A DNA stretch of 64,000 bases, from contig NZ_AP025506.1 in NCBI RefSeq assembly GCF_024347595.1, positions 682,001 to 746,000 of the forward strand, read 5' to 3'. The notes below the pieces were generated by a model that was not told the origin of the DNA, did not search any database, and saw only the letters and a program-made list of their open reading frames with translations. A program made the translations under genes and the position numbers. Shown piece by piece: positions 1-64,000 of this stretch (the first letter of the stretch is position 1; each line of letters opens with the position of its first letter). The DNA comes from Vibrio pomeroyi. GTDB lineage: Bacteria; Pseudomonadota; Gammaproteobacteria; Enterobacterales; Vibrionaceae.

Positions 1-533
1 ATTCTGCGCGCCTAATGCGTGAGTTCAACGGTGACGACAATGCCTCGATGGAAGCCAATAATAGCAGTGCGTTTAACGCTCGGCCTATCACTGGCGGAGG
101 AGGTTGGTCGAAGCATGCTTACGGTGTGGCAATCGACATCAACCCAGTTCAAAACCCTTTCTTAGAGTTCGATAGCAACGGGACCATTACGGTAAAGCCA
201 TCACAATCGGCAACCAGCTATGTGAACAGAACGCGCTTTCGTGCACGCAATGACATTGAACGCCGAGGCATGGCGGAAGGTGTGGTCGAGCTTTTTGCAC
301 ATCATGGTTTTATGATCTGGGGAGGGGACTGGAATACCCCAATCGATACTCAGCATTTCGAGGTCGGTTCGAGAAAGTTCGTTAATCAACTGCTCTCTAA
401 ACCAGAACCTGAAGCCAAAGTACTATTTGAGCGATACGTCGAATCTTATCGCCAATGTTTTAATAAAAATAAAGGCGAGGGCGCAGAAAAAGCTCGTGCT
501 ATCTGTGCAAAGAAAACAGTCGGGACTTTTTAG
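1..533 (+). CDS. M15-family D-Ala-D-Ala carboxypeptidase-like protein (5' partial)
   Basis: The frame is open to the left edge, so the N-terminus lies outside the window; the first ATG seen is at 15. The visible 172 residues carry the zinc-ligand pattern of M15 (VanY/DD-carboxypeptidase-like) peptidases: the SKHAYGVAIDINP segment (His and Asp ligands) near residue 33-45 and DTQHFEVG near residue 111-118 with the second His. These enzymes cleave peptidoglycan stem peptides or related D-amino-acid peptides, usually in the periplasm or outside the cell. Whether a signal peptide exists cannot be seen. It is followed by its own terminator, so it is the last gene of its unit. Family assignment is good; the exact substrate is unknown. 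Confidence 0.8.
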   Translation, partial: SARLMREFNGDDNASMEANNSSAFNARPITGGGGWSKHAYGVAIDINPVQNPFLEFDSNGTITVKPSQSATSYVNRTRFRARNDIERRGMAEGVVELFAHHGFMIWGGDWNTPIDTQHFEVGSRKFVNQLLSKPEPEAKVLFERYVESYRQCFNKNKGEGAEKARAICAKKTVGTF

Positions 534-602
534 TGCTATGTTTATCTAGAACCGTTTGTGTTTTAGCAAGTTAAGCTCGCTTCAAGGGTATTTTGAATCG
601 CT

Positions 603-632
603 AAGGTCAACGCATGTCGTTGGCCTTTTTTA
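603..632 (+). terminator. Rho-independent terminator after the M15 peptidase
   Basis: A 10-bp stem (AAGGTCAACG with CGTTGGCCTT, one G-T pair) closes a 5-base loop and runs into a T tract. The rest of the 534-838 gap holds no convincing gene. Confidence 0.85.
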
Positions 633-838
633 TATTCGTTTCTCCAATAGAACACCGAGCAATCAAAAGGTTATTGGGTATCCGTTAGTCAATAATTGAT
701 GAAGTAATGCGGCGCAAAGTCATCGGTTTGTCATTGAAAAAGTCATAGCGTAAACGTTATGTGAGAACCATCGCTGGTGGGGGAACTTCTAGCCTATTCG
801 CCAGTATTATTAGTGAACTGATCACAACGGACCAACTA

Positions 839-2719
839 ATGAAAAAGATACCTTTGGCTCTAACTCTTTTAAGCACTCTACTTTTTTCACAGTATTCTTT
901 GGCTACAGACACTTCACACACCACGCAAAATCCGACTTACGAACTCGATGGTAAGGCGGTATTAGGTCGTACTGAGAATGTGTACCTCTCTAGCGTTCAA
1001 GGGCTTAAAGAGGTTCCTTTCATTGGAAAAATCGACACCGGTGCTGAAACCACCTCCATGCATGCAGAAGACATTCATGTAAAAAGCACACATGCCGATT
1101 ACAAGAACCTCAAAGACAAAGAGTTGATGGCGGCATTAACCGAAGATGTGTTGAACAATAGTGATGTTGACTACGATGATTGGGATGGCAGCACCTTTGC
1201 GAAATACCAAGCTGTGGTCTCTTTCAAGGTTCAAAACCCACGTACTGGTGAGATGGTATTGGTTGAGGCGCCACTAGAGCGTGTTAGCATGATTCGCAGC
1301 CGTACCAGCAGCACACCTTTGCTTCGCCCGACGATTAAAATGTCTCTGACTATTGCAGGCCAAGAGCTAAAAACCGATGTTAACCTGACAGACAGAAGTC
1401 ACTTCTCCGCGCCTGTATTGATCGGAAAAACCTTCCTTGCAGATAATGCGTTAGTCTTTGCTGGCTACGACTATTTGCAAGAGCAAGAGAACGCAACGGT
1501 GGTTGGCCGTAAAGAGGTAGTGTCTATCTCGGGTATGGCGATGAATGCGACCTTCTCTTTAAAGAACCGCTACAGTATTTTGCATGCGAAAAATATCGAC
1601 GTAGACAAAAAGAACAACGAAGTGACGTTTGATATGTTCGATAACGATGGCAAACAGAAAGAGATGACATTGCCGTTGGTTCGCATGTTAAGCGTAAGCG
1701 GAAACAAGAGACCATTAGTGTATGTACCTGTTCAACTTGATGAGAACACGACTAAAGATGTTCTCGTGTACTTACGTGACCGTTCAAGCAGTAGCTCACA
1801 GTTAAGATTGGGCACCAACACCGCCAGCGAACTCTTCATGATTGATACCAATGCTGAGAATATTCTTTCAGAAGGATCAGAGAGCTTTAGTGATGTGGCT
1901 GAGGCAAGTGAACCGTTGATCATCTCGCCGGAAGAAGACATTACCATCGACGACTTCCCTCTTAAGGCGGTGGCTTCTTTCACGGTAAATACCCCCCTGT
2001 TGAAGGTCGATAGCTTCGAGATTATCGGCAAGGGCAAAGATGAATCCGTTGAATTTTACCTAACTGACGTCAATGGCGAAAAGCAGAAGGTGACCAAGCC
2101 AATTATTAAAAAGCTGAAAGTAGGGGAAGATACTCGCCCTGTTGTAAGTGGTGAGTTCTCGGTTTCTGGCAAAGTTCGCCAACAAGATTTTGCAATTGAT
2201 GTGCTAGACAGCAATGAAAAAGAAGCTTACTTCATCCTTGGTAAGAAGATGGCGAAAGAGGGCGTTTACGTGAACACGCGTTCTGACTACCTACTGAAAG
2301 CCGAACCTCTGTTTAAAGTAGGACACATTGAAGTCGTTGAAGTGAACGGCATGACATTCCCAGCCAAGCTAGACACTGGTGCTGATGTAAGCTCAATGAA
2401 TGCGGTGAACATCAAACGATTCAAGAAAGATGGTCAAGACATGGTGACCTTTACTTATCAAAACAATCAAGGCGATAAGCAAGAGTTCACTAAGCCAGTG
2501 ATTGATGTAATGCGCATTAAAGCCAAGAAAGGCGAGAAGGTGAACATTCGCCCAGTAGTCGAAATGAACGTTAAGCTAGGCGACCTAGAGAAGAAGGTGA
2601 GAGTAAACCTTCAAGATCGCTCTCGTTTCGAGTACAGCATGATTTTAGGTAAGAACTTCCTGAAGCACGGCGCGGTAGTAAGTAGTGATGAAGATTACGT
2701 ACTAGGTGAGATGGAGTAA
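839..2719 (+). CDS. Secreted protein with four retropepsin-like (RimK-associated 'Zn_protease') repeats
   Basis: ATG 839 is preferred over GTG 761 because it begins a clear signal peptide (MKKIPLALTL..., cleavage near QYSLA). The mature part holds four copies of the retropepsin-like fold of the family annotated as ATP-dependent zinc protease (PF05618-like). Copies 1 and 4 keep the catalytic triplet: DTG at residues 66-68 and 512-514, in GKIDTGAETTSM and AKLDTGADVSSM. Copies 2 and 3 align without gaps over 17 residues but have Ser240 and Thr382 where the Asp should be. Each copy ends with a conserved LG/IG motif (LIGKTF, RLGTNT, ILGKKM, ILGKNF). Retropepsins work as dimers of two DTG lobes, so intact copies 1 and 4 could pair within one chain. 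This is inference; no substrate is known. The gene stands alone with its own terminator. Confidence 0.75.
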   Translation: MKKIPLALTLLSTLLFSQYSLATDTSHTTQNPTYELDGKAVLGRTENVYLSSVQGLKEVPFIGKIDTGAETTSMHAEDIHVKSTHADYKNLKDKELMAALTEDVLNNSDVDYDDWDGSTFAKYQAVVSFKVQNPRTGEMVLVEAPLERVSMIRSRTSSTPLLRPTIKMSLTIAGQELKTDVNLTDRSHFSAPVLIGKTFLADNALVFAGYDYLQEQENATVVGRKEVVSISGMAMNATFSLKNRYSILHAKNIDVDKKNNEVTFDMFDNDGKQKEMTLPLVRMLSVSGNKRPLVYVPVQLDENTTKDVLVYLRDRSSSSSQLRLGTNTASELFMIDTNAENILSEGSESFSDVAEASEPLIISPEEDITIDDFPLKAVASFTVNTPLLKVDSFEIIGKGKDESVEFYLTDVNGEKQKVTKPIIKKLKVGEDTRPVVSGEFSVSGKVRQQDFAIDVLDSNEKEAYFILGKKMAKEGVYVNTRSDYLLKAEPLFKVGHIEVVEVNGMTFPAKLDTGADVSSMNAVNIKRFKKDGQDMVTFTYQNNQGDKQEFTKPVIDVMRIKAKKGEKVNIRPVVEMNVKLGDLEKKVRVNLQDRSRFEYSMILGKNFLKHGAVVSSDEDYVLGEME

Positions 2720-2759
2720 CGCCTCAACTTACTAAGAGCGAAATAGAACAGTTCTAAAT

Positions 2760-2796
2760 AGCCACACGTTTCAGTAATGGGATGTGTGGCTTTTTT
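2760..2796 (+). terminator. Rho-independent terminator after the retropepsin-like gene
   Basis: AGCCACAC pairs with GTGTGGCT around a long loop, followed by TTTTTT. Confidence 0.8.
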
Positions 2797-2880
2797 ATTG
2801 AGTGTCTGTTTTTGATATTTACGGTTAGGTATCTAAGTTCTTGTTATTAAAAATTTTATGTCCTAATACACAACCTTTAG

Positions 2881-2919
2881 ACAAACAAAAAGGGCCAACT
2901 CTTTCGAGTTGGCCCTTTC
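2881..2919 (-). terminator. Rho-independent terminator of ssrA
   Basis: An 11-bp perfect stem (2891-2901 with 2906-2916, loop TTTC) lies just past the tmRNA 3' end. On the minus strand it runs into TTTTGTTTGT. Confidence 0.9.
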
Positions 2920-2927
2920 CAAACGTT

Positions 2928-3294
2928 TGGTGGAGCTGGCGGGAGTTGAACCCGCGTCCAAAAATCATTCATCATTGGTACTACATGCTTAGTCGATCTT
3001 TAATTTCACCAGCAACCTGCGAACCGACACGCTAGTTAAAGGCTAACCTGAATTATAATTCGCGCTTTTCCTCTCAGGTGGGAGAAGCCACGCTAGCTAG
3101 TTTGGGTTTGATCTCTTATTGGTCCCCGTCTTACGAGCGGAAGCTAGGGTAAGAGAGCTCTGAGCAGGTTATTAAGCTGCTAGTGCGTAGTTTTCGTCGT
3201 TTGCGACTATTTTTTTGCGGCTTTTTACGTGGCCAACCGCCCCACGGCATGCACCTCAGACTTCAAAATTCCTGTCGAATCCTAAATCAGCCCC
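2928..3294 (-). ncRNA. ssrA: Transfer-messenger RNA (tmRNA)
   Basis: On the minus strand the RNA starts GGGGCTGATTTAGGATTCGA at 3294 and ends with a T-arm (GGTTCAACTCCCGCC) and encoded CCA at 2928-2930, the alanyl-tRNA-like halves of tmRNA. The tag reading frame at 3172-3204 encodes ANDENYALAA followed by TAA, identical to the E. coli tag. With SmpB it rescues stalled ribosomes and marks the nascent chain for ClpXP. The 3' end of ssrA is a common island integration site (it carries VPI-1 in V. cholerae), but no integrase or duplicated 3' end is seen next to it here. Confidence 0.97.
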
Positions 3295-3360
3295 AAGTGT
3301 TATTTGCATAGTACCAGAAAAGCTTAACCTGTCTAGCACTGTGCGTTTAAGTGCTTAAAA

Positions 3361-3846
3361 TTAACGCAAATTACTCTTCATAATTCGTGCTTTATCTCTC
3401 GCCCAATCTTTTTCTTTCATATCAGTACGTTTATCGTGCAGCTTTTTACCTTTCGCTACGCCAACTTTAATCTTCGCCCAAGAGCGAGACCAGTAAAGTG
3501 CGGTTGCGACAAGTGTCATGCCTTCACGGTTAATACGACCGATAAGGTTATCGAGTTCTTTTCTCGACATAAGGAGTTTACGGATACGTGTTGGGTTCGC
3601 CACGATATGAGTACTCGCTTGAGTTAGCGGAGTGATCGTCATACCACTGATGAATGCTTCGCCATCTCGGATGTAAACGTAGCTTTCTGCGATATTGGTT
3701 TTGCCTTCACGTAGGGATTTTACTTCCCAGCCTTGTAGCTCAAGCCCCGCTTCTATCTCATCGTCGATGAAATATTCGTGGCGAGCTTTCTTATTAAGCG
3801 CAATGGTATTACTACCGGCTTTTGATTTTGATTTATTCTTTGCCAT
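3361..3846 (-). CDS. smpB: SsrA-binding protein SmpB
   Basis: 161 residues, matching the family length. The start at 3846 gives the usual lysine-rich opening [12 protein letters not shown]; the longer frame to 3915 adds 23 residues unlike SmpB. Recognisable blocks are [24 protein letters not shown] cut at its two halves ([18 protein letters not shown]), the oligonucleotide-binding beta barrel core, and a basic tail ([17 protein letters not shown]) that inserts into the ribosomal mRNA channel. It binds tmRNA and delivers it to the empty A site. Placement beside ssrA, same strand, fits co-function, though ssrA has its own promoter region. Divergent from ratA. Confidence 0.97.
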
Positions 3847-3965
3847 AATGGCCTCATTATACGGATTGCGCCCTAGTTGGGGAATCCTTTTTATTTGCGC
3901 TCTGGCCCAATACAATTAAAATTGCAGTTTGTGTTAATGTAACGCTGTCTTTAACAGGAGTCTAT

Positions 3966-4394
3966 ATGCCAAAGGTTACTCGTTCAGCATTAGTGTCGTT
4001 TAGTGCCGACCAGATGTTCAGCTTGGTCAATGATGTTGCTCGTTATCACGAGTTTTTGCCAGGGTGTTCTGGTTCACGTGTGATCGAATCTTCAGATTCA
4101 ACTATGGTGGCTTCGGTTGATGTCTCTAAAGCCGGTATCAGCAAAACATTTACTACGTCGAATCGCTTAGCGGAAGGTGCTGAGATTTTGATGGAGCTGG
4201 TGGACGGCCCATTCAAGAAACTGCAAGGCGGTTGGTATTTTACTCCGCTTGACGATCAAGCGTGTAAAGTTGAACTTAAGTTGGAGTTTGAGTTCTCTAG
4301 CAGAATGATTGAGATGGCTTTTGGTAAGATTTTCAATGAGCTGACGAGCAATATGGTCAGTGCTTTTACTCAACGCGCGAAACAGGTTTACTAA
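3966..4394 (+). CDS. ratA: RatA/PasT, START-like (SRPBCC) coenzyme Q-binding family protein
   Basis: 142 residues starting MPKVTRSALVSFSADQMFSL, with AGGAG 7 bases upstream of the ATG. The pattern VNDVARYHEFLPGC near residues 22-36 and the C-terminal amphipathic helix (FGKIFNELTSNMV) are typical of the RatA/COQ10 START-like fold. Known roles proposed for the family are inhibition of ribosome subunit joining (RatA toxin in E. coli) and coenzyme Q binding or respiratory support. Only 3 bases separate it from rnfH, so the two form an operon, as in other gammaproteobacteria. The toxin role is disputed in non-pathogens; the lipid-binding fold is the safe statement. Confidence 0.93.
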   Translation: MPKVTRSALVSFSADQMFSLVNDVARYHEFLPGCSGSRVIESSDSTMVASVDVSKAGISKTFTTSNRLAEGAEILMELVDGPFKKLQGGWYFTPLDDQACKVELKLEFEFSSRMIEMAFGKIFNELTSNMVSAFTQRAKQVY

Positions 4395-4397
4395 GCC

Positions 4398-4706
4398 ATG
4401 ACTATTGAATCAGATATGATCCACGTAGAAGTTGTGTTTGCGCTTCCGCATGAGCAGCGTGTGTTTACCTTAGTCGTGAACAAGAACGCGACCGTTGAAG
4501 AGATCATTGCGCAGTCAGGTGTATTGGAGTTGTATCCAGAGATCGACTTAGCGAAGAACAAGGTTGGTGTATTCAGCCGTAACGTTAAGTTAGATGCGAC
4601 GGTTCGTGATAAAGACCGTATCGAAATCTATCGCGCATTATTGGCTGATCCAAAAGAGATTCGCCGTAAGCGTGCAGAACAAGCGAAAGCAGCTGCTGCC
4701 AAGTAG
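4398..4706 (+). CDS. rnfH: RnfH/RatB family ubiquitin-like protein
   Basis: 102 residues of beta-grasp (ubiquitin-like) type: an initial strand [13 protein letters not shown], a second strand [13 protein letters not shown], helix, then [26 protein letters not shown], which is the RnfH signature, and a basic tail [14 protein letters not shown]. It is the conserved partner of RatA (also called RatB); no biochemical function is firmly established. The ATG follows the ratA stop by 3 bases without a strong ribosome-binding site, suggesting translational coupling. A terminator follows at 4730. Confidence 0.93.
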
Positions 4707-4729
4707 TTTCGTAAAACCGATTTGATTAA

Positions 4730-4757
4730 GAAGAGCTCGCTATATTGGTGAGCTTTT
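4730..4757 (+). terminator. Rho-independent terminator after rnfH
   Basis: AAGAGCTC pairs with GAGCTTTT (one mismatch) around a 10-base loop, followed by a T run. Confidence 0.65.
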
Positions 4758-4802
4758 TTGTGCCTGTTAGTTAGGCACCGTGAGTTAATTTGTTAGCGGA
4801 TA

Positions 4803-4831
4803 TTAAAAAACCTGCTCATTTGAGCAGGCTT
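4803..4831 (-). terminator. Terminator of bamE (works on the minus strand)
   Basis: CCTGCTC/GAGCAGG 7-bp stem (4811-4817 with 4822-4828). The minus strand continues into TTTTTTAATA. Between it and bamE lie three copies of GTCGAC within 60 bases, two in the context GTCGAC(T/C)GATAGTTTT. Confidence 0.75.
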
Positions 4832-4908
4832 TTGCGATTCATACCTTGTCGACTGATAGTTTTGTCGACCGATAGTTTTATCGGTTTAGAGCTTTGTCGA
4901 CTGGAAAG

Positions 4909-5268
4909 CTAGCGAAGGCTTTCGAAGAACTCATCACTGGCTTCAAAATCACCATTGATCGTTACTAGAGTGCCAGTAGCATCAAAGTTCACGACAAGGT
5001 TTTTCTGAATAGGGTCGTTGTGACCTTTTTGATGGTGGTAAATGTAGTACCACGTATCTGGGTAGCCATTTTCGATAAGCATAGGTGAGCCCATAACGTA
5101 ACGAACTTGTGTTTTTGTCATGCCAAACTTGAGCTGGTCGACAGCTTCTTGTTCAACATAGTTACCCTGATTGATGTCAATTCGATAAACCAACTTCTCT
5201 AGTAGAGAGCAACCGGTCAACATTGTTAGTGCAAGTGGAACTGCAACTAACCACTTTTTAATTCGCAT
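4909..5268 (-). CDS. bamE: Outer membrane protein assembly factor BamE (SmpA), lipoprotein
   Basis: 119 residues from ATG 5268; the longer frame to 5394 is rejected because it would bury the lipoprotein signal [20 protein letters not shown], lipobox Cys20. The mature part has the BamE fold features: [20 protein letters not shown] then [18 protein letters not shown] and DTWYYIYHH. It is a lipoprotein on the inner face of the outer membrane that stabilises BamA-BamD during beta-barrel protein insertion. It sits next to recN in the same orientation, the usual gammaproteobacterial order, with 167 bases between them. Confidence 0.96.
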
Positions 5269-5435
5269 AGTTTGAGATCTTTCTTCGCTAAAATACTGCC
5301 TGATAATAAACAAGCTCCAGCAAGAAGTAAAAAGCTCCTTGCGCTTTGAGCTTGTTATGACTGGCAATTTTGAATTTAGTTGCAAAATTGCCAAGAATTT
5401 TCGGTAAATTATCAGAAAATTGCTGAATATTTGAC

Positions 5436-7100
5436 CTAAGCTGCGATTAATAACTCTTTTGCGTTGGCAAGGGTCGATTCTGTAATTTGGCTGCCACCAA
5501 GCAGGCGAGCAAGCTCTGAAACGCGTTGTTGCTCATCAAGCGTGTGCATTTGCGTCTCTGTTTTACCTGACTTGGTATTCTTGGCAACGAACAGTTGTTG
5601 GTGACCGCAGCCTGCTACTTGAGGTAAGTGAGTCACACACATAACTTGTGTTGATTCTCCTAGTGTACGCAGCATTTTTCCGACAACCGCAGCGGTTGGT
5701 CCACTGATACCCACATCGACTTCATCGAAAATCAGACTTGGTGTGTCGACTTTCTGTGCCGTGATGACCTGAATCGCGAGTGAGATACGTGATAGCTCAC
5801 CACCAGACGCTACTTTAGCAATTGGCTGCATTGGTTGGCCTGGGTTTGTGGAGACAATAAAGGTCACGTTATCCATACCCAGTGGTGATGGGTGTGTATT
5901 GGTGTTGTTCACTTCAATGGCAAACTGCGCTTTTTCCATGCTCAGTTCGTGCATGCTTTGCGTGATCAGTTTGTTCAGCTCTTTCGCGTAACGAGTACGT
6001 GACTTATGAAGTTTTTCTGATTTCGCCACGAACGACTGGTATTGGCTCTCAACCTCGTTGGCTAATTCATCCAGCTTTTCATCAGAGCAATCCAGTGCTT
6101 CGACTTGTTGTAGCAAGTCTTGGTGGTGCTTATAAAGTTCTTCTGGCAAAACATGGTGCTTACGCGACATCGACATCACTTTAGAGAAGCGTTCTTCTAC
6201 ATAAGCCATGCGAGCAGGGTCGACATCAATGCTGTCTAGGTAACTTCTTAGTTCGCTATTGGTCTCTTCAATTTGAATGATAGCTTCAGACAGTAGGTTT
6301 GGTAGCTCAGCTAATCTTTCATCTAAATCAGCTAGTTGAATTAGGGAGTGATTGGCCGATTGCAAAATACCAAGCGCATTAACTTCTTCACCTTCGTAAA
6401 TAAGTTCGATAGCTTGCTGGCAGGTTGAGGCCAATTCTCCGCTATTGGAGAGGCGCTTATGCTCTTGTTCGAGCTCTTCATATTCTTCCTCCCCAATCGA
6501 TAACTCGTTTAGCTCTTTGATTTGATATTCAAGAAGCTGTTTTTGAGCTTGGTTTTGTTGGCTGTTTTCACGTAACTCTTTTAGATGGTTATCCGCTTGT
6601 CGCCATGCTTGGTAAGCGTTACGTGTCGACTTCAATAGGTTTAAGTGGCCTGCGTATTGATCAAGCATGGCCATTTGGTAGTCGCTCTTCATTAACTGAT
6701 GGTGCGCGTGTTGACCATGAATGTTGATCAGCAGTTGTCCCAGTGATTTCAGTTGCGAAAGAGGAACTGGGCTGCCGTTGATGAATGCACGAGAACGACC
6801 TTCTTTAGAGATGGTTCTGCGTAGGATGCATTCACTGCCATCAAGCAGTTCGTTGTCTTCTAACCAGCGAGTTGCATGCAGATTGTTCTCAAGTAAAAAA
6901 GCGGCACTGACTTCGGTTTTCTCTTCACCTTGTCTAACCATTCCTGCATCTGATCTTCCCCCAAGACATAAGCCTAAAGCATCGATAGCGATAGATTTAC
7001 CCGCACCAGTTTCCCCGGTGATTGTTGTCATGCCTTTAGAGAGTTCTAGCTGTAAAGACTTAACAATAGCGAAATTATTAACACTTAAATGAGCCAGCAT
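5436..7100 (-). CDS. recN: DNA repair protein RecN
   Basis: 554 residues, as in E. coli (553). N-terminal Walker [15 protein letters not shown] near residues 30-43, a long coiled-coil middle rich in Leu/Glu/Gln (about residues 150-370), then the ABC signature [13 protein letters not shown], Walker [14 protein letters not shown] and the switch His in [10 protein letters not shown]. RecN is an SMC-like ATPase that acts on double-strand break ends in the cytoplasm and is among the most strongly SOS-induced proteins. Three LexA-like sites lie directly upstream (7109-7168), so SOS control is visible in the sequence. It fits functionally with recBCD at 40-50 kb. Confidence 0.97.
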
Positions 7101-7108
7101 TTTTATTT

Positions 7109-7168
7109 ACCTGTATAACTGAACAATACTGTATATAAGCTCAGTATATACTGTTTCTTTATACAGTA
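7109..7168 (-). promoter_or_regulatory. Cluster of LexA (SOS) boxes controlling recN
   Basis: Three sites in 60 bases upstream of recN. The best is CTGT-N8-ACAG at 7151-7166 (perfect core). The second, CTGT-N8-TCAG at 7129-7144, is flanked by TA on both sides. The third, CTGT-N8-ACAA at 7111-7126, is one base off. E. coli recN is also under multiple LexA boxes. Confidence 0.85.
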
Positions 7169-7242
7169 AAGTCGACAGGTGAAAATTTTTTGCGATAGCT
7201 CTCAGAATTGAACTTGTTTGTAGATCACTGAAAGCACTATAG

Positions 7243-7276
7243 ATTCCCAACTCAGTCGTTCCTCCTTTTTGGGAAT
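7243..7276. repeat. Inverted-repeat hairpin, possible dispersed element
   Basis: ATTCCCAA (7243-7250) and TTGGGAAT (7269-7276) form an 8-bp perfect stem, with GTCG inside and GACG just outside. It has no T tail on either strand and lies between recN and nadK. It resembles small dispersed palindromic units, but only one copy was noticed here. Confidence 0.35.
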
Positions 7277-7330
7277 GACGGTACAAGAAAATTGAGGAGA
7301 AGCTAGAGCCAGCGGGCTTTCTATGGACAA

Positions 7331-7362
7331 TAAAAAAGGCTGACGAATGTCGACAGCCTTTA
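7331..7362 (-). terminator. Rho-independent terminator of nadK
   Basis: On the minus strand AAAGGCTG...CAGCCTTT forms a stem followed by TTTTTTATTG. Confidence 0.85.
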
Positions 7363-7392
7363 AAATTTTCGGTTATTGTTAGAGCCGTTTAG

Positions 7393-8277
7393 TTAAAACA
7401 GCTTACTCGACCAGCCTAGTTTGTTACGTAGGACATGGTAGTAGTTGTAGTCTTTCGGGTGGATCAGCTTGAGCACATTTGGGCTTTGGTAAATGTGGAT
7501 CTCGTCGCCCGGAGACACAGGTAATGAGATTTGACCATCGCAGCTGACTTCTTGAGTGCCACGGTTATCAGGCGATACGATCAGCTTGATACGGCGCTTG
7601 CCATCGACTACAAGTGGGCGGCTTGAAAGTGTGTGCGGGAACATGGGTACCAATGAGATCGCATTCAAACTTGATGACAAAATAGGACCGCCGCCAGAAA
7701 GTGAATAGGCGGTAGAACCTGTCGGAGTTGAAACGATCAAACCATCAGAACGTTGAGAGAAAGCAAAGCTGTCATCGATGTATACTTCAAACTCGATCAT
7801 GTGTGCAACTTGACCGGGGTGAAGTACTGCTTCGTTGAGTGCGGCGTTGTGGCTTTTTATTTGGCCGTGGCGATGAATTTCCGTTTCAAGTAAGAAGCGC
7901 TCTTCTTCCATGAACTCGCCTTTAAGCACATCCGTCAGCGCGCTCTGGAAGTTTTCAGGGTTAAGATCGGTTAGGAAACCAAGGTTGCCTCGGTTAACAC
8001 CGATCACTGAAATATCGAAGCGTGACAGGATTCGAGCGGCACCAAGCATATTTCCGTCACCACCGACCACAATCGCAAGATCGGCGCGTTTACCTAATTC
8101 AATCAGGCTAGAAAAATGTTCTTTTGGGATATCGTCTAAAATTGTGGCGAGTCTGTCATCAACAAACACTTGATAACCCTCAGCACTTAACCACTGATAG
8201 AGCTCTCTATGAGTCTGAATTGCTTGCTGATCTCGAGGTTTACCGATAATGGCAATGACTTCAAATGGCTTTTTCAT
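7393..8277 (-). CDS. nadK: NAD(+) kinase
   Basis: 294 residues (E. coli 292). The diagnostic motifs are [11 protein letters not shown] (GGDG, phosphate-binding), [21 protein letters not shown] and [14 protein letters not shown]. It phosphorylates NAD to NADP using ATP in the cytoplasm, the sole route to NADP(H) in most bacteria. It is divergent from grpE, with 143 bases between the two start codons that contain the grpE heat-shock promoter. This nadK-grpE arrangement is conserved in Vibrio and enterics. Confidence 0.97.
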
Positions 8278-8298
8278 AACGTTTCCAAACGAATTAGG

Positions 8299-8326
8299 CT
8301 TGAATCAAAATTCTTCATCCCCATAA
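8299..8326 (+). promoter_or_regulatory. Sigma-32 (heat-shock) promoter of grpE
   Basis: CTTGAA at 8299-8304, then 14 bases, then CCCCATAA at 8319-8326. This matches the sigma-32 consensus CTTGAA-N13-15-CCCCATNT almost perfectly. Confidence 0.9.
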
Positions 8327-8420
8327 TAAAGGCAAGTTGAACGTCTATGCGAGTGTTTTATATCAATTTGGGGTGCAAACACGCCTGTCACTTGCATTGA
8401 AAACGAATTCTGGAGATATC

Positions 8421-9002
8421 ATGAGCAACGAAGAAAACAAAGTAACCGAAGAAGAGCTAGATCAGATCATTGCTGAAGCAGAAAAAGTGGAAGCTGCTGA
8501 GCTGAGCGAAGACGCTGCTGATGAGCAGGAAGCAAAAATCGCTCAACTAGAAGCTGCACTGCTATCTAGCGAATCTAAAGTGAAAGAGCAGCAAGATTCT
8601 GTTCTTCGCGCGAAAGCTGAAGTTGAAAACATGCGTCGTCGTAGCGAGCAAGAAATTGATAAAGCGCGTAAATTCGCTTTGAACAAATTTGCTGAAGGTC
8701 TACTTCCTGTAATCGACAACCTAGAGCGTGCAATGCAAGCGGCAGATGCTGAAAACGAAGTGGTTAAGCCTTTGTTTGAAGGTGTTGAGTTAACGCACAA
8801 AACGTTTGTAGACACGGTGGCTAAGTTTGGTCTTAAAGAGATCAACCCTGAAGGTGAAGTGTTCAACCCTGAATTCCACCAAGCAATGTCTATCCAAGAA
8901 AGCCCAGATCACGAATCAAACACGGTTATGTTCGTGATGCAAAAAGGCTACGAACTAAACGGTCGTGTAGTTCGTCCTGCAATGGTTATGGTTGCTAAGT
9001 AA
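8421..9002 (+). CDS. grpE: Nucleotide exchange factor GrpE
   Basis: 193 residues from ATG 8421, which has TGGAG 8 bases upstream; the frame extends to 8337 but those 28 residues are not GrpE-like. The protein has an acidic N-terminus, a long coiled coil (about residues 35-110, including [20 protein letters not shown]), then the beta-domain with [10 protein letters not shown] and [14 protein letters not shown]. It dimerises and releases ADP from DnaK, which is encoded 3.3 kb downstream with dnaJ. The sigma-32 promoter at 8299 makes it part of the heat-shock regulon. Confidence 0.97.
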
Positions 9003-9081
9003 TTAAGTCGCCAAGTGATTGACTGGCGCACTTACTGAATAAGTAGGGGCTGCAACATAATTCACTGGCTACCGTAAAATG

Positions 9082-9109
9082 AAAGAGAGGCATAGGCCTC
9101 TCTTTTTTT
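9082..9109 (+). terminator. Rho-independent terminator of grpE
   Basis: A 10-bp stem (AAAGAGAGGC with GCCTCTCTTT) and T run. The remainder of the 9003-9382 gap is AT-rich and must hold the promoter of the next gene; no specific site could be named. Confidence 0.88.
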
Positions 9110-9382
9110 GTGCCTGTTACTTGAGAGTCCACGTAAATAGTCATCAAAACCGCATTAAGAATGTCGTTCTTTTTATTTTATCCATATCAACGGTTTAGAG
9201 TTTTATATTATGAAACTGGTTGTTAATGAAGAAATGTTTTGATGTCACATTTGTAATGTTTTTGTAAATAAATACTTTTAATTGTTATCTTTGTATGTAA
9301 AATCCACTGCCATATAGCGATTTTAGTCGCATATATAACTATAAAAGTACAAATTTTAAACACAACAGACTGGAGAAGAACG

Positions 9383-10657
9383 ATGGATAAATCGCTCTCA
9401 AGTAAGATTTTTGTAGGCTTGTTTGCCGGCCTACTTATTGGTACTGCTATTCAGTACCTATTCAGCGGTATTGCTATTTTTGACACTTACCTACTTGGTG
9501 CTGCGGAAGGCGCTGGTGGTATGTTCGTATCACTTATCAAGTTGCTGGTAGTGCCTCTTGTATATGTATCTATTGTTTGCGGTATCGTTGAACTAAAAGA
9601 TATCCGTTCATTTGGTCGCCTTGGTGGTAAAACCTTTGGTCTTTACATTATTAACACCATCATTGCGATTTCAGCTGCTCTAACGATTGGTCTTATTTTC
9701 CAACCTGGCGCAGGTGCAAACCTAGCAGGTACGGTTTCTGAGACAATTGCGCTTACAACAACTGAAACACCAGACATCTTCTCTCTTGTTGTTAACATCG
9801 TTCCTAGCAACCCTGTAGAAGCGTTCGCAAGCGGCGATATGCTACAAATCATCTTCATGGCAATTTTGACAGGTCTTGCTATTCAAGCGCTTGATTCTCG
9901 TGGTGGTCCAGCTATCAAGACATTCAAGATGGCTAACGAAATCATGATGAAGCTTATCGGTCTAGTAATGAGCTTGGCGCCTTACGGTGTATTTGCTCTG
10001 ATGATTCAGCTGGGCGCAACACTGGATGCAGACACGCTAATGTCAGTTGCTGGTTATGTGGCGCTTGTAGTTGCAATGCTTGTGTTCTGGATTTTCTTCT
10101 TCTACCCGATGATGGTTGGTTCATTCACTGGCATTTCTCCAAAGCAGTTCCTACGTGCAACTCGTGAGCAAGTTCTATTCTCACTATCTACAGCAAGTTC
10201 GAATGCAACAATCCCAGTAACAATGCGTACTCTAACTGACAAACTAAACGTATCTAAGTCAGTAGCAGGTTTCGGTGTACCACTAGGCGCAACAATGAAC
10301 ATGTCTGGTGTATCTATCTACATCGCACTAGCGACAATGTTCGTTGCGAACGCTTTCGGTCAACCAATCAATACAGCTGACATCTTCACTCTAGGTCTAA
10401 CTATCCTGCTACTGTCTATCGGTGCTGGTGGTGTTCCAGGTGGCGGTGTTGTGATGGTAGGTGTTCTATTACACCAACTAGGTTTGCCACCAGAAGGTCT
10501 AGCGATTGTTGCTGCTGTTGACCGTATCTGTGACATGTTCTGTACTTCATCTAACGTAGTGGGTGACACAGCGGTTAACACTATCGTTGCTAAGTCTGAA
10601 GGCGAAATCGGCGTTGAAACAAACGAAGAAGCTGAACTACAGAAAGCAGAAGCTTAA
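9383..10657 (+). CDS. Dicarboxylate/amino acid:cation symporter (DAACS family)
   Basis: 424 residues, strongly hydrophobic, about eight membrane helices plus re-entrant loops. The family signature region is SLSTASSNATIPVTMRTLT (the serine-rich hairpin) followed by FGVPLGATMNMSG and later GAGGVPGGGVVM and DRICDMFCTSSNVVGD, the substrate and sodium sites of GltPh-like transporters. It imports C4-dicarboxylates or acidic amino acids with Na+ or H+. ATG 9383 has TGGAG upstream. Single-gene unit with terminator at 10684. The exact substrate (glutamate, aspartate, succinate) cannot be told from sequence alone. Confidence 0.93.
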   Translation: MDKSLSSKIFVGLFAGLLIGTAIQYLFSGIAIFDTYLLGAAEGAGGMFVSLIKLLVVPLVYVSIVCGIVELKDIRSFGRLGGKTFGLYIINTIIAISAALTIGLIFQPGAGANLAGTVSETIALTTTETPDIFSLVVNIVPSNPVEAFASGDMLQIIFMAILTGLAIQALDSRGGPAIKTFKMANEIMMKLIGLVMSLAPYGVFALMIQLGATLDADTLMSVAGYVALVVAMLVFWIFFFYPMMVGSFTGISPKQFLRATREQVLFSLSTASSNATIPVTMRTLTDKLNVSKSVAGFGVPLGATMNMSGVSIYIALATMFVANAFGQPINTADIFTLGLTILLLSIGAGGVPGGGVVMVGVLLHQLGLPPEGLAIVAAVDRICDMFCTSSNVVGDTAVNTIVAKSEGEIGVETNEEAELQKAEA

Positions 10658-10683
10658 TTCTTAATTAAGACTCGATAACTGGA

Positions 10684-10714
10684 AGCCCCGCTCAATGAGA
10701 GCGGGGCTTTTTTT
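10684..10714 (+). terminator. Rho-independent terminator of the DAACS symporter
   Basis: AGCCCCGCTC/GAGCGGGGCT 10-bp stem, loop AATGA, then TTTTTT. Confidence 0.95.
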
Positions 10715-10911
10715 GTTGTTGATAAGTGTGTAGGTTGCTTGGTTAGTTGGTTAAAGAGGAGTTCTTGTTGATGCTAAGTCTCATTTTTTATTTTTATAGA
10801 CACCTTATCGGTCATCAGTTTTCAATATTTAATATAGATCACATATAGTAATACAATATTATTTTATTGTTCTGGCAACCTACATTCTGACGACATAAAG
10901 GAAACCTAATA

Positions 10912-11949
10912 ATGAAGTTGTCCTACCTTAGCCTACTGACTGCTGGCCTTTTAGCTGCGCCTGTTCTTGCTTCTAATCACGATGTTGGTCAACAGTTTGA
11001 CCTTGATCCGGCAAAAGCACCGGCACAGAACTTCGATTTATCTAAATGGAAAATTAACTTACCTGAGCTGACAACCGAGGGAGACCGTAAAGGCAAAACT
11101 CTGGAGATTGGTAAGAAGGAATTGTCGAATGTAGAAACGCCTTACGTTCACCCTAAATGGTTCTACACAGATGCGGAATCTGGTGCGATGGTGTTTGTGG
11201 CTCCAAATACCGCGCCAACCACACCAAACAGTAAGAATACGCGCAGTGAACTAAGAGCAATGCTGGCAGACAGCTACTCGGCTCCAAATAACAACTTCGC
11301 GATTTCAAGCCATGACAATGCGCAAGAGTTTGGCTCTATCGGCGGTCAAATGACGGCAACGCTTTCTGTCGACCAAGTCAGTACTAGCGGCAACTACAAA
11401 AAGACAGGCGCATTCTCAGTGGTGATTGGTCAGATCCATGGCTCGGATAATGAGCCTCTGAAAATTGTTTACCGTAAATTGCCAGAGCATGAACACGGTT
11501 CTTTAACGTGGAACTACGAACTGAACCCGCCGACAGAGATGAAAGATGCGAAGGACGAAAACGGTAAGAAACTTCGTAAAGACATTCGCCATGATGTGTT
11601 TGGTCAATATAACCTGAAGAAGGGCAGTGCTGATCCTGCCGATGGTATTAAGCTAGGAGAGGTGTTCTCATACGATGTGAATATAAAAGACAACATCATG
11701 CACTTAACCTTTACTAAGAATCCAAACTCATCTGACCCAGTCGTGAAGACATATGATGTTGATTTGGCAAAGGGTAAATATCAAGGGCACGACATCGACC
11801 TTGGATACGGTCAAGATTGGATGTACTTCAAAGCCGGTGCTTACAACCAGTGCAACACGAAGAAGTCGAGTTCGGCTTGTGAATGGCGTGGTATGGAAGC
11901 GGGTGACTACACTCAAGCAAGTTTCTACCAGTTAGTGCTCAATCAATAA
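10912..11949 (+). CDS. Secreted alginate lyase, polysaccharide lyase family 7
   Basis: 345 residues with a signal peptide (MKLSYLSLLTAGLLAAPVLA). The mature protein is a single PL7 domain with the three active-site strands in order: RSELR at 111-115, QIH at 174-176 and YFKAGAYNQ at about 305-313. It cleaves alginate by beta-elimination outside the cell or in the periplasm; the QIH (rather than QVH) form is usually linked with activity on polyguluronate. Two cysteines just after the last motif (QC...AC) may form a disulfide. AAAGGAAACC precedes the ATG. No other alginate genes are adjacent; it stands alone between two terminators. Its presence suits a brown-alga-associated Vibrio. Confidence 0.93.
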   Translation: MKLSYLSLLTAGLLAAPVLASNHDVGQQFDLDPAKAPAQNFDLSKWKINLPELTTEGDRKGKTLEIGKKELSNVETPYVHPKWFYTDAESGAMVFVAPNTAPTTPNSKNTRSELRAMLADSYSAPNNNFAISSHDNAQEFGSIGGQMTATLSVDQVSTSGNYKKTGAFSVVIGQIHGSDNEPLKIVYRKLPEHEHGSLTWNYELNPPTEMKDAKDENGKKLRKDIRHDVFGQYNLKKGSADPADGIKLGEVFSYDVNIKDNIMHLTFTKNPNSSDPVVKTYDVDLAKGKYQGHDIDLGYGQDWMYFKAGAYNQCNTKKSSSACEWRGMEAGDYTQASFYQLVLNQ

Positions 11950-12003
11950 TTATTCGAGTGATATCGATGTTGGCTGATACCCATATCGATTAATATCTAT
12001 TTT

Positions 12004-12032
12004 AAAAGACCTTCCAAGTGAAGGTCTTTTTT
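12004..12032 (+). terminator. Rho-independent terminator of the alginate lyase
   Basis: AAAAGACCTTC/GAAGGTCTTTT perfect stem with 5-base loop and T run. Confidence 0.92.
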
Positions 12033-12178
12033 ATGTTAAAGAGAATATGGCGGATATTTTCTTTGCATAGCAAACACGCGAATATCTCTACTTTCGAGCC
12101 ATAAGGGGTAAGGGATAGGCCACTTTTTATATTTATGTAAAAAGATGCGCGAAAAAATAGATTTTTTTCACTTATTCC

Positions 12179-12206
12179 CTTGAAAACCAGTTTGCAGCCC
12201 TTATCT
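12179..12206 (+). promoter_or_regulatory. Probable sigma-32 promoter of dnaK
   Basis: CTTGAA at 12179-12184, 13-14 bases, then CCCTTATCT, a partial match to CCCCATNT. It lies 128 bases upstream of the dnaK ATG. No other feature was found in the 11950-12333 gap apart from the lyase terminator. Confidence 0.75.
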
Positions 12207-12333
12207 ATGGTGCATACGAAAGCAAATTACATTTGCACTTTAATTTTGTGTATTAGGGTTGATTCTCTAATTACCACCCCCACATATGTGGGTATAGCAA
12301 AAACTTAATAGAATATATTTCGGAGATGGCCTG

Positions 12334-14247
12334 ATGGGTAAAATCATTGGTATTGATTTAGGTACTACTAACTCTTGTGTTGCTGTTCTTGACGGCGACA
12401 AACCACGCGTAATTGAAAATGCTGAAGGCGAACGCACAACAGCATCAGTAATCGCATACACAGAAGGCGAAACGCTAGTTGGTCAACCTGCAAAACGTCA
12501 AGCTGTTACTAACCCTCAAAACACACTGTTCGCTATCAAGCGTCTAATCGGTCGTCGTTTTGAAGATGAAGAAGTTCAACGCGATATCGAAATCATGCCT
12601 TTCAACATTGTTAAGGCTGACAACGGTGATGCATGGGTTGAAGCGCAAGGCCAAAAAATGGCTGCTCCTCAAGTATCTGCTGAAGTTCTTAAGAAAATGA
12701 AGAAAACAGCTGAAGACTTCCTAGGCGAAGAAGTAACTGGCGCAGTAGTAACTGTTCCTGCTTACTTTAACGATGCTCAACGTCAAGCAACTAAAGATGC
12801 TGGCCGTATCGCTGGTCTAGATGTTAAACGTATCATCAACGAACCAACTGCTGCTGCTCTAGCTTACGGTCTAGACAAGCAAGGCGGTGATCGCACTATC
12901 GCTGTATACGACCTTGGTGGTGGTACATTCGATATCTCTATCATCGAAATCGATGAAGTAGAAGGCGAGAAGACTTTCGAAGTTCTTTCAACTAACGGTG
13001 ACACTCACCTTGGTGGTGAAGATTTCGATAACCGCATGATCAACTACCTAGTAGATGAGTTCAAGAAAGAGCAAGGTATCGACCTTAAAGCTGATCCACT
13101 AGCAATGCAGCGTGTTAAAGAAGCAGCAGAAAAAGCGAAAATCGAGCTTTCTTCTACTACTCAAACTGACGTAAACCTACCTTACGTTACTGCTGATGCG
13201 ACTGGTCCTAAGCACATGAACATTAAAGTGACTCGTGCGAAGCTTGAGTCTCTAGTTGAAGACCTAGTTCAACGTTCTCTTGAGCCACTAAAAGTAGCTC
13301 TAGCAGATGCTGACCTATCTGTAGGCGAAATCACTGACGTTATCCTAGTTGGTGGTCAGACTCGTATGCCTATGGTTCAAGCTAAAGTAACTGAATTCTT
13401 CGGTAAAGAGCCACGTAAAGACGTGAACCCTGACGAAGCTGTTGCAATGGGTGCTGCTGTTCAAGGTGGTGTACTAGCTGGTGACGTTAAAGACGTTCTA
13501 CTACTAGACGTTACTCCTCTATCTTTCGGTATCGAAACGATGGGCGGCGTGATGACTAAGCTTATCGAGAAAAACACAACTATCCCTACCAAAGCGGATC
13601 AAGTGTTCTCTACAGCTGAAGACAACCAAAACGCAGTAACTATCCACGTTCTTCAAGGTGAGCGTAAGCAAGCGACTTACAACAAGTCTCTTGGTCAGTT
13701 CAACCTAGAAGGTATCCAACCAGCACCACGTGGCATGCCACAAATCGAAGTAACATTCGACCTAGATGCTGATGGTATCCTGAACGTATCTGCTAAAGAT
13801 AAAGCTACTGGTAAAGAGCAGAAGATCACTATCCAAGCATCAGGCGGCCTGTCTGAGGAAGAGATCGAAGCAATGGTACAAGAAGCAGAAGCTAACAAAG
13901 AAGCGGACAAAAAGTTCGAAGAGCTAGTAACTGCACGTAACCAAGCTGACCAAATGATTCACGGTACTCGTAAGCAAGTTGAAGAAGCTGGTGAAGCTCT
14001 ACCTGCAGAAGAGAAAGAGAAGATCGAAGCAGCTATCACGGCACTAGAAGAAGTTAAGTCTGGTAACGACAAAGAAGCTATCGACGCTAAAGTTCAAGAA
14101 CTTATGCAAGCAGCTCAGAAGCTAATGGAAATCGCTCAACAACAAGCTCAAGCACAGCAAGGTGGCGCTGAAGCGGGTGAGCAACCTAAGCAAGACGACG
14201 ACGTGGTAGACGCGGAGTTTGAAGAAGTTAAAGACGACAAAAAGTAA
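12334..14247 (+). CDS. dnaK: Molecular chaperone DnaK (Hsp70)
   Basis: 637 residues (E. coli 638). The ATPase domain opens with [15 protein letters not shown] and includes [12 protein letters not shown] and [10 protein letters not shown]; the linker is [16 protein letters not shown] (VLLLD); the substrate-binding lid ends in a disordered Gln/Ala-rich tail and [13 protein letters not shown]. It folds and protects nascent and stress-damaged proteins in the cytoplasm with DnaJ and GrpE, both encoded nearby. Start ATG has GGAG 8 bases upstream. The codon use is strongly biased, as expected of an abundant protein. Heat-shock promoter at 12179. Confidence 0.99.
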
Positions 14248-14261
14248 TTTTTCGTCGCTAT

Positions 14262-14476
14262 AACACGTGATTTCTGCGTCGAAGGTACTCACTTACACTT
14301 GTAAGCTCCGTGCCTTCTCCTTGAACTAACGTGTTTTAGCTTAGAAAAGTCGTTTTTCGATTTCTAAATATACGGGCGTCAGAGGTAACTCTCACGCCCG
14401 TAAATTTGTATTTAGACTTGTCGATCTAGATAATAGCTTTATTCGGCGTTTCAGCCGGCAGAACTTTTATCTAGAT
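14262..14476 (+). other. dnaK-dnaJ intergenic region with three consecutive inverted repeats
   Basis: Three structures in 215 bases. (1) 14262-14335: outer AACACGT/ACGTGTT, inner GAAGG.../CCTTC and CTTAC/GTAAG. (2) 14371-14402: TACGGGCGT/ACGCCCGTA perfect 9-bp stem. (3) 14424-14476: ATCTAGATAA/TTATCTAGAT perfect 10-bp repeat with CGGC/GCCG inside. None has a proper T tract, so they are not obvious terminators. E. coli carries the small RNA tpke11 in the same gap; homology is not claimed. Confidence 0.55.
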
Positions 14477-14536
14477 TGATACACAGACTACTGAAGTGAT
14501 CATTCGGTAGTAGCAATTATTTTGGTGACCTAGAAC

Positions 14537-15685
14537 ATGTCAAAACGTGATTTTTACGAAGTATTAGGCGTAAGCCGCGATGCATCAGAGCGCGATATTA
14601 AAAAAGCGTACAAACGCTTAGCGATGAAATTCCACCCGGACCGTAACCAGGGTGACGACACCGCAGCAGATAAGTTTAAAGAAGTAAAAGTAGCGTACGA
14701 GATCCTAACCGATCCTCAAAAGAAAGCAGCTTACGACCAATACGGCCACGCAGCTTTTGAACAAGGCGGCATGGGTGGCGGCGGCGGTTTCGGCGGCGGT
14801 GGCCAAGGTGACTTCGGCGATATCTTCGGTGACGTATTTGGCGACATCTTCGGCGGCGGTCGTCGTGGTGGCGGTCAAGCGCGTGCACAACGTGGTTCTG
14901 ATTTACGTTACAACATGGAGCTTTCTCTAGAAGAAGCGGTTCGTGGTGTTTCTAAAGAAATCGAAGTACCAACACTTGTTGAGTGTGATACCTGTGATGG
15001 AAGCGGCGCGAAGAAAGGTTCTTCAGCGCAAACTTGTGGCACTTGTCATGGCCACGGCCAAGTACAAATGCGTCAAGGTTTCTTCGCGGTTCAACAGACT
15101 TGTCCTACTTGTAATGGTAAAGGCAAGATCATCAAAGACCCATGTAACTCTTGTCACGGTCAAGGCCGTAAGCAGAAGACCAAAACACTTAACGTTAAGA
15201 TCCCTGCTGGTGTTGATACTGGCGATCGTATTCGTCTATCTGGCGAAGGTGAAGCGGGAGAGCAAGGCGCTCCAGCTGGCGACCTGTACGTACAAGTACA
15301 CGTAAAAGAGCACAACATCTTTGAGCGTGACGGCAACAACCTTTACTGCGAAGTACCAGTAAGCTTCTCTATGGCAGCTCTAGGTGGTGAAGTTGAAGTT
15401 CCAACACTGGATGGTCGTGTGAACCTTAAAGTGCCAGAAGAAACACAAACGGGCCGTATGTTCCGTATGCGTGGCAAAGGCGTGAAAGGTGTTCGTGGCG
15501 GCGGTGTGGGTGACCTAATCGTTAAGCTAGTGGTAGAAACACCAGTTAAGCTAAGCTCTCGTCAGAAAGAACTACTACGCGAATTCGAAGAAACATGTTG
15601 TGGCGAAGCGGCAAGCAAGCACAAGCCAAAGTCTGAAGGTTTCTTCAGCGGCGTTAAAAACTTCTTCGATGACCTAACTAAGTAA
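14537..15685 (+). CDS. dnaJ: Molecular chaperone DnaJ (Hsp40)
   Basis: 382-codon class I J-protein. J domain at the N-terminus with the HPD triad at residues 33-35, Gly/Phe-rich linker (about 75-120), then four CxxCxGxG zinc repeats ([32 protein letters not shown]), two beta-sandwich client domains and a C-terminal dimerisation segment. It delivers unfolded clients to DnaK and triggers ATP hydrolysis. It follows dnaK after 289 bases containing several hairpins. Its terminator at 15773 has been split by the IS1111-group element. Confidence 0.98.
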
Positions 15686-15706
15686 TCCCTTACTTAGCAA
15701 CTTAGG

Positions 15707-15770
15707 TTGTTGATACCTTAAGTTATTGATGCTTTAAATTGTTGATACTTAAAGTTTTTGATAACAATAG
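15707..15770 (+). repeat. Four imperfect 16-bp tandem repeats downstream of dnaJ
   Basis: Units at 15707, 15723, 15739 and 15755, each 16 bases with the shared core TTnTTGATnCTTtAAa; the last is the most diverged. They lie between the dnaJ stop and its terminator, so they would be in the dnaJ 3' UTR. Confidence 0.7.
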
Positions 15771-15772
15771 AA

Positions 15773-15795
15773 AAGCCTGCTCATGTAGCAGGCTT
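15773..15795 (+). terminator. dnaJ terminator hairpin, T tract displaced by an insertion
   Basis: AAGCCTGCT/AGCAGGCTT stem is intact, but the sequence then passes into the insertion element. The displaced tail TTTTGTGTC reappears at 17114. Joining the two sides restores a standard terminator. Confidence 0.8.
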
Positions 15796-15863
15796 AATTA
15801 TATGGTCCGCCTCACTCTCAAGCCCTTAAGCTTAGAGTAGGCTCTCAGAATGAGGTGAACTAT

Positions 15864-16877
15864 ATGTCTTCTATTCATATTTTAGGTATCGACCTAGGTA
15901 AACATTGCTTCCATGCTATCGCACATAACCGTTGTGGGGTGGAGGTGCTTCGTCGTAAATTTAATCGCAACCAACTCTTAATCTTTCTTAGTAAAATAGA
16001 ACCAACAACTATTGCTTTCGAAGCCTGTGGCGGTGCTCATTGGCTTGCTCGAAAATGTAGTGAGTTTGGGCATCAACCCCGACTTATTCCTCCTCAGTAT
16101 GTTAAGCCTTATGTCAAAGGCAATAAAAACGATTTCATCGATGCTTCAGCGATCGCAGAGGCTGCGGGTCGACCGACCATGAGGTTTGTAGCTGTAAAAA
16201 GTGAAGAGGCTCAAGTCATCGCAGCGATTCATCGAGTCAGAGATAGTTATATCAAGGAGAGAACTGCCGCTATGTCGCGGATCGGAGCGATCTTACTTGA
16301 GTTCGGCCTTAGCTTTCCCAAAGGGCATGCAAAGATGAAGTCTCTGTTTCAATGGTTAGCAGAACAAACCGTCTCATTACCAAAAAGCTTGCTATGTGAA
16401 TTGATATCTATCCACGAACATTACAAGTACCTTAATGAACAAATCAAAACTCAAGATAACAAGCTTCAAACTATTGTTAATAACAACGAAAGTGCTCAAT
16501 TATTAAAAACTATCCCTGGAATTGGTGATCTTACCTCCACATTGTGTATTGCCGATGTAAGCTCTCCGAGTAACTTTACCAATGGCCGTGAGATGGCGGC
16601 TTGGTTGGGGCTTGTGCCAAGGCAATTTTCAACGGGAGGAAAGACCAAGCTACTTGGTATGAGTAAACGAGGGAATAAACACCTCAGAACTCTGTTTGTC
16701 CATGGGGCAAGGGCTGTACTCTCTAGACTAGAGACGACAGGGAAAGTGTTTGGAGAGTGGCTTGCGAACCTACGAGCCACCAAACCATTTAATGTAGTAG
16801 TAGTCGCATTAGCCAACAAGCTAGTGAGGATAGCTTGGGCGGTGTTATACCACCGCCAAGCTTTTAAGGCTGTTTAG
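15864..16877 (+). CDS. IS110/IS1111-family transposase (DEDD)
   Basis: 337 residues from ATG 15864, with GAGG upstream; GTG 15855 is an in-frame alternative. The N-terminal DEDD_Tnp_IS110 domain shows HILGIDLGKHCF (first Asp), TIAFEACGG (Glu) and KGNKNDFIDASAIAE (the last two Asp). The C-terminal Transposase_20 domain shows TIPGIGDLTS and LLGMSKRGNKHLRTL with the conserved Ser. The enzyme excises the element as a circle and inserts it at sites chosen by an element-encoded RNA. All key residues are present and the frame is intact, so it may be active. Confidence 0.95.
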   Translation: MSSIHILGIDLGKHCFHAIAHNRCGVEVLRRKFNRNQLLIFLSKIEPTTIAFEACGGAHWLARKCSEFGHQPRLIPPQYVKPYVKGNKNDFIDASAIAEAAGRPTMRFVAVKSEEAQVIAAIHRVRDSYIKERTAAMSRIGAILLEFGLSFPKGHAKMKSLFQWLAEQTVSLPKSLLCELISIHEHYKYLNEQIKTQDNKLQTIVNNNESAQLLKTIPGIGDLTSTLCIADVSSPSNFTNGREMAAWLGLVPRQFSTGGKTKLLGMSKRGNKHLRTLFVHGARAVLSRLETTGKVFGEWLANLRATKPFNVVVVALANKLVRIAWAVLYHRQAFKAV

Positions 16878-17099
16878 CTATAACCAAGTTTGCAACGCCA
16901 ATGAACGTGATGACAAAAACGGTCAATCGGCCAGATTAAGAACCTGACACAAAAAATAGCAATCAATGCTTTGGGCTTTTTAAGGATAATCTGGCGCGGA
17001 TATCATCGTGGAGCTGGGAAGCTAGTGCTCCCAACAAGGACTCCGAATACATTAGCGCAAACCAACTCCGTTATTACTTAATTGTAGTTGCAATAACGG
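16878..17099 (+). ncRNA. Predicted bridge/seekRNA region of the IS1111-group element
   Basis: This noncoding stretch lies between the transposase stop and the right inverted repeat, where IS1111-group elements encode their targeting RNA. It contains GGCTTTTT at 16974-16981, which equals the target across the reconstructed insertion point (AGCAGGC joined to TTTTGTG). RNA boundaries and fold are not determined; this is inference from the family. Confidence 0.5.
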
Positions 17100-17166
17100 G
17101 GCGGACCATACATTTTTGTGTCTGTATGTCTCGTCCTGAAATGTGTTTACACATTGAGGACGAATT

Positions 17167-17571
17167 ATGACTACTTCAAATAATACCTACGTTAAGCGCA
17201 CTCAGCGTGATTACACACTAGGCTTTAAATTACAGGTCGTCGCCGCTGTAGAAAGAGGCGATATGACATATAAACAAGCCCAAACCATTTATGGTATCCA
17301 AGGCCGTTCAACCGTTTTAACCTGGCTTCGAAAGCACGGTAAGATGAATTGGGCGCAAAATCCAAGGATGAATGTCATGATCCAATCACCTAAGCCTAAA
17401 GAATCGCCTGCACAGAAAATAAAACGTCTTGAAAAAGAGTTGGAAGACGAAAAAATCAAGAACCTCTTCTTAAATAGAGTGGTTGATATCCTTGATGCTG
17501 AGCACGGAACCAGTCTCAGAAAAAAGTATCTAGCCAAGGAGCAAGAAGCCTTCAAAAGCAAGAAGGAATAA
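17167..17571 (+). CDS. IS3-family transposase OrfA (HTH DNA-binding subunit)
   Basis: 134 residues. The N-terminal helix-turn-helix (YTLGFKLQVVAAVERGDMTYKQAQTIYGI, with GRSTVLTWLRKHG) recognises the terminal repeats; the second half is a leucine-zipper-like coiled coil (KIKRLEKELEDEKIKNLFLNR, split across heptads) that is typical of IS3 OrfA. GAGG precedes the ATG. The -1 frame is open through the orfA stop, so a frameshift fusion with OrfB is expected. Confidence 0.92.
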   Translation: MTTSNNTYVKRTQRDYTLGFKLQVVAAVERGDMTYKQAQTIYGIQGRSTVLTWLRKHGKMNWAQNPRMNVMIQSPKPKESPAQKIKRLEKELEDEKIKNLFLNRVVDILDAEHGTSLRKKYLAKEQEAFKSKKE

Positions 17572-18407
17572 GTTTAGTTCGAGTATGTAGGCTTTGCGGC
17601 ATAACAAGGCAGAGTGTTTATCAACGAGAAAAGCGAGCTCATCATCGTCGGTTAGAGCTTAAACCGATTAAAAAAATGGTGTTGGATATTAGGCGCTATA
17701 TGCCTCGGGTTGGTACTAGGAAGCTCTATTTTTTAATAAAACCCAGACTACAAGAACAAGGTATCAAGTTAGGCCGAGATGCGCTTTTCAACTACTTACG
17801 AGCTGAGCGATTGTTGGTAAGACCTAAGCGTAGTTTTACAAAAACGACCAATAGTCGGCATTGGATGAAGAAACACCCGAACTTATTAAAGGACTACAAG
17901 CCATGTAGTCCAGAGAGTGTGTTGGTGAGCGACATAACCTATGTTCAATCTGATGAAGGAGTTCACTACCTATCATTGGTTACAGATGCGTTTAGCCGAA
18001 AAATAATGGGCTATGAGCTGAGTAATGAAATGAAAGCGACGGATGTCGTGAAAGCGCTAGATATGGCTATCAAAGGGCGTCGATATCATCGTTCTTGTAT
18101 CCATCATTCAGATCGTGGTCTGCAGTATTGCTCAGGTGTATATCAAGATAAACTGAAAACTAGCGGCATAATGCCTTCGATGACAGATGGTTATGATTGC
18201 TACCCAAATGCCTTAGCAGAAAGAATAAATGGGATCCTGAAACAAGAGTTCTTACTTGATAGATGTAAGAATCTTGAGGAGCTTAAACGACTAGTAAAAG
18301 AGTCTATCAATATCTATAACAATATGAGGCCACATCTCAGTCTCATGATGAAAACTCCAAATGAGGTGCATGAAAAAAGCCAACAGCTGGCGCTGTTGGC
18401 TTGGTAA
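17568..18407 (+). CDS. IS3-family transposase OrfB (DDE integrase domain)
   Basis: The first in-frame ATG is at 17676, but the frame upstream is open from at least 17541 and encodes the normal OrfB opening (VCRLCGITRQSVYQ); translation probably arises by -1 frameshifting from orfA or an unusual start near 17568. The rve integrase core has all three acids: Asp in VSDITYV, Asp in HHSDRGLQY and Glu in NALAERINGILKQE. It catalyses strand transfer for the element. No stop or frameshift damage is seen, so the element may be functional. Confidence 0.88.
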   Translation: MSLVRVCRLCGITRQSVYQREKRAHHRRLELKPIKKMVLDIRRYMPRVGTRKLYFLIKPRLQEQGIKLGRDALFNYLRAERLLVRPKRSFTKTTNSRHWMKKHPNLLKDYKPCSPESVLVSDITYVQSDEGVHYLSLVTDAFSRKIMGYELSNEMKATDVVKALDMAIKGRRYHRSCIHHSDRGLQYCSGVYQDKLKTSGIMPSMTDGYDCYPNALAERINGILKQEFLLDRCKNLEELKRLVKESINIYNNMRPHLSLMMKTPNEVHEKSQQLALLAW

Positions 18408-18500
18408 AAAACTGTCAACGTATTTTAGGACGAGACAGTAGGTTAGAGAAAAGAACTGAGGTGTACGGGCAAGTTCTAGTTTTCTTGCAGGGTTATCTTG

Positions 18501-18932
18501 CTATTTCCAACATGCTTCCGGTTCTGAAATACCTGAGTGGTGCAATTCCAAAATATCGGTCGTCGACTCTAAGCAGTCATCGTTTGTTTGTTGTGAAAGT
18601 GGTTCAGCCTGAATCGAATAGGTGGTACTGCTAGCCGAAACTGCTAGCGTGTAGCGACTGGTATCCGTATCGCAAAACAAGCATGTCCCTCCAGAAATAA
18701 CACTCTCCGCTGCCGACGCGTAGTTTCCCGTGTACAGCGTTTCTATCTCCAATTGGATCTTTGTCATATCAGCCATCGCTGTAACTCGATGCGCCTTGAT
18801 TACATGGTTTGTATAACTTGGGTAGGCAATGGCGCCGAGTATCCCCACGATGGCGATAGCGATCAATAATTCGATCAATGTCATTCCTTTAATGCTTAAG
18901 TTGTTGTTGTTGCATATATTTCTTCGAATCAT
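18501..18932 (-). CDS. pilE: Type IV pilin-like protein, PilE family
   Basis: 143 residues from ATG 18932 (AGGAAA upstream); a longer frame to 18983 exists. The class III leader ends KG before MTLIELLIAIAIVGILGAIAYPSY, the prepilin peptidase site and hydrophobic helix (shown here in part). The C-terminus EACWK with two upstream Cys pairs is the usual PilE disulfide end, so the gene is complete although an IS3 element lies only 63 bases past its stop. Divergent from fimT with a short spacer. In V. cholerae the dnaJ-proximal minor pilins occupy the same place. It probably primes or is incorporated in a type IV pilus. Confidence 0.88.
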   Translation of the reverse strand: MIRRNICNNNNLSIKGMTLIELLIAIAIVGILGAIAYPSYTNHVIKAHRVTAMADMTKIQLEIETLYTGNYASAAESVISGGTCLFCDTDTSRYTLAVSASSTTYSIQAEPLSQQTNDDCLESTTDILELHHSGISEPEACWK

Positions 18933-19034
18933 CGCGAGTAGTTTCCTTTCATAACTCTGTCTATTTTTCTCCGGTGGTAGCATCGGCGCAAGATTAAATA
19001 CGGTTACGCATCAGATTACATAGGAATTTGGGAA

Positions 19035-19541
19035 ATGACTCGCGGGTTTACTTTATTAGAGCTGTTAATAACAGTATCGGTTTTGTCGATACTGATAGCG
19101 ACGGCTGCCCCGAGTTTTAGTTCGGTGACTCAAACCGTCAAGATGCAGCGACTCGCTGGTGAGTTGAATGGTTTTTTAATTCAAGCTAAGTCGGAATCGG
19201 TGAAAAGGAATCAAGATCTTTGGGTTCATTTCTCCATGGATAAAAATGAAGAGCAATCAACGGGGGAATGGAGCTTGTTGTTGAAACCGACCGAAGATCT
19301 CTCTGGCGAAACGCTGGTGATGCTATCGGGTCAACCGTTTCGAGATGTCTCGTTCTCTCATAACTATACAGGAGCAAGAATTAGTTTTGAGAGTGTAAGA
19401 GGACGACCAGCCAGAGGGACGATTTATCTTTCTCCAAACACGGCGTCTACAGACCGACTGTTGGTTAAATTATCTAGCCCTCCAGGGCGAATTAAGGTGT
19501 GCGGAGAGTCCAGTGCGCAGTATGGCTATGATGCGTGTTAG
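19035..19541 (+). CDS. fimT: Minor pilin, FimT/FimU (GspH) family
   Basis: 168 residues, starting directly with the prepilin cleavage motif MTRGFTLLELLITVSVL (Gly then Phe) and one N-terminal helix. The C-terminal beta domain is GspH/FimT-like: YLSPNTASTDRLLVKLSSPPGRIKVC near the end, read in parts. It is the first gene of four overlapping minor pilin genes; its 3' end overlaps pilW by about 29 bases. These proteins form the tip complex that initiates type IV pilus assembly. Naming beyond family level rests on gene order. Confidence 0.87.
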   Translation: MTRGFTLLELLITVSVLSILIATAAPSFSSVTQTVKMQRLAGELNGFLIQAKSESVKRNQDLWVHFSMDKNEEQSTGEWSLLLKPTEDLSGETLVMLSGQPFRDVSFSHNYTGARISFESVRGRPARGTIYLSPNTASTDRLLVKLSSPPGRIKVCGESSAQYGYDAC

Positions 19542-20154
19542 ACCGACCGCGATAGCGCCGAGTAAACAACAAGGCACATCATTAATTGAGTTAATGGTGG
19601 CGTCTGTGATTGGTGTATTTGCGATTTCGATTATCGGTAGTGTCTTTATAACAGGGCAGAGAATTGCCAAAGACAAAGGCATTGAATTATTGCTGCTACA
19701 AAATCTAACAAGCACCATGCAGGTGATGAAAGAGGATATTCAACGAGCGGGTTACGATGGTTCAAACGGTTACTCAATCAAGTTATCTGGCGCGAGTGAC
19801 ACAATTCAAGTCAGTGGCGGTGTGGCGGTGGGTTTTGTTTATTTCCGAGAAGGGTCGAGTAGCGATAAAGATCATCGACATATCGTTTACCGCAAGGATG
19901 GGACTCGGCTACAAATATGTGAAAAAGGCATGCTTGTTTCAGATGACCTCCTGTCGTTCAATGAAGTCACATCGTGTTATTCATTGTTCGATGACAGTCT
20001 TATCGAAGTGGACGAGTTCAACATTAATTCTCAGGCATTAGAGCAAAACTCTATCAAGACCACGCTCACTGATATCAATATCACAGCTTCAATTCCAACC
20101 GCGGGTGTTTCCAAATCGCTTTCGGTCTCTATTAAACAAAGGAACTGGCAATGA
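19513..20154 (+). CDS. pilW: Minor pilin, PilW-like
   Basis: 213 residues if ATG 19513 is used; ATG 19522, 19528 and 19531 are alternatives and none has a strong ribosome-binding site. The leader ends QQG before TSLIELMVASVIGVFAISI, the prepilin site and helix. The C-terminal part is a low-similarity beta domain with IVYRKDGTRLQIC. Position second in the fimT-pilW-pilX-pilV order supports the PilW call. Both ends overlap neighbours, indicating tight translational coupling. Confidence 0.82.
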   Translation: MRSMAMMRVRPTAIAPSKQQGTSLIELMVASVIGVFAISIIGSVFITGQRIAKDKGIELLLLQNLTSTMQVMKEDIQRAGYDGSNGYSIKLSGASDTIQVSGGVAVGFVYFREGSSSDKDHRHIVYRKDGTRLQICEKGMLVSDDLLSFNEVTSCYSLFDDSLIEVDEFNINSQALEQNSIKTTLTDINITASIPTAGVSKSLSVSIKQRNWQ

Positions 20155-21491
20155 TGATGTTGAGAAACCAGCGTGGTGTGGTGACCTTGTTGATTACATC
20201 TGTGCTTTTAATTGGTGCGCTGGTGGTGACATTAGGTACGTATCGCAGTGTTTTTCATCAGATCAAAGTGGCTCAAAATGAGGTCGAAGGTCGCAAAGCC
20301 CACTGGCGATCAGAAGGTGGCTTGGAGTGCACATACTCTTATCTACTCGAGTTAAATAAAACCATTCCTGACATCAAAGATTCGAGTACTCGCCCCGCTG
20401 ATTTTGCCGATTGGTGCTCCCCTTATACCGACCAACCTAAAGTCGAGATCTCTGATAGTGCAAGTTCTAGTGCTTATATTGTGACGTCATCAATAGATAC
20501 ACATTCGCTCTATAAGACAATAAAGGAAAGCTCCCTGCTAGGCAGTGGGGCGATTCAATCAACAGGGCCGATTGAGCTCATCGGTACACTGAGTCTTAAG
20601 CCTACAGCGAAAGAAGACCCTATTAGTGGTAATGAATATGAGTGTGTCAGTGTTACTTTTGCTGATCTATTCACCTACCAATATGACGCCACACATAGTA
20701 ATTCAGGGCAGGCATTGGGATTAGAGGTGCTCGATCCTAGTGCCGATGGCCCATTTTCTGGCTTCGATGGTATTTGCCATAGCGACTATAAAACAGCGAT
20801 CCCTAAAGGTAGCTCCGGCAGCTCTCATTCGATTTATGCTCCTGATTACTATGAAAAAGTGAACCCACCTCCGTTCCAGAAAGACTTTAACCCTGATCCA
20901 AATATGAATCCGTTTTACACCTTCTTTGGTATTGCTAAAACCGATCAAAATATTGTCGACTTGTCACAAGATGCTGACTTGTTTAAGCATGTTCAGCTAT
21001 TGAATGCGACTGATTGCGGTACTGAGATCATGGACCATTTTACGGCTGGGCAAAGCAAGGGGCTGTGGATTGAAGGCAACTGCCATATCAACGCTGCGGT
21101 TGCGGCCACAATCAACCCATCGCAGCTTCTGGTTGTGCAAGATGGTGTGTTCGCCTTGAATGGAGCCATGGCTTACAACGGAGTGATTTATCACTTGGTT
21201 GATTATCAAAAGAGCCATGTGAAAACTCGTGTCGATGACTTTTGGAAGGGGCTTGTGGCGAACAATGTATTTGCTCCTTTTATCAAAGACATCGATGACG
21301 TCAACGTTATTAAAAAAAGTGTCGGGATTCAGTTTGCGTCGGGTCTTCCTTCCGGTGGCCTTATCTTTGATTCCCCACTTGGTGTGACGACCATTGTGGG
21401 TGACATGGACTTAGATTTTCGTTCTGAATCTAACCCAAGCGATCCGCCTTCGATTTACCAATGGAAGCGAGGTTCATGGAATGACTTCTAA
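20151..21491 (+). CDS. pilX: Minor pilin-associated protein, PilX-like
   Basis: 446 residues, overlapping pilW by 4 bases (ATGA) and pilV by 11. The N-terminus RNQRGVVTLLITSVLLIGALVV has Gly before a hydrophobic helix, like PilX_N proteins, but lacks the Glu at position 5 typical of pilins. The long C-terminal domain is rich in Ser/Asp with several Cys and is not recognised beyond the family. It is far longer than the classical PilX (about 170-200 residues), suggesting a fused or expanded tip domain. The PilX name rests mainly on gene order and the N-terminus. Confidence 0.7.
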   Translation: MMMLRNQRGVVTLLITSVLLIGALVVTLGTYRSVFHQIKVAQNEVEGRKAHWRSEGGLECTYSYLLELNKTIPDIKDSSTRPADFADWCSPYTDQPKVEISDSASSSAYIVTSSIDTHSLYKTIKESSLLGSGAIQSTGPIELIGTLSLKPTAKEDPISGNEYECVSVTFADLFTYQYDATHSNSGQALGLEVLDPSADGPFSGFDGICHSDYKTAIPKGSSGSSHSIYAPDYYEKVNPPPFQKDFNPDPNMNPFYTFFGIAKTDQNIVDLSQDADLFKHVQLLNATDCGTEIMDHFTAGQSKGLWIEGNCHINAAVAATINPSQLLVVQDGVFALNGAMAYNGVIYHLVDYQKSHVKTRVDDFWKGLVANNVFAPFIKDIDDVNVIKKSVGIQFASGLPSGGLIFDSPLGVTTIVGDMDLDFRSESNPSDPPSIYQWKRGSWNDF

Positions 21492-21930
21492 ACAACAAGG
21501 TTTCAGCCTGATCGAGGTGCTTATCTCCTTTATGCTCATTGGTGTTGCTTCATTAGGGCTGGTTAAATTGCAGGTGTACGCGGAACAAAAATCAGAGTTT
21601 GCACTCCACAGTGTTGAAGCGTTGCATTTTGCAGAAAGACAGATGGAATATTATCGAACTCGCGTGTCGGATGTGAGTGGGGCGGTTGGGCTCATTTCTT
21701 TCTCGGAACTAAGTGAGGCGAACCATTGTCTCAACATAGCAAGTTCAGATCCCTTATCCGGTTTATCGGGCTCTGCGTATGCGATGACATGTGATGTAAC
21801 CGATGCCAACGGGGCTTTGTCTGGCGCTCTGAAAAACATTACTGTCACAATTGCATGGCAAGATCGTATGAACCGCGCACAAAGCATTTATCTAGAAACT
21901 ATGCTCTCCAAATACAGTGAGTTTGATTGA
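21481..21930 (+). CDS. pilV: Minor pilin, PilV-like
   Basis: 149 residues. The start MTSKQQGFSLIEVLISFMLIGVA has the prepilin cleavage site (QG then F) with Glu5 and one hydrophobic helix. The mid-section HFAERQMEYYRTR is typical of PilV. It overlaps the pilX end by 11 bases and closes the operon. Together with the upstream genes it should form the pseudopilin priming complex for type IV pili. Core pilus motor genes are not in this window. Confidence 0.85.
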   Translation: MTSKQQGFSLIEVLISFMLIGVASLGLVKLQVYAEQKSEFALHSVEALHFAERQMEYYRTRVSDVSGAVGLISFSELSEANHCLNIASSDPLSGLSGSAYAMTCDVTDANGALSGALKNITVTIAWQDRMNRAQSIYLETMLSKYSEFD

Positions 21931-21935
21931 CCCTC

Positions 21936-21951
21936 AAGCAAACGTTTACTG
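21936..21951. promoter_or_regulatory. Possible LacI/PurR-type operator
   Basis: AAGCAAACGTTTACTG matches the PurR palindrome at 12 of 16 positions. It lies about 280 bases upstream of the AbgT-family gene and directly after pilV. Weak candidate; no second site seen. Confidence 0.3.
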
Positions 21952-22228
21952 CATGCCAAGGCTTACGCGACTCCTTTTACTGATAATTTTCACTCCTCGG
22001 ACATTGTTTACGTACTAGTTAAATGACTGTATATGGAATGGTGTTTTTTGTGTTTTTATATTGTTGCTGTTGTATGGTATTTTTGCAAAATATGTCTCCA
22101 TTTATGGAAAATGAGGTGGAATCTTGTGCTTTTTAATGGCGATTTAAATAGAATATGTGCTGTACCAATAGGCCGTGGTCAAAACTTATATTAGGCCTAA
22201 ACAAAACAACATCACATATGGAGTTACA

Positions 22229-23791
22229 ATGAGTAACCAAGCCGTAAAAAAAGCACCATCGACTGAGAAAATCAGTGGAATGGACCGCTTTCTAAACTTC
22301 ATTGAACGCGCCGGCAACAAAATTCCAGACCCAGCAATCCTGTTCTTCTGGGCTCTAGTTATCGTATGGGTAGCATCTGCACTTTTGTCGAACCTTTCAT
22401 TCGACCTAATCAACCCTCAAACGGGTGCTGCTCTAGAAGTTAACAACCTACTGACTGGTGAAGCGCTTGCTAGCTTCCTAGCGAATATGGTTACCACGTT
22501 CACAGGCTTCGCACCGCTAGGCATCGTACTTGTTGCTATGCTAGGTGTTGGCGTTGCAGATTCTTCAGGCTTCATTACGACTGGCCTTAAGAAGATGCTT
22601 AACTTCACGCCAGCTAAGCTACTAACGCCAATGCTAATCCTTGTTGCTATCGTGTCTCACACAGCTGCAGATGCAGGTTACGTTCTAGTAATCCCTCTTG
22701 GTGGTATCATCTTCCACGCAGCGGGTCGTCACCCTCTAGCGGGTATTGCAGCAGCGTTTGCTGGTGTATCAGGTGGTTTCTCAGCGAACTTCATTCCTTC
22801 AGGTATTGACCCGCTACTCGCTGGTTTCACTCAAACAGCGGCAAACGTTCTTGACCCTGAATACGTGATTAACCCTCTAGCGAACATCTTCTTTACTGGC
22901 CTATCTTCAGTTCTTATTGTTGCTATCGGTTGGTATGTAACTGAGAAGATCATCGAGCCTCGCCTTGCTAACACGCCAGTTGATGAAGATGCAGAAGCAG
23001 CACCAGATCTTGGTACATTCACTGCAATCGAATCTAAAGCATTCAAGTTTGCAGGTTGGGCTATGGTTGCAGGTATTGGTCTGCTTATCGCGGCTCTTAT
23101 TCCTGAAAACTCAGCACTTCGTTCTCCTGAAGGTGAGCTAACAGCATTCTCTGCACCAGTAATGAAGTCTATCGTTCCTCTGATCTTCATCCTGTTCATC
23201 ATTCCAGGTATCGTCTACGGCCGTGTAGCGGGTACTTTCAAGAACAGCAATGACGTAATCAAAGCAATGTCTGAGACCATGGCAACGATGGGCGCATACA
23301 TTGTAATGTCGTTCTTCTGTGCACAGTTCCTATCTGCATTCGGTCAATCAAACATCGGTACTATGCTTGCGCTTTACGGTGCTGAAGGCCTGAAAGCGAT
23401 GGACCTTCCTGGTGAAGCAACGGTTGTTGGTATGATTCTACTAACAGCTTCAGTTAACCTTCTTGTAGGTTCTGCTTCAGCTAAGTGGGCTCTTATCGGT
23501 CCAATCCTAGTTCCAATGCTAATGGTTGTGGGTATCTCTCCTGAGCTATCTCAAGCGGCTTACCGTGTAGGTGACTCAGTGTCTAACATCATCTCTCCAC
23601 TAATGGTGTTCTTCCCACTGGTTGTTGTTTACTGTCAACGCTACGTTAAGTCGACAGGTATCGGTACTCTAGCTTCTCTAATGATGCCATTCTCGATTGC
23701 TATGCTAATCGGTTGGTCTATCTTCTTGCTAGCTTACTGGGCTCTTGGTATCCCACTAGGTATCCAAGCACCTTACACTTACACAATGTAA
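22229..23791 (+). CDS. AbgT-family transporter
   Basis: 520 residues from ATG 22229 (GGAG 8 bases upstream); the frame to 22175 is not needed. About 11-13 hydrophobic segments. Family landmarks: NKIPDPAILFFW near the N-terminus, VSHTAADAGYVLVIPLGG, SGGFSANFIPSGIDPLLAG and NLLVGSASAKWALIGPILVPML, YRVGDSVSNIISPLMVFFP. AbgT proteins import p-aminobenzoyl-glutamate in E. coli, and some relatives (MtrF) export sulfonamides. No abgAB hydrolase genes are adjacent, so the substrate is open. Strong codon bias suggests good expression. Confidence 0.92.
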   Translation: MSNQAVKKAPSTEKISGMDRFLNFIERAGNKIPDPAILFFWALVIVWVASALLSNLSFDLINPQTGAALEVNNLLTGEALASFLANMVTTFTGFAPLGIVLVAMLGVGVADSSGFITTGLKKMLNFTPAKLLTPMLILVAIVSHTAADAGYVLVIPLGGIIFHAAGRHPLAGIAAAFAGVSGGFSANFIPSGIDPLLAGFTQTAANVLDPEYVINPLANIFFTGLSSVLIVAIGWYVTEKIIEPRLANTPVDEDAEAAPDLGTFTAIESKAFKFAGWAMVAGIGLLIAALIPENSALRSPEGELTAFSAPVMKSIVPLIFILFIIPGIVYGRVAGTFKNSNDVIKAMSETMATMGAYIVMSFFCAQFLSAFGQSNIGTMLALYGAEGLKAMDLPGEATVVGMILLTASVNLLVGSASAKWALIGPILVPMLMVVGISPELSQAAYRVGDSVSNIISPLMVFFPLVVVYCQRYVKSTGIGTLASLMMPFSIAMLIGWSIFLLAYWALGIPLGIQAPYTYTM

Positions 23792-23828
23792 GATTGAACT
23801 AAGCAAAATTAAGCTTTATTCATTGCTA

Positions 23829-23859
23829 AGCCCGCACCGAAATGTGCGGGCTTTTTTTT
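23829..23859 (+). terminator. Rho-independent terminator of the AbgT-family gene
   Basis: AGCCCGCAC/GTGCGGGCT 9-bp stem, 6-base loop, eight Ts. Confidence 0.95.
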
Positions 23860-23994
23860 CGCTATTTTTTTCTGTTTTGTTTGTATTCAAGACTCTTTAT
23901 ATCCAAAACTTTTTATATCCAAGTCAAAGGTACTCAGCTTATACTCCGGATTACGGCTAATTGTTGGCCGGTAAATTTAGGAAATCCAAACCAC

Positions 23995-25284
23995 ATGAAG
24001 ATTCTGCTTTTAGTAGGGTTAATTGTTTTAAATGGTCTGTTTGCCATGTCAGAGATTGCATTGGTAGCAGCAAAGAATAGTCGGCTGAAACGCTTAGCCG
24101 AAAAACATCGTTCCGCTCAGGTTGCACTTGAGCTTAAAGAAAACCCAACCCGCTTCCTCTCAACCATTCAAATCGGTATCACTGTAATCGGCCTGCTCAG
24201 CGGCATTGTGGGTGAGGCGACGCTATCTGCTCCATTGGCTGTTCAACTTGAACTGTGGGGATTAGACCCAACACAAGCGAACATCTTATCTACTGCGGTT
24301 GTGGTGGTGGGTATTACTTACTTCGCGATAGTTGTCGGTGAGCTAGTACCAAAACGTTTCGCTCAATCTCAAGCTGAAAACATCGCCGTATTAGTGGCGC
24401 TACCTATCTTCTGGTTATCTAAAATCGCGACGCCTTTTGTGTTTGCGCTATCGGCTTCAACCGAAGGCATTCTTAAGCTGATGGGACGTGGCGGCGAAGA
24501 AGACAGCGTGACTGAAGATGATATTCATGCGCTCGTGAAAGAAGGCTCTGAATCTGGTGTGATAGAGCGTGGTGAACAAGAGATGATTCGCAATATCTTG
24601 CAGCTTGATGATCGTCTTGTCAGCTCATTGATGACTCCTCGCAGAGACATCGATTTTCTGGATATCGACCAACCTGTTGAGAACATCTTGAAGCAGCTCC
24701 GCTCATCAAAGCACAGCGTATTCCCTTTATGCCAAGACCATCTAAATAAGGTGGTGGGCACAGTGTCGGCCAAGGCTTTATTGAATCAGGCGGGTAATCT
24801 GAGTATTCAAGTGATCATGGGGCTGTCTAAATCGCCGATCTATGTACCGGAATCGATGAAGGCATTACGTCTACTTGGCTACTTTAAAGAGTCGGGTACC
24901 GAGATGGCATTCATTGTCGATGAGTATGGTGATGTGCAAGGCTTGGTGACTCACTACGATATTCTTGAGGCGATTGCCGGAGAGTTATCGAACAACCCGA
25001 AAGACCTTTGGACAGAGCAAGTCGAAGGCGGACTTCTGGTGGACGGGTTAATCCCCCTCAGTGAGCTGAAAAACCGCTTAGAGCTTTCGGAACTAGAAGG
25101 TGAAAACGAGGGTTTCCAAACGCTGAATGGCCTTATCACGTGGCTACTAGGCCGCTTACCAGAAGTCGGTGAATTCGTGGAGTGCCAGCAGTGGCAGTTT
25201 GAAATCATCTCAGTTGAGAACAACCGCATTGTGAGTGTTAAAGCGACGCAAACCGTTAATGATGTCGTTGAAGCAGCAAGCTAA
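23995..25284 (+). CDS. CNNM/CorC-type hemolysin-family membrane protein
   Basis: 429 residues from ATG 23995. N-terminal CNNM (DUF21) membrane domain with LNGLFAMSEIALVAAKNSRL and RFLSTIQIGITVIGLLSGIVG; then paired CBS domains (about residues 210-330: LMTPRRDIDFLD, FIVDEYGDVQGLVTHYDIL) and a C-terminal CorC_HlyC domain (WLLGRLPEVGEFVE). The closest named relatives are YtfL/PaeA-like proteins implicated in Mg2+, Co2+ or polyamine export. It resides in the inner membrane. Single gene upstream of tadA with 127 bases between; a shared transcript is possible. Substrate not inferable. Confidence 0.88.
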   Translation: MKILLLVGLIVLNGLFAMSEIALVAAKNSRLKRLAEKHRSAQVALELKENPTRFLSTIQIGITVIGLLSGIVGEATLSAPLAVQLELWGLDPTQANILSTAVVVVGITYFAIVVGELVPKRFAQSQAENIAVLVALPIFWLSKIATPFVFALSASTEGILKLMGRGGEEDSVTEDDIHALVKEGSESGVIERGEQEMIRNILQLDDRLVSSLMTPRRDIDFLDIDQPVENILKQLRSSKHSVFPLCQDHLNKVVGTVSAKALLNQAGNLSIQVIMGLSKSPIYVPESMKALRLLGYFKESGTEMAFIVDEYGDVQGLVTHYDILEAIAGELSNNPKDLWTEQVEGGLLVDGLIPLSELKNRLELSELEGENEGFQTLNGLITWLLGRLPEVGEFVECQQWQFEIISVENNRIVSVKATQTVNDVVEAAS

Positions 25285-25411
25285 ATAAAGAGCTAATCAT
25301 CTAGATGGTGGCTATTGTTCATTATCTCTTTGTTGTTCATAGCCACCAAGATTAGGTATGCTTCACCGCATACCTTTTTTGTTCTTATTGTTTGTTTTTC
25401 GGGAGTTCCCT

Positions 25412-25978
25412 TTGTCAGACCATCAATTCACCCCTCAAGATGAAATCTTCATGCGACGCGCCATTGAGGTAGCCAAGCAAGCTGAGAGTGAGGGAGAGGT
25501 CCCCGTGGGTGCCGTGTTGGTAAAAGATGGTGAGATTATTTCTGAAGGGTGGAACCGTTCGATTGGTAGCCACGATGCCACGGCACATGCAGAAATCGAA
25601 ACCTTGCGTAAAGCAGGGCAAGCTCTGGAAAATTACCGTCTACTCGATACCACCTTATACGTCACGCTAGAGCCGTGTCCTATGTGCGCAGGAGCCTTGT
25701 TACATAGCCGAGTAAAACGCATCGTCTTTGGTGCACCTGACTTAAAAGCCGGTGCGGCGGGTACAGTTTTGAACCTGTTTGAAAGCCAAGCCTCGTACCA
25801 CTATGCTGATGTTGAACATGGCCTATTAGAAGAAGAGTGTCGTGAGCAGTTGCAGGCGTTTTTCAAGCGCCGTAGGAAAGAGATAAAAGAGAAGCGAAAG
25901 CAAGAGCGTCTGTTGGAAGAGCTGAGTCTAAAAGCTGACGAGGTAAGTAGCGACAAAAAGGTCAGTAATAAGAAATAG
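25412..25978 (+). CDS. tadA: tRNA adenosine(34) deaminase TadA
   Basis: 188 residues if TTG 25412 is the start; GGGAG lies 6-10 bases upstream of it, and the ATG at 25358 would add 18 hydrophobic residues not seen in TadA. Catalytic motifs: HAEIETLRKAG (zinc His and proton-shuttling Glu) and PCPMCAGALLHSRV (two zinc Cys). It converts A34 to inosine in the anticodon of tRNA-Arg(ACG). The C-terminus is extended by about 30 Lys/Glu-rich residues relative to E. coli (167). Located between the CNNM gene and a divergent small gene. Confidence 0.95.
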   Translation: MSDHQFTPQDEIFMRRAIEVAKQAESEGEVPVGAVLVKDGEIISEGWNRSIGSHDATAHAEIETLRKAGQALENYRLLDTTLYVTLEPCPMCAGALLHSRVKRIVFGAPDLKAGAAGTVLNLFESQASYHYADVEHGLLEEECREQLQAFFKRRRKEIKEKRKQERLLEELSLKADEVSSDKKVSNKK

Positions 25979-26040
25979 CAGCGAGCTTTAGGCACTCTCA
26001 ATCTCAAGAGTGCCCGTGCCAACCGACTTGGTTATCGTAT

Positions 26041-26172
26041 TTACTCAGCAATCATCTGCATGAAAGCACGGTTGCGCCAAATGATCTTCTTTTTGTTATT
26101 TGAAAGCATACGCTTACGACGGTTTGCAGCAACGGTCTTATCAAGGCGCTTCGATTTCAGTTTCTTCATCAT
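26041..26172 (-). CDS. Conserved-looking small basic protein, 43 residues
   Basis: Not recognised. From ATG 26172 (a second ATG follows immediately at 26169) the frame reads MMKKLKSKRLDKTVAANRRK, then RMLSNNKKKIIWRNRAFM and QMIAE. It has AGGAAA 8-9 bases upstream of the first ATG, an intact frame, and about 35% Lys/Arg, giving a strongly cationic, probably helical, nucleic-acid-binding character. It is convergent with tadA and lies upstream of mltF on the same strand. The opposite-strand frame over the same bases is hydrophobic and looks like its shadow. Size, charge and ribosome-binding site make a real gene likely; function unknown. Confidence 0.7.
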   Translation of the reverse strand: MMKKLKSKRLDKTVAANRRKRMLSNNKKKIIWRNRAFMQMIAE

Positions 26173-26430
26173 TTCAATGATTTCCTATTTGTCGTCTGAC
26201 TTTGTAGTTTGGACTAACGATTTAATTATAGTGTTATTCGTTTATTTGGCTTGTCGCGCGCTTGGCTTACCCAGAAGAGCAGTTCTAGCTAAACCCCAGC
26301 ACTGAAGTGCAACAGAGCGTAATCTTGATTATGGTGTGCCGTTATAAAGTTCGATTGTTACTGCAATATGACACATCGATTTTCACGGCCTTTTGTCGAG
26401 CTTATTCTTTTACGCAGTTATAAAAAGCAC

Positions 26431-26467
26431 AATAAAAAAGAGCAATGCTTAATGGCATTGCTCTTTT
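26431..26467 (-). terminator. Rho-independent terminator of mltF
   Basis: AAAAGAGCAATGC/GCATTGCTCTTTT 13-bp perfect stem; the minus strand continues TTATT. Nothing else was identified in 26173-26430. Confidence 0.92.
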
Positions 26468-26472
26468 AGTCT

Positions 26473-28044
26473 CTACTGCGAAGGTTCTGAACTGCTTACT
26501 GTCGATTCAGCAGCGCTAATGCTTGATTCAGCACCAGAAGTCTCTAGAGGTGGGATGACGATCAACCCTTCAAGACTCTCTTCTTGTTCCTTATTACGCT
26601 TATTTACATGGCCGATGATGCTTTGGTAATAACGGCGAATGTTTTCAACGTAATTTCTAGCTTCATCACCACGGGCATAGCCGTAGCGAGTTTGGCTGTA
26701 GTACTTCTTCTGTCGTAACAGCGGCAGTCTGTCTTTCACATCGCCCCAAGCATCGGGATCGCCACCTTGTGCCTTCGTGAGGCGACGAGCGTCCATCATG
26801 TGTCCGTAACCGACATTGTATGAAGCTAGGGCAAACCAGATCTTTTCGTGTTGAGTGATTGAATCTGGCACTCGATTCACGATGCGACGTAGGTATTCAA
26901 CACCACCTTGTACCGACTGTTTCGGGTCGAGCCGGTTAGTCACACCAACGCTCTTCGCTGTAGGCAGTGTCAGCATCATCATGCCTCGCACACCCGTTGG
27001 CGAGCGTGCGACTGGGTTCCAGTGTGACTCTTGGTATGCCAATGCAGCAATCAAGCGCCAATCAAATTCTTGTGAGTACTTCTGAAACAGCGGTGACCAT
27101 TTTGGTAGTTTGCTGTCTAGTGCGCGGATAAAGGCACGAGTATCAACGTAGTCGAAGGTGCCGATATGACCGATGTATTTCTCTTCCAGTGAAGCCAGTT
27201 CACCAGACTGTTTTAGGTTACCGAAGAACTCAATCAGCAAAGCGTACAAACTTTCATCTTCCGATCTATTTAGGTACCAAGAGATAGGCTGGTCTTCTGT
27301 CAGCTCAAATGCCAAGGCAACATCTGGGTACAAACGTTGCGCCAGTGACAATTCGATAGAGTCTGCAACTGTGAATAAACGTTCGCCTGTTGATACTTCT
27401 TTTAGCAGGTCATTGATGTCTGCATTGCCAACCGCGTCGTAGATGAAGTCATCGTGTGTTTTCTGTAGCAGTTTGAGTGTTGGTTCAAAGTGCGAGTCTT
27501 TCACCACAACCAAAGAGGGCGTCAGCGTCTCGCTTGATACCGCAGCTTCTGATTCCGCTTGTGCTTTTACAAACTCAGCCTGACGCTCATTCTCAAAATT
27601 GATCAATTGCTCAAGGTTTCTTGGGCGCCATTGTCCCTTTTTGTACACGACCTGTTGGCTTACATAGTAATAAGCAGGCGCGGCGCGATAAGCGCGTGTC
27701 AGTTTGTTGTTTTGCGTTAAGCCAGTCGCGATAAGGTCGATTTCGCCTTTCTTCAACGCTGGGAATAAGCCAGATAGACGGTAAGCGGGTTTAACCTCAA
27801 GCTTTACACCAAGCTCCTGCGCAAACTCACGAGCTAACTCGTAATCCAAGCCAGCCGGTCCATCAGGACCAATGTAATAAGAGAGTTGGTTGTTAAGGGT
27901 GCCGACACGAAGAACGCCGCGATCTCGTATCTGCTCAAGGACACTTTTAGGTTCAGATTCAATCTGGCATCCCGCGAGCCCAACCAGAGCGATAACGAGC
28001 AGAATGAATTTAGACGAAAAGATGAGCGTAAATTTAGGCATCAA
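26473..28044 (-). CDS. mltF: Membrane-bound lytic murein transglycosylase F
   Basis: 523 residues (E. coli 518). Lipoprotein-like signal ending LVGLAGC; then a periplasmic solute-binding (SBP_bac_3) module from about residue 40 to 270 beginning RDRGVLRVGTLNN, and a C-terminal SLT lysozyme-like domain with the catalytic Glu in AYQESHWNPVARSPTGVRGMM (shown in part) and SYNVGYGH. It cleaves peptidoglycan to 1,6-anhydro muropeptides at the outer membrane; the binding module regulates activity. It connects with AmpG (61 kb), which imports such products. Divergent from purL. Confidence 0.95.
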   Translation of the reverse strand: MMPKFTLIFSSKFILLVIALVGLAGCQIESEPKSVLEQIRDRGVLRVGTLNNQLSYYIGPDGPAGLDYELAREFAQELGVKLEVKPAYRLSGLFPALKKGEIDLIATGLTQNNKLTRAYRAAPAYYYVSQQVVYKKGQWRPRNLEQLINFENERQAEFVKAQAESEAAVSSETLTPSLVVVKDSHFEPTLKLLQKTHDDFIYDAVGNADINDLLKEVSTGERLFTVADSIELSLAQRLYPDVALAFELTEDQPISWYLNRSEDESLYALLIEFFGNLKQSGELASLEEKYIGHIGTFDYVDTRAFIRALDSKLPKWSPLFQKYSQEFDWRLIAALAYQESHWNPVARSPTGVRGMMMLTLPTAKSVGVTNRLDPKQSVQGGVEYLRRIVNRVPDSITQHEKIWFALASYNVGYGHMMDARRLTKAQGGDPDAWGDVKDRLPLLRQKKYYSQTRYGYARGDEARNYVENIRRYYQSIIGHVNKRNKEQEESLEGLIVIPPLETSGAESSISAAESTVSSSEPSQ

Positions 28045-28178
28045 AATGAAATCTCGAAAAGTGGAAGCCCCTTTATACCAAACCCCGCAAGGCTGGCAAA
28101 GCAGGTTTAATTAAACAGATGTAAAAGTGGTGATAAATGCAGCAAAAATACTATTTACGCAGAAAGATAAAAAAAATA

Positions 28179-28194
28179 ACGCAAACGGTTGCTT
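28179..28194 (+). promoter_or_regulatory. PurR operator upstream of purL
   Basis: ACGCAAACGGTTGCTT matches the PurR palindrome ACGCAAACGTTTGCGT at 14 of 16 positions. A TATAAT -10-like hexamer follows at 28224-28229. Confidence 0.85.
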
Positions 28195-28247
28195 TTGGTG
28201 TTACGTCACAAAAAGAAATGCTTTATAATGCGCTCGCATTGAAGAGG

Positions 28248-28333
28248 TGGAATCGGCATAGGTTTGGCAACCTTCGGGAATAGCTTCGAAGAAAACAGTT
28301 AGGTTGTTCCTATAACCCACTGAATTTATTCCA
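28248..28333 (+). promoter_or_regulatory. Structured 5' leader of purL (candidate cis-regulatory RNA)
   Basis: Three collinear nested stems: TGGAAT/ATTCCA (28248-28253 with 28328-28333), ATAGG/CCTAT (28258-28262 with 28309-28313) and CAACCT/AGGTTG (28268-28273 with 28301-28306), enclosing a TTCG/CGAA inner region. It lies between the likely transcription start and the purL ATG at 28371. No family is recognised. Confidence 0.45.
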
Positions 28334-28370
28334 ATACTACCTTAATCAACTGCATAAGAGACCTAAGCAC

Positions 28371-31300
28371 ATGAGAATTTTGCGTGGCTCCCCAGCTCTA
28401 TCTGAGTTTCGTGTTAACAAGCTTTTAGAGCTTTGTCGTGAATTAAGCTTACCTGTAACAGGTATTTACGCTGAGTTTGCCCACTTTGCTGATTTAACGG
28501 CAGACCTAGATGAGTCTGAAGTTGAGAAGCTAGAAAAGCTACTGACTTACGGTCCAACGATTGAAGAGCATGAACCTGAAGGTTTATTGCTGCTTGCAAC
28601 GCCACGCCCGGGCACTATCTCGCCTTGGTCTTCAAAATCAACAGATATCGCACACAACTGCGGACTGGCTAAAGTGTCACGTCTAGAGCGCGGTACTGCT
28701 TTCTACATTGAAACTTCGGCTGAACTTTCTGAGCTTCAACTTGTTGAGCTGAAAGCGATTCTACACGATCGTATGATGGAAGTGGTTTTCACTGACTTCG
28801 AATCGGCAGCGGCACTGTTCAAAGTTGCTGAGCCTGCTCCTTATGCGGAAGTTGACCTATTAACTGGCGGACGTAAAGCGCTTGAAGAAGCAAACGTTAC
28901 CCTAGGTCTTGCACTTGCAGAAGATGAAATTGATTACCTTCTTGAAAGCTTCACTGAAAAGCTAGGTCGTAACCCGACTGACATCGAGCTAATGATGTTT
29001 GCACAAGCGAACTCAGAGCACTGTCGTCACAAGATCTTTAACGCTGATTGGACTATCGATGGCGTTAAGCAAGAAAAATCATTGTTCAAGATGATTAAGA
29101 ACACCTTTGAAACGACACCAGAACACGTTCTGTCTGCTTATAAAGATAACGCAGCGGTAATGACAGGTTCTGAAGTCGGTCGTTTCTTCCCAGATCCAAA
29201 AACTCGTCAGTACAACTACCACCAAGAGAAAACACACATCTTGATGAAGGTTGAGACGCACAACCACCCAACGGCAATCTCCCCATGGCCGGGCGCATCT
29301 ACAGGTTCAGGCGGTGAAATCCGTGATGAAGGCGCTACTGGTATTGGTGGTAAGCCGAAAGCAGGTCTGGTTGCGTTCTCTGTATCTAACCTTAAGATCC
29401 CGAACTTCGTTCAACCTTGGGAAACCGATTTTGGTAAGCCAAGCCGTATCGTTACTGCTCTGGATATCATGCTTGAAGGTCCTCTTGGTGGCGCGGCATT
29501 CAACAACGAATTTGGTCGTCCAAACCTACTAGGTTACTTCCGTACTTACGAAGAGAAAGTAAACTCTCACGCAGGTGAAGAAGTACGTGGTTACCACAAA
29601 CCAATCATGCTAGCTGGTGGCCTTGGTAACATCCGTGATGAGCACGTTCAGAAGAAAGAGATCCCAGTAGGTGCAAGCCTAATCGTTCTTGGCGGTCCTG
29701 CGATGAACATCGGTCTTGGTGGCGGTGCGGCATCTTCTATGGATTCTGGTTCTTCTTCTGAAGATCTAGATTTCGCTTCTGTACAACGTGAAAACCCAGA
29801 GATGGAGCGTCGTTGTCAGGAAGTGATCGACCGTTGTTGGCAGCTAGGTGATGCGAACCCAATCGCATTCATCCACGATGTGGGCGCGGGTGGTATCTCT
29901 AATGCTCTTCCTGAATTAGTAGACGATGGTGAGCGTGGCGGTATCTTCAACCTACGCGACGTGCCAAACGATGAGCCGGGCATGAGCCCACTTGAGATCT
30001 GGTGTAACGAATCTCAAGAACGTTACGTAATGGCGGTTGCTGACGAAGACATGGCAACGTTCGACGCAATTTGTAAGCGTGAGCGCGCACCATACGCAGT
30101 GGTTGGTAAAGCAACGGAAGAGCGTGAACTTAAACTTGAAGATTCACACTTCGACAACACGCCAATCGACATGCCAATGGACATCCTTTTAGGTAAAACA
30201 CCTAAGATGCACCGTGACGCGAAAACGCTAAAAGCAAACAACCCAGCGATTGACCGTTCTGGTATCGAAATGAATGAAGCGGTTGACCGTGTTCTTCGCC
30301 TGCCAACAGTCGCTGAGAAAACATTCCTTATCACTATCGGTGACCGCTCGGTAACAGGTCTTGTTGCTCGTGACCAAATGGTTGGCCCATGGCAGGTTCC
30401 GGTTGCTAACTGCGCTGTAACGGCAGCAAGTTACGACTCTTACCACGGTGAGGCGATGTCTCTTGGTGAGCGTACGCCAGTGGCACTACTAGACTTCGGT
30501 GCATCGGCTCGTCTAGCGGTTGGTGAAGCAATCACAAACATCGCAGCGACTAACATCGGCGATATCAAACACATTAAACTATCGGCTAACTGGATGTCTC
30601 CAGCGGGTCACCCGGGTGAAGATGCAGGTCTTTACGAAGCGGTGAAAGCAGTCGGTGAAGAACTATGTCCAGCACTGGGTCTAACTATCCCAGTGGGTAA
30701 AGACTCAATGTCTATGAAGACGAAGTGGGAAGAGAACGGCGAGCAGAAAGAAGTAACGTCTCCGCTATCTCTTGTTATCACTGCGTTTGCTCGTGTTGAA
30801 GATGTTCGTAAGACAATTACGCCTCAGCTTCGCACTGACAAGGGTGACACATCACTAGTTCTTATCGACCTAGGTAACGGCAAAAACCGTCTAGGTGCTA
30901 CGGCATTAGCGCAAGTTTACAAGCAGCTTGGTGACAAGCCAGCAGACGTAGACAACGCAGCACAGCTAAAAGGTTTCTACGAAGGCGTTCAAGCTCTTGT
31001 GGCTAACGACCAAGTTGTGGCTTACCACGATAAAGGTGATGGTGGTCTATTTGTTACTCTAGCTGAAATGGCATTCGCAGGTCACTGTGGTGTTAATGCT
31101 GATATTGCTGCGCTAGGCGAAGATGCACTAGCTGCACTATTCAACGAAGAGCTAGGTGCGGTAATCCAAGTTCGCAACGATGACCTAGACGCGGTTCTTT
31201 CTACACTTGCGGCAAACGGCCTAGAAGCGTGCTCACACGTAATTGGTTCTGTTGAAGCATCGGATGAGCTAGTGATTAAGTCTGGCGAGTCTGTAGTGAT

Positions 31301-32267
31301 TGAACGTAACCGTACTGAGCTACGTACTATCTGGGCTGAGACAACGCATAAGATGCAAGGTCTACGTGATAACCCAGCATGTGCTGACCAAGAGCACGAA
31401 GCGAAGAAAGACAACTCAGACCCTGGTCTGAACGTGAAACTAAGCTTCGACGTAAATGAAGATATCGCTGCACCGTTCATCAACACCGGTGCTAAGCCTA
31501 AGATGGCAATTCTACGTGAGCAGGGTGTTAACTCTCACGTTGAAATGGCAGCAGCATTCGACCGTGCAGGCTTCGAAGCAACTGATATTCACATGAGCGA
31601 CATCCTAACGGGTCAAGCGGTTCTAGAAGAGTACAACGGCCTTGTGGCATGTGGTGGCTTCTCTTACGGTGATGTACTAGGCGCAGGTGAAGGTTGGGCT
31701 AAGTCGGTTCTGTTTAACGACTCTACTCGTGACCAGTTTGAAAACTTCTTCAAGCGTGAAGATACCTTCTCTCTAGGTGTATGTAACGGTTGTCAGATGC
31801 TGTCTAACTTACGTGACCTAATCCCAGGTGCTGAGTACTGGCCACGTTTCGTTCGCAACGAATCTGAGCGTTTTGAAGCACGTTTCAGCCTAGTAGAAGT
31901 TCAGAAATCTGATTCTGTATTCTTCAATGGCATGGAAGGTTCTCGTATGCCAATCGCTGTTTCTCACGGTGAAGGCCGCGTAGAAGTACGTGATAACGAC
32001 CACCTAAACGCGATTGAAAACTCAGGTACAGTTGCCTTACGTTACGTTGATAACAACGGTAACCAAACGCAGCAATACCCGAACAACCCGAACGGTTCGC
32101 CAAACGCTATCACAGGTTTAACAACGACTGACGGCCGCGTGACTATCATGATGCCTCACCCAGAGCGTGTGTTCCGCACGGTTGCAAACTCTTGGTCTCC
32201 AGAAGGTTGGGGCGAGAATGGCGCTTGGATGCGTATGTTCCAAAACGCTCGTAAGAATGTAGGTTAA
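28371..32267 (+). CDS. purL: Phosphoribosylformylglycinamidine synthase (FGAM synthase)
   Basis: 1298 residues, the single-chain large form. Order: PurS-like N-terminal domain, linker, two AIRS-type ATP-binding halves ([44 protein letters not shown] read in parts; [25 protein letters not shown]) and a C-terminal class I glutaminase with Cys in [12 protein letters not shown] and His/Glu in [10 protein letters not shown]. It converts FGAR, glutamine and ATP to FGAM in the fourth step of de novo purine synthesis, in the cytoplasm. Single-gene unit; a PurR box and a structured leader precede it, a terminator follows. Confidence 0.98.
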
Positions 32268-32315
32268 TCACTTTCTTACAGGTCGCATTAATCTAGGCTA
32301 GGTTAATCAAAAATG

Positions 32316-32346
32316 AAAAGCGCAGATCGAAAGGTCTGCGCTTTTT
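32316..32346 (+). terminator. Rho-independent terminator of purL
   Basis: AAAAGCGCAGA/TCTGCGCTTTT stem with 8-base loop and T run. Confidence 0.95.
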
Positions 32347-32531
32347 TATTTCCTAAGATTTAGGAACCAGTGCGAAACAATTGAGGTTTGCAGTTTGCTG
32401 TTCTAAAAATCTCCACTACGCTAAATGTTATGGAATCAATTTGTTAGGCGAATAATTCTTGCTATCGAGCAAGGAAAGCTTCGTTCGGCTATGCAAAAAC
32501 TGAATCAATCATCGTGGCATAAGAGGGATCT

Positions 32532-33065
32532 ATGAAAACAACAATTACAAAAGCCGTTGCAGTGGCAGCGATTGTCATGTCGTTAGCTGGGTGTGTAGGT
32601 AGTAACGCGGTTACTGGAAAATTAATGAAGTTCAACGTCGAGGTGGTGGATAACCGTTACGCTCGTGCGGGCGTCAACTTCTTGCTTGCTCCGGTTTACG
32701 CATTAACCACCGCAGCCGATTACATTGTCTTTAACTCAATCGAATTCTGGGCGGGTAAAAACCCACTCACAGGCGCACCTCACATCTTTGATAGCAAAGT
32801 CGATACCATGATTGATGTGAACGACAGCCTTGATGATTCACTAAAAGAAGCACCACTTGGTTTCAATAATCGTCAGATCGAATGGGGTGAGATGCAGCAA
32901 ATTGATGAGAACACGATTCGTATGGACATCACTTACAACGATGGTCAGAAAGCCGTTCTGACAGGTGTTCGTGATGGCGACAAGGTCAGCTACTACATGG
33001 ATGGCACGCTAGTATCAGAAACTTCTATTCAAGCGCTTGAGCAGCTAGCCGCAGAGAAAGCGTAA
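32532..33065 (+). CDS. DUF3332-family lipoprotein
   Basis: 177 residues with a lipoprotein signal, lipobox SLAGC at about residue 21. The mature part opens VTGKLMKFNVEVVDNRYARAG and includes a hydrophobic NFLLAPVYALTTAADYIVF and the segment FDSKVDTMIDVNDSLDD, a pattern I associate with DUF3332 proteins found in Vibrio and relatives. Location would be the periplasmic face of a membrane. GAGGGATC precedes the ATG. It stands alone, convergent with dapD across a shared terminator. No function is established for the family. Confidence 0.75.
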   Translation: MKTTITKAVAVAAIVMSLAGCVGSNAVTGKLMKFNVEVVDNRYARAGVNFLLAPVYALTTAADYIVFNSIEFWAGKNPLTGAPHIFDSKVDTMIDVNDSLDDSLKEAPLGFNNRQIEWGEMQQIDENTIRMDITYNDGQKAVLTGVRDGDKVSYYMDGTLVSETSIQALEQLAAEKA

Positions 33066-33093
33066 CCCTTTTAGTTTGATACCAATAAAAGAA

Positions 33094-33121
33094 AAGCCGC
33101 TGGATTTAACCCCAGCGGCTT
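33094..33121. terminator. Bidirectional terminator between the DUF3332 gene and dapD
   Basis: AAGCCGCTGG/CCAGCGGCTT 10-bp stem. The minus-strand exit (TTTTATT) is richer in T than the plus-strand one, so it mainly serves dapD. Confidence 0.85.
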
Positions 33122-33148
33122 CGTATTTTCTAGCATCTAGCGCTTAGA

Positions 33149-34180
33149 TTAGTTGTTGCTGTGTAGCTCGCTGTTTAGTTCAACAGCAGACTTGTTCGCT
33201 AGACATTCAATTTGACCAGTGATCGAGTTGCGGCGGAACAGAAGATCAGAAACGCCAGCTAGGTCGCGAGCTTTAATGATTTCTACTTCGTTGCCTTCTT
33301 TATCTAGCATGCGAACCTTAGTACCTGCAGTTACGTAAAGGCCAGACTCAACAGTACAACGGTCGCCCATTGGGAAGCCAAGACCCGCGTTTGCGCCTAG
33401 TAGGCAGTTTTCGCCGATAGAGATAACCATAGTACCGCCACCAGACAGAGTACCCATGATAGAAGCGCCGCCGCCGATGTCTGAACCGTTACCTACAACA
33501 ACACCTGCTGATATACGACCTTCAACCATGCTTACGCCAGTTGTACCTGCATTGAAGTTGATGAAACCTTCGTGCATAACCGTTGTGCCTTCACCCACAT
33601 GTGCGCCAAGACGAACACGAGAAGTGTCAGCAATACGAATACCTGTTGGTACCACGTAATCCACCATTTTAGGGAACTTGTCTACGCAATCTACAGATAG
33701 AGCGCGACCAGCTAGGCGTGCTTCGATTTGACGCTCAGCCAGTTCAGGAAGATCGATTGGACCTTCGTTAGTCCATGCGATGTTGTGCAGTAGACCGAAG
33801 ATGCCGTCTAGTACTGTACCGTGTGGTTGAACTAGGCGGTTAGAGATAAGTTGCAGCTTAAGGAAGCCTTCAGCAACTGATGCTGGCTTTTCGTCAGTCG
33901 CAAGAACAACAAGAACAAGTGGCTGCTCAGATGCTGCTGCTTTTTCTGCGAAAGATGCGTTTGCTGCATCGTCGTTTGCTGCGAATGCTTTCGCTAGTTC
34001 TGCACTTTGTGCTGCAGAGATTTCGATAGCTTGGTTGCCTTCAGTGTAACCTGCAACTTCACCAACAGCCGCTACTAGAGCATCGCTTGGGTTTAGAAGT
34101 GGGTTAGGGAAGAACGCTTCAATGATTTTATTGTCGCGGTTTTTAGTTGCCGTACCGAAGGCTAGTGAAAAGTAAGCCAT
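33149..34180 (-). CDS. dapD: 2,3,4,5-tetrahydropyridine-2,6-dicarboxylate N-succinyltransferase
   Basis: 343 residues, the long Pseudomonas/Vibrio type rather than the 274-residue enteric form. An N-terminal domain of about 170 residues precedes a left-handed beta-helix of hexapeptide repeats (VRLGAHVGEGTTVMHEG, NGSDIGGGASIMG, IGENCLLGANAGLGFPMGD). It succinylates tetrahydrodipicolinate with succinyl-CoA in the lysine/diaminopimelate pathway, in the cytoplasm. Single gene, with terminators on both sides of its neighbours. Confidence 0.96.
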   Translation of the reverse strand: MAYFSLAFGTATKNRDNKIIEAFFPNPLLNPSDALVAAVGEVAGYTEGNQAIEISAAQSAELAKAFAANDDAANASFAEKAAASEQPLVLVVLATDEKPASVAEGFLKLQLISNRLVQPHGTVLDGIFGLLHNIAWTNEGPIDLPELAERQIEARLAGRALSVDCVDKFPKMVDYVVPTGIRIADTSRVRLGAHVGEGTTVMHEGFINFNAGTTGVSMVEGRISAGVVVGNGSDIGGGASIMGTLSGGGTMVISIGENCLLGANAGLGFPMGDRCTVESGLYVTAGTKVRMLDKEGNEVEIIKARDLAGVSDLLFRRNSITGQIECLANKSAVELNSELHSNN

Positions 34181-34288
34181 GTTGAATCTCCATGTGTTGA
34201 GTCTTGATTTTGCTATTTCATAACAGCGGCTCGAATAACAAGCGCTGCCGTTAGCAAAGTTAATTTAATTGCGTTCATCATAAAGAGA

Positions 34289-34311
34289 GCGCCCTCGTTA
34301 TGAAAGGGCGC
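34289..34311 (-). terminator. Possible terminator after marC
   Basis: GCGCCCT/AGGGCGC 7-bp stem between marC and dapD; on the minus strand the exit is TCTCTTTATG, only moderately T-rich. Confidence 0.5.
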
Positions 34312-34438
34312 ATCGGGATAAAGTCTGTAAAATGATATTGCTTGTCTTTTGAGAGATATTTTTCTGCAATGAGAAAACACTGCAGATCAACACAAATTGA
34401 TTGGTGCGTTAGCCAACGTTCTTCTGTGAATAGCCTCT

Positions 34439-35080
34439 TTAGACAAACAGCGCCTTATAAGCTTGTTCAATCCCTTCAATCAACATCTGCATCCCGATAA
34501 CGGCGAGTATCAAACCCATCATTCGAGTAATCACGTTTAGTGCGCTTGGCCCTACGGCTTTCACGAAGCGTTCGCCGAATACAAATAATACGTAGGTTAA
34601 GGTGCACAGTAGGCCAAACGCGACGATGGTAATGATTGTTTCGTAAATTCCCTCAGTGCTGGCGAAGTTCATTGCGGTGGCTATGGTGCCGGGGCCTGCC
34701 AGTATTGGCATGGCTAGAGGTGATACTGCGATGCTAAGCGCCGCGTCTCGTTGGGCGTCTGAGTTGACCTTCTCTTTTGCTTTTGAATGTGTTGAGTCAC
34801 CTTGCAGCATGTGAAAGCCAATCAAAAAGACCAGAATGCCGCCCGTGATACGCAGTGCGTAAAGCGTGATACCAAAGAGGTCAAAGATCAGTTTACCAGA
34901 GAGTGCAAACGTACTGACGATGACAAATGCGATAAACACTGAACGGAAGGCGATGGATTTGACCGTTTCTCTATCGTTATCACCTGTTAATCCAAGAAAG
35001 ATTGGGGTGTTGGCGATTGGGTTCATGATGGCGAAAAAGCCCATGAACACGGTGATGGTATGAATGATGAGCTCTTTCAT
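34439..35080 (-). CDS. MarC-family integral membrane protein
   Basis: 213 residues with six hydrophobic segments. Landmarks: FFAIMNPIANTPIFLGLT near the N-terminus, RITGGILVFLIGFHML, and SPLAMPILAGPGTIATAM, all typical of MarC/UPF0056 (YhgN-like) proteins. It is an inner membrane protein; despite the name, no link to multiple antibiotic resistance has been shown for the family, and its transport role is unproven. ATG 35080 has AGGAA upstream. Single gene. Confidence 0.88.
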   Translation of the reverse strand: MKELIIHTITVFMGFFAIMNPIANTPIFLGLTGDNDRETVKSIAFRSVFIAFVIVSTFALSGKLIFDLFGITLYALRITGGILVFLIGFHMLQGDSTHSKAKEKVNSDAQRDAALSIAVSPLAMPILAGPGTIATAMNFASTEGIYETIITIVAFGLLCTLTYVLFVFGERFVKAVGPSALNVITRMMGLILAVIGMQMLIEGIEQAYKALFV

Positions 35081-35182
35081 ATTATTCCTTTGAAAATATG
35101 CAGTTAAATACCAATAGTTTGTGTATTTAATCTTAGATACAAATAATTATTAGAAATAGATATTAGAGCAAGTGTGAATAAA

Positions 35183-35209
35183 AAACAGCCAGCATAAGAC
35201 TGGCTGTTT
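35183..35209. terminator. Terminator hairpin upstream of marC / downstream of the GGGtGRT operon
   Basis: AAACAGCCAG/CTGGCTGTTT 10-bp stem with T-rich exits on the minus strand (TTTTTATTC). The operon reading leftwards from 37 kb ends 112-138 bases before it, so it probably terminates that transcript. A second inverted repeat, GAGCTCTA/TAGAGCTC, lies at 35268-35311. Confidence 0.75.
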
Positions 35210-35320
35210 GGTTTTAGTGATAGGGGTAGAGTTTTGGTCGTGCGTTATTGCGCGTTTCTCAATTAAAGAGCTCTACAAAAGGCTCTATATGACAGGCCGA
35301 CTATAGAGCTCGTTTTGTCG

Positions 35321-36310
35321 TTATGCGTTTTGAGACTCACTCACAGCGACAGCCAATGCAACCGTAGCACCTACCATTGGGTTGTTACCCATACCGATGA
35401 AGCCCATCATTGCTACGTGAGCTGGAACAGAAGAACTACCAGCGAATTGAGCGTCAGCATGCATTCTGCCCATGGTATCTGTCATGCCGTAAGATGCAGG
35501 GCCTGCAGCAACGTTATCTGGGTGTAAAGTTCGACCTGTACCACCGCCTGAAGCTACTGAGAAGTAAGGCAAGCCTTGGCGAGTACGCTCTGCTTTGTAG
35601 ATACCGGCAACAGGGTGTTGGAAGCGTGTTGGGTTGGTTGAGTTACCCGTGATACTCACATCCACTTCTTCTCTGTGCATGATCGCTACGCCTTCACGTA
35701 CATCATCAGCGCCGTAACACAAGATCTCGCCACGAGGGCCTTGTGAGAAGCGGCGACGTTCTGTTTCAACTAGCTCACCCGTTTGGTAATCAAATTGAGT
35801 GCGAACATAGGTAAAGCCATTGATGCGAGAGATTAGGTAAGCCGCATCTTTACCTAGACCGTTCAAGATAACTTTCAATGGTGTTTTGCGTGATTTGTTC
35901 ACGTTCAGTGCAATCTTGATCGCACCTTCTGCAGCAGCAAAAGACTCATGGCCTGCAAGGAAAGCAAAGCAGTGGCTCTCTTCATTTAATAGACGTGCAG
36001 CCAGTGCGCCATGGCCGATACCGACTTGACGTTGCTCCGCAACACTGCCGGGTTTTGTGAATGCTTGAAGGCCTTCACCAATGATATTCGCCGCTTGTTC
36101 AGCGTTGTTCGCTTTGCGGAACAGAGCCAATGCTGCACCAAGAGTGTAGGCGTCAGCTGCGCTTTCAAATGCGATAGGTTGAGTGTCCATCACCAGCGCT
36201 TTTGGATCGACATTGTGTGATAGACAGTATTGGTTTGCTTGCTCTAAAGAGTCGAAGTTCATTTCTGCCAATACGCGAGTTACTGATTCATTAAATTGAG
36301 TGTTCATCAT
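35321..36310 (-). CDS. GGGtGRT family protein
   Basis: 329 residues from ATG 36310, which has AGAGGAAAG 7 bases upstream. The signature GGGTGRT lies at about residues 255-261 (in VASGGGTGRTLHPDN). Other conserved-looking stretches are GHGALAARLLNEESHCFAFLAGHESFAAAEG (two halves), VILNGLGKDAAYLISRINGF and GNSTNPTRFQHPVAG. There is no signal peptide or membrane segment, so it should be cytoplasmic. It is named for the motif only; the reaction is unknown. It follows a NifU-like scaffold gene by 23 bases, so the two are an operon, suggesting a metal- or sulfur-related role. The operon has an elaborate RNA leader. Confidence 0.88.
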   Translation of the reverse strand: MMNTQFNESVTRVLAEMNFDSLEQANQYCLSHNVDPKALVMDTQPIAFESAADAYTLGAALALFRKANNAEQAANIIGEGLQAFTKPGSVAEQRQVGIGHGALAARLLNEESHCFAFLAGHESFAAAEGAIKIALNVNKSRKTPLKVILNGLGKDAAYLISRINGFTYVRTQFDYQTGELVETERRRFSQGPRGEILCYGADDVREGVAIMHREEVDVSITGNSTNPTRFQHPVAGIYKAERTRQGLPYFSVASGGGTGRTLHPDNVAAGPASYGMTDTMGRMHADAQFAGSSSVPAHVAMMGFIGMGNNPMVGATVALAVAVSESQNA

Positions 36311-36333
36311 ATCTTTCCTCTTAATTGGCAAAA

Positions 36334-37026
36334 TTATTGTTGGCGTGGGTTGATGGTGGTTACGGCTTCGTCGAAGCGACCATAAGTCCCTGTCGCAAGG
36401 TCAGCAGCTTCGTTCGCTGGTACACCTTGGTTAATCGCCTTCATCATTTTGCCGAGGTTGAGATATTCGTAGCCAATCACTTCGCTGTTATCGTCAAGCG
36501 CAAGTTTGGTCACGTAACCTTCTGCAAGCTCTAGGTAACGAACGCCTTTCGCTGAGGTTGAATAGCTGGTACCGACTTGGCTGCGCTGTGTTTGACCTAA
36601 GTCTTCCAATGCTGCGCCGATCTCTAGGCCACCTTCAGAGAAAGCAGACTGAGTTCGACCGTAAACAAACTGTAGGAAGATTTCGCGCATTGCTACGTTG
36701 ATAGCGTCACATACTAAGTCAGTATTGAGCGCTTCTAGAATGGTTTTTCCGGTGAGGATTTCGGCTGCCATCGCGGCAGATTGTGTCATGCCTGAACAAC
36801 CAATGGTTTCGATTAATGCTTCTTCGATGATGCCGTTTTTTACGTTAAGAGTCAGTTTTGCAGCACCTTGTTGTGGTGCACAAGTGCCAACACCATGGCT
36901 TAAGCCAGAAATAGCGATGACATCTTTTGGGCTAACCATTGCGCCTTCAACTGGAATTGGAGCTGAATTGTGAAGATCACCCCTTTGAATAGGGCACATT
37001 GATTGAATTTCTGAAGAGTAGTGCAT
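36334..37026 (-). CDS. NifU/IscU-like iron-sulfur cluster assembly scaffold protein
   Basis: 230 residues. Scaffold-like features: Cys11 (MCPIQRG), Cys49 (GVGTCAPQ) and Cys77 in ETIGCSGMTQSAAMAAEILTGKT, the last strongly like the IscU GCS...LTGK block. The C-terminal half (about 120-230) is not IscU-like and contains RSQVGTSYSTSAKG. It is the constant partner of GGGtGRT proteins. No cysteine desulfurase or ferredoxin is adjacent, unlike isc/suf operons, so it likely serves a dedicated target rather than general cluster assembly. First gene of the operon; its start codon is next to a switch-like RNA structure (37029-37300). Confidence 0.82.
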   Translation of the reverse strand: MHYSSEIQSMCPIQRGDLHNSAPIPVEGAMVSPKDVIAISGLSHGVGTCAPQQGAAKLTLNVKNGIIEEALIETIGCSGMTQSAAMAAEILTGKTILEALNTDLVCDAINVAMREIFLQFVYGRTQSAFSEGGLEIGAALEDLGQTQRSQVGTSYSTSAKGVRYLELAEGYVTKLALDDNSEVIGYEYLNLGKMMKAINQGVPANEAADLATGTYGRFDEAVTTINPRQQ

Positions 37027-37028
37027 AA

Positions 37029-37220
37029 TGTTTTCTCACTTATAGAGCCATTTAAGACCTAGGGCGTTGAGAAAACAGGACGTGTTGGAAGAGGTGCGGC
37101 TAATTCACTACAGATCTTGAGTATCGATAATCCAAAGGTGTCATGGAGCTTGGTCTTACTAGACTAAGTCCATTTCAAAATGGAGGAATAGCGATACGTC
37201 CAACAGTATTACCTGTTTTC
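37029..37220 (-). promoter_or_regulatory. Second structured leader domain with a ribosome-binding-site switch (candidate new riboswitch)
   Basis: Read on the minus strand. Closing stem GAAAACAGG/CCTGTTTTC (37220-37212 with 37079-37071, perfect 9 bp); inside it TGTTGGA/TCCAACA (37205-37199 with 37089-37083, perfect) and GTATCG/CGATAC (37197-37192 with 37126-37121, perfect), enclosing two hairpins (37170-37183, 37149-37168). The 3' strand of the closing stem also forms a perfect 10-bp helix TGTTTTCTCA/TGAGAAAACA (37077-37068 with 37038-37029) that covers the ribosome-binding region right before the ATG at 37026. The two pairings exclude each other. No known family was matched with confidence. 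Confidence 0.65.
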
Positions 37221-37224
37221 GATT

Positions 37225-37300
37225 CTGTAGGAGTCATTAGCACTGTTCGGAAAGAACGGGCGGTTGAAGCAAAAGCTTAGGTGGAACCCCATCACCTGAT
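37225..37300 (-). promoter_or_regulatory. Fluoride riboswitch (crcB motif)
   Basis: On the minus strand: stem AGGTG/CACCT with loop ATGGGGTTC, an optional hairpin AAGC-TTTT-GCTT, then AACCGCCC, a variable stem (GTTC/GAAC), and GCTAATGACTCCTAC. This is the crcB order GGnGATGG...TTC-CC, AACCGCC, CTGATGnCTCCTAC. The pseudoknot also forms: GGGGT (37290-37286) with ACTCC (37234-37230), one G-U. It lies about 200 bases before the NifU-like gene. Neither downstream gene is a fluoride exporter. Confidence 0.85.
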
Positions 37301-37392
37301 GGCTATAGATTAGATCTTTATCACACTTTTGCGCAAGCGAATGTTTAGAGCGATTTCGACTATAAACAAGCTTCATTATATTTCGATAAGTA

Positions 37393-37444
37393 TAAAAAAA
37401 CGCCAATAACGAACTCTGATTAGAGGCGTTATTGACGTTTTTTA
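37393..37444. terminator. Terminator of yebG, symmetrical
   Basis: AACGCCAATAACG/CGTTATTGACGTT with one mismatch; minus-strand exit TTTTTTTATA. It separates yebG from the riboswitch-led operon. Confidence 0.85.
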
Positions 37445-37460
37445 GAAAGGTATCAGCTAG

Positions 37461-37754
37461 TTATGCTGCATCTTCTTCTGCGTCTTCAACAGCTTCAAGC
37501 TTCTTAGCTTTTTTCGGAGCTGGCTTACGCTTAGCACCTAATGCGTAAAGAACTTCTTCTTTGTTCTTCGCTAGGTACATTGCAAGTTCTTCTTGCTTGC
37601 CTTCATCTTCAACTAAATCGCTTTTGCCTAACAGTTCAAAAAGCTCATCAGCCATATCCAGCATTTTGTCGTATGCGTCAGCTTCGGCTTTAGAGGTAAA
37701 AGTCATTTTCTCTTCTCCGTTGCGTTCCACCACGTACTTGACGATAACAGCCAT
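37461..37754 (-). CDS. yebG: YebG-family SOS-response protein
   Basis: 97 residues. The N-terminus MAVIVKYVVERNGEEKMTFTS and KAEADAYDKMLDMADEL are close to E. coli YebG; the C-terminus is Lys/Pro- then Glu/Asp-rich. YebG is a DNA-damage-inducible protein under LexA; its molecular function is not known. A LexA-like site sits 28-47 bases upstream of the ATG (37782-37801), consistent with SOS control shared with recN. Single gene. Confidence 0.93.
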   Translation of the reverse strand: MAVIVKYVVERNGEEKMTFTSKAEADAYDKMLDMADELFELLGKSDLVEDEGKQEELAMYLAKNKEEVLYALGAKRKPAPKKAKKLEAVEDAEEDAA

Positions 37755-37781
37755 GGTTAATCCTCTAAGTTTGATAAATTT

Positions 37782-37801
37782 TACTGGCTTTTTATACAGT
37801 T
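37782..37801 (-). promoter_or_regulatory. LexA (SOS) box of yebG
   Basis: CTGT-ATAAAAAG-CCAG on the minus strand (37799-37784), one base off the CTGT-N8-ACAG core, with the AT-rich centre typical of strong sites. Confidence 0.75.
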
Positions 37802-37842
37802 TCTGATGCTAAAAGTCCAGTTGGAGCCTGAACTATGCGGCC

Positions 37843-38739
37843 TCAATCTTGATGTGTAGCCCAGTCTTCACAATAACCCATGAAAGATTTCAGCAGTGGG
37901 CTTTGATATTTGTCTTTATGGACCAGCATCCAGAATCGACGTTTCATGTCGAGTGGTACATCAAGTGCTTTCACTCGGCCTGAATCAATCGCACGTTGTG
38001 CCGCTAAACGCGATAAACACGCAAAGCCCAGACCTGCAGAAACAGAGTTGATGATCGCTTCCGTGGTGTTGAGCTCAAATGATTCGTACCAGTGCTCGAT
38101 ACGCGGTGCAACGGCACGCAAGAAAAACTCACGTGTACCTGAGCCTGACTCGCGCAATATCCAATGGCTGCCTTCTAAATCATGCAGAGCAACTTTGTCT
38201 TGTGAAACGAGAGGGTGTTGATTACTAACGATAATACACATCTCATCGCTACTGAACTGGCTAGAGATCAATTCAGGATGGAGTGTTTTTCCTTCAATTA
38301 GCGCGATATCCAGTTCATAATCCACCAACTTTTGGCAGATCAGCGCACTGTTTGAAATGAACAAGCTCTGGTCTTGATGCTGAGTTCGTTCGCGAAAGCC
38401 AGACAGAATAAAGGGTGCGACTTGATTACCAATCGTGTCACTCGCGCCAACCTTGAGATTGCCATTTAATGGTTGGTCATCGCGGAACAAAACATCGATA
38501 CCCGCAGCTCGGTGAAGTATCTCATCAGCCAAGGGAAGTAATTTTTGTCCCTCTTGATTGAGAATTAATCGGTTGTTAACCCGGTCAAATAGAGAGTGAC
38601 CTAACTGTTTCTCCATTTCGCCTAATGCCATGCTGACCGCGGCTTTAGACAAAAACAGCGCTTCTGATGCGGCGGTAAGCGTCGAATGCTGGGTAATGGT
38701 GACAAACACTTTGAGTTGTTTGATTGAGATATTAGCCAT
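37843..38739 (-). CDS. LysR-family transcriptional regulator
   Basis: 298 residues from ATG 38739 (AGGAAC upstream); the frame to 38832 adds 31 residues not typical of LysR. N-terminal winged helix-turn-helix SIKQLKVFVTITQHSTLTAASEALFLSKAAVSMALGEMEKQLG (read in parts), then a LysR substrate-binding domain (LKVGASDTIGNQVAP, LISSQFSSDEMCIIVSNQHP). The type resembles CysB/CbbR-like activators with the GASxTIG motif. It is divergent from the TDT transporter gene with 160 bases between, so that gene is its probable target. Confidence 0.92.
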   Translation of the reverse strand: MANISIKQLKVFVTITQHSTLTAASEALFLSKAAVSMALGEMEKQLGHSLFDRVNNRLILNQEGQKLLPLADEILHRAAGIDVLFRDDQPLNGNLKVGASDTIGNQVAPFILSGFRERTQHQDQSLFISNSALICQKLVDYELDIALIEGKTLHPELISSQFSSDEMCIIVSNQHPLVSQDKVALHDLEGSHWILRESGSGTREFFLRAVAPRIEHWYESFELNTTEAIINSVSAGLGFACLSRLAAQRAIDSGRVKALDVPLDMKRRFWMLVHKDKYQSPLLKSFMGYCEDWATHQD

Positions 38740-38899
38740 CAGGTTCCTAGTTTTACGCTGCTGGTGGAAAGGGTTGTTCAGTATTGATGAACACTTGTTA
38801 TATATAATTGGATATTGTTTAACGAAGCGCAAGCGTATTATGGCTTCAACAAGCTGATGAGTTCACAAGTTTAGTGAATTAAGTTTAAGAGAGGCTGAC

Positions 38900-39895
38900 A
38901 TGATTCAACGTATTAAATATAGATTAACAGGAGCTCCAACACCCATGGCAGGGTTAGCACTCGCAATCGCAAGCTTAGGCTGGTGCTGGGATGGCGTTTT
39001 AGTCGCACAAGGTATTTTGCACACTCCTGGCTTAGTGCAGTGGATCAGTGCAGGTATTGCAGCGGTATTGCTTCTTGTTTTAGCTGTGAAATTTTTGATT
39101 CATGGCCACCTATTGCGTGAAGATCTTGCTCACCCTGTTGTTGGCAGTGTGGTACCTACATTTGCGATGGGGTGCATGGTGGTATCAGCGTCTTTGGCGC
39201 CAATTTCTCAATTCTTACAAGAAGCGATGTGGTTGGCTTCTGTGGCTTTACACGTTGTGTTTCTAGTGAGCTTTTTGTACCACAGAGCTAAAAACTTTGA
39301 GATTCACCATATGGTGCCAAGTTGGTTTGTGCCACCAATCGGTATTATCGTGGCTGACGTGTCTTTCTCTGGTAATCCAGTTTTAGAGCCAGTAGCGAAC
39401 GCGACTTTGGTATTTGGTTTATTGGTTTACGCTGTGATGCTACCACTGATGGTTTACCGTTTGATCTTCTCTCACGAAGTGCCAGATGCAGCTAAACCAA
39501 CGATTGCGATTATGGCTGCACCAGCGAGCCTATCATTGGCGGGTTACTTAACCGTTACTGCTAGCCCTTCACCAGTGATCATTGGTTTGCTCTTTGGTAT
39601 CGCAGTGTTGATGACGTTTATTATCTACATCGCGTTTTTCAAACTACTTCGTCTTCCATTCAGCCCAGGCTATGCAGCGTTTACTTTCCCAATCGTGATT
39701 GGTGCAACAGCGTTATTTAAATTGGCGGCTTGGATGCAAGTACAAGGTGTTGAAGCGCACTACATCAGCCAAGTGTTCAATCTAGCGTACCTAGAACTGA
39801 TTGTGGCAACCTTCGTCGTCGGTTATGTCGCGATTCGTTACTACATGAACTACAAACCTCATCGTGTTTTAAGTGCGGTAGCGGGTAGATTGTAA
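38900..39895 (+). CDS. TDT-family (SLAC1/TehA-like) transporter
   Basis: 331 residues, about ten hydrophobic helices. The start TGAPTPMAGLALAIASLGWCWDG and the central VPSWFVPPIGIIVADVSF match the TDT (tellurite-resistance/dicarboxylate) family, which includes TehA and the SLAC1 anion channels. It should move an anion across the inner membrane; the substrate is unknown. GAGAGG lies upstream of the ATG. The divergent LysR gene suggests ligand-controlled expression. Confidence 0.87.
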   Translation: MIQRIKYRLTGAPTPMAGLALAIASLGWCWDGVLVAQGILHTPGLVQWISAGIAAVLLLVLAVKFLIHGHLLREDLAHPVVGSVVPTFAMGCMVVSASLAPISQFLQEAMWLASVALHVVFLVSFLYHRAKNFEIHHMVPSWFVPPIGIIVADVSFSGNPVLEPVANATLVFGLLVYAVMLPLMVYRLIFSHEVPDAAKPTIAIMAAPASLSLAGYLTVTASPSPVIIGLLFGIAVLMTFIIYIAFFKLLRLPFSPGYAAFTFPIVIGATALFKLAAWMQVQGVEAHYISQVFNLAYLELIVATFVVGYVAIRYYMNYKPHRVLSAVAGRL

Positions 39896-40022
39896 AGGGC
39901 AATAGTTCAAAAGATAAACGGACCTTAAGCTTTCGGTATTTCATAAGCTTATATTCCTCATCCAAACTCAGCACTTATGCTAATCTGGCAGTATATTGTG
40001 GCAAGATTAGCGTGAGTGCACT

Positions 40023-43000
40023 TTGTTTACTGTTTACCATTCCAATAAAGTTGATACTTTAAAAATTCTTCTCGTTCACTTGATCAAAAGTGACCCTTTA
40101 GCCAATCCTTTCGAAAAAGAGCAAATTCTGGTTCAGAGCCCAGGTATGTCTCAATGGCTTAAGATGGAACTCGCCAAAGAATTTGGTGTAGCAGCAAATA
40201 TCGATTTTCCTCTTCCAGCAACCTTCATTTGGGATATGTTTACCCAAGTGCTTCCTGATGTACCTAAACGCAGTGCTTTTAACAAAGAAGCGATGACGTG
40301 GAAGCTGATGAGTTTGCTACCCGCGAAACTTGACCACCCTGATTTCTTACCCCTACAGCGCTATCTTGAAAACGACGAAGATGATTCAAAGCTGTATCAA
40401 TTAGCCGAGAAAATTGCCGATATCTTCGATGGTTACTTAGTATATCGTCCAGAGTGGATGGCGATGTGGGAAGCGGGCGAGCCCGTTGCAGAATTGATTG
40501 ATAGTGAAGGACAACAAGAGCACCCTTGGCAGCCAATTTTGTGGAAGGCGCTTTATGATCAGACCCTCTCTCAAGGTCAATCAAAGTATCACCGTGGTAA
40601 CTTATATCACGACTTCATTGAAGCGCTAGCCAACCAACAAGGGCAGCTACAACACCTGCCGAAACGTCTGTTTGTATTTGGTATTTCGTCGCTGCCTCCT
40701 CGCTATATGGATGCCTTGAAAGCGCTGGGAGAGCAGATTGATGTTCACCTGATGTTTACTAATCCTTGTCAACATTATTGGGGCGATATCCGCGACCGTA
40801 AATACTTGGCAAGAGTGGAAGCGCAACGTCGTAAGCAGTTTGCTCTGGTTGATGGCTTACCTCAGCTAGAAGGCGAAGTATCGCCATTGAAAGATGGTAT
40901 TGAAGCCAACGTCGAAGATGAACTGCATACCAGCCAAGCGGTAGGTAATAGCTTGCTTGCGTCTATGGGTAAGCTGGGCAGAGATAACCTGTTCTTGCTG
41001 TCTCAATCAGACAGTGAAGAGCACGAGTTCTTTATTGATGTTGAGAGAGACAGTCTGCTGCATCAACTGCAAGCCGATATTCTCCAGTTAGAAGAACATC
41101 AAGATGATCACATCTTAGATTCCAGCAACCACAAACAAGTGGTTGAGCTGGGTGATCGCTCGTTGACTGTGCATGCTTGTCACAGCCCAATGCGCGAGGT
41201 GGAGGTTCTCCATGACCAGCTATTGGCGATGTTCGATGCTGATCCGACACTCAAGCCACGCGATATCATTGTGATGGTGGCAGATATCAATGCCTACAGC
41301 CCTGCGATTCAGGCGGTATTTGGTAATGCCCCGGGTGAGCGTTATATCCCTTACTCGATCTCCGATAGAACCGCCGACCAAGAGAGTCCAATTCTGACCG
41401 CGTTCATGCAGCTGGTCGCGCTACCGAGCACGCGTTGTTTAGCTTCTGAACTTCTAGAGCTACTAGAAATCCCAGCGATGATGGCACGCTTTGGTATTGA
41501 TGAATTTCAATTTGAGCAAGCCAAGCAGTGGGTTGAAGAGGCGGGTATTCGTTGGGGCGTCGACTCGTCTACCGCAACGGAGTTTGATTTGCCTGCTACT
41601 GAGCAAAATACCTGGCTATTTGGTATTCAGCGGATGCTGCTGGGTTATGCGATGTCAGGTTCTGCAGGTTTGTTTGAAACTGAACACTCTCCAATTGCGG
41701 CTTATAACGAAGTTCAAGGTATTAATGCCGAACTTGCCGGTAAGTTAGCGCACTTTATTGACCGTATTGCTCATTACCGTCAACGCTTAACTGAAACTCA
41801 ATCTATCGACATGTGGCGTGAAACCTTGCTGCAAATGATTGATGATTTCTTCGCCGTTGAGCTAGAGGGCGAGGTGGTGCTTAAGTCAATTCGCGATGCA
41901 CTTTCTCAACTGAATGAACAGCTTGATGATGCCCTATACGAACAAGAGCTATCGCCAAGCATCATCTATCAGTACTTGAATAATAAACTGTCGGGCGCGC
42001 GCATTAGTCAGCGTTTCTTAGCGGGGCAAGTGAACTTCTGTACCCTGATGCCGATGCGTTCCATCCCGTTCAAAACTGTTTGTCTATTAGGCATGAATGA
42101 TGGTGTTTACCCTCGTTCAATGCCGCCAGAAGGTTTTGACCTAATGAACGGGCGCACACGGCCGGGAGACCGCTCTCGTCGTGATGATGACCGCTACCTG
42201 TTCTTAGAAGCAATGTTGTCAGCACAAGAGTGTTTGTACATCAGTTATGTCGGCCGCTCGATTCAAGATAATACTGAGCGAGTACCGTCGGTATTGGTTT
42301 CTGAGTTGATTGAATACTGCCAGCAGAACTACTGCCTAAGTGAAGACCAATCATTACCAAGTGATGATTCAGGCATCAGGCTGACTCAAGCAATTAGTTT
42401 TGAACACACCATGACGCCATTTAGTCCTGCAGCCTTTACACAAGGTGATGAAAGCCATGTATTGAGTTACGCCAAAGAGTGGCTTCCTGCGGCTAACCGT
42501 TCCGGTGAACGCAGTGGTGAATTCAATCGTGCCTTGGATGACTATTTGCTTGGTGCAACTTATCTACTGGAATTGGATCTTGTTGAATTGCAGCGTTTCT
42601 GGCGCTTACCGGTGCAATACTTCTTTAATCGCCGACTAAAAGTGGTATTTGAGCCACCGCTTCCGGTTATGGAAGACGATGAGCCGTTCGTGCTAAATGG
42701 CTTAGAAAGCTTCCAGCTTAAGGATGCTTTGCTGCAAGTATTGTTGGATAACCCTGAAGGGGCAGATGAAGCGGTTCGCTTGTTTGTTTCTGAGCAAAAA
42801 GCCCAAGGTCGATTACCGGTTGGCGCTTTTGGCGACATTGAATTTGAAACCAACCGAGTTCAAGCAGAAGACTTAGCCAAAGAGATTCGATTTGTAAGTG
42901 GGCAGCCACAGCAAGATCTTGAGGTAAATATTGAGTTTGATGTGTTAGGTGAAGGCAAACCGGTTCGTTTGATGGGTTGGTTAACTCAAAACTATCAATC

Positions 43001-43499
43001 GGGTTTGGTGCGTTTCCGTAGCGGTAAAATTCGTTCGCAAGATTACTTGGCTGCATGGATCGATCACTTGTGTTGTGCAGTAATGGGGCACGGAAAAACA
43101 ACCCATATTATTGGCTATGACAGAAAAGAAGGCGTGGTTCACCAAACGCTACAACCGATTGCTGATGCGCAGCAGGCTAAGAGTTTATTGGCTGAGTTGG
43201 CTCGACTGTTCTATCAAGGCATGACTGCACCACTGCCTTACTTCCCGAAAACAGCATTGGCTGGCGTTGAAGCGGGCTTTAGCCGTGGTAAATGGGTCGA
43301 TGATGAAGAGAAGTCGCTCAAGAAAATGGCCGATACTTTTAATGACAGCTTCGCCTTTACCGGTGAGGGCAGAGACACCTACATCTCGCGTATTTGGCCT
43401 AAGTGGGATGATGAGCTGGCTGCGGAGTCGCGCATGTATTCAACGCTTGTGTTACAGGCGGCAAGGTTGGCGGCTGCCGATCTGGAAGATCAGGAGTAA
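40023..43499 (+). CDS. recC: Exodeoxyribonuclease V gamma chain RecC
   Basis: 1158 residues (E. coli 1122), starting at TTG 40023; MFTVYHSNKVDTL aligns with the E. coli start and no better ATG exists. Diagnostic blocks: ILVQSPGMSQWLKMELAKEFG, NIDFPLPATFIWDMF, LFTNPCQHYWGD-like MFTNPCQHYWGD, CHSPMREVEVLHDQLL, TLMPMRSIPFKTVCLLGMNDGVYPR (parts) and RPGDRSRRDDDRYLFLEA. RecC recognises Chi and splits DNA strands in the RecBCD helicase-nuclease for double-strand break repair. In E. coli ptrA separates recC and recB; here a 408-base gap does. Confidence 0.97.
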   Translation: MFTVYHSNKVDTLKILLVHLIKSDPLANPFEKEQILVQSPGMSQWLKMELAKEFGVAANIDFPLPATFIWDMFTQVLPDVPKRSAFNKEAMTWKLMSLLPAKLDHPDFLPLQRYLENDEDDSKLYQLAEKIADIFDGYLVYRPEWMAMWEAGEPVAELIDSEGQQEHPWQPILWKALYDQTLSQGQSKYHRGNLYHDFIEALANQQGQLQHLPKRLFVFGISSLPPRYMDALKALGEQIDVHLMFTNPCQHYWGDIRDRKYLARVEAQRRKQFALVDGLPQLEGEVSPLKDGIEANVEDELHTSQAVGNSLLASMGKLGRDNLFLLSQSDSEEHEFFIDVERDSLLHQLQADILQLEEHQDDHILDSSNHKQVVELGDRSLTVHACHSPMREVEVLHDQLLAMFDADPTLKPRDIIVMVADINAYSPAIQAVFGNAPGERYIPYSISDRTADQESPILTAFMQLVALPSTRCLASELLELLEIPAMMARFGIDEFQFEQAKQWVEEAGIRWGVDSSTATEFDLPATEQNTWLFGIQRMLLGYAMSGSAGLFETEHSPIAAYNEVQGINAELAGKLAHFIDRIAHYRQRLTETQSIDMWRETLLQMIDDFFAVELEGEVVLKSIRDALSQLNEQLDDALYEQELSPSIIYQYLNNKLSGARISQRFLAGQVNFCTLMPMRSIPFKTVCLLGMNDGVYPRSMPPEGFDLMNGRTRPGDRSRRDDDRYLFLEAMLSAQECLYISYVGRSIQDNTERVPSVLVSELIEYCQQNYCLSEDQSLPSDDSGIRLTQAISFEHTMTPFSPAAFTQGDESHVLSYAKEWLPAANRSGERSGEFNRALDDYLLGATYLLELDLVELQRFWRLPVQYFFNRRLKVVFEPPLPVMEDDEPFVLNGLESFQLKDALLQVLLDNPEGADEAVRLFVSEQKAQGRLPVGAFGDIEFETNRVQAEDLAKEIRFVSGQPQQDLEVNIEFDVLGEGKPVRLMGWLTQNYQSGLVRFRSGKIRSQDYLAAWIDHLCCAVMGHGKTTHIIGYDRKEGVVHQTLQPIADAQQAKSLLAELARLFYQGMTAPLPYFPKTALAGVEAGFSRGKWVDDEEKSLKKMADTFNDSFAFTGEGRDTYISRIWPKWDDELAAESRMYSTLVLQAARLAAADLEDQE

Positions 43500-43907
43500 G
43501 TGGTTGTGATCGACACGATCAACCGCGGATGCGCTGAATTAATGAATGACGAAAGAGAGTCGCTAGTAAGCATTTGGGATGCTTACTTTCCTGGTGAAGG
43601 AAATCAAGGTGAAGAGAAGCAAGATACAGGAAATAAAGTGGCCGCCAGTAAATCATTATTAGTGTAGGGCGTTCGCTGTACGGCCACAGGTCAGAGGGAC
43701 CATTATTCTGTGGTTCAAAGTAGGCAATGAGTATAAAACTCGAATCGCGCTCCTGAACTCGTGGGCGCATAGTAGCGAGGCGATCCGAATTGATCCGTGA
43801 GAGAGATCGCACTAACTATTAACAAATCTGCGTAGGACGTAAATTGAATGACGTTTTCCACGCTAGGTCACATTTGTAACAACATATTTATCAGAAGGCA
43901 GTAAGGC
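43500..43907 (+). other. recC-recB gap
   Basis: A 408-base stretch. On the plus strand a frame continues directly from the recC stop (GTG 43500 or ATG 43542 to TAG 43667) and could encode 41-55 residues, but it has no ribosome-binding site or known motif. No ptrA remnant was recognised. The recB ribosome-binding site (AAGGCAGTAAGG) lies at the end. Confidence 0.4.
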
Positions 43908-46900
43908 ATGACGACCACAAGCAGTGTTCAGGTAATTGCTCCACAGACACTCAATACCATGACGTTTCCACTTCATGGCGCGCGTTTAATTGAAGCATCG
44001 GCGGGTACAGGTAAAACATTTACCATCGCTGGCTTGTACTTACGCCTACTGCTCGGGCATGGCACGGCAGAACCACAAGGTGAGCTGTCGGAAGCAACCC
44101 GACATCATGAGGAGCTGACCGTAGATCAAATCCTGGTCGTGACTTTTACTGAAGCAGCAACCGCAGAATTGCGAGATCGTATTCGTGCCCGAATCCATGA
44201 TGCACGCATAGCGTTTGCTCGCGGGCAAAGTGATGACCCAGTGATTGCGCCTCTGTTGCAAGCAATCGAAGACCACGCTGGCGCTGCGAAAACACTGCTC
44301 AATGCGGAAAGGCAAATGGATGAAGCGGCGGTATACACCATTCACGGCTTCTGTCAGCGTATGTTGACTCAAAATGCCTTCGAGTCTGGAAGCCGATTTG
44401 ATAATGAATTTGTGACCGATGAAAGCCATCTTAAAGCGCAAGTGGTTGCCGACTACTGGCGTAAGCAGTTTTACCCGCTGCCTATTCAACTGGCTGGTGA
44501 GGTTCGTAATATTTGGGGCTCACCTGCTGCGTTATTAGCAGACGTAAATCGTTATCTGACAGGATCTCCGCTGAAATTGACGGTAGATGCGATGTCGGGT
44601 GACTTGCAAACTCTGCACAATCAGAACCTAGACAAAATGAAGCAGCTTAAAGCGCTGTGGTGTGAATCTGAAGCGGACTTTTTGGCTTTGATCTCAGGTT
44701 CGGATGTGAACAAGCGCAGTTACACCAAGAAGTCTCTGCCAACATGGCTAGAGGCGGTGACGGCATGGGCGCAAAGCGACACCCATGACTATCAATATCC
44801 AGACAAATTAGAGAAGTTCTCGCAAGCCACTTTAATCGAAAAAACACCGAAAGGCACCGCACCTCAGCATGCCGTTTTCGAAGCGATTGAGGATTTCTTA
44901 AATCACCCAGCCGACTTGAAAGCTCCATTGCTGGCACATGCGATTACCCATTGTCGAACTATGCTAGCCAAGGCGAAACAGCAAAAGCAGTGGTTATCAT
45001 TTGACGACCTACTGACTCAGTTATCCGCGTCGATTGATGTCGATGAACAATCCTTGCTGGTTGAAAGAGTTCGCACACTCTACCCGGTTGCGATGATCGA
45101 TGAATTCCAAGATACCGACCCACTGCAATACAGTATTTTTAGCCGAATCTATCTCGATAATCCGCAGTGCGGCTTGTTTATGATCGGTGACCCAAAACAG
45201 GCGATTTATGGCTTCCGTGGCGCAGATATATTTACCTATATCAAGGCGAGAAACCAAGTTAGTGCTCACTACACCTTAGGCACCAACTGGCGTTCGAGTG
45301 CTGATATGGTCAGCGCAGTAAACCAAGTGTTTATGAACTCGGACAGTCCGTTTATCTACGACCAAGACATCCCATTCTTACCCGTAGCTGCCAGTCCATC
45401 AGCCGACAAACGCCAATGGGTGATGAACGGAGAAACTCAGCACGCACTTACCTTTTGGCTGCAAGAGGCTGAAGACAAGCCGTTACCAAAAGGCGAATAT
45501 CACAAGGCGATGGCAGAGGCGACGGCGAGTCAAATTCAAACCATTCTGACCGCTTCTCAAAGCCAGCAAGCCTATTTTGATAACGGCAAAAAACAACATG
45601 CCGTGAATGCGGGTGATATTGCTGTCTTGGTTCGAACCGGCAGTGAAGGTCGTCTGATCAAGAATGCGTTGTCTGAACAAGGTATCGCGAGTGTGTATCT
45701 GTCGAACCGAGACAGTGTATTTACTAGCTTGGTTGCGCAAGATATTCAACGCTTGCTACAAGCGGTGCTGACACCTGAAAACGATCGTGCATTACGCGCG
45801 AGTTTGGCCTCAGAGTTGTTTGCTCTGGATGCGGCTTCATTGGATGAGCTCAATAACGATGAGGTTGTGTGGGAAAACGTCGTTAACGAATTTCGAGAAT
45901 ATCGTAAGTTGTGGCTACAGCGTGGCGTGCTACCAATGCTGCGTAGCGTGATCAGCAAAAGACATCTCGCGGAACGCTTACTGGAAGAAGAAAATGGTGA
46001 GCGCTCACTTACCGATTTAATGCACATTGGCGAATTACTACAGCAAGCAAGACAAGAGCTCGACAGTGACTATGGCTTGTTACGTTGGTTAGCAGAAGCG
46101 ATATCAGATGCACAAAATGGTTTAGGCGGCAGTGAAGACGACATTCAGCGTCTTGAATCAGAGAGAAACTTGGTTCAAATCGTTACTATTCATAAGTCGA
46201 AAGGCTTGGAATATGACTTGGTGTTTTTGCCGTTCGTTGCAAGCTATCGTGAAGCGAGTGAAGGTAAGTTCTACGATCACGATTCAGATACCACGGTACT
46301 TGATATTACGGGCAGTGATAGTGCTTTAGCACAAGCCGATAAAGAGCGACTGGCAGAAGATCTACGTTTGATTTACGTAGCTCTCACCCGTGCCGTTTAC
46401 GGTTGTTTCATTGGCATGGCTCCGCTACGTAAAGGCCGCTCAACCAAAGAGCCGACCGGTGTACATTTGAGTGCCATGGGCTACTTGGTTCAAAACGGAC
46501 AAGAGCAAGGCATTGCCGAATTACATCAAGCTCTAGCGGCAATTGAAGGCAAAAATTCAAGTGTGCTGTTAGCCGAAACGCCAACCGTTCACGAGCAAGT
46601 GTTTGTACAAACAGAGCAAGTGAGTGAAGGCTTACATGCTAATGAACTCAAGGCTTCAATCGACAGGGCTTGGCGTATCACCAGTTACTCAGGGCTTGTA
46701 AAGCAGGGCAGTCACGGTGCGAGTCATGACGCGACCATTGAGGTATCTGGCTTTGATATTGACTCAGCTGATGAGCAGGATGAGTCTGAATTGATTGAAC
46801 CTGAACGCTCTATCTTTACGTTCCCTCGTGGTGCTCGCCCGGGTACTTTCTTACACACCTTGTTTGAGGATGTTGAATTTACTGAGCCAGCAACCAGCGA

Positions 46901-47582
46901 ACATAACACGCAAGTAATCACTCACTTATTAGAGTCGGAGCAATACGAACTAGAGTGGTTACCTGTGCTTCAACAGCTTGTCGATACGGTGCTTAACACC
47001 GCATTAGATGGCAAAAATTTAAAGCTCAGTGAGAAAGATTCGACGCAACGCTTAGTCGAGATGGAATTCTTATTACCGATCGAAGTGTTGGCCGCATCTG
47101 AACTGAATCAAACCATTCAATATCATGATCCCTTATCGGCAAAAGCAGGCGACCTAGGTTTCCAAACCGTGCAAGGCATGTTGAAAGGCTTCATCGATTT
47201 GGTGTTTGAGCATCAAGGTAAATACTATGTACTCGACTGGAAATCGAACCATCTAGGTGATGACGTTGCCGTCTACCATGGTGAAGCATTGAAATCGGCG
47301 ATGGCTGATCACCGCTACGATCTGCAATATCAAATCTATGCATTGGCGCTGCATCGCTTCTTACGCAGCCGCGTTGCGGATTACAGTTATGAACAACATT
47401 TCGGTGGGGTTTATTACTTGTTCTTAAGAGGAATGGATGGCCAATCTCAACAAGGTATATTCTCGGCGAAACCAACACTGGCTTTGCTCGATGAAATGGA
47501 TCAATTGATTGACGGTAAAGTGATAGACAGACGTTCAGCACAATTGAATGACAATGAAACTGGACAGATGGGGCTTCTATAA
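43908..47582 (+). CDS. recB: Exodeoxyribonuclease V beta chain RecB
   Basis: 1224 residues (E. coli 1180). Superfamily 1A helicase motifs in order: Walker A LIEASAGTGKTFTIAGLYLRL (first part, about 27-38), VTFTEAATAELRDRI, YTIHGFCQRML, MIDEFQDTDPLQ (Walker B), IGDPKQAIYGFRGADIF, VQIVTIHKSKGLEYD and LIYVALTRA. The C-terminal nuclease domain has PGTFLHTLFEDVEF and the catalytic YVLDWKSNHLG. It provides 3'-5' helicase and the single nuclease of RecBCD. The stop overlaps the recD start (TAATG), showing coupling. Confidence 0.97.
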   Translation: MTTTSSVQVIAPQTLNTMTFPLHGARLIEASAGTGKTFTIAGLYLRLLLGHGTAEPQGELSEATRHHEELTVDQILVVTFTEAATAELRDRIRARIHDARIAFARGQSDDPVIAPLLQAIEDHAGAAKTLLNAERQMDEAAVYTIHGFCQRMLTQNAFESGSRFDNEFVTDESHLKAQVVADYWRKQFYPLPIQLAGEVRNIWGSPAALLADVNRYLTGSPLKLTVDAMSGDLQTLHNQNLDKMKQLKALWCESEADFLALISGSDVNKRSYTKKSLPTWLEAVTAWAQSDTHDYQYPDKLEKFSQATLIEKTPKGTAPQHAVFEAIEDFLNHPADLKAPLLAHAITHCRTMLAKAKQQKQWLSFDDLLTQLSASIDVDEQSLLVERVRTLYPVAMIDEFQDTDPLQYSIFSRIYLDNPQCGLFMIGDPKQAIYGFRGADIFTYIKARNQVSAHYTLGTNWRSSADMVSAVNQVFMNSDSPFIYDQDIPFLPVAASPSADKRQWVMNGETQHALTFWLQEAEDKPLPKGEYHKAMAEATASQIQTILTASQSQQAYFDNGKKQHAVNAGDIAVLVRTGSEGRLIKNALSEQGIASVYLSNRDSVFTSLVAQDIQRLLQAVLTPENDRALRASLASELFALDAASLDELNNDEVVWENVVNEFREYRKLWLQRGVLPMLRSVISKRHLAERLLEEENGERSLTDLMHIGELLQQARQELDSDYGLLRWLAEAISDAQNGLGGSEDDIQRLESERNLVQIVTIHKSKGLEYDLVFLPFVASYREASEGKFYDHDSDTTVLDITGSDSALAQADKERLAEDLRLIYVALTRAVYGCFIGMAPLRKGRSTKEPTGVHLSAMGYLVQNGQEQGIAELHQALAAIEGKNSSVLLAETPTVHEQVFVQTEQVSEGLHANELKASIDRAWRITSYSGLVKQGSHGASHDATIEVSGFDIDSADEQDESELIEPERSIFTFPRGARPGTFLHTLFEDVEFTEPATSEHNTQVITHLLESEQYELEWLPVLQQLVDTVLNTALDGKNLKLSEKDSTQRLVEMEFLLPIEVLAASELNQTIQYHDPLSAKAGDLGFQTVQGMLKGFIDLVFEHQGKYYVLDWKSNHLGDDVAVYHGEALKSAMADHRYDLQYQIYALALHRFLRSRVADYSYEQHFGGVYYLFLRGMDGQSQQGIFSAKPTLALLDEMDQLIDGKVIDRRSAQLNDNETGQMGLL

Positions 47583-49792
47583 TGACGACAACGACCGCGA
47601 ATACCAGCATAGAGACAGCGAACTCTGTTAAGCCAGTTTCACTTATCCCTGAGCAGCTCATGGATGTATTAAAGTTCCTAGCGGACAAAGGTTCAATCCG
47701 TCAGTTGGATTATCAATTTGCCCGTTTTATTGCTCAGCAAGCGACGAGTCATTCTCAAGAGATCGGCTTTCTCGCTGGTGTAGTGAGTCATGAATTAGGC
47801 AAAGGGCATATCTGTACTCAGCTTATACAGCTACATACGGTAGACCTTGAGCAAACGGCAGACCTTGCTCAGTTGCTTGGTTTGTACGGTGAAACGGCAC
47901 TGCAATTGAACCAAAAACTGTTGGGTATTGATTGGGCGACTGTTCTGCAATCATCTAACTTAGTTGGAACAACTAATGACTGCGTTAAGCCGCTGATGTT
48001 TGATGGACAGCGTGTCTACTTACAACGCTATTGGAACTACGAAGTGGTGTTGGCTGAGACCTTAAAGCGTTTAAGTAAGCCTGTAGAATTCAATATTGAA
48101 CAGAAAAAGGCGCTGACGGAAACACTCAATCAGCTCTTTGCACGCAGCTATCACTTTTTGTTTAACGCTTTAGCCAAGGCTGAAGCAAACCAACAAACGT
48201 CTCAGGTACTGCGCCAACAGCTGGTGTGTGATCATCTTGATATCGTCGATGAGCAATCTCTGAATTGGGGGGCGATCGACCAAGCGATTGTCCAAGCTAA
48301 GCAAGTGACGGACTTAGATGTTCTAGATAGCTTGGTACCGTTGTCGGCATGTTTGAACTGGCAAAAAGTGGCGGCAGCGGTGGCATTGAGTCGTCGCTTT
48401 GCGGTGATTTCCGGAGGGCCGGGTACCGGTAAAACAACCACGGTAACCAAGTTATTATCGGCAATGGTCGAGCAATCATTAAGCCAAGGCAAAACACCAA
48501 CGATTAAGCTAGTTGCACCAACGGGTAAAGCGGCGGCACGTTTAACTGAGTCGATTGGTAAAGCGATTGAGCAACTGCCTTTAGCGCCTGAAGTAAAAGC
48601 CAACATACCAACGGAATCGAGCACCTTACACAGATTACTTGGCGCGATTCCTAACCGTGCTGAATTTAGACATAACCGACGCAATCCACTTCACCTAGAT
48701 ATCTTGGTAGTGGATGAAGCATCGATGGTCGACTTATCCATGATGTATAAGCTGGTGGATGCACTTCCTGAACACGCAAGGCTTATCTTGTTGGGTGATA
48801 AAGATCAGCTGGCTTCCGTTGAAGCGGGCGCGGTGTTAGGTGATATCTGCTCATTTAATTCAACAGGCTACAGCACGGCGCAAGGCAACTTGATTGCGGA
48901 GATGACAGGTTTTGACGCGATAGCGAATACACAGCAGACAAAAGCAGGATCAGTTAATCCTCCGGCAATTGCAGATAGTTTGTGTATGCTGCAGAAGAGT
49001 TATCGTTTCGATGCGCGTTCAGGTATCGGGCAGTTAGCAAAAGCAATCAATAACGGCTCTGCGAATCAAGTCGACCAAGTGTTCGCCAAAGGGTTTGGCG
49101 ATATTGAGAACCATCTTCTATCGAGCGACAGCTACAACTTGATGTTACGTACCTTGGTTAATGAGTATGGTGCGTACCTCAACCGAATGAATGTGCCATT
49201 GGAAGAGTTAGAAACTCAAGAAGCGAGAGCCAAATCTGTACTCGATTTGTTCAGCCAATGCCGACTGTTGTGTTCTATTCGTGAAGGTGATTTTGGTGTT
49301 AAAGGCCTCAACCATCGTATTGAAAGAGCGCTTGCTGCAAGACGTTTAGTGAATCCGCACAACGATGAACTTTGGTATCACGGGCGACCAGTAATGGTAA
49401 CGCGTAATGATCATGGCTTGGGCTTATACAATGGTGATATTGGTATCTGCATGCTTGAATCGGAGTCAAGCCAATCTGATTCAACTCCTCGCTTGAAGGT
49501 TTATTTTGAGTTACCCGATGGCAGCGTGAAAGCGGTGCTACCAAGCCGAGTGCCTGATCATGAAACGGCTTATGCGATGACGATTCACAAATCTCAAGGC
49601 AGTGAATTTGATTTGACCTTAATGATTCTGCCGCCAGATTTCAGTCCAATCTTGACGCGAGAGCTTATCTACACAGGTATTACGCGTGCGAAGAAACGAC
49701 TGATGATGTTCAGTGATACTAATGTATTAAAGCGTGGTATTAAGGTGAAGACAGAGCGAGTGAGTGGTTTAGGAAGCCGTTTAACTAGTTAA
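47582..49792 (+). CDS. recD: Exodeoxyribonuclease V alpha chain RecD
   Basis: 736 residues, longer than E. coli RecD (608). Superfamily 1B motifs: ISGGPGTGKTTTVTKLL (Walker A, about residue 280), LVVDEASMVDLSMMY, LLGDKDQLASVEAGAVLGD, KSYRFDARSGIG, and the late AMTIHKSQGSEFDLTLM and YTGITRAKK. It is the fast 5'-3' helicase of RecBCD. The first 150 residues have the low-complexity Thr/Ser start and the RecD N-terminal domain. Its ATG overlaps the recB stop by one base. A hairpin follows at 49817. Confidence 0.97.
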   Translation: MTTTTANTSIETANSVKPVSLIPEQLMDVLKFLADKGSIRQLDYQFARFIAQQATSHSQEIGFLAGVVSHELGKGHICTQLIQLHTVDLEQTADLAQLLGLYGETALQLNQKLLGIDWATVLQSSNLVGTTNDCVKPLMFDGQRVYLQRYWNYEVVLAETLKRLSKPVEFNIEQKKALTETLNQLFARSYHFLFNALAKAEANQQTSQVLRQQLVCDHLDIVDEQSLNWGAIDQAIVQAKQVTDLDVLDSLVPLSACLNWQKVAAAVALSRRFAVISGGPGTGKTTTVTKLLSAMVEQSLSQGKTPTIKLVAPTGKAAARLTESIGKAIEQLPLAPEVKANIPTESSTLHRLLGAIPNRAEFRHNRRNPLHLDILVVDEASMVDLSMMYKLVDALPEHARLILLGDKDQLASVEAGAVLGDICSFNSTGYSTAQGNLIAEMTGFDAIANTQQTKAGSVNPPAIADSLCMLQKSYRFDARSGIGQLAKAINNGSANQVDQVFAKGFGDIENHLLSSDSYNLMLRTLVNEYGAYLNRMNVPLEELETQEARAKSVLDLFSQCRLLCSIREGDFGVKGLNHRIERALAARRLVNPHNDELWYHGRPVMVTRNDHGLGLYNGDIGICMLESESSQSDSTPRLKVYFELPDGSVKAVLPSRVPDHETAYAMTIHKSQGSEFDLTLMILPPDFSPILTRELIYTGITRAKKRLMMFSDTNVLKRGIKVKTERVSGLGSRLTS

Positions 49793-49816
49793 AAGTGATT
49801 GTTGAGGTACATGTAC

Positions 49817-49840
49817 AAAGCAACCATCCCTGGTTGCTTT
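49817..49840 (+). terminator. Hairpin after recD
   Basis: AAAGCAACCA/TGGTTGCTTT perfect 10-bp stem with loop TCCC, but no T run after it; probable weak or bidirectional terminator. Confidence 0.6.
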
Positions 49841-49847
49841 GAGCGTG

Positions 49848-50039
49848 CTAGGAATCAGTGCCTAAAAACGCTCGAGTAAACGATATGTGGTTTATTTTGT
49901 ATTTTGCTTGGCAATTCAAAATAAACTCTTTTAGATTCTCGCTCACAGGGAACACGCAGTGTACGTCTAGCCCTTCTAAGAATTGGTTATCAGCCATATC
50001 CCAAAAACTTTGCAGCGAGTTACAAACAATGGTTCTCAT
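49848..50039 (-). CDS. Short hypothetical protein or gene remnant
   Basis: Not recognised. From ATG 50039 the 63-residue frame reads MRTIVCNSLQSFWDMADNQF, then LEGLDVHCVFPVSENLKEFI and so on to FTRAFLGTDS; it can be extended to 50132. Composition is protein-like (ordered hydrophobic and acidic residues, few rare-codon runs), more so than the overlapping plus-strand frame. There is only a weak ribosome-binding site. It lies alone in the 529-base gap between recD and argA; the rest of that gap (50133-50321) is AT-rich with no feature seen. It may be the tail of a decayed gene. Confidence 0.35.
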   Translation of the reverse strand: MRTIVCNSLQSFWDMADNQFLEGLDVHCVFPVSENLKEFILNCQAKYKINHISFTRAFLGTDS

Positions 50040-50321
50040 ATCAATGTTGCTCTTTTTGCTGTTTATACTAACGGCAGAGCTACTGCTAGCGTGCTGACCG
50101 TTAACGGGTATAGCAATCCGTGCAGTTACCACCTCAATAAGTTCGATGTGACTATCGAGATGGCAATTCCTATAAAAACATTTGTTAATATTATTAAAGC
50201 GCTTAAATTCTATACAATAATTCGTGTGAGTGAAAGTGCATACTTAATAAATCTCATATAGAAAACGATTACATTTGCAATTATTTTTCTTTTGAACTGA
50301 GATTTTAGTCCAAAACTTTAT

Positions 50322-51659
50322 TTACACATTTAACGCTAAGATCTTTGAGTTGCGTTGATAGTTGTATAACCCCTGTTTTTCCATCGGCAACTCATCCACA
50401 CCGATCTCGTAAAATCCTTGTTCACGGAACCAATGCAGGCTATGTGTGGTTAGGACAAAAATCTGGTCGATATCGCGAGATTTCGACTGGTGACGCATGT
50501 AATCCAGCAATAATTGCCCACGGTTTCCATCACGATAATCAGGGTGGATAGCCACGCACGCCATCTCTGCCATGTGATCTTCTGGGTACGCGTAGAGCGC
50601 AGCACAGCCGATGATCAGCCCGTCCTTCTCAATAATGGTAAAGCGGTGGATCTCTTGCTCTAGCTGCTCTCTTGAGCGACGCACGAGAATGCCTTGTTCT
50701 TCAAGCGGGCGAATAAGGTCAAAGATGCCGCCAATATCATCAATTTGAGCTTGTCTTACTTGCTCGGCACTCGCCATAACCACTTGGGTTCCAATACCAT
50801 CGAAAGAGAATAGTTCTTGGATCAGTGCGCCATCGACTTTGTAGCTGATTAAGTGACAACGAGGCACGCCAGCACGACACGCTGAGATAGCACCTTTCAG
50901 GAATCGAAGTGTGCCAGTGCTCATGTCTTCGGCGGGGTTTTGAGATTGAGTTAAGCGCTCTAGAATGAACTTGGCGTCTTTTGGGAAAAGTTCAGCAAGG
51001 ACATTGCCGTTTTGATCCGTGACCCCTTGCTCAGAGCAAAAGCCAATCAGTTTGTCGGCTTTTAAACGAATGGCCACTTGAGTCGCAACCTCTTCAGAAA
51101 GCAGGTTAAAGCTTTCGCCTGTTACAGAACTGGCAATCGGACCAAGCAATACAATAGAACCTTGGTCGAGTGTGCGATTAATCCCTTCGATATCGATTCG
51201 ACGGATACGTCCGCTGTGACAGTAATCCGTACCATCATCGACACCCAAAGGTTGAGCGGTAATAAAGTTGCCACTCATCACGTTGAGTTGAGTGCCCGCC
51301 ATAGGTGTGTTGTTTAAGCTCATAGATAGGCGAGCTGTGATGGCAAGTTGTAATTGCCCAGCTGCCTGCATAGCAACACCCAGAGAATATTCATCGGTGA
51401 CTCTAATATTCTTGTGATAAGGCGTATGACAATCTTGTTTTGCTAACAGTTGGTTGATCTGCGGTCTTGCGCCATGAACGAGCACAATTTTGACTCCAAG
51501 GCTGTGGAGTAGGGCTATATCACTAATAATGTTGCCAAAGTTTCTATCGGCAACGGCTTCGCCTCCCAGCATAATTACCATGGTCTTTCCACGGTGAGCA
51601 TTTACGTAAGGGGTTGATTGTCTGAAACCTTTTACTAGCGCTGTACTTCTTAATTTCAC
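50322..51659 (-). CDS. argA: Amino-acid N-acetyltransferase (N-acetylglutamate synthase)
   Basis: 445 residues (E. coli 443), starting at GTG 51659. The N-terminal amino-acid-kinase-like domain ([41 protein letters not shown] in parts) binds arginine for feedback control; the C-terminal GNAT domain has [34 protein letters not shown] (parts). It makes N-acetylglutamate, the first step of arginine synthesis. Convergent with recD, a neighbourhood shared with enterics. Candidate ArgR boxes lie upstream at 51679-51710. Confidence 0.97.
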
Positions 51660-51678
51660 AGAACAAGTCCATTTTGTT

Positions 51679-51710
51679 TATTTATTCGATAATTTAGCAT
51701 TTAAATTCAA
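51679..51710 (-). promoter_or_regulatory. Candidate ArgR boxes upstream of argA
   Basis: TTTAGCATTTAAATTCAA (51693-51710) resembles the ARG box TGAAT-N4-ATTCA in its right half and AT-rich centre; a weaker AT-rich copy precedes it (TTTATTCGATAATTT). Arginine control of argA is known in the family; the site itself is inferred. Confidence 0.5.
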
Positions 51711-51805
51711 ATTTAAACAACACCTTTTTGGAATAAAGCGCAAACTATGCTCATCTAGGGTTCATTATATAAACGGTCTCAGTGTAGAATGCGCATAGCA
51801 TCTTT

Positions 51806-52294
51806 ATGAGTAGTTACCGAATGCAACAAGCTCCAGCAACAAAGAACAAAATCGACGAGATAACCACAGGTCTCTACAGTGAGGCAGAACAACGCAACCA
51901 ATCTAAGTTTAAGCGTAAGATCATCGAGCGTTGTCTCATGGTTTTGGCTCTGGTCGGTTCGTTCGCAGTGGTGTCACTTTTTGGTGACGTGATCACTCGA
52001 TTGCAAGATGCAGCAACGCCAAATCACTTGCTTTATGGTACTTGGATTGAACAAGATGTTGCGCATTACGCGACGGATGAGTTTGTGTTGAATGCTAATG
52101 GTGTATCAGTGGCGGGTTCTATTGTTGCGACTAACTTTGAGTTTGATGGTAACTACTTTGAATATAAGACGGGCGATCAAACGTATCGTTTCCGCATGAC
52201 CAATTCCGAGAACACCGAAATGGTGCTTGATTCGGACAGTCACTACAATCCTGTCTTTCGCCTTAAAGGCCATATCGATCACTCAGTCCGATAA
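51806..52294 (+). CDS. DUF2850 domain-containing protein
   Basis: 162 residues. Residues about 38-62 (KIIERCLMVLALVGSFAVVS) form one membrane helix after a charged, cytoplasmic N-terminus; the C-terminal part (YGTWIEQDVAHYATDEFVLNANGVSV, then FEYKTGDQTYRFRM) would be periplasmic and beta-rich. I associate this pattern with DUF2850, a Vibrio family of unknown function usually found near argA. Divergent from argA with 146 bases between. No enzyme motif is seen. Confidence 0.7.
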   Translation: MSSYRMQQAPATKNKIDEITTGLYSEAEQRNQSKFKRKIIERCLMVLALVGSFAVVSLFGDVITRLQDAATPNHLLYGTWIEQDVAHYATDEFVLNANGVSVAGSIVATNFEFDGNYFEYKTGDQTYRFRMTNSENTEMVLDSDSHYNPVFRLKGHIDHSVR

Positions 52295-52384
52295 GTTATC
52301 TTATTGTAAACTCTTACAATCTAAGATTGTGTTATCTGACTGTTTTTGTCATCCTCGATGCATAGAATTTTTAGGATGACTCTT

Positions 52385-53488
52385 GTGATTAAAAAATGGC
52401 TTCCCCTTGTTGCCGCCTCTTTACTATTTGGCTGTGCTCAACCCACCGATCTTGCTCAACAACATCTTGATGATGAATTTCCTCGCACCTTAAATAAGGT
52501 CGATCAGGTTGAATCCAATAAACCAAGAGACTACACCGCATTCGCTGAACAAGCTGAGATGGTGGTATCCAAATCCCCTTCGATGGCGAAAATCTATGAA
52601 CCGCTTTATCAGCAACTCAATGAGTGGGCGCTGCAAAGTGGTGATCCAAGTCAACTAGCAAATTTTGGCGTTCAAACTGCTCAACTTGGTGGCGGCGATA
52701 AACAAGGCAATGTTTTGTTCACGGGCTACTTCTCGCCAGTGATGGAATTGCGCCATGAAGCCAATGAAGAGTATCGATTCCCTGTTTATGGGCTTCCTGA
52801 CTGCGATAAAAATTGCCCAACTCGCGAAGAGATCTACAACGGCGCTCTAGAAGGTCAAGGCCTTGAACTTGGCTACGCTGCTAACCGAATCGACCCATTT
52901 ATGATGGAAGTGCAAGGCAGTGGTTTTGTGCATTTTGGCGATGATGACACGTTGCAGTATTTCGCTTACGCGGGTAAGAACAATAAGGCGTACGTGAGTA
53001 TTGGCCGTGTTCTGATCGAACGAGGCTTAGTTCCGCGAGAGAAGATGTCACTGAAAGCAATCAAAGAGTGGGTACTAGCGAACGAACCTGAAGTGGTGAA
53101 AGAGCTGCTAGAGCAAAACCCATCATTCGTATTCTTTAGCGCGAGAGATGACTTATCGGTAATGGGCAGCGCTGGCATCCCACTGTTACCAATGGCCGCA
53201 GTTGCGGGTGATCGCTCTATCTTACCTATGGGTACGCCGATTCTTGCTGAAGTACCACTATTAAATGCAGACGGTACTTGGAGCGGCGCACACCAACTAA
53301 GACTGTTACTCGTTTTAGATACGGGCGGTGCGGTTAAGCAGAACCACTTAGACCTTTACCATGGCATGGGCCCGCGCGCAGGCACTGAAGCGGGTCATTA
53401 CAAGCATTTTGGTCGTGTGTGGAAACTTGGCTTAGATGGCAGTGCGACTGAAGCGCCTTGGGCTTTACCACCTGAAAAGGTCGAGTAA
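52385..53488 (+). CDS. mltA: Membrane-bound lytic murein transglycosylase A
   Basis: 367 residues from GTG 52385, chosen because AGGA sits 8 bases upstream and the lipoprotein signal MIKKWLPLVAASLLFGC begins there; ATG 52376 is an alternative. Catalytic and structural blocks: GYFSPVMELRH, DPFMMEVQGSGFVHF and the 3D domain LLLVLDTGGAVKQNHLDLYHGMG with the catalytic Asp. It cleaves peptidoglycan at the outer membrane producing anhydro-muropeptides. The mltA-tcdA-csdE order is conserved with enterics. Terminator at 53544. Confidence 0.95.
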   Translation: MIKKWLPLVAASLLFGCAQPTDLAQQHLDDEFPRTLNKVDQVESNKPRDYTAFAEQAEMVVSKSPSMAKIYEPLYQQLNEWALQSGDPSQLANFGVQTAQLGGGDKQGNVLFTGYFSPVMELRHEANEEYRFPVYGLPDCDKNCPTREEIYNGALEGQGLELGYAANRIDPFMMEVQGSGFVHFGDDDTLQYFAYAGKNNKAYVSIGRVLIERGLVPREKMSLKAIKEWVLANEPEVVKELLEQNPSFVFFSARDDLSVMGSAGIPLLPMAAVAGDRSILPMGTPILAEVPLLNADGTWSGAHQLRLLLVLDTGGAVKQNHLDLYHGMGPRAGTEAGHYKHFGRVWKLGLDGSATEAPWALPPEKVE

Positions 53489-53543
53489 GCGGCAATAAAT
53501 AGGGCATTGAAAGCGAATCGCTAATCCCCTAGACTTTTTATTC

Positions 53544-53573
53544 AAGAGTGCGTATAAAACGCACTCTTTTCTT
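53544..53573 (+). terminator. Rho-independent terminator of mltA
   Basis: AAGAGTGCGT/ACGCACTCTT 10-bp stem, loop ATAAA, then TTCTTTTTC. Confidence 0.93.
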
Positions 53574-53600
53574 TTTCTCAGAAATAAATTGGCGGCAACA

Positions 53601-54410
53601 ATGCGTGAATTGACCACTCCAGCTTCAGAAAACTATGACCAACGATTCGGTGGCACTCGTCGCCTATATGGTAATAGTGAAGTCGACATACTTAGAGCGG
53701 CACATGTGTGTGTGATCGGTATTGGTGGTGTGGGTTCATGGGCGGTTGAAGCGCTTGCTCGCACAGGTTTAGGTGAGCTAACGTTGATCGATATGGATGA
53801 CGTGTGCGTGACTAACATCAACCGTCAAATCCACGCAATGTCGGGCACGGTTGGTAAGAGTAAAATCGAAGTGATGGCCGAGCGCGTTAAGCTGATTAAC
53901 CCTGAGTGTAAAGTTAACCTGATTGACGATTTTATCGGCCCAGACAATCAGGCGGAATACCTTTCAAAAGAGTTCGATTTTGTTCTCGATGCGATTGATA
54001 GCATGAAAGCTAAGGCTTCGCTGTTGGCGTATTGCCGTAGTAACAAAATCAAAGTGATCACCACTGGTGGCGCGGGTGGTCAAGTCGACCCGACTCAAAT
54101 CAAAGTGGCGGATCTGACTAAGACGATTCAAGATCCACTAGCGAAGAAACTGAAAGACACGTTGCGTCGTCACCACAACTTCCCTACAAATCCAGCGCGT
54201 AAGTTCGGTATCGACTGTGTGTTCTCGACAGAACAGTTGAAATACCCGCAAGCTGACGGCAGTGTGTGTGCTACGAAAGCGACAGCCGAAGGTCCCAAAC
54301 GAATGGATTGTGCGACAGGTTTTGGCGCAGCAACGGTAGTAACCGCGACTTTTGGTTTTGTTGCTGTTTCACGTATCGTAGAAAAGATCATTCAAAAGCA
54401 TACTAAGTAA
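53601..54410 (+). CDS. tcdA: tRNA threonylcarbamoyladenosine dehydratase
   Basis: 269 residues from ATG 53601 (TTG 53589 is an in-frame alternative). ThiF/E1-like fold: YDQRFGGTRRLYG, the nucleotide-binding GIGGVGSWAVEALARTG, IDMDDVCVTNINRQ and DAIDSMKAKASL. TcdA (CsdL/YgdL) uses ATP to cyclise t6A to ct6A at position 37 of ANN-reading tRNAs. It works with the CsdA-CsdE sulfur relay, and csdE is the next gene 41 bases downstream, forming a probable operon; csdA is 1.5 kb further on the other strand. Confidence 0.96.
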   Translation: MRELTTPASENYDQRFGGTRRLYGNSEVDILRAAHVCVIGIGGVGSWAVEALARTGLGELTLIDMDDVCVTNINRQIHAMSGTVGKSKIEVMAERVKLINPECKVNLIDDFIGPDNQAEYLSKEFDFVLDAIDSMKAKASLLAYCRSNKIKVITTGGAGGQVDPTQIKVADLTKTIQDPLAKKLKDTLRRHHNFPTNPARKFGIDCVFSTEQLKYPQADGSVCATKATAEGPKRMDCATGFGAATVVTATFGFVAVSRIVEKIIQKHTK

Positions 54411-54451
54411 CTCGTTACTTTACGCTTACTAAGAATTTACTGGACATAAAA

Positions 54452-54880
54452 ATGACGTCATTCCCAAGTTCTCCATTCGGCCAAGAAATTACCAGTGATG
54501 ATATTGTCGCAAAAATGCAGACTTTCAGCGGTTGGGAAGACCGTTATCGTCAAGTTATTCAATGGGGTAAGAAGCTGCCAGCAATGCCTGAGGAACTGAA
54601 AAGTGAGCAGGTTGTGGTCTCTGGTTGTGAGAGCCAAGTGTGGCTAGTTTCGCAGAATATCGACGGTGTTTGGTACTTTTGCGCCGATTCAGATGCACGT
54701 ATTGTGCGCGGCCTTATTGCGTTAGTGATGGCGGCATATGATGGTAAAACATCAGAGCAGATCCAAGCGTTCGACATTGATGGCTACTTCGCAGAGATTG
54801 GCTTGATTACGCATTTGAGCCCTTCAAGAGGGAATGGCCTTAAAGCGATTGTTGAGCAGATTAAAAGCCTCTCTGCTTAA
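54452..54880 (+). CDS. csdE: CsdE, SufE-family sulfur acceptor
   Basis: 142 residues (E. coli 147). The acceptor cysteine is Cys59 in VVVSGCESQVWL; other SufE marks are FSGWEDRYRQVIQWGKKLP and the late GLITHLSPSRGNGLKAI. It accepts persulfide sulfur from the cysteine desulfurase CsdA and passes it on, including to the tcdA system. Same strand as tcdA, 41 bases downstream; a terminator follows at 54972. Confidence 0.94.
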   Translation: MTSFPSSPFGQEITSDDIVAKMQTFSGWEDRYRQVIQWGKKLPAMPEELKSEQVVVSGCESQVWLVSQNIDGVWYFCADSDARIVRGLIALVMAAYDGKTSEQIQAFDIDGYFAEIGLITHLSPSRGNGLKAIVEQIKSLSA

Positions 54881-54971
54881 GCTTCTATCCGTTTGAGAAC
54901 TTCTTCCTATGTGAAATCTCCTTCGCTTAAGAACTTCTTCGTACAGATAAGCAAGCGACAGTATTGAAAAG

Positions 54972-54997
54972 AAACGGTGCCCAGTAGCACCGTTTTT
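54972..54997 (+). terminator. Rho-independent terminator of tcdA-csdE
   Basis: AAACGGTGC/GCACCGTTT 9-bp stem with 6-base loop and TT CG TTTT exit. It can also end the convergent OMP transcript. Confidence 0.9.
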
Positions 54998-55032
54998 CGT
55001 TTTAGCGGATAACTGAATAAGTCGATAGAAAA

Positions 55033-55512
55033 TTAGAAGTGGAATTCAGCGCTTACCGCGTAGCCATTCTCGATAACTTTTGCTTCGTACATTGTGTATT
55101 CAAGAGCAACACGAGCAGGGCCAATCATTACACCCGCACCCACACCGTAGTACACGTCGTTGCTGTCACCTAGGTTACTTTCAAAGTGTCCAATACCCGC
55201 ACGACCATAAATATCAAAGATAGTGATTGGCAAAGAAACTTTCGCGCTAGTTAGCCATGCATTCGAGTAAACGTGCTCGAAATCTTTGTGCGTATCTACA
55301 AAGTCAGCGTAGCCAGCTTCGATAGAAAGTAGGTCGTTGAATGCGTAACCCAAGTACAAGTTGTATCCGCTATTCTCATCTGTCATATCGATGTTTTCGT
55401 TCTCTACTTGGTACTCAGAATACAAGTAGCTTGCACCAATGTATGGGTCTGCTGAAGCTTGTTGAGCGGTAGTTAGCATTACTAGAGGAAGAACGATTGT
55501 TTTAAGTTTCAT
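55033..55512 (-). CDS. Small outer membrane beta-barrel protein
   Basis: 159 residues with a signal peptide (cleavage after QQASA). The mature part begins DPYIGASYLYSEYQ and alternates aromatic-rich strands (GYNLYLGYAFNDLLSIEAGYADF, in parts; VYYGVGAGVMIGPARVALEYTMYE), ending in Phe (AEFHF), the outer membrane sorting signal. This suits an eight-stranded OmpA/OmpX-like barrel. No periplasmic OmpA domain. Specific function unknown. It sits between csdE and csdA, which in E. coli are adjacent. Confidence 0.82.
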   Translation of the reverse strand: MKLKTIVLPLVMLTTAQQASADPYIGASYLYSEYQVENENIDMTDENSGYNLYLGYAFNDLLSIEAGYADFVDTHKDFEHVYSNAWLTSAKVSLPITIFDIYGRAGIGHFESNLGDSNDVYYGVGAGVMIGPARVALEYTMYEAKVIENGYAVSAEFHF

Positions 55513-55872
55513 TGTGTTGTCTCTATCTAAAAAGTTTGTATTTAAAGTGCTATTCCGTCAGCTTTAGGTCACCCATGATAAATGGCGGTTCTTGTTATTA
55601 ATGGCGATAGTCAGTTTGTTATCTGCGGTTAACGAGAACGGGGTGCATTGTGTCTTTTTTTAGAAATGACTCATCAATGAAGTCTTAGAAATCGATAAAA
55701 ACGAATAAGAGGGATATCAAGAAAACATCAAGTTAAAGAATATCAGCACCTTACGTTGGTAGGCGTTGGTTTGAAAAGAGAACGGTATTTATTTGGGAAG
55801 TGGAACTATTCTAGAGGAGGGGGATGTCTGGCTCGAATAATTGAACCAGACATTAATATCTTTAGTGGTGAT
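55513..55872. other. csdA-OMP gap with inverted repeat
   Basis: A 360-base gap. The OMP promoter should lie near 55530-55700. ATGTCTGG/CCAGACAT (55824-55853) is a perfect 8-bp repeat just past the csdA stop, probably a csdA terminator without a good T tract. Nothing else seen. Confidence 0.5.
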
Positions 55873-57084
55873 TTAGAGCATATCGACGGCTTTTTCAATG
55901 GCTGCAATTAGCTTTTCGACATCATCCATATTGTTGTAAATGCCAAAAGAAATTCGCACGGTTCCTTTTACGTTGAGCGCATCCATTAATGGGTGTGCAC
56001 AGTGGTGACCAGCACGAACGGCAATACCTTGCTGATCCAATAGCGTCGCAATGTCTTGATGGTGAACGCCATCCATAACAAACGTAATCACACTAGAATT
56101 TGGTTTGTAACCAAGGATCTGGATGTCGTCCAACTGGATGAGGGCTTGATAGGTTTTCTGTTGTAGCTGGTGGATGTGCTCCTCGACATCTTGTTGATCA
56201 AATTGATGCAACCACTCTATTGCAGTACTCAAAGCAATAGCCCCTGCGACATTTGGTGTGCCCGCTTCAAATTTGCCCGGAAGTTCAGAAAAAGTAGTGC
56301 CAGAGAAAGAGACACGCTCAACCATCTTGCCACCACCATGCCAAGGTGGCATCGCTTCGAGCAATTCAAGTTTGCCGTAAAGCACACCAATACCAGCAGG
56401 AGCATAGAGTTTGTGCCCAGAGAATACGTAGAAATCCGCACCTAAAGTAGCGACATCCACTGGCTCATGAACAATGCCTTGCGCGCCATCGACCACAACA
56501 ATAGCATCTATCTTATGGGCTTTCTCGATCACTTGCTCAATCGGTTGGCGAGTGCCAGTAACATTGGTTATCTGAGCCAGAGCAACAATCTTAGTTCGTT
56601 CTGTTAATAGAGAATCGAATGCATCAAGGTCGAATTCGCAGTCTGATGTCATTGGTACTTTTATGACTTTAGCACCGGTTTGTTCAGCCACAATTTGCCA
56701 AGGCACGATGTTGGCGTGGTGCTCCATTTCACTGACTAAGATCTCATCACCAGGTTGAAGGGTACTTCTTGCGTACGTTTGAGCAATGAGGTTAAGTGCT
56801 TCGGTGGCACCGCGAGTCCAAATAATCTCCTTTGAAGACGTAGCGCCAATAAACTGAGCGACCTTATCTCTTGCGGCTTCAAATTGACTGGTGGCTTGCG
56901 CGGTTAAGCTGTGGCTACCACGGTGAACATTGGCATTCTGCTTAGAGTAATATTGGCTAATGGCATCAATAACTACCTGAGGTTTTTGTGTGGTTGCCGC
57001 GCTGTCTAAGTAAATCAACGGTTGTTGGTTGATGGTTTGTGATAGCGCAGGAAACTGCTCTCGGATGTGATTGATATCAAGCAT
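55873..57084 (-). CDS. csdA: Cysteine desulfurase (CsdA/SufS class)
   Basis: 403 residues, class V aminotransferase fold. PLP lysine in YVFSGHKLYAPAGIGVLYG; earlier substrate/PLP motifs TRGATEALN, SEMEHHANIVPWQ and VVDGAQG; active Cys in VRAGHHCAHPLMD on a short type II loop. It removes sulfur from cysteine and hands it to CsdE. The group II form and the neighbouring csdE/tcdA favour CsdA over SufS; no suf genes are present. It is transcribed toward csdE from the opposite side. Confidence 0.93.
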   Translation of the reverse strand: MLDINHIREQFPALSQTINQQPLIYLDSAATTQKPQVVIDAISQYYSKQNANVHRGSHSLTAQATSQFEAARDKVAQFIGATSSKEIIWTRGATEALNLIAQTYARSTLQPGDEILVSEMEHHANIVPWQIVAEQTGAKVIKVPMTSDCEFDLDAFDSLLTERTKIVALAQITNVTGTRQPIEQVIEKAHKIDAIVVVDGAQGIVHEPVDVATLGADFYVFSGHKLYAPAGIGVLYGKLELLEAMPPWHGGGKMVERVSFSGTTFSELPGKFEAGTPNVAGAIALSTAIEWLHQFDQQDVEEHIHQLQQKTYQALIQLDDIQILGYKPNSSVITFVMDGVHHQDIATLLDQQGIAVRAGHHCAHPLMDALNVKGTVRISFGIYNNMDDVEKLIAAIEKAVDML

Positions 57085-57170
57085 CTATTCTTACCTAAAT
57101 CTTGGAAATTGGTGCCAGCATTACGCTGAGCGGTATCGTTATTTTATCGCGACTTGTTAAGCGTTGCTGA

Positions 57171-58064
57171 CTAATCTTGATGATTCCAGCTATTTTCTCG
57201 TTCTTTAACCATTGCGAACAGCTTTTGGTTAGTAGGTACTTCTATTTGATGCTTGAGTGCAGTCTTTAAGAGGTGCCCGGTAATGAAGTCGATCTCAGTC
57301 TTTCTTTGATAGAACATATCTTGCTTCATTGAAGAGTTGTTCTGTGCAGTGGCGTGAATAACCTTGTTGACGCTTGCTTCTAACTCATCAAATGAACAAG
57401 CAATACTTTCCGCCTGCATTACTTGCGTGAGTTCGTGAACAATGGAATTTAGCGTTTCGCTGAAGCGTTGATCGACCAGTTCCCCATTCTTGACCTGTTC
57501 CAATCCAGTCAGTGGGTTGATAGCACAATTGATAGCGAGCTTAGTCCAAAGCGCAGTTTTTATCTCAGGGTTCCAACTCACGCTCGGTAGGGCGTGTTCC
57601 AACACATCAACCAAAAAAGTGCACTGCTGACCTTTGAGGTTAAATGCTCCCAGCTGAGTTTGACCTAACCCTGTGTGAGAGACGCTATTACGGTCGGGTT
57701 TAAAGGCTGCTTGGGTAGTGGTCGCTAATACTACCGGATGAGCATCAATTTGAGTGGCTATCTCGTCTACTGCTCCCATTCCGTTGTGCATGAACATAAG
57801 AATGGTGTCAGGGTCGAGATATTGAAGTAACGGAGTGGTGGCTTCTTTCACTTGCCAAGCCTTGACCGTGACGATCACTAAGTCACTCGCAGATAGCTTT
57901 TCGATATTGTTGTTACGGAAGGAGAGTGAAGTTTGCTCATCAAGTGATAGGTCTATAGAGTTGTCAGAAGATCGACTCCACAAAGAGACATTATGACCAG
58001 CTTGAAGTAGTTTTATGGCCCACAAAGAACCAATCGCTCCGGGTCCAACAATTGTGATGTTCAC
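57171..58064 (-). CDS. panE: 2-dehydropantoate 2-reductase
   Basis: 297 residues. N-terminal Rossmann dinucleotide motif NITIVGPGAIGSLWAIKLLQ; later LMFMHNGMGAVDEI (conserved NGMG), and the active-site Lys region ALWTKLAINCAINPLTGL, then MKQDMFYQRKTEIDFITGHLL. It reduces ketopantoate with NADPH to pantoate for coenzyme A synthesis. It is upstream of csdA on the same strand with 86 bases between; it may be co-transcribed. Divergence at several positions means an alternative ketopantoate-reductase-like role is possible, but all core motifs are present. Confidence 0.92.
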   Translation of the reverse strand: MNITIVGPGAIGSLWAIKLLQAGHNVSLWSRSSDNSIDLSLDEQTSLSFRNNNIEKLSASDLVIVTVKAWQVKEATTPLLQYLDPDTILMFMHNGMGAVDEIATQIDAHPVVLATTTQAAFKPDRNSVSHTGLGQTQLGAFNLKGQQCTFLVDVLEHALPSVSWNPEIKTALWTKLAINCAINPLTGLEQVKNGELVDQRFSETLNSIVHELTQVMQAESIACSFDELEASVNKVIHATAQNNSSMKQDMFYQRKTEIDFITGHLLKTALKHQIEVPTNQKLFAMVKERENSWNHQD

Positions 58065-58121
58065 GGCAATTCCGAGATAAGAAAGAGATGCTGCAAGGAT
58101 AGCGAGGCATTAAATGAAAGC

Positions 58122-58150
58122 AATAAAAAATGGCACCCGAGGGTGCCATT
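58122..58150 (-). terminator. Rho-independent terminator of ompK
   Basis: TGGCACC/GGTGCCA stem with tight loop CGAG; minus-strand exit TTTTTTATTG. Confidence 0.9.
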
Positions 58151-58175
58151 TAGGAAACTTTTCTTAGAAGTTCGA

Positions 58176-58997
58176 TTAGAACTTGTAAGTTACTGCTAGG
58201 TAGTGACCTACACCAGAAGAGTCAACAGTTTGAGTCCATGGTAGTGCTTCACCATCTTCAAAGCCGTAGATATCTTTGTATAGTTTCAAACCGTAACCAA
58301 CAGCAAATTGGTCTGAGTGCCAGTAAATACCGTTAAACATCGCACCGCCGTTTGACGTGTTAGTGTTGAACTTGTTACCAGCTTTATCTTCCATACCAAA
58401 TTGGTAATCGATGTAACCTTGGTAAGAGATGAATGAACCGTTCTCGAAGAAGTAGAAAGGTTTGAACCAGTTAGTCGAGATTTGGAAGCCATTCCAATCT
58501 TTGTCATTACCGTAGTAAGAACCGTATAGGTTTAGGCCAACTTTACCGAACCATGGCACCATGATGTCAGAACCAAGACCGATCTTCTGGTTGTTTACGC
58601 CAGAGTTACCACCCCATTCCATAAGAGATGCAACGTAAAGTTCTTGAACTGGACCGAAAGAAAGATCTTTACCAGTTAGTCCGTCAAGAGACATACGAGG
58701 TGCGAATTTCATGAAGATTTTTTCTGCACCAGCTTTGTCGCTGCCTGGATCTGAAGTTAGGTTGAATACGTCAACATAACCATAAAGATCGAAGATTCCA
58801 GAGCGGCCGCCAAATTCCATCTCCAAGTAATCGTGAGTTGATTCTGGACCAGCGCCTTTCTCATCGATTGCAGCCATAAGGTTGAACTGCATCCACTTGT
58901 AATCGTTTTTGTGGATGTCGCCGTCAGAATAATCTGCTGCCATTACTGGAGCAGAAGTTGCTGCAAGTAGGCCAAGAGTTAAAAGTGATTTACGCAT
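58176..58997 (-). CDS. ompK: OmpK, nucleoside-specific channel (Tsx-family) outer membrane protein
   Basis: 273 residues from ATG 58997; the frame to 59072 would hide the signal peptide MRKSLLTLGLLAATSAPVMA. The mature barrel opens DYSDGDIHKNDYKWMQFNLM and ends TYKF, with FDLYGYVDVFNL and MVPWFGKVGLNLYGSYYG, the Tsx/OmpK pattern. In Vibrio it is the receptor of vibriophage KVP40 and a nucleoside channel. A CRP-like site 127-146 bases upstream is consistent with cAMP control, as for tsx in E. coli. Confidence 0.93.
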   Translation of the reverse strand: MRKSLLTLGLLAATSAPVMAADYSDGDIHKNDYKWMQFNLMAAIDEKGAGPESTHDYLEMEFGGRSGIFDLYGYVDVFNLTSDPGSDKAGAEKIFMKFAPRMSLDGLTGKDLSFGPVQELYVASLMEWGGNSGVNNQKIGLGSDIMVPWFGKVGLNLYGSYYGNDKDWNGFQISTNWFKPFYFFENGSFISYQGYIDYQFGMEDKAGNKFNTNTSNGGAMFNGIYWHSDQFAVGYGLKLYKDIYGFEDGEALPWTQTVDSSGVGHYLAVTYKF

Positions 58998-59123
58998 AAT
59001 GGAACTCTCTATGTTTGAAATAAGTAACCCGCTAATCCGTGCGTGTTTATATGTCCGAATGCCGAGCATCATAGCGATTTTGTTCTCAAATAAAAGTGAG
59101 ACGGAGTGAAAATTGCAATTATT

Positions 59124-59143
59124 ATAGTGAGGTCGATCACACT
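59124..59143. promoter_or_regulatory. CRP-cAMP site upstream of ompK
   Basis: AGTGA-GGTCGA-TCACA (59126-59141) matches the TGTGA-N6-TCACA palindrome at 9 of 10 positions. The rest of the 58998-59585 gap has a palindrome-like TGCATCCTGATGCA at 59178-59191 but no convincing gene; the 62-residue minus frame there is not credible. Confidence 0.75.
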
Positions 59144-59585
59144 AACGATCTAAATGATGGAACTTTAAGGTGGCAATGCATCCTGATGCACCCTGAGTTC
59201 TATTGATTTTGTGAAATCTGATTATTTTGTAGATAAATTGGTGAATTGCTGCTCTAAGCAAACGATTATACTAAATAGAGTGATATGCATATCAAAATCA
59301 ACAGTATTCTTTTCTATGTAGTTTATCCCCAGAAAACGACTAAATCTCTCCTCAGTTAGATCCTCTCTTTGATCTATTTTTAACCAACTCCGTAATGGTG
59401 GGGGAATCAATTGATGAACAACTCATGTGATGAGTAATTTGGAATGTGAGCCTTATTACTTTTCCCATCACAGATATTATTGAGACAGTTCACTGCACTA
59501 AATACTGAGAGAGAGTATTTGAAGATTTTTTACTGAGCTTATCTTTTGTGTGACGAACTGGTCTAACTTTTTGGAGAGAAGACCG

Positions 59586-60932
59586 ATGAAATATTCACCA
59601 TTACTAGCGGTAGCAATATCAGCGCTGTTCATTGTCGGGTGTGATGATGACGATGAACCTACTACACAACTTCAAGCTGTTCATGCATCACCCGATGCTC
59701 CTTTAGCTAATGTTATCGTCGACAGTCAGGCTCGATGGACTGGTGTCGATTATGCTCAAGCGTCTGGGTACGCTTCAGTAACAGAAGGGCAGACTTCAGT
59801 GCAAGTTGATGTTCAACTTCCCGGAGAGGCCGTCGCAACAGTAATACCTCAAAGCCAATTTAACCTGAGCCAAGACCTAGATTATACGGTGATGGTGGTG
59901 GGCGATGCCGATGGCTCCAATAACCCTGTAGAGGCTTTGGTTGTTACTCGCCCAACTGCGGGTACGGCAACCAGTTCAAGTTTAGATGTGCAAGTAGTTC
60001 ATGCAGCAACAGGTGTCGGCGATGTAAACTTGTATGTCACAGGTCCTAGTGATCCATTGGGTGTACCGTTGGGGACGTTGGCTTATAAAGATTTTACCGA
60101 TGTGCTCAATATTCCTGCTGGTCAATATCGTGTGAGACTTGAAACAGTAAGCGGTAGTGCTATTGCGTTTGATTCAGGAGAGATCACTCTCCCTGCTGGT
60201 AGTGAGTTAACCATTGCAGCCGTACCGAGAGCAGATTCTAATAGTGCTTCACCTGTTAAATTGATGGTAATGGATGGGTCGGGATCATCTTTAATCTACG
60301 ATATGGCAGAAACGGCAGAAGTCAGAGTAGGACATTTAGTTGATGGTGCTCCGGATGTAGACCCATTTGTAAATGGTTCGGCTTTTGCGCCTTTAGCCGA
60401 TTTGATGTTCAAGGAAATCCGAGGATTTATCGATTTGGCTGTGGGAAGCTACGATATTGACATCTTTGCAGATGGTACTACAACTAATGCACTGATTGAT
60501 GCGGATGGTGTCGCTGTATTTGCGGGTATGGATTACAGCATCTATGCGGTAGGGACAGTGAGTCCACTGAATTTGGAAGCCTTGGTTGTTCCAGAAAACC
60601 GTCGCCCGGTTGCGACCAGTGCAGTGTTAAACATTACGCACGCGGCGGCTAATCCAATTGCGGCTTCGGTTGATATTTACTTGACCGAGAACACGGGTAT
60701 TGCTGGCAGCACTCCTGCGCTGAGTGATGTGAAATTTAAAGATTATGTGAATGGTATTTATGTTGCAGCGGGAACCTATTATGTAACGATTACCGTTGCA
60801 GGTGACCCATCAACAATAGCGGTTAATTCAGCACAGGCGATATTAGCTAATGGCGTGGTGTATCAAGTTGTGGCGATCGACGATTCGGTTGGCACAGGCT
60901 TTAACCTTATTGTGAGTGATACAACAGACTAG
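59586..60932 (+). CDS. DUF4397 domain-containing lipoprotein
   Basis: 448 residues from ATG 59586 (GGAGAGAAG upstream). Lipoprotein signal with Cys at FIVGC, followed by DDDDEP, an Asp-rich stretch next to the lipid anchor. The mature part repeats a strand motif of the form (I/V)xHAxxxxxxVDxxV four times: LQAVHASPDAPLANVIVD, VQVVHAATGVGDVNLYV, VRVGHLVDGAPDVDPFV and LNITHAAANPIAASVDIYL. DUF4397 is an Ig-like beta-sandwich common in surface-exposed lipoproteins of unknown role. Single gene between two terminators. Confidence 0.85.
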   Translation: MKYSPLLAVAISALFIVGCDDDDEPTTQLQAVHASPDAPLANVIVDSQARWTGVDYAQASGYASVTEGQTSVQVDVQLPGEAVATVIPQSQFNLSQDLDYTVMVVGDADGSNNPVEALVVTRPTAGTATSSSLDVQVVHAATGVGDVNLYVTGPSDPLGVPLGTLAYKDFTDVLNIPAGQYRVRLETVSGSAIAFDSGEITLPAGSELTIAAVPRADSNSASPVKLMVMDGSGSSLIYDMAETAEVRVGHLVDGAPDVDPFVNGSAFAPLADLMFKEIRGFIDLAVGSYDIDIFADGTTTNALIDADGVAVFAGMDYSIYAVGTVSPLNLEALVVPENRRPVATSAVLNITHAAANPIAASVDIYLTENTGIAGSTPALSDVKFKDYVNGIYVAAGTYYVTITVAGDPSTIAVNSAQAILANGVVYQVVAIDDSVGTGFNLIVSDTTD

Positions 60933-60960
60933 CGTTTACTAAATCATTAATGACAAAGTA

Positions 60961-60989
60961 AAAGAGGGTAGCGTGAAGCTACCCTCTTT
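60961..60989. terminator. Bidirectional terminator between the DUF4397 gene and ampG
   Basis: AAAGAGGGTAGC/GCTACCCTCTTT 12-bp perfect stem with loop GTGAA between convergent genes. Confidence 0.95.
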
Positions 60990-61010
60990 CTATTCTGTCT
61001 TCTTTTTCTC

Positions 61011-62369
61011 TTATTCGTGGTTGGTTTTAGCTTTTTCTAGTAAATCTGTGAAAAAGTGGCGCAACGAATAGAGCATGATCAAACTTGGTATCACCATAAG
61101 CGCAGTAAGTATAAAGAAGGTTGACCAGTCATTGAGGTAATCAACCAATTCACCACTGAAGGAAGCCAGTGTGGTGCGACCGAAGTTACCTAAGGATGCG
61201 AGTAAGGCGTATTGTGTTGCTGAAAACGCTTGGCCTGTTAATAACGTTAGGAAAGAGACAAACGCAACGGTAGAAAAGGCAGTTGTGAAGTTGTCTACAA
61301 TGATGGTTGCCAAGAACAAGGTTTCACTCGGGCCAGTCTGGGCGATCCACGCAAACATTAGATTACTTGCTGCCATTGCTACACCGCCGATCATCAGCCC
61401 GCGTACAATACCGAATTTCACATTGAAGACACTGCCTACCAAAGTGAAGAATATGGTTGCTCCCCAGCCAATTAACTTGGAGTAGTGACCGATCTGTTCG
61501 TTACTGAAACCTATCTCTTTATAGAAGGTGATCGACATGCGACCGAGGAAGGCTTCACCTATCTTAAATAGGAACACAAACAGCAATAGAGTAATGGCAA
61601 CTTGAACGCCGTTTCTTTTGAAGAAATCATAAAACGGTTCAATTACCGTTACACTGAACCAAGCGACAAGCTTTGAGCCGACCACTTTATTGTGTCGCTG
61701 CTGTGCTTGTTCTTGTAGGGCTTCGCGTTGTGTAGTTGGCTCTCCGACAAAAAGAGTAAACAGCATTAATACAACAACGACACCTGCCATTCCGTAATAC
61801 ACACCATTCCAACCGATTGAGTCTGCATTAATAAAGGCAAGGTAGCCTGGTAGAGAATACCCTGTCCACCAACCAATTACGGCCATTGCAGAAGCTTGCG
61901 GCAGTTTTGATGCTTCGGATTTTGGGAAGGTATCAATACGAAATGCATCAATTGCGATGTCTTGCGTGGCTGAAGCAATGGCAATAGCGAGCGCCAACAT
62001 TGAGGTAAACGCCAAATTCTCTGCGGGATTGACGCCTGCGATGAATAAGGTGCCGATTAAAACAATGGTTTGGCAGAAAAAGATCCAACTGCGGCGCTGG
62101 CCGAGTATTGCGTGAAGCACCGGCAGTTTTACTCGGTCTACCAATGGTGCCCATAAAAAGTTAATCGCATAGACGGCAAACACACTACCAAAGTAGCCAA
62201 TGGCTGCTCGTGTTAAACCTGCATCTTTTAGCCAACCAGACATGTTGGATCCAATAAGAACCCATGGGAAGCCGCTCGAACAACCGAGCATAAACACCCA
62301 AAGTAGGCGTTTATCAAGGTAGCTGCGGAAAGTCTGCATCCAAGAAAGAGAGGGAGTGCCTGATGACAT
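61011..62369 (-). CDS. ampG: AmpG-type muropeptide MFS transporter
   Basis: 452 residues, 12 or more hydrophobic helices. N-terminus LLWVFMLGCSSGFPWVLIGSNMSGWLKDAGLTRAAIG (parts) and SATQDIAIDAFRID are AmpG hallmarks. It imports anhydro-muropeptides (GlcNAc-anhMurNAc peptides) across the inner membrane with the proton gradient for cell-wall recycling, the products of MltA and MltF encoded in this window. E. coli AmpG has 491 residues; this lacks the last two helices. It follows ppiA, but an intrinsic terminator lies between them (62386-62414). Confidence 0.94.
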   Translation of the reverse strand: MSSGTPSLSWMQTFRSYLDKRLLWVFMLGCSSGFPWVLIGSNMSGWLKDAGLTRAAIGYFGSVFAVYAINFLWAPLVDRVKLPVLHAILGQRRSWIFFCQTIVLIGTLFIAGVNPAENLAFTSMLALAIAIASATQDIAIDAFRIDTFPKSEASKLPQASAMAVIGWWTGYSLPGYLAFINADSIGWNGVYYGMAGVVVVLMLFTLFVGEPTTQREALQEQAQQRHNKVVGSKLVAWFSVTVIEPFYDFFKRNGVQVAITLLLFVFLFKIGEAFLGRMSITFYKEIGFSNEQIGHYSKLIGWGATIFFTLVGSVFNVKFGIVRGLMIGGVAMAASNLMFAWIAQTGPSETLFLATIIVDNFTTAFSTVAFVSFLTLLTGQAFSATQYALLASLGNFGRTTLASFSGELVDYLNDWSTFFILTALMVIPSLIMLYSLRHFFTDLLEKAKTNHE

Positions 62370-62385
62370 AGGGCGTCCTTGTATA

Positions 62386-62414
62386 GAAAAACGCCCTTAA
62401 GAAATAAGGGCGTT
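62386..62414 (-). terminator. Intrinsic terminator between ppiA and ampG
   Basis: On the minus strand AACGCCCTTA/TAAGGGCGTT, 5-base loop, then TTTC. It lies 17 bases upstream of the ampG start and may limit read-through. Confidence 0.85.
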
Positions 62415-62422
62415 ACATTGGA

Positions 62423-62971
62423 TTACTTAAGAAGGGTCACTTTAGTGATGACGATTGGGTCGACTGGGATGTCTGACATGCGGCCCATTCGCTTGGTTGG
62501 AATCGTCGCCATCTTTTGAACAACATCAAAACCTTCAGTTACTTTGCCGAATACTGCGTAACCTGGGTTACCGCCTTTTGCGTTCAAGAAATCATTATCA
62601 GAGAAGTTAATGAAGAACTGGCGAGTCGCAGAGTCTGGCGCATTAGTACGAGCCATAGCGATTGTTGCAGTATCGTTCTTCAAGCCGTTGCTGCCTTCAT
62701 TCTTGATAGGAGCATAAGTTGCTTGTTGATTCATGTCTTGATCGAAGCCGCCACCTTGCGCCATGAAACCAGGAATAACACGGTGGAAGATAGTACCTTC
62801 GTAGCTGCCGTCAACAACGTACTTTAGAAAGTTCTCAGCACTCACTGGTGCTTGCTCTTGGTTAAGCTCGATAGTGAAGTCGCCTAATGTTGTTTCTACG
62901 TTCACTTTAGGACCAGCCCAAACGCTCACGCTCACCAGCATTAGTGCAATAGAAGATAAAATGCGACCCAT
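62423..62971 (-). CDS. Cyclophilin-type peptidylprolyl isomerase, exported (PpiA-like)
   Basis: 182 residues with a signal peptide (MGRILSSIALMLVSVSVWA). The cyclophilin core has GTIFHRVIPGFMAQGGGFD, ARTNAPDSATRQFFINFSDN and YAVFGKVTEGFDVV, including the catalytic Arg of FHRVI and FFIN. It would catalyse prolyl cis-trans isomerisation in the periplasm. One base is shared with the yajG stop (TAATG-type overlap at 62971), so the two are co-translated. PpiA-like by location and length; PpiB is cytosolic and lacks a signal. Confidence 0.92.
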   Translation of the reverse strand: MGRILSSIALMLVSVSVWAGPKVNVETTLGDFTIELNQEQAPVSAENFLKYVVDGSYEGTIFHRVIPGFMAQGGGFDQDMNQQATYAPIKNEGSNGLKNDTATIAMARTNAPDSATRQFFINFSDNDFLNAKGGNPGYAVFGKVTEGFDVVQKMATIPTKRMGRMSDIPVDPIVITKVTLLK

Positions 62972-63540
62972 TAGAAACGTTCCTTCATGTAAGTTTGTAG
63001 CTCTTGGTCGTTGGCAATCTCTTTCAATACCAAGTTGATTACATCGTTAAGCACCATCGCGATATCATCATTTGAAGCGCTTAATGCACCTGTGCGAGTT
63101 GCAGTACCATTGAATGTTTTAACGAGCTTACCTTCCGGTGTCTCAGCCGTTACTTCAAGCGTTACTTTACCGTCCATTTGGTTTTCCATAATGGTGTGTT
63201 CTACGGTAACAAGTGCTTCTTGAATCTCTAAAACAATCGAGTTTTCGCTGTTTACGCTTGCACGGTAACCTTGAGACTCTAACTGTTGTGCTACCGCGTT
63301 CTCTAGAGAAATACGCATGTTCTGCTTAGCGTGAATTGGCTGAATATTTGAACGGCCACTATCAACCAGTGCAACGTATTGAGCGGCACGAACATCTTTA
63401 CTTGTTAGTGTGTATGTTTTGCCTTGTACTAGGTTGCTTGAGCTTAGTGAAGCTTCTGGCATTACATTGATCTGTTCTTGCTGAGGGGCTGAACATGCTG
63501 TCAAAGCCATAATAGAAGCAGCCAAAATCAGTTTTTTCAT
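62971..63540 (-). CDS. yajG: YajG-family lipoprotein
   Basis: 189 residues (E. coli 192). Lipobox ALTAC at about residue 16 after MKKLILAASIM. The mature part has the YajG pattern: VALVDSGRSNIQPIHAKQNMRISLENAVAQQL (in parts) and the late NDDIAMVLNDVINLVLKEIAND. It is an outer membrane lipoprotein of unknown function, next to ampG in many gammaproteobacteria. First gene of yajG-ppiA-(ampG); its start codon has AAGG upstream. The next gene in the same direction (rlmG) is separate. Confidence 0.92.
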   Translation of the reverse strand: MKKLILAASIMALTACSAPQQEQINVMPEASLSSSNLVQGKTYTLTSKDVRAAQYVALVDSGRSNIQPIHAKQNMRISLENAVAQQLESQGYRASVNSENSIVLEIQEALVTVEHTIMENQMDGKVTLEVTAETPEGKLVKTFNGTATRTGALSASNDDIAMVLNDVINLVLKEIANDQELQTYMKERF

Positions 63541-63606
63541 TCCTTTATCCTTTCTAAATTCACACCAGAAGCTCGGTATCTTAAATTCTTGTGAAGTCGT
63601 TTCTGC

Positions 63607-64000
63607 TTATTTATTAAAATTCGCAGGTTCTCTTGTTGCTTGTAATATCTCAAATTTTTGGTTTAGTTCAAGCGTTTCAACGTTAGCTTCACCAAATAGT
63701 CTTGCTAGTTTGACATCGTATCCGAGGTGTCGGTTGCCAATAACAATTAATTTGCCTCCATTGCTTAGAACATGCTTTGCATCACAGAACATTTGCCATG
63801 CAATGTGATCAGTAATCGCTTGTTGCTGATGGAATGGAGGGTTACACATTACTAAGTAAGTGCTGTTTTTCTTAAAACCATCTAAACAGTTGTTGGCAAT
63901 GAACTGGAAGTTACCTTCTTCACCAAGGTTATCCTTGACGTTTTGGCGTGCCGATTCCACCGCCATGAAGCTCTCATCAACACAAGTGATACGAGCCTGA
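63607..64000 (-). CDS. rlmG: 23S rRNA (guanine-1835-N2)-methyltransferase RlmG, C-terminal part
   Basis: Cut by the right edge; the visible 130 residues are the C-terminal part of the protein, about a third of the E. coli length. The catalytic motif NPPF is seen in LVMCNPPFHQQQA, and the SAM-binding end of the Rossmann domain in ARITCVDESFMAVESARQNV and GGKLIVIGNRHLGYD. RlmG methylates G1835 of 23S rRNA. The frame is open at the edge with no internal ATG needed. Operon context is outside the window. Confidence 0.9.
   Translation of the reverse strand, partial: QARITCVDESFMAVESARQNVKDNLGEEGNFQFIANNCLDGFKKNSTYLVMCNPPFHQQQAITDHIAWQMFCDAKHVLSNGGKLIVIGNRHLGYDVKLARLFGEANVETLELNQKFEILQATREPANFNK

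Follow-up and report, generated by a model that had tools for sequence, protein, structure and literature searches.

A translational fluoride riboswitch, that of Pseudomonas syringae eriC, was reportedly described by Baker et al. in 2012; this switch shares with the locus described here a fluoride aptamer acting on access to the ribosome binding site, but its target is a fluoride exporter. According to one account (PMC11077080), the expression platform of the fluoride riboswitches studied so far invades the 3′ strand of the pseudoknot, and fluoride blocks this invasion through the linchpin pair A40-U48. Weinberg et al. 2010 (PMC2864571) give as targets of the crcB motif, in their main text, mutS, the transport of K+ or Cl-, and formate hydrogen lyase; NifU has no occurrence in that text. 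The leader analysed here belongs to an operon for a NifU-like and a GGGtGRT family protein in the window, by which we mean the whole 64,000-nucleotide stretch of Vibrio pomeroyi DNA under analysis. It resembles the fluoride family RF01734 in that its aptamer matches the whole model and stands 5′ of an operon, and it resembles the Bacillus cereus crcB switch in a platform predicted to compete for the 3′ strand of the aptamer, as described in PMC11077080. It differs from RF01734 in its target, the NifU-like/GGGtGRT operon, and in its output, which is predicted to be translational and to run through a relay of three helices (P_A, P_B and P_C) rather than through a terminator.

A fluoride aptamer adjoining the structured leader

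The preliminary description had proposed the minus strand between 37029 and 37220 as a candidate undescribed riboswitch, had noted, without claiming membership, a vague likeness of some runs to the molybdenum cofactor motif, and had called for a scan against Rfam, including the Moco and lysine models. A cmscan analysis of the 64-kb window found the fluoride riboswitch family RF01734 at 37305-37221, with 47.8 bits against a gathering threshold of 34 (E 3.8e-10) over model positions 1-64. The match lies on the same strand as the operon and in its predicted 5′ leader (aptamer end 37221, ATG 37026), followed by a platform that, as judged from sequence and structure prediction, competes for the 3′ strand of the aptamer. 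Its 85 bases directly abut the 5′ side of the structured domain, and the aptamer core GGTGATGG begins at 37296. Neither Moco RF01055 nor lysine RF00168 gave a match at E <= 10 in 36980-37400 or in 37020-37220, nor did any other credible Rfam family in these two regions even at that level, and the likeness to the Moco motif was limited to short runs. A plasmid search with the leader gave no match. By its covariance-model match the sensor is a known riboswitch class, fluoride RF01734, and the window RNA would be expected to bind fluoride. This sensor adjoins 37029-37220 but lies outside it, and the domain appears to be the output half of a riboswitch and not a new class; the confident match abutting the domain, a result that the preliminary description had itself named as refuting, together with an interior that is not conserved, speaks against the claim of an undescribed riboswitch.

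A genome-wide scan with stricter filters, in which 25 of 612 candidates were scored, listed 37305-37221 as the sole fluoride-family match of this genome at E <= 0.001. A block like GTGTGAtaaaGATCTA, at 37325-37309 and so immediately 5′ of the aptamer, by eye looks conserved in many relatives; it is possibly a promoter or a regulator site, and received no call in the sigma-70 scan. Elsewhere, the window carries a tmRNA gene (RF00023, 256.9 bits) at 2928-3294 of the minus strand.

Competing helices of the leader and their covariation

Coordinates of the features of the leader and operon in the window, listed in the direction of transcription
Feature	Position	Strand	Remarks
Fluoride riboswitch aptamer RF01734, sensor domain	37305-37221	minus	cmscan 47.8 bits, full model 1-64
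P_A 5′ strand CTACAGA	37230-37224	minus	3′ tail of the aptamer; holds the position mapped to linchpin U48 (37229)
P_B 5′ strand GAAAACAGG, closing stem (predicted ON)	37220-37212	minus
P_D local hairpin AACAG/CTGTT	37217-37202	minus	MFE fold, positions by eye; would take the P_B 5′ strand when OFF
P_E 5′ strand TGTTGGA	37205-37199	minus	7 bp with 37089-37083 inside P_B (predicted ON)
Variable middle hairpin, spacer	37198-37120	minus	holds the 6-bp stem GTATCG 37197-37192 / CGATAC 37126-37121
P_A 3′ strand TCTGTAG	37114-37108	minus	would invade the aptamer tail (OFF); identical in 19/19 long-type leaders compared
P_E 3′ strand TCCAACA	37089-37083	minus
P_B 3′ strand CCTGTTTTC	37079-37071	minus	overlaps the P_C 5′ strand
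P_C 5′ strand TGTTTTCTCA, putative anti-Shine-Dalgarno	37077-37068	minus
P_C loop, variable spacer	37067-37039	minus	14-95 nt in 7 divergent leaders
P_C 3′ strand TGAGAAAACA, covers the ribosome binding site	37038-37029	minus
NifU-like protein, first gene of operon	37026-36334	minus	PF01592 NifU_N 23.9 bits, cut-off 22
GGGtGRT family protein, second gene	36310-35321	minus	PF14057 561.8 bits

The nested stems of 9, 7 and 6 bp and the helix of 10 bp that had been described before were all recovered at their positions on the minus strand. The 10-bp helix (P_C) does adjoin the start codon, ATG at 37026, at a distance of two bases and not of three as first given. P_C and the 9-bp closing stem (P_B) share 37077-37071 and so cannot form together, as had been pointed out. 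Overlooked in the preliminary description were the aptamer directly 5′ and a third competing helix, P_A, formed by 37230-37224 and 37114-37108. Since the strands follow each other in the crossing order 5′ A, 5′ B, 3′ A, 3′ B, P_A and P_B are mutually exclusive unless knotted. The 201-nt region had a predicted energy of -52.5 kcal/mol (z = -3.49), and none of 200 dinucleotide shuffles was equally stable. P_C dominated the predicted fold of the full leader (0.95), and P_B appeared when 37220-37071 was folded alone. By eye, the alignment contained a stem resembling P_E in long-type leaders.

For comparison, 196 genomes including the window's own were searched, of which 56 encoded the GGGtGRT family PF14057, and the DNA 5′ of the NifU-like gene was examined in these 56 and at six loci from public genomes. 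The 56 genomes contributed 49 fluoride leaders and the public ones six, 55 in total; among the seven genomes without a usable leader, six had no motif and in one (L027) the leader was cut by the end of a contig. Clustering at 85% identity, gaps counted, left 33 clusters. P_A beat dinucleotide shuffles (p <= 0.05) in 29 of the 33, the exceptions being L016, L017, L018 and L062. P_B did so in 26/33 (exceptions L016, L017, L020, L026, L070, L072 and L074), as did P_C (26/33; exceptions L016, L017, L018, L050, L056, L063 and L074). By eye, L016-L018 follow a similar plan in other letters, such as GCAACAG/CTGTTGC in L017. The leader shared by L020 and L097 has a P_A of just 4 bp and a different P_B candidate, and because of this short P_A the three-helix plan is not evident there.

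The covariation analysis drew on the 45 of 55 leaders to which its motif could be fitted, with 29 distinct rows; outside it were L016, L017, L018, L020, L022, L046, L062, L071, L074 and L097. In P_A, 89.3% of the cells were paired, a percentage biased upwards because its register was picked as the best-pairing one, and both sides changed in 4 of 9 pairs. The corresponding figures were 91.2% and 4 of 11 pairs for P_B and 93.8% and 3 of 10 pairs for P_C, with the alignment of these two helices anchored on sequence. When the partner strand was slid along, the best pairing reached was 45.2% (P_A), 56.1% (P_B) and 70.3% (P_C). Against a shuffle control that takes no account of the relatedness of the rows, covariation scores were 0.314 for P_A (shuffled 0.115 ± 0.018), 0.185 for P_B (0.112 ± 0.013) and 0.204 for P_C (0.142 ± 0.016), values reached in each case by 0 of 500 shuffles. 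The two strands of P_B changed together from GG/CC to AG/CT, GC/GC and GTG/CAC. Counts of doubly changed pairs were no better than those of shuffles for any of the three helices (169/500 for P_A, 55/500 for P_B and 399/500 for P_C). The same was found for the number of pair types in P_B (152/500) and P_C (292/500); that of P_A was matched by 1 of 500 shuffles. On the evidence of the aligned leaders, P_A, P_B and P_C all covary. The covariation that the preliminary description had sought in its stems is borne out for the closing stem and the sequestering helix.

Predicted switching of the platform and alternative explanations

By counting along the consensus, we take the linchpin U48 to be position 37229; because this lies within the 5′ strand of P_A, P_A would be the invading helix. 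In the mechanism that we propose, strand 37114-37108 would invade the 3′ tail of the aptamer when fluoride is lacking and form P_A, the 5′ strand of P_B would then stay in the local hairpin P_D and, with P_B open, the anti-Shine-Dalgarno strand 37077-37068 would pair with the ribosome binding site as P_C, leaving translation off. When fluoride is present, the tail would be locked in the aptamer and P_A blocked, so that P_B could close the domain and take up the anti-Shine-Dalgarno strand, freeing the ribosome binding site and allowing translation. From sequence comparison and modelled folds, we consider it highly likely that 37220-37029 (minus strand) is a fluoride riboswitch expression platform acting on translation of the NifU-like/GGGtGRT genes. 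Fluoride probably turns on translation of this iron-sulfur-like operon, and we infer the same direction of control in the cell. Along with the covariation of the three helices, this agrees with the earlier idea of a switch read out on translation that is on when the closing stem has formed.

The bound state was mimicked in silico by forbidding the pseudoknot loop and the tail to pair. With this lock, 16 of the 33 clusters gained more than 0.2 in predicted accessibility of the ribosome binding site and none lost as much; the mean change was +0.25, the lowest -0.14 (L017), and 17 clusters had no predicted rise above 0.2. With 198 shuffled platforms the same lock gave 16 rises and 27 falls of more than 0.2 and a mean of -0.016. 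The accessibility of L066 went from 0.01 to 0.74. That of the window RNA went only from 0.01 to 0.07, the change of +0.07 lying within the range of its shuffles (+0.05 ± 0.09), and the full-length RNA with its tail locked still had P_C at 0.85 against 0.12 for P_B at equilibrium. Because the window RNA barely switches at equilibrium, the order of folding must matter there. In growing window transcripts P_A reached 0.93 at 195-219 nt with the tail free, and P_B reached 1.00 at 233-263 nt with the tail locked, before the ribosome site was complete. With the tail free P_B was also preferred at 233-267 nt (0.88-0.98), so P_A must persist kinetically. These predictions suggest that the switch, if it works in the window sequence, depends on the order in which the transcript folds as it is made.

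The dominance of P_C in the window RNA at equilibrium, whether the tail is locked or free, also fits a constitutive or temperature-sensitive sequestering hairpin in a clade whose aptamer has lost fluoride binding. In the same direction point the score of the aptamer, 47.8 bits in the window and up to 63 bits in other clades, and its sequence (37296-37221), which in the window's clade departs from the Rfam consensus by having GCUAAUGA in place of GCUGAUGA. We regard this explanation as unlikely: the strands of P_A and P_B, useless under a constitutive P_C, keep an identity of 0.95-1.00 across 19 long-type leaders, and GCTAATGA and GCTGATGA both occur, alternating, among the leaders of close relatives, so that GCUAAUGA for GCUGAUGA seems tolerated. 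Fluoride might instead act through transcription termination, given that well-studied fluoride riboswitches use intrinsic terminators, as stated in PMC11077080 and PMC2864571. This is likewise unlikely here, since the switched helix P_C covers the ribosome binding site and is followed by TTATG with no U run. No minus-strand terminator-like site was reported between 36900 and 37800 by a simple scan, which also missed a hairpin with a T-run seen by eye after yebG (about 37434-37394). Rho-dependent effects may arise as a secondary consequence of blocked translation.

The size of the domain, about 190 nt and thus larger than a platform needs, and a fold better than that of its shuffles (z -3.49) would suit a tandem arrangement in which the domain is itself an undescribed aptamer, the second after that for fluoride. 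Conservation among the 19 long-type leaders is, however, mostly limited to the switching strands, those of P_A, P_B and P_C being 0.91-1.00 identical. In seven divergent leaders no conserved, covarying core was found beyond these strands: the middle hairpin has an identity of 20% and varies in length from 27 to 79 nt, and the loop of P_C has an identity of 0.14 over lengths of 14-95 nt. In twelve other leaders GGxGATG and ATG are 153-172 nt apart, about 100 nt less than the 270 nt of the window, and no credible Rfam match lies inside 37020-37220. Because the middle of the domain is so variable, and in view of the Rfam scan, we rejected a second aptamer within it as highly improbable, and we keep to the reading of the whole domain as the expression platform of the adjoining fluoride aptamer.

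The operon under predicted control and the distribution of its leader

By eye, the GGGtGRT gene of the window starts at an ATG after GAGGAA; the listed open reading frame has a longer TTG start. About 240 bases past this gene, on the same strand, lies a gene for a MarC family membrane protein (PF01914, 34439-35080, minus). Among 118 genomes of the genus, the window's own included, GGGtGRT was present in 47, and all 47 had the fluoride leader before the operon. In 46 it stood just 5′ of the operon on the same contig; in the fragmented assembly G141 the leader and the start of the NifU-like gene were on another contig. Fluoride matches above the cut-off were found in 0 of the 62 genus genomes with CrcB (PF02537) and without GGGtGRT, three of which had weaker ones, and in 8 of the 9 with neither. 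In these eight (L150-L157) an open frame of 448-472 aa came after the fluoride aptamer; the three frames that were scanned all proved to be ClC channels (PF00654). By eye, the platforms of L150, L155 and L156 look unlike that of the window. The window's genome has its own CrcB gene at another place on this contig, and no fluoride match was listed next to that gene.

One genome (G135) has a second fluoride leader, L158 (C1:783000-786000), in which P_A and P_C can be recognised by eye. It precedes a 96-aa frame that resembles the N-terminus of the NifU-like protein (no Pfam match) and then a CrcB gene, and may be a leader of the NifU operon that was transferred to an exporter gene. Sub-threshold fluoride matches in G031 and G113 and the second one in G137 were counted as chance because they lie within an open reading frame, which we take to be a pyrophosphatase.

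Of nine order-level relatives with GGGtGRT, three had the leader and six did not. Among the best 80 of 586 public GGGtGRT loci, six had a fluoride leader (Vibrio, Aliivibrio, two Shewanella, Photobacterium and Motilimonas), and three of the 80 (L090, L129 and L141) have less than 800 bases upstream, too little to show one. These counts led us to reject a general association between the fluoride switch and GGGtGRT across all bacteria. GGGtGRT loci were common in gut anaerobes in the public-genome search. A transcriptome-based iron stimulon table for Bacteroides thetaiotaomicron has the NifU-like/GGGtGRT pair 11- to 12.8-fold down, and that paper's text describes its NifU as downregulated (PMC10434189). 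For Clostridium pasteurianum, a proteome study includes both proteins in its table of iron effects (PMC5395762).

A search of the open literature found no joint report of GGGtGRT with a riboswitch, an earlier listing of the operon being possible; nor was there one of a fluoride riboswitch with NifU among the matches listed by a search that included Vibrio. Fluoride riboswitch and iron-sulfur cluster together returned only PFAS remediation, judged by title. As far as the parts of the literature cited here tell, the NifU-like/GGGtGRT pair is uncharacterised.

Now that the candidate has a sensor of known ligand, the question becomes the function of the operon that it would control, and the fluoride link of the NifU-like/GGGtGRT operon is the interesting part. 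Because above-cut-off matches in the genus are nearly confined to this operon and, where CrcB is lacking, to the front of a ClC-type gene, we tentatively suggest, as one possibility, that the pair is a dedicated fluoride-response system other than an exporter, a new kind of fluoride detoxification or repair with links to iron or iron-sulfur metabolism; a role linking fluoride and iron is a guess. The covarying three-helix platform offers a clear comparative case of a small pseudoknotted aptamer coupled to translation, and the fluoride switch before the operon in Vibrio, Aliivibrio, Shewanella, Photobacterium and Motilimonas gives a direct handle on the function of the operon.
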